Virus record (IMG/VR): IMGVR_UViG_3300044960_000642 | Coordinates: 1 to 30,002 of that record | From: a virus | Reading direction: 5' to 3' (one strand) | Length of the DNA: 30,002 nucleotides | In this document: piece by piece, positions 1 to 30,002 of the stretch | Layout: each line of letters opens with the position of its first letter | Numbering within the stretch: position 1 is the stretch's first letter | The notes under the pieces: model-generated | Databases searched by the model: none | The model's input: the letters and a program-made list of their open reading frames with translations, nothing else | Told to the model about the DNA's origin: nothing | Program-made: the position numbers and the translations under genes

Positions 1-1
1 A

Positions 2-106
2 TGCCGAGAGTTCGCGATCCGGCACGGTTGCGATCACGGCGTGTGGGGCGGGCTGACCGAACGGGACCGGGCACGGCTGCATGCCCGCCGTCGCTCGTGC
101 TCCTAG
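2..106 (+). CDS. WhiB-family transcriptional regulator, C-terminal fragment
   Basis: The frame starting at base 2 reads 34 codons to a TAG stop at 104-106 and carries the end of a WhiB domain. It has the last cluster cysteine (CREFAIRH, first residue here), then HGVWGGLTERDR, the signature G-(V/I)-W-G-G turn followed by a basic C-terminal helix. WhiB proteins bind a 4Fe-4S cluster through four cysteines and act as redox-responsive transcription factors, usually by contacting the housekeeping sigma factor. They are known only from Actinobacteria and their phages. The N-terminal two thirds, with the other three cysteines, lie outside the window. The gene runs rightward and converges on the late operon with a gap of only 5 bases. 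The domain call is secure for so short a piece; whether the whole gene is intact cannot be seen. Confidence 0.85.
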   Translation, partial: CREFAIRHGCDHGVWGGLTERDRARLHARRRSCS

Positions 107-111
107 CGGCG

Positions 112-1146
112 TCAGGCGCGGAAGCGTGCCCAGCGAGCAGCACGGACCAGGAACGGGTTCGCGAACCACTGGCCGATCGCTGCGGTGCCGGTCGCTGACG
201 CATGGATTGTGTCGAGCATCAGTCCGGCCGCGTTCGCGGCCGAGTAGGTCCCCCACATGTCGTACGCCGACACGTAATGGCACCGGTACTCGCCGGCGAG
301 AGACCGGGCGAGTGCACGCATCGCGGTCTGGTCGCTGACCGACCTGCCGTCCTGTTCCCCGAACGAGAACAGGAACACCTCGGCGCCGTAGCCGCGGACG
401 AGTTCGATCACGGCACGCATGTTCGCTTCGATGTCGGCGGCGTTCGTCGGCCAGAACGAAACGTCGTTCGTCCACGGGCATTCCAGCCAGACCGCCGCCG
501 GTTGGATCGCGTTCCACCAGTCCTGCCAGCTGCCGGACGTGGTACGCACCATGGAGAACGAGAACTCTGCCGCGGCCGCAAGCACGTGTACGGCCGGGCC
601 GGTCGCCGCACTGTCGACCGGTTCAAGCCCGACCAGGTACAGGTTCGTGGCGGTCCCGGACGCGTTCGCGGCCCGGACCTCGACGGTCGACGACACAGAC
701 GCGCTGACCGTGATCCGGTCGTAGCTGTTGTCCGCCGTCCACGTGTTCGTGACGTTCGTCCATGTGCCGCCGTCGATCCGGTACGCGAACTGACCCGCGC
801 TTGCACCGTCGATCACGTGCAGCACGAAGGACGTGACGGTCGTGCCGGCAGGTTTCGTCCAGGTCGCGACGTTCGACGCTCCGTTCGCACGGAACGTGCC
901 GCAGCCGGTCGACGAGCCGAGCAGCGGACCACGGTCCCACGCGTCGGATGTGGTCGCACGCGTCCATGTCCCAGACAACGACCATTCGTCGCGCCACAAG
1001 CCGAAGAACCCGCGGTTGCAAGTGATCGCGAGTGACTGTTCGAGTAGTCGCACGAACCGGTCCGGGACCGCCTGCACGCCGTAGAGTGAGTCGATGTCCT
1101 CGAGTGTCGAGTCGCCGACGATCGCGATGCTGGCTGGCAGCGGCAT
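112..1146 (-). CDS. SGNH/GDSL-type hydrolase, tail-associated
   Basis: This 344-residue protein has the SGNH esterase blocks. Block I is GDS at residues 11-13 with Ser13 as nucleophile, a block-II-like Gly lies in CNRGFFG (about 43-49), the block III Asn is in PWTND (about 227), and block V is DTIHAS with Asp312 and His315. Between block II and the rest is a Ser/Thr/Trp-rich beta segment (about 55-180) with no catalytic signature, probably an inserted beta-sandwich that binds carbohydrate. There is no signal peptide. It is the last gene of the late operon, 6 bases after the tail fibre. By analogy with other phage SGNH proteins it could deacylate cell-surface polysaccharide during adsorption. 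Family membership is seen in the motifs; substrate and virion location are inferred. Confidence 0.8.
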   Translation of the reverse strand: MPLPASIAIVGDSTLEDIDSLYGVQAVPDRFVRLLEQSLAITCNRGFFGLWRDEWSLSGTWTRATTSDAWDRGPLLGSSTGCGTFRANGASNVATWTKPAGTTVTSFVLHVIDGASAGQFAYRIDGGTWTNVTNTWTADNSYDRITVSASVSSTVEVRAANASGTATNLYLVGLEPVDSAATGPAVHVLAAAAEFSFSMVRTTSGSWQDWWNAIQPAAVWLECPWTNDVSFWPTNAADIEANMRAVIELVRGYGAEVFLFSFGEQDGRSVSDQTAMRALARSLAGEYRCHYVSAYDMWGTYSAANAAGLMLDTIHASATGTAAIGQWFANPFLVRAARWARFRA

Positions 1147-1152
1147 GTCGTG

Positions 1153-3414
1153 TCAGGCGGTCCACTTGGTAAGCGTGAACCCACCGCTGGAGTTCATCGT
1201 GAGATTCACCGACGCGGCAGACATCTGACCACGGAAGTTGACGGTGAGTGCCTGGGTCGTGTCGACCGTCAACGTCGCGCCCGCGTTCCCGAACAGGAAC
1301 GATGTGGTCGCGCCGGTGAGACTGTTGATGATCAGCGATGCCGACTGGCAGAGCGTGAACTGACCGGACGCGCCGATCGCGGTGACCCGCCATTTTGCCT
1401 CGTATCGGTAGGCGCCGATGAAGCCGGTGGCGATGCTGATCGATGTCTGCGACCCGTACTCCGTCCCGTCGAGCTCGAGGAAGAACCGCCACGTCTGGCT
1501 CGCTCCGGTGGAGTTACCGACCGCCCCGTACCCGGCTGCTTCGAGATAGTCACCGACCCGCAGCGAGTTCGCCGGAATGTCGAACGTGGCGGACAACAGC
1601 GACTGCTTCGCGGACGTGTTGCTGATCGTCCCGACCCCGCCGTTCGTGAACAGCAGGCAGGGAACGCCGGAGATCGCGAGTGCGCTGCCGTTCCACCGGT
1701 AGCCACGGTCGACGTCGGTCGACCCGAACGTGCCGGTCGCGACCGGGTTCGTGCGGATGCCGGTCACGACGCCGCTGACCGTGTCGGCAGCTTCGTCGAC
1801 CGTCCAGTCCAGGTCGGTCGAGTCGACGAGCGCCTTCGGCGTGTAGGACGTCCACTTGCTGGTCCCGTCCGAGACGAACCGGCGGTGCTCATGCGGCGAC
1901 GTGAGCACGACGTTCGTGCCGCCGTTCAACGTGTCGGACCCGGCCCGCTGGACGGTCAACGAAAGGCTGCCGGACAGGCTGCCGGAGAAGTCGAGGACGT
2001 CGACCCACCATCCGGCCGGAACGGCCGACGCGGCCGGCAACGTCCAGGTACGGGCGGCGGTGATCGACGTGAGCGCCACGATCTGGTCGGTCGCAGTGAT
2101 CGTCGTGTTCGCGTCCGACACGGCCCGTCGGGTGCCGCGCAGCTCGGTGAGCGCCGCCTCGACGTCGGTGGCGGTGAGAATCCCGGCGGTGTCCGCGACG
2201 GAGATCGCGGACGCGTCATGGGCGTCGGTCGTGTCGTTGACGTGCGCGTCGAGTTCCGTCTGTGTCGCCACGTCCGTCCATGCGGTCCCGCCCGACCCGT
2301 CCGACACGGGCGCAGTCCCCGCCGCCGGGGTGCCGGTCGCGAGCCGCGCTTGCGCGAGCGTCCCGGACGTGATGTCACCGGCCGCGTGCGTGTGGGACGC
2401 CGCCGCCTTCTCGCTGTCGAGCTCGGCGAGCGCCGCCTGCACGTCCGTCGCGGCGATCCCGCCGGTCGGGGTGACGGAGATCGCGGACGCGTCGTGCGCG
2501 TCGGTCGTGTCGGTCACGTGCGCGTCGAGGTCGGCTTGCGCCGCGGCACCGAGGGTGGTGCGGGCCGCCGCCGCGTTGGTGTCGTCGATGAGCGTTCGGG
2601 CGAACGCGGTCAACGTCGCGAGGGCGGCGGTGCCGGACCCGGTGAAGTACGGGACGGTGTCGGCCGCGGACGTCAGTGACGCGAGGGCGACGAGCTCGCT
2701 GTCGGAGATCGAGATGGTGATCGTGTCGGCCGGGTCGTTGACGGTGACCGTCAGGCCGGACCCGGCCGCGAGCGCCGTCCCGATCGTGTCGCGGATCAGC
2801 TCGGCGAGCTGCGTCGTGTCGAGCGCGACGTTCGCCTCGCCGGCCGGCGACTCGGTGATGTTGAAGTAGGTGCCGTCGAAGTCGAGGGTCGTCGCCGCGG
2901 ACGACACGGTCGTGTCGCCTTCCTGGACGGTCAGCGACCCGCCGCCGCCGCCTCCGGTCGCCGCGATCGTGATCGTGTCCGCTGCGTCGTTGACCGTGAT
3001 CGTGACGTTCGTGCCGGCGACGAGCGTTGCGCCGATCGTGTCGCGGATGAACTCGGCGAGCACCGCGTCGAGCACGATCGGCATCGTCGACGGCGCCGGC
3101 GCGAGGACCGACCCGACGTCGTACGGGCCGCCCGTGTCCGGCACCGAGATCCAGAAGCTTGACCGGTGCGTCCCGTACTTGTAGGTGATCCGGTAGACGG
3201 TGCCGGTCGGGCTGATGTCGACGTTCGGCGTCAGGTCGATCGACCAGCCGCCGGTCGCGTCCGTGTTCAGCTCCCACGACGCGAAGATCTGCGTCGCACC
3301 CGAGTAGCCGGGAGCTTCGGGGTCGTCGACGGCGGCGACGAGCTGGACGACGACGAGCGCCCCTTCGATCGGGCTGCCGCCGGGAGCGACGACCGTACCG
3401 GTGATCGTCGTCAT
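1153..3414 (-). CDS. tail fibre / minor tail protein with internal repeats
   Basis: This 753-residue protein is rich in Ala, Thr, Asp and Ser. The first about 100 residues resemble a beta-sandwich presentation domain (ITGTVVAPGGSPIEGALV). Next come two copies of an Ile/Thr/Val beta motif, IRDTIG...VTVND.ADTITI (about residues 118-150 and 205-240), and two copies of DLDAHV.DTTDAHDASAI separated by about 90 residues, of the kind common in trimeric phage fibres. A Gly-rich hinge (GGGGGG, about 153-158) separates the first beta motif from the rest. The C-terminal about 250 residues are beta-rich and could be the receptor-binding head. The start codon overlaps the stop of the preceding membrane-protein gene as ATGA. 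The role in host recognition is inferred from position and repeat architecture, not from a recognised domain. Confidence 0.75.
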   Translation of the reverse strand: MTTITGTVVAPGGSPIEGALVVVQLVAAVDDPEAPGYSGATQIFASWELNTDATGGWSIDLTPNVDISPTGTVYRITYKYGTHRSSFWISVPDTGGPYDVGSVLAPAPSTMPIVLDAVLAEFIRDTIGATLVAGTNVTITVNDAADTITIAATGGGGGGSLTVQEGDTTVSSAATTLDFDGTYFNITESPAGEANVALDTTQLAELIRDTIGTALAAGSGLTVTVNDPADTITISISDSELVALASLTSAADTVPYFTGSGTAALATLTAFARTLIDDTNAAAARTTLGAAAQADLDAHVTDTTDAHDASAISVTPTGGIAATDVQAALAELDSEKAAASHTHAAGDITSGTLAQARLATGTPAAGTAPVSDGSGGTAWTDVATQTELDAHVNDTTDAHDASAISVADTAGILTATDVEAALTELRGTRRAVSDANTTITATDQIVALTSITAARTWTLPAASAVPAGWWVDVLDFSGSLSGSLSLTVQRAGSDTLNGGTNVVLTSPHEHRRFVSDGTSKWTSYTPKALVDSTDLDWTVDEAADTVSGVVTGIRTNPVATGTFGSTDVDRGYRWNGSALAISGVPCLLFTNGGVGTISNTSAKQSLLSATFDIPANSLRVGDYLEAAGYGAVGNSTGASQTWRFFLELDGTEYGSQTSISIATGFIGAYRYEAKWRVTAIGASGQFTLCQSASLIINSLTGATTSFLFGNAGATLTVDTTQALTVNFRGQMSAASVNLTMNSSGGFTLTKWTA
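2201..2529 (-). repeat. 53-bp imperfect direct repeat inside the tail fibre gene
   Basis: Copies at 2201-2253 and 2477-2529 match at 49 of 53 positions and are both read in the same coding frame, giving the repeated DAHDASAI fibre motif. They lie 276 bp apart. Such coding repeats arise by duplication and allow length change of the fibre by recombination. Confidence 0.75.
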
Positions 3415-3599
3415 GGGGCGGGCTCGCTGGTGCGGGCGAGGATGCCGCCGAGCGCACCCGCCGCGCCGGACCCGATCGCGACGAGCGCCTCGGGGATGGT
3501 CCGGTCGTCGAGCGCGAGGACGATCCCGCCGACGACGACCGCGAGCGCGACGAGCGCGAGGCCGACGACGACGAGCCGGACGGTGAGCCGATCGGTCAT
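3411..3599 (-). CDS. small membrane protein, possible holin
   Basis: This 62-residue protein has one strong transmembrane helix (about residues 9-29, VVVGLALVALAVVVGGIVLAL). A second, weaker Gly/Ala-rich hydrophobic stretch (about 40-55) follows a short charged loop, and the C-terminus is polar. It lies two genes after the amidase endolysin and overlaps both neighbours by 4 bases (ATGA), the usual place for a holin or holin-like protein. Phage holins share no single sequence signature, so this rests on size, hydropathy and position. The neighbouring 89-residue membrane protein is an equally good holin candidate, and the two may act as a pair. Confidence 0.55.
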   Translation of the reverse strand: MTDRLTVRLVVVGLALVALAVVVGGIVLALDDRTIPEALVAIGSGAAGALGGILARTSEPAP

Positions 3600-3865
3600 G
3601 TGTCCTCCTCGGACGGGGCGATCAGATGATGTGCGGCCTGCGCCGCCTGCGCGAACTGGACGCCGTCCCGCCAGCCCTCGAGCCGGTCGAGCCGCCGGTC
3701 GGTCGACCGGCGGAACTCGGCGAGCTCCGCGGCGGTCGAGGCGAGCAGCCGTGCGGTCTCGGTGCCCTGCCGGAACACCCAGGCCAGGAACGTGACGAGA
3801 CCGGACGCGACGAACAGGATGAGCGGCACCGCGTACGCGTCGGGGATCGTCAGGTCGGCGAGCAT
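3596..3865 (-). CDS. membrane-anchored coiled-coil protein, holin-like
   Basis: This 89-residue protein has an N-terminal transmembrane helix (about residues 14-32, PLILFVASGLVTFLAWVF) followed by a charged helix with coiled-coil character (LLASTAAELAEFRRSTDRRL, about 43-62). The layout resembles XhlA/holin-associated proteins. I chose the ATG at 3863-3865, 1 base after the endolysin stop, because the open frame upstream of it is Arg/Pro/Ser-rich antisense-like sequence. It sits between endolysin and the 62-residue membrane protein, so a part in lysis timing is likely. No family was recognised with confidence. Confidence 0.6.
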   Translation of the reverse strand: MLADLTIPDAYAVPLILFVASGLVTFLAWVFRQGTETARLLASTAAELAEFRRSTDRRLDRLEGWRDGVQFAQAAQAAHHLIAPSEEDT

Positions 3866-3866
3866 G

Positions 3867-4643
3867 TCACTCCGGGTAGCGGTACCGTTCGCCGGACGTC
3901 GCGACGATCTCGTACCCGCCGGCCGTCGCGACGATCCGTGCGGCACGACGGCCTCGGAAGTAGGGCTTGCCGTTCGCGCCGCCGACGTAGGCGGCGGACG
4001 GCTCGCAGAACACGGCGCCGTCCGCCGCGACGGCGGCGACGGCCTGCCCGTGCGTCGCATGCCGGAACGTGCACCACGAGACGATCTGCAGCGGCGGGTC
4101 GAACTGGGCCATGACCGTCGGGACCTCCGTGGGCGGGTTCGTGACCAACGTGTTGATGGCCGGGATGATCTCGCGTCCCCACCGGCCGGGACAGGCGGTC
4201 GGACGGACCGCGCTGTGCGGCACGAGATCGGACGTGACGGTCAGCATCCCGAACCAGCGGGCGAGGCGGATCAGCCATGCGGCCGCGTGGATCTGCGCGA
4301 CGGTCGGCCGCCACACGTCGCAGTTCGCCGGGAGCAACATGGAGATCGACGTCGGGTTCTGGCCGGCGGTCGCCGCGTCCTCCCCGCCGAGGTCGCGGCC
4401 CTCGTACAGCCGGCCGGACGGCATCACGACCGCCGAGTACGCGATGTCGGCGTACCCGTTGGCCTGCATCGTCGCCTGGAGTCGCCGCATGTAGGCGATC
4501 TCGGCCTGCCGGTCGACGGCAGGTGGGCTGCCCGCCCCCTCGTGGTGCAGGACCGTCCGGGTCTCAGGGTAGGTGGCAGGCGGGATCGTCCCGGTCGGTG
4601 GCCGTGCCCCCCAGCCGGACCGTCCGACGAACTCGTGTTCCAT
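3867..4643 (-). CDS. endolysin, N-acetylmuramoyl-L-alanine amidase (Amidase_2/PGRP fold)
   Basis: This 258-residue protein has an N-terminal zinc amidase domain (about 5-165). It contains GRSGWGARPP at the start, the first zinc His in VLHHEG (33/34), an active-site Tyr in DIAYS (69), the second zinc His in VPHSAV (143) and the Cys ligand in TACPGRWG (151). The enzyme cuts the bond between N-acetylmuramic acid and L-alanine of peptidoglycan, releasing phage at the end of infection. The last about 80 residues form a separate Gly/Ala-rich domain of unknown type, probably for wall binding. There is no signal peptide, so export would depend on a holin, and two small membrane proteins follow directly. 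It lies 4 bases after the preceding tail gene. Confidence 0.9.
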   Translation of the reverse strand: MEHEFVGRSGWGARPPTGTIPPATYPETRTVLHHEGAGSPPAVDRQAEIAYMRRLQATMQANGYADIAYSAVVMPSGRLYEGRDLGGEDAATAGQNPTSISMLLPANCDVWRPTVAQIHAAAWLIRLARWFGMLTVTSDLVPHSAVRPTACPGRWGREIIPAINTLVTNPPTEVPTVMAQFDPPLQIVSWCTFRHATHGQAVAAVAADGAVFCEPSAAYVGGANGKPYFRGRRAARIVATAGGYEIVATSGERYRYPE

Positions 4644-4647
4644 GCCG

Positions 4648-5205
4648 TCATTCTCCCATCCAGATCGCCCAGAAGGTGGGGCTGTAGTTCGTGCCAGCGA
4701 TCACGTCGACGTTGGTCTGGTTCAGGTACCCGACCTGCAGCGTCGCGTAATCACCGGCCGACATCCTCCAGACGGCCGTGACGTTGACGTACCATGTTCG
4801 GCTCGTCGCGAACTCGTTGACGACGCGTGTCACCCCGATCGTGGTCGTCCCGTTCACGACGATCTGGAGACCGACTTCTCCGTTGCCGCTGCCGTCGTAT
4901 GCCGCCTGCAGCCGTGCCATGCCGCCGAGCATGTAGAGGCCTCCGCCCCCGGTGGGGACGGTGAGCCGTTCGGTGCTCGTCACCGTCGAGTGCATGCCTC
5001 CGACGTCGAAGGACTCGCTGTCGAACGTGATGGCCGCCCCACTGCCGATCCCGGTGATGCTCGTCGAGTTGAACACACGGCAGCATGGCGCACCGCCGGT
5101 CGCCGAGTGCGACAGCCACCGGCCGTTGTCGCGCGTGTACGTGTTCATGTCGGCGGCGGTGAGCACCTCGAAGGCGCTCCAGGTTTTCCACGCGGTGTAC
5201 GGCAT
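4648..5205 (-). CDS. tail protein with jelly-roll-like C-terminal domain
   Basis: This 185-residue protein has an N-terminal segment, WSAFEVLTAADMNTYTRDNGRW (in part), that follows a motif often seen in phage tail and baseplate-associated proteins (W-x-x-x-E-V-L-T-A-A-x-x-N). The remaining about 140 residues alternate hydrophobic and polar residues, with Gly-rich turns and no catalytic motif, as in C1q/TNF-like jelly-roll domains of receptor-binding proteins. It lies between the large LamG tail protein and the endolysin. A minor tail or receptor-binding role is inferred from this place and the N-terminal motif; the jelly-roll assignment is tentative. Confidence 0.6.
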   Translation of the reverse strand: MPYTAWKTWSAFEVLTAADMNTYTRDNGRWLSHSATGGAPCCRVFNSTSITGIGSGAAITFDSESFDVGGMHSTVTSTERLTVPTGGGGLYMLGGMARLQAAYDGSGNGEVGLQIVVNGTTTIGVTRVVNEFATSRTWYVNVTAVWRMSAGDYATLQVGYLNQTNVDVIAGTNYSPTFWAIWMGE

Positions 5206-5220
5206 GTGACGGTCCCCTCC

Positions 5221-7116
5221 TCAGAAGGCAACGCGCTGGACGTCGAGCTGACCTGACAGTGAGTTGTCGAGAATCAGATAGTTGCCGTATGCGGCGAACC
5301 CGAACCGGTCGGCCGGCTCGAGCCCGAATGTCGTCGTCCAGTCGCGACGTCGCGCATCGAGATGATGCTCGATCCGCATGATCAGACAATCCTTCACCTG
5401 CTGTGTCGGTGTCCCGGACCCGGGCGGCCGGAACTTCACGGTGATCCGGTCACGCAACCGGCGCTGCAGCGCCTGGTCGCCGACGGTGTTCGACCGGATC
5501 GGATGCAGCACGATCTGCGTCGGGGCGGACTGCGGGTTCCGGAACTGGTGGACGACCCATTGTGCCCGCGCGAACGCCTCAGGTGCGTCACGCATCAGCA
5601 GGTCCGGTCGTACGTCACTCAGACGCCCGTACGCGACGACCGAGAGGACATCCTGCCATTCTTGCAGTGACTGCCCGTCGTCGATCTCAGCTCGACCGTA
5701 GCGGGCCTCGTTCACGATCGGCAGCATGAACCCACGTTCGAAGCCGTCCTGCATGTACGGCACGTCGGTCCCGTCATCAGAGAAGACTGCTTGGGGTGTC
5801 GTCTTGGCGACGTCGAGGATCACGGCATGTCGGTCCTCGAACGTGAAGGCGCCGTCGGCGCCGATGAAGAACGCGCCGCCCTCCGAGAAGGCAACGTTCT
5901 GGAGATGGGCGAGCGCGTTCACCCCGAACTTCGAGTTGGCAAGTACTGTGACGCCCTCGGCGAGGTTCCGGGGTCCGTTGGCCGTTCCGATGACCGCGTC
6001 GAGAACCCGCAGGACACGGAACCCGGACAGTTCCTCATGGTCGGGCGGGTCGATCTCCGGAAGGTGTGCGGCAGCGAGGAACTGGAACGCGTCGACGGCG
6101 AAGATCGTCACCTCGGACCGTGTCGGCATGTCATAGCTGATCTGCCAGCCGTCGCGGATGCGCACGTGGCCGGCGAACAGATACTGCCGTGTGCTGCTCG
6201 AGTCCGGACAGGTGACCTGCAGCCGCCGGCGGGGCAGCAGCCACGTCTGCTGCCCGTCGGTGAGTGTCGCCGCCCCGAACCGGGTCCAGACGTTCCCCTG
6301 CCGGTCCGTCGCGGTCGACCCGCCGGCACCCCATCCCCACCGGAACGAGATGTCGGACCGGACCGTCCCGCCGATCCCGTCCAACACGCGGGCCCGGTAG
6401 AAGACGCCGTTGAACGGGTTGCCGGTCCCGTCGTTGTGGGCGCCGACCGCGAGGTTCGCGGTCGAGTCGAAGATCGACGTCGTCGGCGTTCCGGTGACGG
6501 TCGACCCGATCTGCAGCCAGCTGGCGCCGTTGTCGTTCGACCTCCAGAACTTCGCCTCCCAACCGCCGCCGACGTTCACGTCCAGCGTCCACCGCAGCAG
6601 CATCGGGGTGCCGTCGGTGCCGGCGACCGCGTTCGTCGCCGTCGCGGTGACCACCGTCGACCCGTTCGGTGACCATTGGCCGACGAGACGTCCGGTCGTG
6701 TCGAGCGCGAGCCGGTAGGACCGCTGGTTCCCGGTCGTCTGCCACTTCGCGACGAGTGTCTGTTCGGCCGACGGTGTCCAGTCGGTCGCCGCACAGTGGA
6801 CCTGGATGTCGAGGTCACCGGTGATCGAGGCGACGTCACCGGTACGGGCGTACGCGCCGGAGGCGCCCGGGAGTGTCAGCCACGTCTGCCAGAACGGCGA
6901 CGTGCGGTTCTGCGGGTCGAAACGGCGGTCGTCGTTCGACACCACCACCCGGCAGGTTCCCGCCTCGAAGTCGTCGAGTGCCCCGTCACGTCCACGGCGG
7001 ATGTTGATCGTGTGCACCGCCGCGGTGATGTCGACCCAGTCGGTCCATTCGCCGTCGCGGCCGAACGGCAGGTTCACCGGGTCGAACTCGACACGGACCT
7101 GGTCCAACGATGCCAT
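5221..7116 (-). CDS. minor tail protein with LamG/ConA-like insert (tail tip)
   Basis: This 631-residue protein comes directly after the tape measure, with a 1-base start/stop overlap (TGATG). The N-terminal about 75 residues (VRVEFDPVNLPFG...WTDWVDITAAVH) read like the start of distal-tail/tail-tip proteins. Residues about 90-270 form a beta-rich segment with LRWTLDVNVGGGWEAKF and GGTVRSDISFRWGWG, typical of concanavalin-like LamG domains that bind carbohydrate. The C-terminal about 330 residues look like a tail-associated hub domain, with no protease or lysin motif. The likely role is assembly of the tail tip and contact with cell-surface glycan. The position is strong evidence; the domain names come from sequence pattern only. 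Confidence 0.75.
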   Translation of the reverse strand: MASLDQVRVEFDPVNLPFGRDGEWTDWVDITAAVHTINIRRGRDGALDDFEAGTCRVVVSNDDRRFDPQNRTSPFWQTWLTLPGASGAYARTGDVASITGDLDIQVHCAATDWTPSAEQTLVAKWQTTGNQRSYRLALDTTGRLVGQWSPNGSTVVTATATNAVAGTDGTPMLLRWTLDVNVGGGWEAKFWRSNDNGASWLQIGSTVTGTPTTSIFDSTANLAVGAHNDGTGNPFNGVFYRARVLDGIGGTVRSDISFRWGWGAGGSTATDRQGNVWTRFGAATLTDGQQTWLLPRRRLQVTCPDSSSTRQYLFAGHVRIRDGWQISYDMPTRSEVTIFAVDAFQFLAAAHLPEIDPPDHEELSGFRVLRVLDAVIGTANGPRNLAEGVTVLANSKFGVNALAHLQNVAFSEGGAFFIGADGAFTFEDRHAVILDVAKTTPQAVFSDDGTDVPYMQDGFERGFMLPIVNEARYGRAEIDDGQSLQEWQDVLSVVAYGRLSDVRPDLLMRDAPEAFARAQWVVHQFRNPQSAPTQIVLHPIRSNTVGDQALQRRLRDRITVKFRPPGSGTPTQQVKDCLIMRIEHHLDARRRDWTTTFGLEPADRFGFAAYGNYLILDNSLSGQLDVQRVAF

Positions 7117-9485
7117 CAGCCGGCCACCCGGATCGGGACTGGTCCGTTCGTCCGCTGCCAGTCACGCAACGCGCCGACGACCGCGTCGGCCATCTGGGGG
7201 AGTACCTGCCGGACCTGGTCGGCGACCGTGCCGTTGCCGTTCACGTTGACGGTGATCGGCACCGACACCCACATGCCGCCGGCGACGTCCGGCATGGTCC
7301 GGGCGGACCGACCGTCGGCGAGACCGGCCGTCGGGGCACCACGACGGATCGCGTCGACGGTCGCGGCGTCGAGCACGAACTCGCCTCCATGGGCGACGAG
7401 CGGGACGGGCTCGCCACGGCGGCCCGGTACGGGCCCGCCCTTCTGGCGGCGTGGCACACGGTTCAGCAGTTCGAAGAACCCGGCACGGCCCGGCGCGTTC
7501 ATCTCGACGTCGATCTTGAGTTTCGCTGTCCGGTTCTGGGCGAGCGCCGTCAGCTGCCAGATCGTCTGGTTCAGACGTTGCCCGAGAGGCGAATCGACCC
7601 CGACCGTCTGTTGCAGCAGTACGAGCGCGTCCCGCTGCTTCCGAATCGCGTCGGTGGCGCTCCAGTGCCGCCCGTTGGCGATCGCCTGCTGTTCCGCCTC
7701 GCGGGTCTTGGCTTCCGCCACGGCGAGCGCTGCCCGGAGCACCTCCCGCTCGGATGCGGCGAGTTCGGTCGCGGATGCACGGCCGGCACGCAGGAGTTCG
7801 TTGTGCGCTGCGAGACGGTCGGAGAATGACGCGATCGCATCCTCGGCGTCCAGCGACGCGTCGAGCGTGCCGAGAATCGCGTCGGTGGTCTCACGCAACT
7901 CGCGTTCTGCGTCGGCGGCGGCGTCCCGCATCTCCTTCAGCCGGTCGGCGAGATCCGTTGTCGGCGCCGCCGCCTGCTCGGCGGCCTGCCGACCCTCTTC
8001 GACGGCGGCGGTCACAGCCTGCTGTGTCGTCGCTTGCTCCCGCGAAGCCATGACGACTCGCTCGCGGGCGGCAGCAAGTTCGGTTTCGGTGGCAGTCCCG
8101 GACGCGACGAGATCGGCGTAATCGGCTTGGGCGGCACGCAACGTCTCGGTCTGTGCAGTCGCCGACGACAGCGCCTCGACCTGCTCGCGCAAGGCGTCCG
8201 CGAGTTCCCGTGCCTTCGGGGCGAACATCCCGCCCTCGGCCATGGCGGCCGCGGCGGTCATGTCGAACATCCTGTCGGTGACCTCTTCGCCGGCCAGAGC
8301 GAGGTCGCGGATCGACCGTGCCGCCTCCAATGTGCGAGGGCCGAACTCGGCGGCGATCCTGTCGGTTGCCGCAGTTGCCGCCTCACCGCCCTCGAAGAAC
8401 GCCTCGGCGAGGCTGCGCATCTCCTCGCGCAACGCGGCGGCCTCCTGGGCCCGCAACGCAAGCACGGTACCGACGATCCCGACTGCGGCCGTGAGCCCGA
8501 TCGCGGCCTTTCCGGCGATGTTCAACGCGCCGGACGCGTCCGTGAACCGGTCCCGCATCTTCAACGCCTGGCCTGCCAGGAAGCTCACACCGCCTGCAGC
8601 GCCGACGGCGGCGACCCCGACACTGGCGACGGACCCGAGCGTCCGTTGTGTCTCCGGCGACAGGGACCCGAACGCGCCGGCGACGCTGTTCGCGGCCTGC
8701 ACGAGGCCTGTGAACATCGGCAGGACACCGCTACCGATGTTCGCCCGCAGGTCGGCGAGCTGCGCGTTTAGGATGCGTTGCTGGTTCGCCGCGCCACCGG
8801 CGGTCCGCTGGAAGTCACCTTGTGCGCTGGTCGTCTGGGCGAGGATCGCCGCATACGCGGCCTGCACCTTGACGGCCGGGGTGAGTGCCTGGCTGGTCGT
8901 CGAGATCAGCCCGAGACGCATCGCCTCCTGTTTGAGCGTCGCGTCGTCGAGCAGGACGCCGTACCGGCGGATCGGCTCGTTCTCGCCGCGTAGTGCGGCA
9001 CCGAGCGCAAGGATCGCCTCCTCCGGGCTCGTGTTGTGGAACGACGCGAGATCGGACGCGAGTTCGGTCAGCGACGTCGAGAAGTCGACCAGGTCGCTTC
9101 CGGTCTTCCCGGCCGCCTGTCCGAACACGGCGAACGTCGCTGCCGCGTCGAGCGCCTGACGTTTCGATTGGCCGAACGACGTGGCAGCGGTCTCCGCCCA
9201 CGCTTCGATCTCGTCGCCACTGTCCCCGAACAGCACGCCGATCTTCGAGGTCGTCTCGGCGAGGTCGGAGGCATCTCCTGCGAGTCCGGCGAGCGCCCGG
9301 CCGGCGACGGTCGCGAAACCGACCGCGGCAGCACCACCGACCGTCAGGCCGGTCGCCCACTGTTGGCGGCGACGTTCCGCCCGTTCAAGCTCGGTGTCCG
9401 CAGTGTCACCGAACCGGCGGAGGTCGCGGACCGCACCGGCGGTCTGCGCCTCGATCAGGAACTGCAGACGTTCGACGATCGCCAT
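7116..9485 (-). CDS. tail tape measure protein
   Basis: This 789-residue protein is helical and Ala/Glu/Arg-rich, with long coiled-coil stretches (about 1-60 and 350-640). It has Gly/Ala hydrophobic segments at about 45-70, 285-305 and 320-345, and a conserved tape-measure core including LFGDSGDEIEAWAETAATSF (about 105-124) and NTSPEEAILALGAALRGE. The C-terminus has Pro/Gly-rich turns near PRRQKGGPVPGRRGEPVP, also seen in actinophage tape measures. The protein sets tail length and is ejected during DNA entry; its modest length predicts a tail of ordinary siphovirus size. It starts 1 base after the preceding gene and is the longest open frame in the window. Confidence 0.92.
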   Translation of the reverse strand: MAIVERLQFLIEAQTAGAVRDLRRFGDTADTELERAERRRQQWATGLTVGGAAAVGFATVAGRALAGLAGDASDLAETTSKIGVLFGDSGDEIEAWAETAATSFGQSKRQALDAAATFAVFGQAAGKTGSDLVDFSTSLTELASDLASFHNTSPEEAILALGAALRGENEPIRRYGVLLDDATLKQEAMRLGLISTTSQALTPAVKVQAAYAAILAQTTSAQGDFQRTAGGAANQQRILNAQLADLRANIGSGVLPMFTGLVQAANSVAGAFGSLSPETQRTLGSVASVGVAAVGAAGGVSFLAGQALKMRDRFTDASGALNIAGKAAIGLTAAVGIVGTVLALRAQEAAALREEMRSLAEAFFEGGEAATAATDRIAAEFGPRTLEAARSIRDLALAGEEVTDRMFDMTAAAAMAEGGMFAPKARELADALREQVEALSSATAQTETLRAAQADYADLVASGTATETELAAARERVVMASREQATTQQAVTAAVEEGRQAAEQAAAPTTDLADRLKEMRDAAADAERELRETTDAILGTLDASLDAEDAIASFSDRLAAHNELLRAGRASATELAASEREVLRAALAVAEAKTREAEQQAIANGRHWSATDAIRKQRDALVLLQQTVGVDSPLGQRLNQTIWQLTALAQNRTAKLKIDVEMNAPGRAGFFELLNRVPRRQKGGPVPGRRGEPVPLVAHGGEFVLDAATVDAIRRGAPTAGLADGRSARTMPDVAGGMWVSVPITVNVNGNGTVADQVRQVLPQMADAVVGALRDWQRTNGPVPIRVAG

Positions 9486-9486
9486 G

Positions 9487-9855
9487 TCACAGCTGCGATG
9501 CCCGCTCGAGCAGTCGTGCCAGCGTCTCGGTGGTCTCCTGGTCGAGCGTCTCGCCGCCGTCGCGCTCGTTGCCGTCCTGGTCGACCGGCAGGTCCTCCAT
9601 CGTGATGGCCTCCAGTGCGGCGACTGCAGGCAGGTCCGCCACCCACTGGACCGCGGCGTCGAGCGACATGCCGGATCGGACGGCGGCGACGACCAGCAGC
9701 GCGTGCCGACACACGGGACAGTGCGTCGGGGCCAGGTCCGTCTCGTAGTGCGGGACGGTCCGGGTGACGAGCACGAACCATGCCTCGTAGAGCCCGGCGG
9801 TCAGGTCGGTCTCGGCGAGACGAGCCGGGCGGGTGACGACCCACTGGCGGCTCAT
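9487..9855 (-). CDS. protein in tail-assembly-chaperone position
   Basis: This 122-residue protein is of unrecognised family. It begins MSRQWVVTRPARLAETDL, carries one CPVCRH motif (about 46-51) and ends in an acidic Gln/Glu/Asp-rich tail. It lies immediately before the tape measure, where siphoviruses normally encode the two tail assembly chaperones made by a programmed frameshift. I looked for a slippery heptamer near the 3' end and saw no run of A or G that would serve. Also, the overlapping +1/-1 frames give Arg-rich sequence unlike a chaperone extension. The start ATG overlaps the preceding stop as ATGA. The chaperone role is inferred from position alone; the lone Cys pair is unusual for that role. 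Confidence 0.5.
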   Translation of the reverse strand: MSRQWVVTRPARLAETDLTAGLYEAWFVLVTRTVPHYETDLAPTHCPVCRHALLVVAAVRSGMSLDAAVQWVADLPAVAALEAITMEDLPVDQDGNERDGGETLDQETTETLARLLERASQL

Positions 9856-10334
9856 CGGAGGCTCCGCAACGCGGCTTCCCGGATCGTCCGGGCGAACGCC
9901 TGGCGGGCCGCCGGTTCGGCACGTGCCCGTCCTCGCGTCCAGGCCCGCCGGGGCGCATGTCCCGGGTGCCGGATGGGGCCGGTCACCACCCGACCGTTGA
10001 TCCGGAGACGGGGACGGCCGACGCGTGCGCGCCGGCGACGGACGCGGGGGATCACGTGGGGCCGGACCGGAGACTCGACGAGCCCGACCGGGCCTCGCGG
10101 CCGGATGACCGCCCGGTCGGACTCGAGCTGGTACCCGGCGTTGATCTTGACGCCCGCACGGCCGACGCCGGACAGACGGCTGTCGCCGCCGGCGGCTCGA
10201 CGGAGTTCCTCCCGGATCGCTCGCGTGGCCGCCAGCGCGGCCGCCTCCAGCGCGGCGCGTGAGGCGCTGTCGACCGTGACCGCCAACGTCCGGATCCGGC
10301 CTGTGAACTCGGCCAGCGTGACCGACGTACCCAC
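9852..10334 (-). CDS. tail-completion/head-tail joining protein, HK97 gp10-like
   Basis: This 160-residue protein is basic. Its helical N-terminal half (SASRAALEAAALAATRAIRE) is followed by a beta/turn region and an ending of the HK97 gp10 type (HPGHAPRRAW...RQAFARTIREAALRSL, in part). Proteins of that family help close or complete the tail end that meets the head. It lies between the tail-tube gene and the gene before the tape measure, overlapping the latter by 4 bases. The assignment rests on the C-terminal pattern and size; a search could place it elsewhere among small tail proteins. Confidence 0.5.
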   Translation of the reverse strand: MGTSVTLAEFTGRIRTLAVTVDSASRAALEAAALAATRAIREELRRAAGGDSRLSGVGRAGVKINAGYQLESDRAVIRPRGPVGLVESPVRPHVIPRVRRRRARVGRPRLRINGRVVTGPIRHPGHAPRRAWTRGRARAEPAARQAFARTIREAALRSLR

Positions 10335-10340
10335 TGGTGG

Positions 10341-10748
10341 TCAGCTCGTGGCACGCGTCAACGGGCCAGACCCGGGCCACGTGACGGAGAACATGGCGAG
10401 GTCACCGACCTGCCCCTCGATGGGGGTGTAGTCGGTGATCAGCACGCTGCCCTGATACTCCGGGTTCGTCGCCGAGATCGCGCCGGTCGTCGGCCGGGCC
10501 GTGAACGCGACGACCGTGCCGAGCAGCGGCCAGAGCGTCGCGTCCACCTGCGATGCCGCGAAGTCCTGGTTGAACTCGACGGTCAGCCGGTAGTCACGCA
10601 GGCCTCCGAGGCGCGACACCCACGTGTCGCCCATCGCCGTGTCGGTGACCTCGTTCACCGACACCTGCAGCGTGGCCTTCCGGACCGCGGACGACAGGTT
10701 GACCGAGTTGATCGTGATCCGATGATCGAGCGCGACGTACGTTGCCAT
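10341..10748 (-). CDS. major tail tube protein (short paralogue)
   Basis: This 135-residue protein has the pattern of actinophage tail-tube subunits. It begins with INSVNLSSAVRKATLQV and continues with TAMGDTWVSRLGGLRDY, VEFNQDFAASQVDATLWPLL and ATNPEYQGSVLITDYTP. These beta-strand-rich elements match the ring-forming fold shared by siphovirus tail-tube proteins. It is followed by tail-completion and tape-measure genes, as expected. The gene starts 10 bases after the end of a longer gene whose N-terminal half follows the same pattern, so this phage has two tube-like subunits in tandem. The short one fits the core tube unit in length. Confidence 0.75.
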   Translation of the reverse strand: MATYVALDHRITINSVNLSSAVRKATLQVSVNEVTDTAMGDTWVSRLGGLRDYRLTVEFNQDFAASQVDATLWPLLGTVVAFTARPTTGAISATNPEYQGSVLITDYTPIEGQVGDLAMFSVTWPGSGPLTRATS

Positions 10749-10758
10749 TTCTTCCCTC

Positions 10759-11493
10759 CTACTGGATTCCGACCGTGACGGCGACGATGAACGTGCCGGT
10801 GATCGCGGACACTCTCACACGCCACCAGTTGTCGGTGATCGGCCCGGCAACCGGTGTCGCCCATGACGCGCCGGCCGCCGTGAACGGCCCGAGCGTCATG
10901 CGTGTCGTCGGGGAGCTGAACCCCGAGTTGTCGTCGGATTCGACGACCATGGTGATCGTGGTGCCCGCACTGAACACGTGCGTCGTGGCGAACAGCCGTT
11001 GTGTTGAGCTGACCGCCCCGAGGTTCGCGCCGGTCCCGGTGATCGTCGTGTTGACCGATTGGCGTGGCAGCATCAGCGACCCGCGTACGAGCCCGTCACT
11101 GTTCCCGCCACCTTTGACAGCGCCGGCGATACCGGCCATCTCCCCGTGTGTCGCCTCGACCGGCGTCCATTCGAAGTTCCGGCCGACGAACCCGTACGTG
11201 CGGGCCGCCTGCGTGTTCGACTCGGCGACGGTCACGACGCACGGGGCTTGCAACGCCTGCAGCAGCATGACCGTCGCGTCCAATGACGACGAGCCGGCAG
11301 CATGGTCCTGGAACCCGATGTGGGCGAGTTCCACGTCGCGGACGCCACCGCGCCGTTCGGTCCAGCCTTGCGACGCGAACGTCGTCGCATTCTTCTCCTC
11401 GACGGTAGCCCGGAGTGCCACCCGGTTGTGCTGCGCGGTCGCGTCGAGTGAATGCACCCAAAGGTTGACGTCGCGCAGTACGAACGTCGCCAT
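10759..11493 (-). CDS. tail-tube-like protein with extra C-terminal domain (long paralogue)
   Basis: This 244-residue protein has an N-terminal half that parallels the short tube protein next door: NLWVHSLDATAQHNRVALRA, then NATTFASQGWTERRGGVRD, then a region ending in LDATVMLLQAL. The match to the equivalent elements there (NLSSAVRK, DTAMGDTWVSRLGGLRDY, VDATLWPLL) suggests a shared fold. The C-terminal about 110 residues (from about TTITGTGANLGAVS) are Thr/Ser/Val-rich and could be an added Ig-like or lectin-like decoration domain. Either this is the main tube subunit and the short gene a specialised ring, or the reverse. Its start overlaps the preceding stop (TGATG). Confidence 0.6.
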   Translation of the reverse strand: MATFVLRDVNLWVHSLDATAQHNRVALRATVEEKNATTFASQGWTERRGGVRDVELAHIGFQDHAAGSSSLDATVMLLQALQAPCVVTVAESNTQAARTYGFVGRNFEWTPVEATHGEMAGIAGAVKGGGNSDGLVRGSLMLPRQSVNTTITGTGANLGAVSSTQRLFATTHVFSAGTTITMVVESDDNSGFSSPTTRMTLGPFTAAGASWATPVAGPITDNWWRVRVSAITGTFIVAVTVGIQ

Positions 11494-11657
11494 CAGGACT
11501 GCTCCGGCTCACGGCGGCTCTTGCGTTCGGGCACGACCTCGACAAGCCCGGCGGCGACCAGCGCGTCGATGTTCACCCGTTCTGGGTCGAGCTCGACGAT
11601 CCCGCCCGGGCCCGTGTCGGCGACCTCACCGGCCAACACCTTCACACGCACCATCAT
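11493..11657 (-). CDS. small head-tail connector-region protein
   Basis: This 54-residue protein begins MMVRVKVLAGEV, has a short segment with GGIVELDPERVNIDALVAAGLVEVVP (in part), and ends in a basic/acidic tail. I chose the ATG at 11655-11657 because an AGGAG Shine-Dalgarno lies 7 bases upstream of it; the longer open frame upstream is not coding-like. Peptides of this type (a mini beta-sheet plus a helix ending in a two-strand hairpin) are frequent between capsid and tail genes of actinophages. Function is unknown; position suggests a role in the neck or in assembly. Confidence 0.6.
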   Translation of the reverse strand: MMVRVKVLAGEVADTGPGGIVELDPERVNIDALVAAGLVEVVPERKSRREPEQS

Positions 11658-11667
11658 GTTGTTGCTC

Positions 11668-12081
11668 CTAACGTGTCGTGCGGACCGCGACCGTAATCTC
11701 CAGGCCGAGCAGTCGTGTCCCGGCGACGTCTCGTGCCGCGACGCCACTCACCTGCCGGACCGTGCAGTGATGGACGAGCCCGTCAAGCGTCTCGGACGTG
11801 CCGGACGGTTCGAGCGTGTCGATCACGACGGGTACCCACTCGTCGAGCTGGTCGTGCGCGGACTGCGGGTCGACATACGGGACGAGCAGCTCGAGCACGA
11901 GATTGATCGTGGCGAGCCCTCGATGCATGGCGTCATGCGGTTCCACATACGCCGGGTCGGATGCGGCATGGAGCACCCCGCATGGTGCCGCCGGACTGTC
12001 CGTCGGATGCCGGTAGATCGGTTCTCCGAGCACGGTCGACAGCCGTTCCGCGAGCCGGTGACGGATCAGGGTGAGGTCCAT
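11668..12081 (-). CDS. tail terminator-like protein
   Basis: This 137-residue protein starts MDLTLIRHRLAERLSTVLGEPIY with a predicted N-terminal helix. Beta strands follow around a conserved-looking core (INLVLELLVPYVDPQSAHDQ), then an LDEWVPVVIDTLE helix. The order helix, strand, PCGVL-like strand, long VLV strand, and a helix containing QxxLD is characteristic of siphovirus tail terminator proteins, which cap the tail tube and join it to the neck. It lies downstream of the gp6-like connector and before the tail-tube genes, as in HK97-like phages. Its start overlaps the preceding stop by 1 base. Confidence 0.6.
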   Translation of the reverse strand: MDLTLIRHRLAERLSTVLGEPIYRHPTDSPAAPCGVLHAASDPAYVEPHDAMHRGLATINLVLELLVPYVDPQSAHDQLDEWVPVVIDTLEPSGTSETLDGLVHHCTVRQVSGVAARDVAGTRLLGLEITVAVRTTR

Positions 12082-12695
12082 CAGCCGATCCCCACGGTCC
12101 GGACGAACGGCCGGAGCAGCCTACGCACCTCCGGGTTCTCGCGGACGCGGAGGACGCCGTAGTCGCCGAAGCCCGCGACTCCGAACGGCGCTTCCCGCAG
12201 CTTGAACAGGTCGGTGACCGCGATCAGGCAGGCCTGACGGACCTCCGTCGGGACCTCCGGCCATCCCCACTGTGCGGTCACCCGGACGGGCGACCGGTAC
12301 CGGACCGATGGCCACGACCGATCGACTGCCACCAACGCGGTTACCGGCCATCCTGACCGTCCACCGACGACACCGTTGACCGGCCGTGTCTCCCATGCGG
12401 CTGTCGGCCATGACGTTTCGAACGTGCCGTCGTCGTCCTCGTCGGTTGCGACGGCAAGGCCGCTGGTCGTCGCGATGTCATCGACCCACAGGGTCCGGCG
12501 GTCGAACGAGATGTGCCCGGCACCGTAGACGCGGGCACTCGTGCCGGTGTCGCGGTAGAAACGCCGGCCGCAGAGATCGTCGATCGCTCGGGACGCGGTC
12601 TCGATCGCACGTTCCAGCACCTGCGTGTCACCGGCCGGTGCGGACAACCATGCTTGCGCTTCGCCGACCGTCGCGTACCCGTTGACGATCGGCAT
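12081..12695 (-). CDS. head-tail connector (adaptor) protein, gp6-like
   Basis: This 204-residue protein has an N-terminal helical region of the gp6/adaptor type (YATVGEAQAWLSA, then LERAIETASRAIDDLCGRRFY). A beta-rich middle follows (LWVDDIATTSGLAV, VTAQWGWPEVPTEV), then a helix QACLIAVTDLFKLRE. The motif pair 'AIE.AS.AID..C.R.FY' and 'Q.GWP.VP..V.QA' is typical of adaptor proteins that dock under the portal in HK97-like phages. It lies 3 bases after the small gene that follows the capsid gene, which is the expected place. Confidence 0.78.
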   Translation of the reverse strand: MPIVNGYATVGEAQAWLSAPAGDTQVLERAIETASRAIDDLCGRRFYRDTGTSARVYGAGHISFDRRTLWVDDIATTSGLAVATDEDDDGTFETSWPTAAWETRPVNGVVGGRSGWPVTALVAVDRSWPSVRYRSPVRVTAQWGWPEVPTEVRQACLIAVTDLFKLREAPFGVAGFGDYGVLRVRENPEVRRLLRPFVRTVGIG

Positions 12696-12698
12696 CGG

Positions 12699-12905
12699 TC
12701 AGGTCCGCCGGCGGGTCTGACGTGGCCGTTCCGGCACGGCCTGTTCGGTCCGGTCGTCAACGGTCGTCTCGGCCGTGCCGACGAGCCGGGCGATCTCGCG
12801 TCGCACCTGCGCGGCACGGTCCTCGTTGCCGTTGGCGACATAGCCGGCGAGCTCGCGCTTCAGCGCTGCGAGCAGCGCGTCTCTGGTCGGTTCTGCGTCC
12901 GCCAT
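12699..12905 (-). CDS. small protein downstream of the capsid gene
   Basis: This 68-residue charged helical protein has a core, LLAALKRELAGYVANGNEDRAAQVRREIARL (in part), that forms a two-helix hairpin. It is followed by a basic Arg/Thr-rich tail ending RRRT. Small peptides of this form lie between capsid and connector genes in many actinophages; none has an established role that I can name with certainty. A good Shine-Dalgarno (GAGGAG) precedes the ATG at 12905, just after the hairpin that follows the capsid gene. Confidence 0.65.
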   Translation of the reverse strand: MADAEPTRDALLAALKRELAGYVANGNEDRAAQVRREIARLVGTAETTVDDRTEQAVPERPRQTRRRT

Positions 12906-12928
12906 CGGTGCTCCTCGTGCCGGGGGAC

Positions 12929-12968
12929 GGTCCCGGACCGGGCCAGGCAGGGGACCCGGCCCGGGACC
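12929..12968 (-). promoter_or_regulatory. long hairpin between capsid gene and next gene
   Basis: The arms 12929-12944 and 12953-12968 pair along 16 positions with an 8-base loop. On the leftward transcript all 16 pairs form, two of them as G-U wobbles; on the opposite strand those two positions would be A/C mismatches. So the structure fits RNA made in the coding direction. No T-run follows, so it is not a classical intrinsic terminator. It may slow polymerase or protect the 3' end of the capsid message. Confidence 0.75.
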
Positions 12969-12978
12969 GCCGATCGGG

Positions 12979-14361
12979 TCAGAACGTCGGGGTGACGAGA
13001 CCGGTGCCGCCGACCGTGCCGTGCGCGGCCGGGTAGCGGCCCGCCGTGAACGCGCTGAAGCCGTACACGACGAACTTGACGGTCAGGTTCCCGGCCGCGG
13101 TCTGCTCGGCCCGGACGAACAGCGGCGCGTCCTCCTGCTCCCACAGGTGCAGCTCGGACGCGGTCACACCGAGGATGACGTCCTCGTTCGTGCCCGCCCC
13201 GAGGTTCGTCGGGATGTTCCCGTCGAGCACGACCGGCACACCGAACAGCAGCCGGTCGGACGACTCGTAGCTCGTGTCGCCCGCGTTGCCCGCGACCTGC
13301 GGTGCCGTCGCCGGCATCTGCAGGAACGGGAACGTCGACCCGATCTCCTTCGCGATCCACCACCAGCGACGCGGGTGCATCACGAAGTGGGAGATGCCGA
13401 GGAACACCGACGACTGGATCTGCTGGATCAGGTCGGCGAGCTTCGGGTACAGCTCGGCGGCGGTCGGCGACGCGTCCGTGTACGTGACCGACACGATTCC
13501 CGACGTCGACCGGATTCCGAGATGCGTCCCCGAGGTGCCGTCGCCGTTGAGGATCTGGTTGTCGAGCGTCGTGTTGTACGCGGTGACGAGATCGGTGAGG
13601 ACGATCTCGTCGACACCGACACCGCGCTCGATCGCCTGGCGGGACACGTCCTGCTGTCCGGCGATCGTCCGCACGTTCACCGTCAGCAGCGTGTCGTCCA
13701 TGTCGGTCTCGGACACGGCCGCGTTCTCCGACGCCTGCGCGGCCGCGGACGAACCCGTCGTGATCCGCGAGATGTTCACGGTCATGCCGGACGGCGGCAG
13801 CGGGTGACGCGCAGCGATGTTCGCGACGGGACGTCCGGCCCGGCGGACCGGCGCGACGAGATCCGTCAGGTACTGCGGGACGACGAGCCCGGCGAACGCG
13901 CCGGTGCCGACGTCACGGGTCTCGACCTCCGCCTGCGCCTGATGGCGGCGGAGCCGCTCCGCGGCCGACGGGTCGTGCGACGCGTTGACGAGGTCCCGGA
14001 AGAACGACACGCCGTGTCGACGTTCCGCGTCCCGCGAGTACACGGCGGGTTCGCTGCGGACCTGGACCGGACGGGCCGTGTCGTCGGCCGGGCCGCCCCA
14101 GCGGGCCGCGGCCGCGGCGGCCGCCTCGGCACGGGCACGGTGCTCGACGATCAGCTCGATGCGCTCGTCGAGCTGGCCGATCGCCTCGTCGTGCTCGGTG
14201 ATCGTCGCGGACAGCGCCTCGAACCGGACGGTCTCGTCGGCGTTCAGGTTGCGCTGCTCGGCGCCGACCTGCTCGAGCAGCTGGTCCATCTCGGCCTGGA
14301 CGGCCTGACGGGAGTCGTAGCGTGCACGCCGCTCGGCGCGCAGCACATCGAGAAGGTCCAT
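12979..14361 (-). CDS. major capsid protein, HK97 fold
   Basis: This 460-residue protein has an N-terminal about 100 residues that are charged and helical (RAERRARYDSRQAVQAEMDQ and on), the delta/scaffold-like part removed by the prohead protease in HK97-type phages. The mature part from about 150 has the expected landmarks: VETRDVGTGAFAGLVVPQYL, ITTGSSAAAQASENAAVSE, QDVSRQAIERG, DNQILNGDGTSGTHLG, HPRRWWWIAKE, LLFGVPVVLDGNIP, and an end with LTVKFVVYGFSAF. The protein forms the icosahedral shell. It follows the protease gene with a 93-base gap holding a small hairpin, and a strong hairpin lies after its stop. Confidence 0.95.
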   Translation of the reverse strand: MDLLDVLRAERRARYDSRQAVQAEMDQLLEQVGAEQRNLNADETVRFEALSATITEHDEAIGQLDERIELIVEHRARAEAAAAAAARWGGPADDTARPVQVRSEPAVYSRDAERRHGVSFFRDLVNASHDPSAAERLRRHQAQAEVETRDVGTGAFAGLVVPQYLTDLVAPVRRAGRPVANIAARHPLPPSGMTVNISRITTGSSAAAQASENAAVSETDMDDTLLTVNVRTIAGQQDVSRQAIERGVGVDEIVLTDLVTAYNTTLDNQILNGDGTSGTHLGIRSTSGIVSVTYTDASPTAAELYPKLADLIQQIQSSVFLGISHFVMHPRRWWWIAKEIGSTFPFLQMPATAPQVAGNAGDTSYESSDRLLFGVPVVLDGNIPTNLGAGTNEDVILGVTASELHLWEQEDAPLFVRAEQTAAGNLTVKFVVYGFSAFTAGRYPAAHGTVGGTGLVTPTF

Positions 14362-14423
14362 CGTTCCTCCACGTGTGTGGTGCGCCGAGTGGTCGTCCGC
14401 GAGTGGCCGTTCGGTCCGGCTCG

Positions 14424-14440
14424 CTGTCCGGCTCGGACAG
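14424..14440 (-). promoter_or_regulatory. small hairpin between protease and capsid genes
   Basis: The arms 14424-14430 and 14434-14440 form 7 perfect G-C-rich pairs around a 3-base loop, inside the 93-base gap upstream of the capsid start. No T-run follows on the leftward transcript. With the hairpin at 12929-12968 it brackets the capsid gene. It may mark an RNA-processing or stabilising site. Confidence 0.55.
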
Positions 14441-14454
14441 TTCAGTTGTTGCCG

Positions 14455-15297
14455 TCAGCGTAGCGCGAGGGCCCGCCCGTGGTGGCGGAACCGGACGGCC
14501 CGGACGTGCGCGGCCTCGAACGGCAGGCCGTCAGACGTGCCGGACGGGTCCGGTTCGGACGGCGCCGCCGCCGGCTGGGCGGCGGCGCCGCCGTCCGGTG
14601 CGTCGACAACCGGTGCGTCGACGACCGGGGCGAGCAGCTCACGCAGGTCGGCAAGCAGATCGGTCGACGGGATGCGTCCCGACCGCAGTTCGGCGAGCGC
14701 CTGTTCGAGCGCCCGGAACCCTGCGCCGGCGGTCGCCGGGTTCGCTCCGTAGTTGACGACGCTCACATCGCCCTTCGCGAGACTGACCTCGCGGATCACG
14801 CGGCGGGTGCCCTCGACCGCGTCGGACGGCCGGCCCGTGTCGTCATACCAGTCGTCCTTGATGACCCGGAACGCGAACGACATCTCGTCGATGTCGCCAC
14901 GGGCGGACGCGACGAGCAGGTCCGCGACCGGCTGCATCCGCCTGTCGAGATCGGCCGACACCCACAGGCCGGTCGGGGTCCCGTCCGTCCGTTCCTCGAG
15001 CCGCAACGTCCCGGACTTGGTGCGGGCGAGCGACATGCCCGTGTGGTTCACCAAGAACGCGACGTCAGCTCGTTCACGGAGAGTCTTGCGGAACGCGCCG
15101 GACGCGACCATCTCGATCCAGCCGGGCCACACGCCACCGGCGATCGGGTACTCGACATCGGTGACACACGCGTACCCCTCGAACCTGACGGTGTCCGGAT
15201 CGGTCGTGTCCCGCAGCTCGTAGCCGGCGGTCGACGCACGTTCGGCACGTGGCCGTTCGAACGACAGCAGGGTCTCACGGTCGAGATCGAGTTTCAC
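14455..15297 (-). CDS. prohead maturation protease (HK97 family, peptidase U35)
   Basis: This is a 280-residue protein if it begins at the GTG of 15295-15297. I prefer that start because it overlaps the portal stop as GTGA and is preceded by a perfect AGGAGG; the ATG 36 bases further up lies inside the portal gene. Landmarks of the herpesvirus-protease-like fold are FEGYACVTDVEYP (about 39-51), the catalytic His in LVNHTG (85), and the catalytic Ser in DEMSFAF (140). A third conserved block, REVSLAKGDVSVVNYGANP, contributes Glu/Asp. The protease removes the capsid delta domain and scaffold inside the prohead. The C-terminal about 90 residues, Pro/Ala/Asp-rich, probably act as scaffold. Confidence 0.9.
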   Translation of the reverse strand: MKLDLDRETLLSFERPRAERASTAGYELRDTTDPDTVRFEGYACVTDVEYPIAGGVWPGWIEMVASGAFRKTLRERADVAFLVNHTGMSLARTKSGTLRLEERTDGTPTGLWVSADLDRRMQPVADLLVASARGDIDEMSFAFRVIKDDWYDDTGRPSDAVEGTRRVIREVSLAKGDVSVVNYGANPATAGAGFRALEQALAELRSGRIPSTDLLADLRELLAPVVDAPVVDAPDGGAAAQPAAAPSEPDPSGTSDGLPFEAAHVRAVRFRHHGRALALR

Positions 15298-16454
15298 TGG
15301 TCCTCCTCGATCGATGTGCGATACGGCGGCCACAGGTACTCGTTGCCTTCGCCGCCCGGGATCGGCGGCAGCTCCTCCTTCGCCCGGATCTCGTCGCGGT
15401 TCTTCCAGCCGCCACGCAACGCGAGATCATGCAGCCGGTAGCGGGTGAGCGTGTCGGTCCGCAGCAACGCGTCGCGGGTGATCCGCACGTACTGGTCGCG
15501 AGGCAGCAGGTTCGTCATCGCCCGTTCGAGCCGCACGAACCACGGGTCCAAGTCATAGGTGAGCAGGTTGAGACCACGTTGTTCGACGTTCTGGTAGGTG
15601 ATCGACGACTGCCCGATCGACAGGACGAACGACGGGAAGAAGAACCGCACGATGTCCTCGGCGTGCGCGTCGATCGTCTCCAGGAACTTTGCGTCGGCGG
15701 CGTCGACCTGGATCGGCTGGTAGTCGAGCCCGAGGCCGAGCACGGCCGGTTCGCGTCTGCCGCGCACCGCCGCGATGAACCGTTCCTTGATCAGCCGGGC
15801 CTGTTCCTCGTCGATCCGCTGATCGGTCTTCAGGATCGCGGACGGGTGTGCGCCGCTGTCGAACCAGCGGGCACCGAACTGTTGCGCGGCGGTGCGGGTA
15901 CCGATCGTCTGCGCCGCATGTTCGATGACCGACACGCCGAGCGGCGAACCGGGCAGCACGAGTCCCGGTACGTGCCACAGGTCCCCGGCCGGCCACCGTT
16001 CGACCCGTTCCCCGTTGACGGTGAACTCGGGTGGGCCGCCACGCGTCGGTTGTCGGACCCGCACCTGGTCGGGGTTGAGCAGCTCGATCATCGTCGGCCA
16101 GCCGTTGCGAAGCTGCTGGACGATCCCGAACACGTTGCCGCGCAGCAGCCACGACAGGAACACCTGCCGGCGCCATGATGTCGCGTCGACAACCTCCGAC
16201 GGTTTCGCGACGATCGGTGGTGGCGGGACGACCGGGTCGAGCGGCACGGACGTGCCACGCCGGTAGGCGCCGAGCGGCAGGGTCGCGCCAAGGTCGGCGA
16301 TCAGGTTCACGCATGCCCACACGACCGACTGGCGCATCGCCGTGTCGGTCGTGACCGGCACCCCAGCCCACGAGACGGTCCCGCGGGTCTCGGCGAGAAT
16401 GTCGGCGAGGCTGTCGAGGCTGCGGCGCTCACGGCGACGGACGAACAGGCTCAT
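15294..16454 (-). CDS. portal protein, HK97 type
   Basis: This is a 386-residue protein if it begins MSLFVRRRERRSL at 16454, the ATG that overlaps the preceding stop as ATGA; an in-frame start 5 codons earlier is less likely. It has portal landmarks: AMRQSVVWACVNLIADLGATLPL (in part), a wing domain with IELLNPDQVRVRQ, the WHVPGLVLPGSPLGVS loop, ARWFDSGAHPSAILKT, and a C-terminal SSITYQNVEQRGLNLLTYDL (in part). The dodecameric portal is the DNA entry/exit channel and docks the terminase. Gene order terminase, small membrane peptide, portal, protease is normal for actinophages. The length is at the short end for this family. Confidence 0.93.
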   Translation of the reverse strand: MSLFVRRRERRSLDSLADILAETRGTVSWAGVPVTTDTAMRQSVVWACVNLIADLGATLPLGAYRRGTSVPLDPVVPPPPIVAKPSEVVDATSWRRQVFLSWLLRGNVFGIVQQLRNGWPTMIELLNPDQVRVRQPTRGGPPEFTVNGERVERWPAGDLWHVPGLVLPGSPLGVSVIEHAAQTIGTRTAAQQFGARWFDSGAHPSAILKTDQRIDEEQARLIKERFIAAVRGRREPAVLGLGLDYQPIQVDAADAKFLETIDAHAEDIVRFFFPSFVLSIGQSSITYQNVEQRGLNLLTYDLDPWFVRLERAMTNLLPRDQYVRITRDALLRTDTLTRYRLHDLALRGGWKNRDEIRAKEELPPIPGGEGNEYLWPPYRTSIEEDQ

Positions 16455-16591
16455 CGTGCCAGCAGCCATCCGAGCAGCACGCAGGCGATGCCGGCGGCGG
16501 CGATCCCGACCGTCGTGTGGATCGTCGCCGCGGCGGCGACGAGCAGCCCGAGCCCGACGAGCTCGAGGACCGTCGACCCGATGTCTCTCAC
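16451..16591 (-). CDS. 46-residue membrane peptide between terminase and portal
   Basis: This tiny gene is open from a GTG at 16589-16591 that overlaps the terminase stop as GTGA, and it ends in an ATGA overlap with the portal gene. A GGAGG sequence 7 bases upstream fits a ribosome site. The peptide is nearly all hydrophobic: one helix at about 9-25 (VLELVGLGLLVAAAATI) and a second at about 29-45 (IAAAGIACVLLGWLL), with charged ends. No function is known to me; placement suggests a membrane role late in infection or in packaging. The translational coupling to both neighbours argues that it is real. Confidence 0.65.
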   Translation of the reverse strand: MRDIGSTVLELVGLGLLVAAAATIHTTVGIAAAGIACVLLGWLLAR

Positions 16592-18003
16592 CAGACCGCC
16601 TCCACGATGTCCACGGCAGTTTCGGACGCGGCGGCGAGCGCGACGGTCACCGCAACCAGCGGCGAGATGTCGACCGAGGTGGACACACGAGCCCATCGCC
16701 ACAAGTCGCCGTGACGACGAACCCGTGCTCCCGCGACCGCCGCGTCAAGCGGCCCCTGCCCGAGGTGTCGGAGCGTCCCGGACAGGACAGCGTCCTGGAA
16801 GGCGGCGCACGCCTGCGCCATCCGGCCGCCCGGCAACGGCCGGACCGTCACGCCCGCCTGCACCAGCCGTGGCTCGAGCACCGCGGCCGGCCCCGACGGG
16901 TCGAGCCAGATCCCGGTCGCGTGGTCCGCGGCGAGCCGCACGAGCCGGCTGGTCACCCAGCCGGTGCCGGGGCGGCGTTCGACGAGCTCGACATGCCAGA
17001 GACCGTCGGTGCGTCGGCCGGCGACCGCGATCGACGACCAGGTCATGTCCGGAGCGACATCCACCGCGAACGTCGGGACGCCGTCGATCGTCGACTGCGG
17101 GTCCTGACAGGCACCCCAGCGGCCGGGACCGAACACGTCTGCGGTCTCGTCCGGCACCTCGGGGATCCCGAGCCGCTCCCGCGCGAAGTCCTCGGGGGAC
17201 ATCGCTGCGAGCTCGGTCTCCACCCATTCCTCGGAGATCCGCACCCCGAGCCCAGGGTTCGCGCGATACCAGGCGTCACGGTCGGTTGGGTCCGTGCCAG
17301 GCTCGTTCAGCCAGCCGAGGTACGCGACCCGTGGCGCGCCGTCCGCCGCACGCTGACGCAGGTTGTGCAACACGGCCGAGTCCGCCATCGCCGGCGACGA
17401 GAAGAACATCACCTGCGGGCCAGGAACCTCTGTCGACCGTGCCGACAGTGCAGGCATCATCGCCGCCAACGCTGACGAGTCCAGGGAGAACGCTTCGTCG
17501 AACACGAGCCGATCGCCGCTGAATCCACGGCCGCCGCCTCGCGACCGCGCGAAGAACCGCAGACGGGCACCGCCGCGCAGCACGAGCGACTCCTTCCCGT
17601 TCGCGGTGTACACGGCGTCGAGCCGTTCCGCCAGCAACGGCACCTGCTCGAACAGGTTCCGCATCCGCGTGAAGTGCTCCGACGCCGTCGAGAACAGGTG
17701 CGCCGAATGCATGACGAGCTGCTCACCGAACAGCACCAGGCCGGCAAGCTCGATCGCCTCCTGGACGACGTTCTTGCCGTTCTGGCGCGGCACCTCGACG
17801 CACGTCTCCAACGCGGCCCACTGTCCGCCGGGACGTTCGAGCAGCAGCTCCTCGACCACCAGCTCCTGCCACGGATCGAGCGTGATCCCGCACTCACGAG
17901 CCAGCTCGATCGCCTCGGCGCCCGCCCCGCGTCGGCCGTCCCCCGGCACGTGCAGCACCGTCGGCTCCTGCGAGCCTCGCCTGACGACGGTCCGCGAGCT
18001 CAT
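16588..18003 (-). CDS. terminase large subunit
   Basis: This 471-residue protein has an N-terminal packaging ATPase: LDPWQELVVEELL (Q-motif region, about 42-54), Walker A-like EVPRQNGKN (70-78), Walker B RLVFDEAF (165-172, with Asp169 and catalytic Glu170) and a coupling motif near FFSSPAM (200). The C-terminal RNase H-like nuclease shows TFAVDVAPD (311-319, Asp315 and Asp319) and a late Asp in SVDISP (445). It cuts and pumps phage DNA into the prohead. The N-terminus is uncertain: the ATG used overlaps the preceding gene by 110 bases, and a GTG 15 codons in would still overlap. Family identity is secure. Confidence 0.93.
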   Translation of the reverse strand: MSSRTVVRRGSQEPTVLHVPGDGRRGAGAEAIELARECGITLDPWQELVVEELLLERPGGQWAALETCVEVPRQNGKNVVQEAIELAGLVLFGEQLVMHSAHLFSTASEHFTRMRNLFEQVPLLAERLDAVYTANGKESLVLRGGARLRFFARSRGGGRGFSGDRLVFDEAFSLDSSALAAMMPALSARSTEVPGPQVMFFSSPAMADSAVLHNLRQRAADGAPRVAYLGWLNEPGTDPTDRDAWYRANPGLGVRISEEWVETELAAMSPEDFARERLGIPEVPDETADVFGPGRWGACQDPQSTIDGVPTFAVDVAPDMTWSSIAVAGRRTDGLWHVELVERRPGTGWVTSRLVRLAADHATGIWLDPSGPAAVLEPRLVQAGVTVRPLPGGRMAQACAAFQDAVLSGTLRHLGQGPLDAAVAGARVRRHGDLWRWARVSTSVDISPLVAVTVALAAASETAVDIVEAVW

Positions 18004-18196
18004 CGACCAGCGACCTGACTACCGGGCCGAGCGTCCGAAGCTCAGCGAGCGTGCACCGCAACTCGCGGGCCAGTCCCGCGACCGCCTGCGGCGGCGTCGC
18101 CGGATCGGCGAGCAGCGCACGCAACCGTGCGACCGTCTGCTCGAGCACCGTCCGGTCATCCGGCCTACCACCTGCGCGACGTGACGAACCGGGCAT
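17894..18196 (-). CDS. possible small terminase subunit
   Basis: This 100-residue, charged protein has a helical core TVLEQTVARLRALLADPATPP followed by QAVAGLARELRCTLAELRTLGP (in part) and VVRSLVDELADRRQARLA. The two-helix pattern ending in 'VDELA.RR.AR' recurs in small proteins just before the large terminase of actinophages, which are taken as small terminase subunits. No HTH motif is obvious. The start at 18196 has a GAGGG six bases upstream and lies 32 bases inside the HNH gene; a GTG at 18148 is an alternative. The tail is Gly/Arg-rich and overlaps the terminase. The function is inferred from position and pattern. Confidence 0.45.
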   Translation of the reverse strand: MPGSSRRAGGRPDDRTVLEQTVARLRALLADPATPPQAVAGLARELRCTLAELRTLGPVVRSLVDELADRRQARLAGADGAARAGGRPTRGGRRGDRAGS

Positions 18197-18428
18197 GTTG
18201 CGCCCTCGCTCCCGCCCTCGCGTTACACGACCGGTGCTCCGCCGCCAACGGCGACGCCGGATCACCGTCCACCAGATGGCCCGCCTGCCACGGGTCGTCC
18301 GGCCGGGCCAGGCCGCCGCACCGCCAGCAGCGGGCCGACGGGTCAGCACGCGCAGCATCCACCACCGCCCGCGCGCGCCGCTGATAGGCGCCCCGATAGT
18401 GGCGACGGTCCCGGCCCGGCACGGTCAC
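18165..18428 (-). CDS. HNH endonuclease, at the head of the late operon
   Basis: This 87-residue protein has a compact HNH fold: CWRCGG (first zinc-binding Cys pair), W-Q-A-G-H-L-V-D-G-D with the catalytic His, then PLAAEHRSCN with the second His and Cys, and a basic end. HNH proteins next to terminase genes are frequent in siphoviruses and, in some studied phages, are needed for cleavage by the packaging motor. I chose the GTG at 18426-18428; a second GTG two codons in is possible, and no strong Shine-Dalgarno was seen. The frame stays open far upstream without coding character. The gene ends 32 bases inside the next gene. Confidence 0.8.
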   Translation of the reverse strand: MTVPGRDRRHYRGAYQRRARAVVDAARADPSARCWRCGGLARPDDPWQAGHLVDGDPASPLAAEHRSCNARAGARAQHARFVTSRRW

Positions 18429-18477
18429 AGGATAACCATCCAGGCCGCTCCTGCGACGCGTCCCGCCCTCGCCGGCG

Positions 18478-18500
18478 GAAATTCTCTCGGAGAGGGAAAC
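18478..18500. promoter_or_regulatory. palindrome ahead of the HNH gene
   Basis: An imperfect palindrome, TTCTCTCGGAGAGGGAA, lies about 50-70 bases upstream of the HNH start in the 209-base gap 18429-18637. It could be an operator for the late cassette. I see no convincing -35/-10 pair next to it, so this is only a candidate. Confidence 0.3.
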
Positions 18501-18533
18501 GAGTGCGGGCGGGGTCTTGGTGGGCGGGTGTGG

Positions 18534-19019
18534 ATGAAAAATCGGCGCTCGACTCGCGCGTTTTTGCTTGACTTCCGGCCTCGTGGCACGTGGAACGCGC
18601 CCGCCTCCCGGCTCGTCCCCGTCGGGCCGGACGCCGACTACGAGGACGTCGAGCAGCTGCTCGACGAGGCGCTCGACGATCTCCTGATCGAGGTCGACGA
18701 GCGCCGCGGGCTGCTTCGGCAACACGCAGAGCTCGATCTCGAGGCCGAGATCGAGCTCCTTATCCCGCTCGCCGACGCGGTGCGCGCGGCGGCCGCCCGG
18801 CACGACCTCGACGTGCCGCGCAACCGCGAGGAGCTGCGCGGCTCGTCGATGACAACTACATCGTCGACCGCGGGACAGTTGCCGGGCTCGGTCTTGAACT
18901 CGGTCCCGTCGGCGAGGACGCAGATGTCGTGGGGCGCTTCGGTGTCGGGTGTGTGCGCGTCGGCGGTGGCTGCGAGCATGAGTGCGAGGACGATGCCGCC
19001 GAGCACCGCCAGCCCGTAG
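18534..19019 (+). CDS. possible rightward ORF opposing the leftward genes
   Basis: The open frame of 161 codons begins with ATG at 18534. Its first about 105 codons have the periodicity of real coding sequence (AT-rich second positions, G/C third positions). They read as a plausible acidic helical protein (DYEDVEQLLDEALDDLLIEV, then RHDLDVPRNREEL). The remaining about 55 codons lie antisense to the exported leftward protein and look like shadow. On the other strand the same region gives either a Ser/Arg-rich tail or a frame with no start or stop of its own, so one of the strands is misjudged. There is no clear ribosome site. I hold this as a candidate only. Confidence 0.3.
   Translation: MKNRRSTRAFLLDFRPRGTWNAPASRLVPVGPDADYEDVEQLLDEALDDLLIEVDERRGLLRQHAELDLEAEIELLIPLADAVRAAAARHDLDVPRNREELRGSSMTTTSSTAGQLPGSVLNSVPSARTQMSWGASVSGVCASAVAASMSARTMPPSTASP
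18537..18565. terminator. possible bidirectional terminator
   Basis: An A5 tract (18537-18541) and a T5 tract (18561-18565) flank a G-C-rich hairpin (about 18543-18560, with one bulge and a 7-base loop). Each strand therefore reads hairpin plus T-run. It is the most AT-rich spot of this part of the window and lies between the leftward small-gene operon ending at 18638 and the HNH gene. It could separate that operon from the late cassette. The stem is short and imperfect. Confidence 0.45.
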
Positions 19020-19036
19020 TCGCGGACGGCACGCAT
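18638..19036 (-). CDS. small exported protein, C-terminus uncertain
   Basis: This 132-residue open frame begins MRAVRDYGLAVLGGIVLALM, a basic start followed by a hydrophobic helix, then LAATADAHT as a likely signal-peptidase site. The next about 40 residues (EAPHDICVLADGTEF and on, with two cysteines) have ordinary composition. From about residue 68 the sequence becomes Ser/Arg-rich (IRSSISASRSSSACCRSS), typical of a frame read antisense to an acidic coding region, so the true protein may end earlier or shift frame. The ATG overlaps the stop of the Ala-repeat gene (TGATG) and has a GGGGAG 6-9 bases upstream. The function is unknown. Confidence 0.5.
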   Translation of the reverse strand: MRAVRDYGLAVLGGIVLALMLAATADAHTPDTEAPHDICVLADGTEFKTEPGNCPAVDDVVVIDEPRSSSRLRGTSRSCRAAAARTASASGIRSSISASRSSSACCRSSPRRSSTSIRRSSSASSSSCSTSS

Positions 19037-19743
19037 CACTTTCTCCCCACCGCGCACATGCGGTCGAGCAGCTCGCATGCCGACTGCTGCAACTCGTCGA
19101 CGGTGTCCGCAAGAGCGTCCCCCGCAGCGGCCCCCGCAGCGGCCCACGCAGCGGCCCACGCAGCGTCCAACGCAGCGTCCAACGCAGCGTCCCACGCAGC
19201 GTCCCCCGCAGCGGCCCACGCAGCGACCAACGCAGCGTCCAACGCAGCGACCAACGCAGCGTCCAACGCAGCGTCCAACGCAGCGACCCCCGCAGCGTCC
19301 AACGCAGCGTCAGCGCGTTCGCGTGCCTCGCGGATCGTCGGCAACGCCGCGTCGACGAGCTCGGTCGCGGTCAGCTCAGGCAGCGCTTCGAGCGCGGCGG
19401 CCTCCGCGGTGAGGCCAGCGCGCCGGAGCCATGCGGGCGTGAACGTGCGGACGAGCCAGTCGTAGGCCATCCACGTACGCCGCTCGTCGTCCTCCGGGCC
19501 GATGTTGGTGCCGATGACCTGCGGGATGAATGGCCGCAACAGACGCGTACGCGTCTCGGCGTCGGGGATAGCGTCGTTCCACGCGATGCAGAACGCGCGG
19601 ATGACTGGCGACACACACTCGGGCGCGTCGGTGAAGTCCTCGGACGCGTAGAGCGCGGCGGCTTCCATGACGCACATGCCGTCGTCGGGTGTCGCGTGCG
19701 TTCCGTGGTCGAGGACGATGCTGTCGAGGTCGAGCGCGCTCAT
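19036..19743 (-). CDS. conserved phage/actinobacterial protein with Ala-rich repeat tail
   Basis: This 235-residue protein has an N-terminal domain of about 140 residues. It carries the pattern DHGTHATPDDGMCVMEAAALY, CVSPVIRAFCIAWNDAIPD, LLRPFIPQVIGT and WMAYDWLVRTFTPAWLRRAGL (each in part), a family I have seen in phage and actinobacterial genomes without an assigned function. The C-terminal about 65 residues are tetrapeptide repeats (AALD, AAWA, AAGD, AALV) encoded by sixteen 12-bp units. After the repeat, LADTVDELQQSACELLDRM forms a charged amphipathic helix. The first residues overlap the next gene's stop (TGATG). The repeat could form a long helical rod. Confidence 0.65.
   Translation of the reverse strand: MSALDLDSIVLDHGTHATPDDGMCVMEAAALYASEDFTDAPECVSPVIRAFCIAWNDAIPDAETRTRLLRPFIPQVIGTNIGPEDDERRTWMAYDWLVRTFTPAWLRRAGLTAEAAALEALPELTATELVDAALPTIREARERADAALDAAGVAALDAALDAALVAALDAALVAAWAAAGDAAWDAALDAALDAAWAAAWAAAGAAAGDALADTVDELQQSACELLDRMCAVGRK
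19124..19311 (-). repeat. sixteen 12-bp tandem units within the Ala-repeat gene
   Basis: On the plus strand GCAGCG recurs every 12 bp from 19124 to 19304 (16 copies), with the other six bases drawn from a small set (tccaac, gcccac, accaac, tcccac and similar). The unit is a multiple of 3, so copy number can change without frameshift. Each unit encodes Ala-Ala plus two variable residues. Confidence 0.9.
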
Positions 19744-20054
19744 CAGTCGACCACCTCGCCTCGGGTGCCGCGCGCAGCACAGACCGCGGCGGTGCAGAGC
19801 CCGACGTAGACCCGTGTTCTCATGGACGGTCCTTCCTCGTGGGGTGAGGGTTGTGCGATGAGGAGATTGCGCGGGGTGTGCGCCGAGAGCAGCGGGTCGC
19901 GGCGGGCGACGAGCCGCAGCCAGCCGACCACGGCCTGCTCTCCGGCCGATCGGGCCGGGTCGTCGGCCGCGACCGCGTCCCAGTCGATCCGGCCGTCCGG
20001 GCCGCAGAGCCCGACCGCCGCGGCGAGCTGCTGGAGGGCGGTCACCGGCGCCAT
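19743..20054 (-). CDS. small phage protein of unknown function
   Basis: This 103-residue protein has a middle with DGRIDWDAVAADDPARSAGE followed by QAVVGWLRLVARRDPLLSAH. The 'D-G-R-(I/L)-x-W' element followed by a charged helix also appears in the early gene at 28059-28517, so the two may belong to one family of phage accessory proteins. The C-terminus contains an internal ATG (19821-19823) with an AGGAAGG upstream, which could give a separate 26-residue peptide in the same frame. The start is uncertain: ATG at 20054, or GTG at 20045 overlapping the preceding stop as GTGA. The function is unknown. Confidence 0.45.
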   Translation of the reverse strand: MAPVTALQQLAAAVGLCGPDGRIDWDAVAADDPARSAGEQAVVGWLRLVARRDPLLSAHTPRNLLIAQPSPHEEGPSMRTRVYVGLCTAAVCAARGTRGEVVD

Positions 20055-20248
20055 GCGTCTCGTCCCGGCCAGACGAGCGCGAGATCCGCTGCCGCGATCG
20101 CGACGGCCGCCGCCCACTGGCCGGCGGCGGCCAGGTCGGTGACGTGCACGGCGACGAGCGGCTGGACGGCGAGCCCGAGGACCGTGACGACCGCCCGGTC
20201 GGTCGCGTCCTCGTCCCTGCCCCGCAGCCCGAGCAGCTGGCGGATCAT
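20042..20248 (-). CDS. small hydrophobic protein
   Basis: This 68-residue protein has an N-terminal charged part (MIRQLLGLRGRDEDATDRAV) followed by two weakly hydrophobic Ala/Val-rich stretches (VVTVLGLAVQPLVAVHV and AAVAIAAADLALVW). It could be membrane-associated, but the hydrophobicity is moderate. It overlaps the preceding zinc-ribbon gene by 4 bases (ATGA) and the following gene by 3-13 bases. No family was recognised. Confidence 0.5.
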   Translation of the reverse strand: MIRQLLGLRGRDEDATDRAVVTVLGLAVQPLVAVHVTDLAAAGQWAAAVAIAAADLALVWPGRDAWRR

Positions 20249-20457
20249 GCCGACCGCCCGTCAAGGGCGCTAGGAGCGCCGGAGACGGCCTCCGGCGGCT
20301 CGGCGGGCTCTACGGCCAGTGCGGCCCGTCGGGCCCGCTGAGCGGCCCTCCAGGCCGCACGACGGGCCTCTGGACGGCATGCAGCACACCAGCGGGCCGG
20401 CCGGCCCCGTCCCTGCTCCCAGCTGACCCAGCATCTCTCGCACACGCGCTCACCCAT
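20245..20457 (-). CDS. small zinc-ribbon protein, first gene of the leftward operon
   Basis: This is a 70-residue protein if it begins MGERVCERCW at 20457; an upstream GTG at 20472 is the alternative. CERC (about 6-9) and CAAC (about 24-27) form a four-cysteine zinc site with a basic insert. The rest is a basic Arg/Ala helix and an acidic/Pro-rich end. It may bind DNA or RNA. The start lies 6 bases downstream of a good -10 element, so translation may begin at or next to the 5' end of the mRNA; an AGGA also lies 7 bases upstream. Confidence 0.55.
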   Translation of the reverse strand: MGERVCERCWVSWEQGRGRPARWCAACRPEARRAAWRAAQRARRAALAVEPAEPPEAVSGAPSALDGRSA

Positions 20458-20463
20458 ATCCGC

Positions 20464-20492
20464 ATCCTGCACGTCCGGTACGACGCCGTCAA
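20464..20492 (-). promoter_or_regulatory. leftward promoter for the 20457-to-18638 genes
   Basis: On the minus strand TTGACG (20487-20492) and CAGGAT (20464-20469) are 17 bp apart, a sigma-70/SigA-type arrangement. The -10 lies 6 bases before the ATG at 20457, so transcription would begin at or beside that ATG, which suggests a leaderless message. The same -35 and a near-identical -10 occur at 28571-28599. Confidence 0.6.
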
Positions 20493-20535
20493 GAAAAGTC
20501 GGCGAAGGGTGGACCCGTCACGTGGCGGTCTACGG

Positions 20536-20588
20536 CTTATGCGATTGTTCTCGAACCCCAACGGACCGCCGAAGAACATGCTCATAAG
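20536..20588. repeat. imperfect inverted repeat beside the tRNA-like end
   Basis: The arms 20536-20550 and 20574-20588 match at 12 of 15 positions: both ends (CTTATG...GTTC) are conserved and five middle bases carry the three mismatches. The 23-bp centre separates them. Arms with a conserved edge and loose middle look like paired binding sites for a dimeric protein. The inner end lies 2 bases from the tRNA-like sequence, the layout expected next to a crossover core. Confidence 0.5.
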
Positions 20589-20590
20589 CG

Positions 20591-20620
20591 TGGAGGTGGC
20601 CGGAGTCGAACCGGCGTCGC
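20591..20620 (-). other. tRNA (or tmRNA) 3'-end fragment, candidate attachment core
   Basis: On the minus strand this is a T arm with a 5-bp stem (20611-20615 with 20599-20603) and the loop TTCGACT, followed by CACCTCC and a discriminator A at 20591: a 3' half without a 5' half. I searched 70-100 bases upstream for the partner GGAGGTG and found none in the right place. The 3' end of a tRNA is the usual core for integrase att sites. The identity of the tRNA is uncertain. Confidence 0.55.
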
Positions 20621-20830
20621 GGACCCGGCACGTCCGGGCGGCCATGGATGCACACGGCGAGGGACGGGGCGGTGCCGGTCCGGCCGCCGGCCGTGTGATG
20701 CATGACCGCACCGCGCGCCTGGAGATCGTCAGCACCGCGGGTCTGCCAGCCGGCGACCTCCACGACGGGGACACCGGCGGCGCGGAGCCGGTCGGCGATC
20801 CCGATCCCCGACCCATCATTCTCCCGCTTG
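20618..20830 (-). pseudogene. truncated amidase-like reading frame joined to the tRNA-like end
   Basis: The leftward frame reads IADRLRAAGVPVVEVAGWQT, then DLQARGAVMHHTAGG, then LAVCIHGRPDVPGP. This is the start of a phage N-acetylmuramoyl-L-alanine amidase domain with the metal-site His pair in MHHTAG. At PGP it stops resembling an amidase and passes into the tRNA-like sequence, with the frame ending at 20530. No ATG or GTG lies at a proper start and the C-terminal three quarters are absent, so this is a remnant. It is not the endolysin at 3867-4643, whose first residues differ. The join to a tRNA 3' end suggests past site-specific recombination. The 370-base stretch 20493-20864 holds no other gene. 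Confidence 0.6.
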
Positions 20831-20857
20831 ACATCCCGCCCGCCCGCATGCGATACT
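20828..20857 (+). promoter_or_regulatory. rightward promoter for 20889-21699
   Basis: TTGACA (20828-20833) and GATACT (20852-20857) are separated by 18 bp, with the -35 perfect to consensus. It faces the leftward promoter at 20464-20492 across the att-like region, so the two together form a divergent control point. Confidence 0.65.
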
Positions 20858-20888
20858 GCATGACATGATGAGTCGAGAGGAGACCTCG

Positions 20889-21275
20889 ATGAGCACCACC
20901 ATGACCAGTACGACGATCACGGTCGACGGGACCGCACACACCGTCACGGTCCCCGAGGACGTCTCGGTCGGCGTGTGCCCCGAGCGGCACCGGTCCGGCC
21001 ACCACGTGCGAGTCGCGACCCGCTGGGAGACCGAGTGCATCCGCTGCGGCGAGCCGATCCCGTCCGGAGCGGTCGGGCTCGCCACCTGGGACGACGACCG
21101 CCGCTGCGACGTGGGCGGCCTGCACTACCAGCACGGCTGTGGTGGCTGGAACGGCCCGGTCGAGGAGTGGGTGATGTGGGACCCCGACGGCCTCGACACC
21201 CTGCAGGACGCGATCGACGAGGCGGTCGACATGCTGCGCGAGGCGGTCGCCGCCGAGTCCGGTGAGCGTCGCTGA
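20889..21275 (+). CDS. Cys/His-rich protein of unknown function
   Basis: This is a 128-residue protein from the ATG at 20889, preceded by GAGAGGAG at a normal distance. An ATG at 20865, 8 bases after the -10, could give 8 more residues from a leaderless start. The N-terminal part is Thr/Val-rich (TITVDGTAHTVTVPEDVSV). The middle has VCPERHRSGHH, CIRCGEPIPSG and HYQHGCGGW, which together could hold one or two zinc ions. The end is an acidic helix (LQDAIDEAVDMLREAV). It is the first gene of the rightward unit and overlaps the next by 14 bases. The family is not recognised. Confidence 0.6.
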   Translation: MSTTMTSTTITVDGTAHTVTVPEDVSVGVCPERHRSGHHVRVATRWETECIRCGEPIPSGAVGLATWDDDRRCDVGGLHYQHGCGGWNGPVEEWVMWDPDGLDTLQDAIDEAVDMLREAVAAESGERR

Positions 21276-21699
21276 CGAGATCGCCCGGCAGCTCCGCGAC
21301 GAGCTGTCGGGCATCGTCGCGCCCGTGCTCGGGATGATCGACCCGCGGCTCGAGCTCGACGTCGAGCACCGGATCCGGTCGGCGGCACCGATGCTCGCCG
21401 CGCAGCTGCTCAGGCTGTCGGCGCAGACGTGCATCGACGTCATGTGTGCGCTCTGGCCGCACGGCGCTCCCGAGCAGGTCGGCCGGGCCGACTGGTGGCA
21501 GACGCCGCTCGGCCGCGCGTGCGCGCGGGTGCTCGCCGCGCATGACCGTCAGCTCGTGACGCATGCGCAGGCAGCGGCGATGCTCGGCGTCAAGCGCGGG
21601 ACGGTCGGGTCGCTCGTCGCCCGCGGTCGTCTCACGCGCGCGGGTGGCCGCGTGGCACGGGCGAGTGTGCTGGCACGGCTTGCTGGACGGCCGGCATGA
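21262..21699 (+). CDS. HTH protein, excisionase/MerR-like C-terminal domain
   Basis: This 145-residue protein starts at a GTG 14 bases inside the preceding gene. The N-terminal about 95 residues are helical and acidic (VADEIARQLRDELSG, EHRIRSAAPMLAAQLLRLSA). The C-terminal about 45 residues read THAQAAAMLGVKRGTVGSLV, then RGRLTRAGGRVARASVLARL: an HTH with 'A-A-x-x-L-G-V-x-x-x-T-V' as in excisionases and other small winged-helix proteins. Its place next to the att-like region makes a recombination-directionality or regulatory role plausible. It ends 3 bases from the convergent methyltransferase remnant. The HTH is well supported; the role is inference. Confidence 0.6.
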   Translation: MSVADEIARQLRDELSGIVAPVLGMIDPRLELDVEHRIRSAAPMLAAQLLRLSAQTCIDVMCALWPHGAPEQVGRADWWQTPLGRACARVLAAHDRQLVTHAQAAAMLGVKRGTVGSLVARGRLTRAGGRVARASVLARLAGRPA

Positions 21700-21702
21700 C
21701 CG

Positions 21703-22149
21703 TCAGAACAACGCCTGCTGCTCGACAACACAGTGTGGCGAGAACCACAGGCACTCTTCGTTGCTGTTGACGGTCCGCCACACATGCCGTCTCCACGAGT
21801 CCGGCATGTGGTCGTCGTGTTCCTCGCCGAATCCTGCAAGCACAATCCGGAATCGCAGATCGTCGCCGTGCTCCAAACACCACGCGCGTACCTCGTGCGC
21901 GACGGTCGCGTCGTCAATGCGATAGCAGTCTCCGTCGCGGAACGTCCAATCGTACGGCGGATCGAGGAACACGGCGTAGGGGGTCGGCATCGCGGCAAGA
22001 CCTCCGCGAGTTACCGCACGCGACCAGTCGCCGCAGAGAATCGCGACGTACCGCAACCGCAGTGCGAACCGTGCCATGACTTTCTTGCAATTGTCCGCGA
22101 TACTCCCGCTTGTGCACACCCCGCCAGACTCCAACGGGCCGCTGAAGCT
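21703..22149 (-). pseudogene. C-terminal half of a DNA adenine methyltransferase
   Basis: The open frame after the stop at 22150-22152 carries ARFALRLRYVAILCGDWSRA, then VFLDPPYDWTF with the catalytic DPPY (21952-21963), and EECLWFSPHC near the end, landmarks of phage Dam-type N6-adenine methyltransferases. The N-terminal part, with the SAM-binding F-x-G-x-G and the target-recognition region, is missing. In its place, in the same frame but across a TGA, stands the N-terminal half of a cytosine methyltransferase. Unless the TGA is read through, no translated product would bind SAM. A TTG at 22134 could start a short peptide; I see no ribosome site for it. Confidence 0.75.
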
Positions 22150-22491
22150 TCACTCCCGGTCTGTCGTCGTCGACCATCGTGCGGTGTCCCACCAGAGCCC
22201 GGATCGCGTGCCAGCCAGGCCCGCACGACGGCCCGCGACGGACAGATCCTGACAGGGGAATCCTCCGCAGAGAACATCGACTGTTGGGACATCGGCACCT
22301 CGCACGTCTCGGACGTCCTCGAGGCATGGGACGTCGGGCCACCATCGGCGCAGCACCTCACGGCATCGACGGTCGATCTCGCACTGCCATGCGATCGTCA
22401 TTCCGGCACGTGCGAACGCGAGGTCGAAGCCGCCGATGCCGGAGAACACCGAGCCGACGTTCAACGCGCGACCTGCAGCACGTTCGCCCAT
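22150..22491 (-). pseudogene. N-terminal half of a cytosine-C5 DNA methyltransferase
   Basis: This is a 113-residue open frame from the ATG at 22491; a TTG at 22464 that overlaps the preceding stop as TTGA is possible. It has motif I, VFSGIGGFDLAF (14-25), the AdoMet-pocket acidic residue in CEID (37-40), and motif IV, GGFPCQDLS (76-84), with the catalytic Cys80, then GLAGTRSGLWW. After that the sequence departs from the family and meets a TGA, so motifs VI-X and the target-recognition domain are absent. It is followed in frame by the adenine methyltransferase remnant. The upstream beta-helix gene overlaps it by 31 bases. Confidence 0.8.
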
Positions 22492-23513
22492 GAGCGGAAG
22501 TCCACGCAGTTCGTCACGAACGGCCGTCGCTTGCCGTCGTCCACGGCGCCGTTGTGCGCGAGATACTGCGCGTCGTTGACCGGACCGCGGTTGCCCGTCA
22601 TCCGCACGTGCGCGGCGTCGCGGAACCTGAACATGCGGCCGGGTGCTTCCGGCTGCGTCCACGAGTTACCGACGACCTCGATGTTGCGGAACAGCGGCCA
22701 GCGTGCGCCGGCCGTGTCCTTGTCGGGCCCGTCCACCCACACCGCGAAGCCAAATCGTCCGGTGCGGCGGTTGTCCGCGATGGTCACGTCCTCGAGCCGC
22801 ATCCGACCACCGGCCACGAGATGCACCGCCGCACCGCCCCCGCCGACGATGCGGTTGCGTGCGAATGTCAACGGTCCGAGCGTCGTCGGGCGGCGGCCCG
22901 CCTCGACGAGCATTACCGTCGACGCGATGCCCCACCACTCACACTCGATGACGCGCAAGCTCTCGAAATCGTTCGCGCACACGCCGGCGCGTCCGACACG
23001 TGACACCACGCAGCCTCTGAGAAACACGTTCTTCGACGGGTGACGTTCGCGGTAGTGACTCGCGACGTTGAACGCGTCACCATGCACGTCCGCGACACGG
23101 CAACGCTCGAGGTGCACGACCTCGCAGCCGAGCAGATGGAAGCCGTGCTGCGCTTCGAACGTGCGGTTACGGCCGCTGCGTTGTTTCGTGCCATGGACCG
23201 TCAAGCCGGCGATGAACAGCCAACCGCAGTTGCGGAACCGCAGATGGGCGCGTGACGTGACGTCCGTGCCTGACAGTCCGCCGGTGTCGGTGACGCTCGT
23301 GATCGTCGCGCTGTCGCCGTAGATCGACTTGCCCCACATGTCCTCGACCTCGACGGTCCGATCGCACTGGTAGGTGCGCGTGCCGAGGTCGAGTGCGTCG
23401 TACGGCGACGCCGCGAACCGCTGCAGCACGCTGGTGAGCAGTTCGGTGTCGTCGCGTTCGCCGAACCGTTCGCCCGGTCGCAGCAGCTCGTCGACGTGCA
23501 CTACACCTCGCAT
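22461..23513 (-). CDS. right-handed beta-helix protein (pectate-lyase-like fold)
   Basis: This is a 350-residue protein from the ATG at 23513, with AGGAG 6 bases upstream. The N-terminal part has DDTELLTSVLQRFAAS and DALDLGTRTYQCDRTVEV (about 20-60), the entry pattern of beta-helix proteins. The rest is a run of short N/G/V-rich coils (LRFRNCGWLFIAGLTVHG, VVHLERCRVADVHGDAFNV, and on to FRFRDAAHVRMTGNRG). Such folds serve as phage tail spikes or polysaccharide depolymerases. No signal peptide or classical catalytic triad was found. It lies in the replication region, not with the tail genes, so it may be a late-acquired moron gene. The fold is likely; the activity is unknown. Confidence 0.65.
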   Translation of the reverse strand: MRGVVHVDELLRPGERFGERDDTELLTSVLQRFAASPYDALDLGTRTYQCDRTVEVEDMWGKSIYGDSATITSVTDTGGLSGTDVTSRAHLRFRNCGWLFIAGLTVHGTKQRSGRNRTFEAQHGFHLLGCEVVHLERCRVADVHGDAFNVASHYRERHPSKNVFLRGCVVSRVGRAGVCANDFESLRVIECEWWGIASTVMLVEAGRRPTTLGPLTFARNRIVGGGGAAVHLVAGGRMRLEDVTIADNRRTGRFGFAVWVDGPDKDTAGARWPLFRNIEVVGNSWTQPEAPGRMFRFRDAAHVRMTGNRGPVNDAQYLAHNGAVDDGKRRPFVTNCVDFRSWANVLQVAR

Positions 23514-23534
23514 TCGATTCTCCTCTCGGGGGCT

Positions 23535-23571
23535 GGACGTCCGGGACCGGATGCGTCGGTCCCGGACGTCC
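23535..23571 (-). promoter_or_regulatory. perfect 15-bp hairpin ahead of the beta-helix gene
   Basis: The arms 23535-23549 and 23557-23571 are perfectly complementary with a 7-base loop. It lies in the 64-base gap between the small membrane-protein gene and the beta-helix gene. No T-run follows on the leftward strand, so it may be a processing or pausing signal. Its arms share the GGTCCCGGA / CCGGGACC core with the hairpin after the capsid gene. Confidence 0.7.
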
Positions 23572-23577
23572 GGTCGG

Positions 23578-23757
23578 TCACCGGTAGCGGACCTTCGGAG
23601 CTCCACCAGCGAGGTACAGCGCGACGAGACCGACGGCGAGCCCGAACGCACGGACGTACGTGCGCCGTGCCGTCATGGTGGCGGTCCGTCGCCAGCCGCC
23701 GATCCGCAGCTCGTCGGCCGTGTGCCCCGTCATGGTGGCGTGGTAGCTCGGAAGCAT
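23578..23757 (-). CDS. small membrane protein
   Basis: This 59-residue protein has a very strong ribosome site (AGGAGGTG, 7 bases before the ATG). It has a charged N-terminal half (MTGHTADELRIGGWRRTATM), one transmembrane helix (about 36-52, VRAFGLAVGLVALYLAGG), and a basic end (KVRYR). It follows the Rpf-like lipoprotein gene by 17 bases, so the pair could act together at the membrane or wall. The function is unknown; a holin-like role is conceivable but weakly supported because the holin candidates lie at 3411-3865. Confidence 0.6.
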   Translation of the reverse strand: MLPSYHATMTGHTADELRIGGWRRTATMTARRTYVRAFGLAVGLVALYLAGGAPKVRYR

Positions 23758-23774
23758 CGTTTCACCTCCTCTCA

Positions 23775-24368
23775 TCAGCAGGCGGCCCAGTGGCCGCAGC
23801 CGGCGCCGCCCGCCCACAGGTGGCGGGCTGCGGCATCCTGCTCGTCGGGCGATGCGAGGTAGTTCCCGACGAGGTCGGGTCGTCCCATCGCCCGGACGGT
23901 CGCGTCCCACGTACGCGGGTCGAACTGCCAGCCGCCGTAGCAGCCGCGTCCACCGCAGCCGGTCGGGTTCACGGCGCCGTAGTCGCCGCCCGACTCGCGG
24001 GCCTTGACCCAGCAGGGCGGCAGGTCGCCGCCACAACGCCCGCCCGCGTCCGGCGGCGGGGTGGACGGCCCGGACCGTGCCGGCGGCGCAGACCGGCGCT
24101 GGGCGGCTCTGGCGGCCTCCTGACGGTCGAGCTCGGCCTGCCAGACCGCCCGGTTCCACACGGCGACCTGCCAGGCGTGGATGTCGGCGGCGAGGCGGGT
24201 GAGGTCGACGTCCGGGTCGGACGGCGGGCTCGAGCTGGTCGTCGTCGTGGTGGTGGTGGTGGTGGTGGTCGGCACGGTGACCTCCAGCTGCTCGGGCGGT
24301 TGACCGCACGCGGCGGTCAGGACGGCGACGAGCAGCAGGCCAGCCAGGAACGGGTGAGGTCGGGACAC
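23775..24368 (-). CDS. lipoprotein with Rpf/transglycosylase-like domain
   Basis: This 197-residue protein has a signal sequence, LLLVAVLTAAC, whose lipobox (L-T-A-A-C) places the lipidated Cys at residue 21. A spacer follows with eleven Thr in a row (34-44) and a helical/Pro-rich region to about 110. The C-terminal about 85 residues have CWVKARESGGDYGAVNPTG with the catalytic-type Glu125 and GCYGGWQFDPRTW, the resuscitation-promoting-factor/lysozyme-like fold. Six cysteines in the domain suggest disulfides. Rpf-like enzymes cleave peptidoglycan glycan strands. In a phage it could alter the host wall or hinder superinfection; it is unlikely to be the lysis enzyme. The GTG start lies 9 bases after AGGAGG. 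Confidence 0.8.
   Translation of the reverse strand: MSRPHPFLAGLLLVAVLTAACGQPPEQLEVTVPTTTTTTTTTTTSSSPPSDPDVDLTRLAADIHAWQVAVWNRAVWQAELDRQEAARAAQRRSAPPARSGPSTPPPDAGGRCGGDLPPCWVKARESGGDYGAVNPTGCGGRGCYGGWQFDPRTWDATVRAMGRPDLVGNYLASPDEQDAAARHLWAGGAGCGHWAAC
24237..24269 (-). repeat. trinucleotide run encoding eleven threonines
   Basis: The plus strand reads GTC/GTG triplets in a row across 33 bases, which the lipoprotein gene translates as eleven Thr after the lipobox. Triplet runs can change length in frame, so the tether may vary among relatives. Confidence 0.8.
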
Positions 24369-24405
24369 GTCATCGGTCCTCCTTCTCGGCAGCAGGGACA
24401 GGTGG

Positions 24406-25659
24406 TCAGAACGGCTCCTCGTCTGACCACAACGTGTGGTTATCCACAGGTTCGGGGTCTGGTTGTGGATGACGGCCGGTCGGTTCCAGTCGGGCCATCA
24501 TTCGGTCGTGGCCCGACTGAGACGGTTCGGACGGACCGTCCGCTCCGATGCCGCCTCCATGGCGGGTTTCCGCGGCCGCTCCAGTCGGGCCATGCCCGAT
24601 GGCCCGACTGTGCGTGGCCCGACTTGACAAAGGGAGCATCCAGTGCGTTTCGGACGGCCAGCCGGACCGGTCGACGACCACGCTCAGCGCGCGGCGAGCC
24701 CGCTTCAGGGTCGTGTCCGAGATGCCCTCGGCCGCAGCGCGGCGTTTCAGCTCGCGGCTTGGCTGCGGGCCGCCGGCGAGGGCGTGCCGGAGGAAGTCGA
24801 TCGCGTCGTCGAGCAGGCACCGGTCGTCCGGGTCGGTCGCGTCGAGGACACGGTCGGGATCGAGGCCCTCGGCGATCCCGCACCAGGCGATCCCGGACGT
24901 GTCGACCGGCCCGGACGGCGACTCGACGACGCGGGCCTCGACCCGGAACCGCAGCGGCGGCACGTCCTCGCGGGCCGTCAGGTTGGCCTTGCTGAGCACG
25001 ATGACCCGTTCGCGTTCGTCGTCCGGGTGCGGTGCGATCGTGAGGACGGCACGGGCGGCCGAGGTGAAGGCGGTCGAGCCCGAGACGCGCAGGAGCGGGT
25101 CGGTCGTCGGGGCTTTCGAGTGGTGCGCGACGCCGAGCACCGCAAGGTCCCATGTCTGGGCGATCGCGGCGAGGGTCCCGATTGCCCGCTGCGTCTCGGC
25201 CTTCTTGTGCGTGTCGGCCGCGAGATGGGCGTCGAGCGGGTCGACGACGACCAGCCGCGGGCAGGACAGTGTCCCGAGCAGCGTCTCGAGCTCCAGGTCG
25301 TCTCCAGGGACGCTCCAGACGGCCCCTGCGGCCCGTGAGCGCACGTACCAGACTCGGGTGAGGTCAGCACCCGCAGCCCGCAGACGAGGCGCTGAGACAG
25401 TCTCCAGCATGTCCTCGAGGCCGACCAGGACGACGTCCGCCGGTGTGCCGGCGAGGTCGCCGTCGAGCTGCCCGCGGCTCACCCTGGCGGCGATCTCGTG
25501 CGCAACCGTCGACTTGCCGAGTCCCTCCCGGCCGGGCAGCAGCGTGACGCCGCCGAGCGGGACGCGTCGGTCCCACAGCCACCGGACCCGTCGTACCTCG
25601 AGGGCCGAGGCGGGCAGCAGCTCCCAGCTCACGACGTCGTCGTCGGTCCAGCTCACCAT
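24406..25659 (-). CDS. RecA-fold replicative ATPase (RepA/AAA_25-like)
   Basis: This 417-residue protein has Walker A GREGLGKS (43-50), Walker B RLVVVDPLD (135-143, Asp140), a sensor region with GVAHHSK (176-182), and a helical domain. A C-terminal winged-helix element follows (SRELKRRAAAEGISDTTLKRA, in part, about 291-311), the pattern of phage and plasmid RepA-like helicase-loader or helicase proteins. Residues about 337-417 are low in structure and their DNA contains the origin-like repeats. The last residues, LWSDEEPF, end like the acidic tip of SSB. An ATG at 25659 with GGGGAGG 6 bases upstream overlaps the preceding gene by 7 bases. It most likely drives or loads the replication fork. 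Confidence 0.8.
   Translation of the reverse strand: MVSWTDDDVVSWELLPASALEVRRVRWLWDRRVPLGGVTLLPGREGLGKSTVAHEIAARVSRGQLDGDLAGTPADVVLVGLEDMLETVSAPRLRAAGADLTRVWYVRSRAAGAVWSVPGDDLELETLLGTLSCPRLVVVDPLDAHLAADTHKKAETQRAIGTLAAIAQTWDLAVLGVAHHSKAPTTDPLLRVSGSTAFTSAARAVLTIAPHPDDERERVIVLSKANLTAREDVPPLRFRVEARVVESPSGPVDTSGIAWCGIAEGLDPDRVLDATDPDDRCLLDDAIDFLRHALAGGPQPSRELKRRAAAEGISDTTLKRARRALSVVVDRSGWPSETHWMLPLSSRATHSRAIGHGPTGAAAETRHGGGIGADGPSEPSQSGHDRMMARLEPTGRHPQPDPEPVDNHTLWSDEEPF
24426..24624. other. candidate replication origin inside the ATPase gene
   Basis: Five exact copies of AGTCGGGCCA or its complement occur here: 24488-24497 (+), 24509-24518 (-), 24583-24592 (+), 24600-24609 (-) and 24615-24624 (-). 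They form two inverted pairs and one extra. Next to them lies TTATCCACA at 24440-24448, an exact match to the DnaA-box consensus, and at 24464-24472 on the other strand TCATCCACA with one change. A palindrome ACCACA-acg-TGTGGT covers 24426-24440. Iterons within the 3' part of an initiation gene recall lambda ori in gene O. Confidence 0.65.
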
Positions 25660-26054
25660 GCCCGCCTCCCCCTCGTCATCGTCCGTGTGCGGCGGTCGTA
25701 GTCGTCGAGGAGCCGCCGCCACCAGGTCCACGGCAGCCGCCGCATGAGGACCGGGACGTCCGGGTCCGGCTCGGCCGTCCACCGGACGAGCCGGTCCCGT
25801 CCGGCTGTCGAGTCGAGATCGCCACGGCGGACGGCGTCGACGAGCCCGGCGGTCCGGCGGCGGACCTGTGCGTAGTAGGCGACCCGAGCGTCATGCCGTG
25901 CCTCGACCAGCCGACGGAACAGCCGGTCGAGCTCGGTTCGCTCACGCTCGTCGAGTGTGCGGTCGGGTCGTGCCGCCGGCGTCCACTCGCGTGCCCGTGC
26001 GAGCTCCCGTGCGGTCCGGGCCGACAGGAACCGGCGCAGATGCGGTCCGCTCAC
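25653..26054 (-). CDS. early phage protein of unknown function
   Basis: This 133-residue protein starts at a GTG that overlaps the preceding stop as GTGA. It is basic and helical: RRFLSARTARELARAREWTP, ERTELDRLFRRLVEARHDAR, and an ending with LPWTWWRRLLDDYDRR. The Trp-rich end and Arg content suggest nucleic-acid or protein contact, but no known domain was recognised. It lies between the HNH gene and the replicative ATPase and overlaps the latter, so a replication role is plausible. The longer frame upstream of the GTG runs through the HNH gene and is not coding-like. Confidence 0.6.
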   Translation of the reverse strand: MSGPHLRRFLSARTARELARAREWTPAARPDRTLDERERTELDRLFRRLVEARHDARVAYYAQVRRRTAGLVDAVRRGDLDSTAGRDRLVRWTAEPDPDVPVLMRRLPWTWWRRLLDDYDRRTRTMTRGRRAW

Positions 26055-26413
26055 CGGTCCGTCTCCTCGACGAGCCTGGCGAGCCGGTCGGCGACCGTGT
26101 CCCAGTCGACCGGGCCTGACCGTCGCCGCATCTGCTCGAGCCTCCGGAGCTGCGTGTCGGTGCGGACCGTGCGCAGCCAGCGGACGAACTCGACCGGGCA
26201 GTCGGTCGCCCAGTGGTGGCAGGCGGCGCACAGACACAGCACGTTGTCGAGGTCGTGCCGGATGGCGCTGAATCGCCGCGACCAGATGTGCGCGGTCTGC
26301 AGGTGCGCCACCGTCCCGCAGTGCTCGCAAGCACCACGTGACCGGATCAGCTGTGACAGGAGCCGGTCGGCGCGGCCCTTCGCGCCGACCGCTCGCCGCA
26401 TCGAGCGGCTCAC
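26051..26413 (-). CDS. HNH-type nuclease/recombination protein
   Basis: This is a 120-residue protein from the GTG overlapping the preceding stop (GTGA); an ATG lies 4 codons in. CEHCG (about 29-33) and CLCAACHHW (about 61-69) hold the metal-binding cysteines, with LQTAHIWSRR between them giving the catalytic-type His, the HNH arrangement. The C-terminal half is a charged helix (FVRWLRTVRTDTQLRRLEQM and on). Similar small HNH proteins in early operons process recombination or replication intermediates. It stands two genes before the ATPase. The nuclease fold is likely; the substrate is unknown. Confidence 0.75.
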   Translation of the reverse strand: MSRSMRRAVGAKGRADRLLSQLIRSRGACEHCGTVAHLQTAHIWSRRFSAIRHDLDNVLCLCAACHHWATDCPVEFVRWLRTVRTDTQLRRLEQMRRRSGPVDWDTVADRLARLVEETDR

Positions 26414-26703
26414 GCCTGGTCCCGCCAGGACGGTGGGACGGTCTCGATGTCCGCGAGCTGCTCGCGAAACGCGTCGACGGTCGCGTCGACGAGAACGGCG
26501 GGCCGGTAGATGCGGGCGCTGCCGACACGTCGCAGCAGGTCGGGCCAGACGGCCTGTGGCCAGGCGTGCCACACGGTCCGGTCGCATCCGCCGGGACATT
26601 GCCACACGCTGATGAGCAGATCCGGGGCGAAGTGGAACAGCGCGACCCGTCGCGTGTCGAGCTGTTGTGATCCGTCGCGGTCGCACGGCATCGTGATCAG
26701 CAT
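26410..26703 (-). CDS. small Cys-containing phage protein
   Basis: This 97-residue protein begins MLITMPCDRDGSQQLDTRRV, then VALFHFAPDLLISVWQCPGG-C, and ends PAVLVDATVDAFREQLADIE (each in part). The three cysteines (CDRD, CPGGC) could bind one metal with a His. The AGGGG sequence upstream of the ATG at 26703 fits a ribosome site. The family is not recognised; it lies in a run of small early genes with overlapping ends. Confidence 0.6.
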   Translation of the reverse strand: MLITMPCDRDGSQQLDTRRVALFHFAPDLLISVWQCPGGCDRTVWHAWPQAVWPDLLRRVGSARIYRPAVLVDATVDAFREQLADIETVPPSWRDQA

Positions 26704-26717
26704 CGTGTTCCCCTCAG

Positions 26718-27065
26718 TCAGAACGTCGCGGCCCGCACGTTCGCGTTCAACGACCGGAGCGCGTCGAGCTGCGCGCGGACGTGTCGGCCCGCCTCTTGTG
26801 CGGCGAGCAGCCGTGCCTCGGCGATCTTGCGTTCGGTCAGCAGGTCGGCGACGACGAGCGTCGCGGCCGCCTCCCGTTCCGCGGCGGTCCGCCCGTCCGC
26901 GCGCAGCAGCGCTTGCGCGAAGCCGATCCGGTAGCGGGCTTCGAGTGTCGCGGCTTCCTCCGCCCGTGCTGCGATCTCCTCGACGAGCTGCTCGGACCGG
27001 TCGCACAGCCGCATGATCTCGGCCTCGACGGTCGTGACCGCGAGCGGGCTAGAACGGTTCGTCAT
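26718..27065 (-). CDS. coiled-coil early phage protein
   Basis: This 115-residue protein is almost fully helical: VEAEIMRLCDRSEQLVEEIA, then AEEAATLEARYRIGFAQALL, then AEREAAATLVVADLLTERKI, then AQEAGRHVRAQLDALRSLN. The 'YR.GFAQALL.A.G....ERE' and 'AQEAGR..RAQLDALRS.N' pattern is one I know from early genes of many actinophages, where its role has not been named. It overlaps the upstream SSB-like gene by 17 bases. It probably forms a dimeric coiled coil and may help recombination or replication. Confidence 0.7.
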   Translation of the reverse strand: MTNRSSPLAVTTVEAEIMRLCDRSEQLVEEIAARAEEAATLEARYRIGFAQALLRADGRTAAEREAAATLVVADLLTERKIAEARLLAAQEAGRHVRAQLDALRSLNANVRAATF

Positions 27066-27402
27066 CGGCGACCGGCTCGCGTGCCACGGCGGGTTCGTGC
27101 TTGACCGCGAACAGCTTCATCGGCTGCGGCTTGCCGATCGCGCGTGCCTCCACGAACTTGATCGCCAACTTGTCGCCCACCTGCGGGTTCACCTCGACGA
27201 TCTGGCGGCGCAGGTCCACCGGGCCGATCACGACACGATGCACGGTGCCGTCACGTGACTCGAGCGTGACGACCGGGAAGGCGCCGCCCTGGAGCTGCTC
27301 GACGGTGATCGCCGTGATCGTGCCGCCGACCTGCTGGCCGATCTCCGTCCATCGGACCAGGTCGTCGTCGGGCGCGTATTCGGACCAGTCGAACTCGCTC
27401 AT
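27049..27402 (-). CDS. single-stranded-DNA-binding-like protein (OB-type)
   Basis: This 117-residue protein begins FDWSEYAPDDDLVRWTEIGQ, then IGQQVGGTITAITVEQLQGG, strands VVTLESRDGTVHRVVIGPVD and QVGDKLAIKFVEAR, and it ends VADDEPF. The strand order fits an OB fold and the C-terminus matches the acidic tip by which SSB proteins call partners to single-stranded DNA (bacterial tips end D-D-x-P-F). It would coat DNA during phage replication. The ribosome site AGGAG is 5 bases before the ATG. The SSB role is inferred from these features, not from a confirmed family match. Confidence 0.6.
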   Translation of the reverse strand: MSEFDWSEYAPDDDLVRWTEIGQQVGGTITAITVEQLQGGAFPVVTLESRDGTVHRVVIGPVDLRRQIVEVNPQVGDKLAIKFVEARAIGKPQPMKLFAVKHEPAVAREPVADDEPF

Positions 27403-27590
27403 CGTGTCTCCTCTCGTCGTTCGAGCACCGCGGTCACAACCGCGCGCACCAGCTCCGGATCGTCACTGAGCCACATCGGCGGCTCGTCCGGGCCGGACAT
27501 GACCACCGACACGTGTGCGTGACGATCCGTACGGGCGACGAACGGATTCGCGGCCGGGTCACGCAGCCAGTCCCGCATGCTGTCGTTCAT
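27399..27590 (-). CDS. small early protein, unknown
   Basis: This 63-residue protein, MNDSMRDWLRDPAANPFVAR then VSVVMSGPDEPPMWLSDDPE, ends in an acidic-basic helix. It overlaps both neighbours by 4 bases (ATGA). No family was recognised. The overlaps on both sides make it likely to be translated. Confidence 0.55.
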   Translation of the reverse strand: MNDSMRDWLRDPAANPFVARTDRHAHVSVVMSGPDEPPMWLSDDPELVRAVVTAVLERREETR

Positions 27591-28066
27591 CGCACTTCCG
27601 TGAACCGCAGACGGCCACGCTCGACCTCGCAGAACTCGTCGTCGTCGATCCCACGGTCACGCAACGCGCCGAGCCGCGCGTCCCGGCCGGACAGACGCCA
27701 CACGTGCCGGATCTTCTCGATCGGGGTCTCGTCGACCACCACGCCGGTGTCGCGGTCGACACGCCGCGAGTCCAGCACGGCACGCAGTAGCCCGTCGTCG
27801 TCCCAGTTGCGTCGGCGTGTCTCACGCGTGACACGCCAGCGGCGGCCGGCGTGCTCGACCTGCTCGCCGTGCGGGACGGCACGTGCGACCCGTTCCTCGA
27901 GGTCATCAAGCACGTCACGCAACCGTCGTTGCACTGCGCGCAACGCGAACAGTTCAGCGATCCAGACGTCGAGCTGTTCGGTCCGCACCGGCGTCTCGTC
28001 GCGTGCGAGCTCGACGACCCACTCGTCGAGGATCCGGGCGATCCCGCCCTCGGGCAGGTCAGTCAT
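27587..28066 (-). CDS. conserved early phage protein, unknown function
   Basis: This is a 159-residue protein from the ATG at 28066. The N-terminal part is a helical hairpin (ARILDEWVVELARDETPVRT, IAELFALRAVQRRLRDVLDD). The C-terminal half contains HAGRRWRVTRETRRRNWDDD and VVDETPIEKIRHVWRLSGRD, a pattern common in actinophage early operons but without a named role. It carries no catalytic motif that I can identify. It overlaps the preceding gene by 8 bases and the following one by 4. Confidence 0.65.
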   Translation of the reverse strand: MTDLPEGGIARILDEWVVELARDETPVRTEQLDVWIAELFALRAVQRRLRDVLDDLEERVARAVPHGEQVEHAGRRWRVTRETRRRNWDDDGLLRAVLDSRRVDRDTGVVVDETPIEKIRHVWRLSGRDARLGALRDRGIDDDEFCEVERGRLRFTEVR

Positions 28067-28517
28067 GGTCGATGTCCTTCTCGACGGTCCCGTCAGCCGC
28101 ATGGTCGAGGTCGATCCGGCCGGGACCAAACCCGACGGTCCGCAGCGCGTCGTGCAGGACCGTGACCATCTCGGTCTCGACGCAGAATGGGCAGCGTGTG
28201 GTCGCCGGTGTGCCGTGTCGACATTCGACGGCCGACGCGTGCACGGTGACGGGAACGCCGAGTGTGCGTGCGAGCGCGGTGACGAGCTGCACCCGGCCGG
28301 ACAGGTCGAGATGCACGAGGTGACGGTGCACGAGTCCGGAGCAGCCGTCGCCGGCGCCGCCGTTGTGGAGCGTCCATGCCCACCAGAGGCGGGCACGTTC
28401 CCCGTCGGACAGACGTGCCTCCCAGTCCGGGTCGGTGAGTGTCGACCAGTGGAGCCGGCCGTCGGGGTCGAGCGCTCCGGGCAGGTCGGCGACGAGGAGA
28501 CGGAACGCGTCAGTCAT
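28059..28517 (-). CDS. first gene of the leftward early operon, unknown function
   Basis: This 152-residue protein has AGGAGG 6 bases before its ATG. It starts MTDAFRLLVADLPGALDPDG, has DGRLHWSTLTDPDWEARLSD, and later contains CPFCVETEMV with one Cys pair. The 'DGRLHW' element recalls DGRIDW of the gene at 19743-20054. It lies just downstream of the promoter at 28571-28599, so it is made first. The Cys pair, with the nearby His-rich region (LVHRHLVHLD), might bind zinc. No known family was recognised. Confidence 0.6.
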   Translation of the reverse strand: MTDAFRLLVADLPGALDPDGRLHWSTLTDPDWEARLSDGERARLWWAWTLHNGGAGDGCSGLVHRHLVHLDLSGRVQLVTALARTLGVPVTVHASAVECRHGTPATTRCPFCVETEMVTVLHDALRTVGFGPGRIDLDHAADGTVEKDIDHD

Positions 28518-28570
28518 CGCGGGCCTCCTGCGCTGCACCGGCAGCAAGGATGAACACGGCCATGCGGTGC

Positions 28571-28599
28571 AGCCTGCGCTCTGCCGAGGTCCGCGTCAA
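28571..28599 (-). promoter_or_regulatory. leftward early promoter with repeated element
   Basis: On the minus strand TTGACG (28594-28599) and CAGGCT (28571-28576) lie 17 bp apart, matching the promoter at 20464-20492 in -35, spacing and most of the -10. A second ACCTTGACG occurs at 28628-28636, 34 bp upstream, as a direct repeat. It could be a second promoter or part of an operator. The start lies about 50 bases before the ATG at 28517. Confidence 0.6.
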
Positions 28600-28645
28600 G
28601 GTTTCTCTTGCATGTTCGCGTCGGGACCGTCAAGGTGACGCGTGC

Positions 28646-28709
28646 TGGTGTCGATAGGGGAAGCGACACCAACAGCGGGGGCCGGCCCGCCGAGCACGGT
28701 CCGGCCCCC
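28646..28709 (+). promoter_or_regulatory. two hairpins in the leader of the LPETG gene
   Basis: Hairpin 1 pairs 28646-28653 with 28664-28671 (8 bp, 10-base loop). Hairpin 2 pairs 28677-28685 with 28701-28709 (9 bp, G/C only, 15-base loop). They lie between the divergent promoter region and the ribosome site AGAGGAG of the 28736 gene. They may act as an attenuator or protect the 5' end of the mRNA. The rest of the gap 28518-28735 holds the leftward promoter. Confidence 0.55.
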
Positions 28710-28735
28710 TTGGCACCGAGAGAGGAGACCTCCCG

Positions 28736-29230
28736 ATGCGACGTGCATGCTACGCGGCCGCTCTGGCCGCAATCCTGGCCCTGACCATCGCCGGACCCGC
28801 GTCCGCCGACGACCACCCCGCCTTCACTGACGGCACCGAGCTCTACGAGCCCGGTTGCGCGCCGATCCCGGACGACCAGGGCGGCGGCGAGCTCTGCTGG
28901 GACGAGCAGGGCTTCGGTCCGCCGCTGCTGGTCCGGGTCGACGCCGAGCGGTGCACGGTCGTGTTCGACCCGCCGCACTGGGTCTGGCTCACCGTCCACG
29001 TCGAGCGGACCGACGGGTCCCGGACGTACCTGATGGTCCCGCCGACCGACGCGACCGTCCCGCCCGTCCCGCCGACGGTCGATCTCGTCCCGCCGGCGAT
29101 CGCGGCCCCGGCACATCCCGCGTCGTTGCCCGAAACGGGTGCGACGACCGGCCTGATGGTCGGCGCCGCGATCACGTTCATCGTTGCCGGTGCGGTCGCG
29201 CTGCTCCTCGAGCGTCGGAAGGGGCAGTGA
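28736..29230 (+). CDS. LPETG cell-wall-anchored surface protein
   Basis: This 164-residue protein has a signal peptide, ACYAAALAAILALTIAGPASA, cut before DDHPAF, then a beta-rich domain with two Cys pairs (about 40-85). A Pro-rich hinge (TVPPVPPTVDLVPPAIAAPA) follows, then LPETG at about 131-135, a hydrophobic helix (GLMVGAAITFIVAGAVALLL), and the basic tail ERRKGQ. This is the complete sortase sorting signal: after export, host sortase would link the Thr to peptidoglycan. It may alter the surface of infected or lysogenic cells. It starts a rightward operon behind two hairpins and is preceded by AGAGGAG. Confidence 0.85.
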   Translation: MRRACYAAALAAILALTIAGPASADDHPAFTDGTELYEPGCAPIPDDQGGGELCWDEQGFGPPLLVRVDAERCTVVFDPPHWVWLTVHVERTDGSRTYLMVPPTDATVPPVPPTVDLVPPAIAAPAHPASLPETGATTGLMVGAAITFIVAGAVALLLERRKGQ

Positions 29231-29403
29231 TGAACACGTACCGGCTGAACCGTGCCGAACGTGCGTGGCTCGCCGTCGGGCTCGGCATCATCGCGGCGCT
29301 CGCCACGCTCATCTGGCTGCTCGACCTCGAGGACCCGGCAGCGCCCGACTGCCCAACGGCCACGACCGAACCGGTCACCGTCCGCTGCGTGGAGGAGCCG
29401 TGA
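29230..29403 (+). CDS. small membrane protein
   Basis: This 57-residue protein starts in a TGATG overlap with the LPETG gene. Residues 1-12 are basic (MNTYRLNRAERAW), then one transmembrane helix (about 13-31, LAVGLGIIAALATLIWLLDL), then an acidic/Pro-rich outer end with two Cys. The C-terminal part would face outside. It may cooperate with the anchored protein. No family was recognised. The GTG of the next gene overlaps its stop as GTGA, with GGAGGAG just before. Confidence 0.65.
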   Translation: MNTYRLNRAERAWLAVGLGIIAALATLIWLLDLEDPAAPDCPTATTEPVTVRCVEEP

Positions 29404-30002
29404 TACACGACGACGTGAACCCGAACGGCGGAGAGCTGGCGCCCGTCGCGAAACTGTCCCGCGACGTACGTGCCACCGCCGCGCAGCTTGACCGCGACCA
29501 GGCACGTGAGCTCGTCGACCTCTACTACCGGCTGCAAGAGCACCGGATCGCTCTGGCCGGACAGGAACGGTCGTTGACCGCCGACGGACGGCCGTCACAG
29601 GTCGTGCATCACTTCGGCGAGCAGATGTTCTCGTTGGAGCGGCAGATGGTGTCCGTGCTCGGCAAGTACGCGCAGTCGCACGAGGTCGGCCGCTGGTCGC
29701 TCGCTCCGGTCGGGGTCGGACCCGTTCTCTCCGCCGGTCTGCTCGCCCACATCGACATCGAGCGTGCCCCGACCGTCGGGCACATCTGGCGGTTCGCCTG
29801 ACTCGACCCGACGGCCGTCTGGAACAAGGGCGAACGGCGGCCGTGGAACGCTTCACTGAAGGTTTTGTGCCGGAAGATCGGCGACTCGTTCGTGAAGCAG
29901 TCCGGCCATCCCGACTGTGTCTACGGGCACCTGTACCGGCAGCGTAAGGAGATCGAGCTGCAACGCAACGAGGCAGGTCTGTTCGCTGAGCAGGCGGCCC
30001 GC
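29400..30002 (+). pseudogene. IS110-type C-terminal-domain protein interrupted by in-frame TGA, partial
   Basis: From the GTG at 29400 the frame reads 133 codons: AKLSRDVRATAAQLDRDQAR, ARELVDLYYRLQEHRIALAG, then WSLAPVGVGPVLSAGLLAHI and IDIERAPTVGHIWRFA. A TGA at 29799-29801 follows, and then LDPTAVWNKGERRPWNASLK and on to the window edge with no other stop. This is the helix-hairpin-helix region of IS110/IS116-type transposases (G-V-G-P-V ... F-A-G-L-x-P), and the TGA stands where Gly is expected. No RuvC-like DEDD N-terminal domain is present, as in the phage stand-alone forms I know. The same frame continues with normal codons, so either a nonsense mutation or read-through is likely. Confidence 0.75.

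Follow-up and report, generated by a model that had tools for sequence, protein, structure and literature searches.

An array of inverted 11-bp iterons lies in the 3′ part of a RepA-like replicative ATPase gene of a phage, and we consider it likely that this array is the target of the ATPase's own winged helix and, most probably, the cis-acting replication origin of the phage and its relatives. Two residues of the recognition helix track particular iteron bases across the family, and the array is retained among relatives whose protein tails cannot be aligned. Binding and origin activity, autonomous replication included, are inferences from these patterns. The record analysed, IMGVR_UViG_3300044960_000642, comprises 30,002 bases, and what we call the window, the whole stretch of DNA under analysis, spans all of it.

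An inverted iteron array within a replicative ATPase gene

The open reading frame at 24406–25782 (minus strand) probably starts at an ATG at 25659, with a longer frame extending to a GTG at 25782. Its product matches PF13481 (E = 1.5 × 10−22, 80.6 bits against a cut-off of 27) and the primase/polymerase profile phrog_10729 (E = 1.5 × 10−24), and the profile of its family matches RSF1010 RepA (1g8y, E = 2.7 × 10−7) and RadA structures. The protein has an AAA_25/RecA core with the Walker A motif GREGLGKS; the AF2 model shows this RecA core and a C-terminal winged helix (wHTH; helices 301–310 and 315–324 and two strands, pLDDT 90–97). A Foldseek search with the whole model returned only generic RecA/RadA/KaiC folds and nothing new on the winged helix. 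The gene and its array are laid out as follows.

24406–25659, minus strand: RepA-like (AAA_25, RecA-fold) replicative ATPase gene (PF13481, phrog_10729, 1g8y profile match, AF2)
24634–24771, minus strand: C-terminal winged-helix domain, presumed iteron reader (AF2; recognition-helix/iteron covariation)
24409–24612, minus strand: disordered C-terminal tail of the ATPase, holding most of the array (AF2 residues 350–417, pLDDT < 50)
24615–24625, minus strand: iteron 1, AAGTCGGGCCA (exact-copy search)
24600–24610, minus strand: iteron 2, CAGTCGGGCCA (exact-copy search)
24582–24592, plus strand: iteron 3, CAGTCGGGCCA (forms the palindrome 24582–24610 with iteron 2)
24509–24519, minus strand: iteron 4, CAGTCGGGCCA (exact-copy search)
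24487–24497, plus strand: iteron 5, CAGTCGGGCCA (exact-copy search)

A preliminary description of the locus had reported five exact copies of the 10-mer AGTCGGGCCA in alternating orientation, a nested palindrome and two DnaA-like boxes. The five copies were confirmed within 138 bp (24488–24497 plus, 24509–24518 minus, 24583–24592 plus, 24600–24609 minus and 24615–24624 minus), so that the alternation holds only in part, the order being + − + − −. The unit is better described as an 11-mer, present as four copies of CAGTCGGGCCA and one of AAGTCGGGCCA. The palindrome was likewise confirmed (24582–24593/24599–24610, 12-bp arms, 5-nt loop), as were both boxes, 15–50 bp from the array, and all of these elements fall within residues ~387–449 of the 24406–25782 frame.

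The clustering is specific to this site. A count of the 10-mer across the record, which had been proposed as a check, found no further exact copy of AGTCGGGCCA; allowing one mismatch gave 12 matches against 3.7 expected, with the seven inexact ones all scattered. The highest number of copies of any 10-mer per 200 bp was five in the observed sequence and two to three in 300 first-order Markov shuffles. The copies occupy differing reading frames as well as both orientations.

Two further features of the window are recorded here. A putative lysis protein is encoded at 23775–24368 (minus strand), with a lipoprotein-like N-terminus, a poly-Thr/Ser/Pro linker arising from a trinucleotide run and a transglycosylase-like domain. 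A 12-bp tandem repeat (CCAACGCAGCGT) at 19105–19311, within the frame 19036–19743 (minus strand), encodes a repetitive Ala/Asp-rich stretch.

The array persists in distant relatives

Close relatives of the whole phage were of little help. The only one found, contig IMGVR_UViG_3300045136_000441 (22,391 bp), stops before the array; over the 15.8 kb that were compared its identity is 99.994%, and it corresponds to window positions 1–22391. From its length and register we infer that one of its ends coincides precisely with window base 1, and this shared end may be a physical genome end or an assembly break common to both contigs. None of 50 records with ~41–52%-identical capsid proteins had an ATPase match, and a DNA-level search with the array region gave short chance matches in phages and none in plasmids.

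Relatives of the ATPase were instead reached through the protein. The whole-ATPase and mixed-alignment scans that were run returned no matches. A 62-aa Walker-A fragment used as a query recovered two Streptomyces-type viral contigs, which were then aligned with two plasmid ATPases; this alignment brought in 47 loci, and genome searches added more. The resulting set comprises ~120 relatives from actinobacterial prophages, phages, plasmids and integrated elements, with ATPases 35–40% identical.

Across these loci the repeats concentrate at the same place. The 500 bp around the ATPase stop codon was the most repeat-dense zone in 28 of 41 non-redundant loci, where 2.7 would be expected (P ~ 5 × 10−24). 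Most family arrays are inverted sets of one word, whose form across groups is CAnTnnnnnCA; arrays of at least four copies of it occurred in 34 of 85 ATPase 3′-end regions compared with 2 of ~436 regions elsewhere in the same loci, and 33 of the 34 contained both orientations. Nineteen of them, that of the window included, lie inside the reading frame and 15 after the stop; in many loci the array has a different word shape, or there is no array at all. The array can shift across the stop codon among kin, as in Micromonospora (L122, inside the frame) and Salinispora (L119, after it), which have the word CAGTCGGCTCA (CAGTYGGCTCA) in common. In Planosporangium (L121), with an ATPase identity of 35%, the exact window word CAGTCGGGCCA is among the copies, and in the Mycobacterium phage Boilgate, CAGTCGGTGCA directly follows the stop of the ATPase gene (gp66).

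One relative is of practical interest. The primase/helicase gene gp69 of the cultured Microbacterium phage Fizzles (L008) contains CTTGTGACAC six times, arranged as two inverted sets ~150–207 bp before its stop, followed by a Cys-rich tail, and offers a workable laboratory example.

The array behaves as non-coding DNA crossed by a reading frame

In the AF2 model, the last 68 residues of the ATPase form a tail directly after the confident winged helix. In homologues this tail is absent or unalignable, and in Boilgate gp66 and Rando14 gp66 the protein ends within ~20 residues of the winged helix. The coding signature falls in the same segment: GC3 is 0.89 in the body of the window gene and 0.66 in its tail, and a drop from ~0.9 to ~0.6 was seen in all 12 in-frame arrays examined closely (the window and 11 relatives). 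The low GC3 of the tail, the mixed frames and orientations of the copies and the existence of homologues without a tail together indicate that the array behaves as non-coding DNA through which a frame happens to run. The preliminary description had proposed that the repeats shaped the protein tail rather than the reverse, and that they should be kept while the encoded residues drift. The latter is borne out computationally by arrays that persist in relatives with unalignable tails; the former is supported by this drift together with the fall in GC3 and the persisting DNA word.

The loss of coding signature is followed by a partial return. Over the last ten codons of the window gene, encoding HTLWSDEEPF, GC3 is back to 0.90, from which we consider it likely that the frame through the array is actually used. 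These codons include an acidic tip resembling that of SSB, and a second protein of the same operon ends similarly.

24409–24432, minus strand: SSB-like acidic C-terminal tip, LWSDEEPF (GC3 of the last ten codons; rarity of acidic-PF ends)
27049–27402, minus strand: 117-aa all-beta protein ending ADDEPF, possibly OB-fold/SSB-like, same operon (sequence; AF2)

Acidic-PF ends are rare, occurring at 7 of 4,991 ORF C-termini in the DNA analysed, and some of these are probable SSBs; an SSB-like tip on the ATPase is a single case, and its function is inferred. The 117-aa protein is a distant relative of phiAsp2 Pas50, which has no such tip, and its single-sequence AF2 model is all-beta with low confidence. 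GC3 also recovers past the array in several relatives (for example L161, L164 and L195). We infer that the tail, in the window and in relatives, consists of an array-encoded linker followed by a C-terminal module. Separately, we observed that the C-termini of nine relatives (L155, L161, L170, L171, L177, L181, L192, L195 and L202) contain CxxC...CxxC-like possible zinc ribbons after the linker.

Recognition-helix residues covary with iteron bases

The winged helix of the ATPase is encoded immediately upstream of the array, and two residues, x1 and x2, at the start of its recognition helix (motif ..SD-x1-TL-x2-RA..) link the ATPase to the array.

24712–24714, minus strand: codon of recognition-helix residue x1 (Thr357 of the 458-aa frame), which tracks iteron positions 8 and 9
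24703–24705, minus strand: codon of recognition-helix residue x2 (Lys360), which tracks iteron position 7

The covariation was first spotted in ~10 loci and then tested in all. Arg or Thr at x1 went with C at iteron position 9 in 14 of 14 loci, and Ser, Ala or Pro with T in 18 of 18. Lys or Arg at x2 went with G at position 7 in 10 of 10, and other residues with a base other than G in 22 of 23, the exception being locus L201. The two residues combine factorially, such that (S,K) pairs with CAGTCGGGTCA and (R,D) with CATTCGCGCCA; further examples of (x1,x2) are (R,Q) with CAGTCGCGCCA in L116 and (A,K) with CAGTCGGCTCA in L119. Among 333 alignment columns, x1 ranked first for both position 8 and position 9 (z = 17.3 for the latter), and x2 ranked first for position 7 (z = 14.1), the runner-up columns for positions 7 and 9 reaching about half the top z-score.

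Both rules predicted held-out loci without error (position 9, 7/7; position 7, 8/8). These loci were fetched later from other groups and were at most 75% identical to the training loci, with L218 excluded as identical to L132. Phylogenetically independent, well-supported comparisons are few: 3 of 3 and ~5 of 5 tree pairs were concordant (sign test, P = 0.25 and 0.06). Thr at x1 was found only in the window, which alone determined how it was classed; therefore, only the x2 prediction is independent there. The covariation is a computed result. That the ATPase binds its own 3′ iterons is, in our judgment, very likely, on the indirect evidence of this covariation and of the held-out prediction; there are no binding data.

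DnaA boxes, AT content and GC skew at the array loci

The two DnaA-like boxes of the window are sequence matches of uncertain role.

24440–24448, plus strand: exact DnaA-box consensus TTATCCACA
24464–24472, minus strand: one-mismatch DnaA box TCATCCACA

As a family feature, DnaA boxes were rejected, since the count near the stop, 5 of 41 loci, hardly exceeds background; with boxes near the array in so few loci, the pair in the window may have been added or have arisen by chance. An AT-rich stretch is missing from the window locus, where GC content is at least 50% in every 30 bp (rank 6 of 12), and the spacer between its iteron sets is 63 bp of 73% GC. Extragenic arrays in the family usually flank the 30 bp of highest AT content in their own locus, whereas intragenic arrays, that of the window included, mostly do not lie beside such a segment. 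Cumulative GC skew in the window reaches its lowest point at 24051, ~400 bp away from the array, which is only weakly compatible with an origin because skew also tracks gene composition. In the circular Streptomyces plasmid CP108844 (L211), ~5 kb separate the array (14279–14423) from the ATPase gene; the array adjoins parA, and the cumulative skew maximum falls inside it; in plasmid NZ_CP058979 no extremum of cumulative skew was found at the array. Overall, the skew evidence for an origin is weak. The core of the preliminary description, an origin in the 3′ part of the ATPase gene, is supported and extended, its DnaA and skew components are not, and origin function itself remains inferred.

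Other aspects of the family are in keeping with what is asked of an iteron origin. The window meets the criteria of clustered, near-identical sites within ~200 bp, unique in the record, located at or in an initiator gene and kept in kin; it does not meet that of an adjacent AT-rich unwinding element, which most extragenic family arrays do. Two circular Streptomyces plasmids (NZ_CP058979.1 and CP108844.1) and a 7.8-kb element (L258–L260, G1171) have no recognisable replication gene besides that of the ATPase. The 7.8-kb element also encodes a tyrosine integrase and was found both chromosomally integrated and in tandem/circular contigs at 100% identity; the tandem contigs suggest that it may form an excised multicopy circle.

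Comparison with known replicons

Origins associated with initiator genes lie just 3′ of the gene in PICIs and pRN1 (PMC6092414, PMC4234260) and inside it in lambdoid phages (PMC7466680). A close parallel, proposed at the outset, is with lambda O, whose initiator likewise binds iterons within its own gene and in which extra iterons add residues to a part of the protein that does not contact DNA (PMC7466680). The lambda iterons, however, occupy the middle of the gene, next to an AT-rich region, whereas those of the window form inverted sets in a C-terminal tail after the DNA-binding domain, without an AT-rich region. Lambda O is not known to be an ATPase or to adopt a RecA fold. The parallel holds for intragenic placement, the criterion of iterons within the frame being met; the window initiator, an AAA_25/RecA-fold ATPase, is not of the lambda O family.

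PICI/SaPI pri-rep-ori modules resemble the family in having two iteron sets immediately 3′ of a replication initiator gene, but there the iterons flank an AT-rich melting site (PMC6092414), while family arrays are often in frame and that of the window has no AT-rich part; the criterion of two iteron sets around an AT-rich region 3′ of rep is thus not met in the window. The PICI/SaPI initiator belongs to a different family. The pRN1-type replicons and phage BIP-1 have in common with our system a primase/helicase initiator with a C-terminal winged helix and an origin just downstream, yet their helicase is of the SF3 type and their origin is a 100-nt stem-loop stated to lack iterons (PMC4234260), in contrast to the RecA-like AAA_25 ATPase and iterons of the window. 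Plasmid pWTY27 (PMC3583192) and AICE Prim-Pol/RepPP modules (PMC3218068) are also actinobacterial mobile replicons, and have iterons. In pWTY27, RepA binds an array of inverted and direct repeats that is needed for replication, together with a primase/polymerase gene (PMC3583192); unlike that of the window, this array does not encode protein, and its binder is a different protein from the primase/polymerase. RSF1010 RepA (PDB 1g8y) has the same RecA-like replicative ATPase fold, but the window protein differs in having a winged helix fused to the ATPase. RSF1010 RepA is not known to bind the iterons itself; RepC does.

Alternative explanations

The best surviving alternative, which we nevertheless regard as unlikely, is that the array is an operator at which the ATPase or another regulator controls the ATPase/lysis operon or blocks read-through, with the origin elsewhere. 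The covariation speaks for binding and not for origin function, and the array sits between the ATPase gene and the lysis-type gene starting at 24368. Against this, the array lies at the 3′ end of a gene and not at a promoter, no σ70-like promoter was found in 23000–27500 (a weak test at such GC), copies are absent elsewhere in the record and, in plasmid CP108844, array and ATPase operon are found apart.

A partition (parS-like) site, or arm sites of an attP, is very unlikely. Both kinds of site can contain clustered direct and inverted 10-mers, the CP108844 array adjoins parA and several relatives carry tyrosine integrases. However, the window genes that were searched yielded no recognisable integrase or ParA, and the iteron bases covary with the ATPase recognition helix.

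We think it about as improbable that the array acts as RNA, with hairpins towards the 3′ end of the ATPase mRNA serving as a terminator, attenuator or processing site. Gene-strand RNA from 24470–24640 does fold unusually well (z = −4.2), but such folding is expected of any inverted array, and same-strand direct copies at 9-bp spacing with variable copy number would be odd for hairpins. Moreover, the bases covary with a DNA-binding helix, the array can be apart from the gene and an Rfam scan gave no match; a tRNA scan also found nothing.

A compositional accident or protein-level repeat without DNA function, for which high GC and low-complexity tails might argue, is all but ruled out by the shuffles, the differing frames and both orientations, the GC3 collapse and the persistence in kin. 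Partition, operator and RNA roles have not been excluded by experiment. The tracking of the word by the recognition helix is unexplained by these rivals, and only an operator bound by the ATPase itself could also account for it.

Proposed mechanism and implications

Under the origin reading, the recognition helix would dock ATPase subunits onto the inverted 11-bp iterons, with x2 reading position 7 and x1 reading positions 8–9 of CAnTnnnnnCA. The bound subunits would form, at the 3′ end of the ATPase's own gene, a RecA-like helicase ring that would then unwind DNA and recruit priming and elongation factors. As the frame continues through the array in the window phage and many relatives, the origin would double as code for a disordered linker. 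The SSB-like tip could recruit host replication proteins, replacing the primase domain that is fused in the polypeptide of relatives.

On balance, and by a modest margin, we favour a bolder reading, taken as one joint claim: that a widespread class of actinobacterial phage and plasmid replicons uses a RecA-like helicase as its own origin-binding protein, with a two-residue code for CAnTnnnnnCA, and that its origin codes for a disordered linker and a partner-recruiting module (the SSB-like tip here, possible zinc ribbons in kin). If this holds, origin specificity would switch through paired changes in helix and array. Relative to known iteron origins, the new elements would be that the origin is helicase-bound, 3′ or intragenic, and has a readable code. 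In the literature searched, limited to open-licence papers, we found no description of a helicase-bound 3′ or intragenic iteron arrangement; the Streptomyces plasmid pSLA2 is reported to have a phage-like origin with iterons in its rep gene.

Should the reading prove true, the origin of many actinobacterial mobile elements could be located, and its specificity read, from protein sequence alone. The window phage would also provide a clean case of dual-use DNA beyond lambda O, in which origin constraint shaped a protein tail. Finally, the two-residue code makes the co-evolution of initiator and origin, and the compatibility of replicons, testable in soil phages and Streptomyces plasmids.
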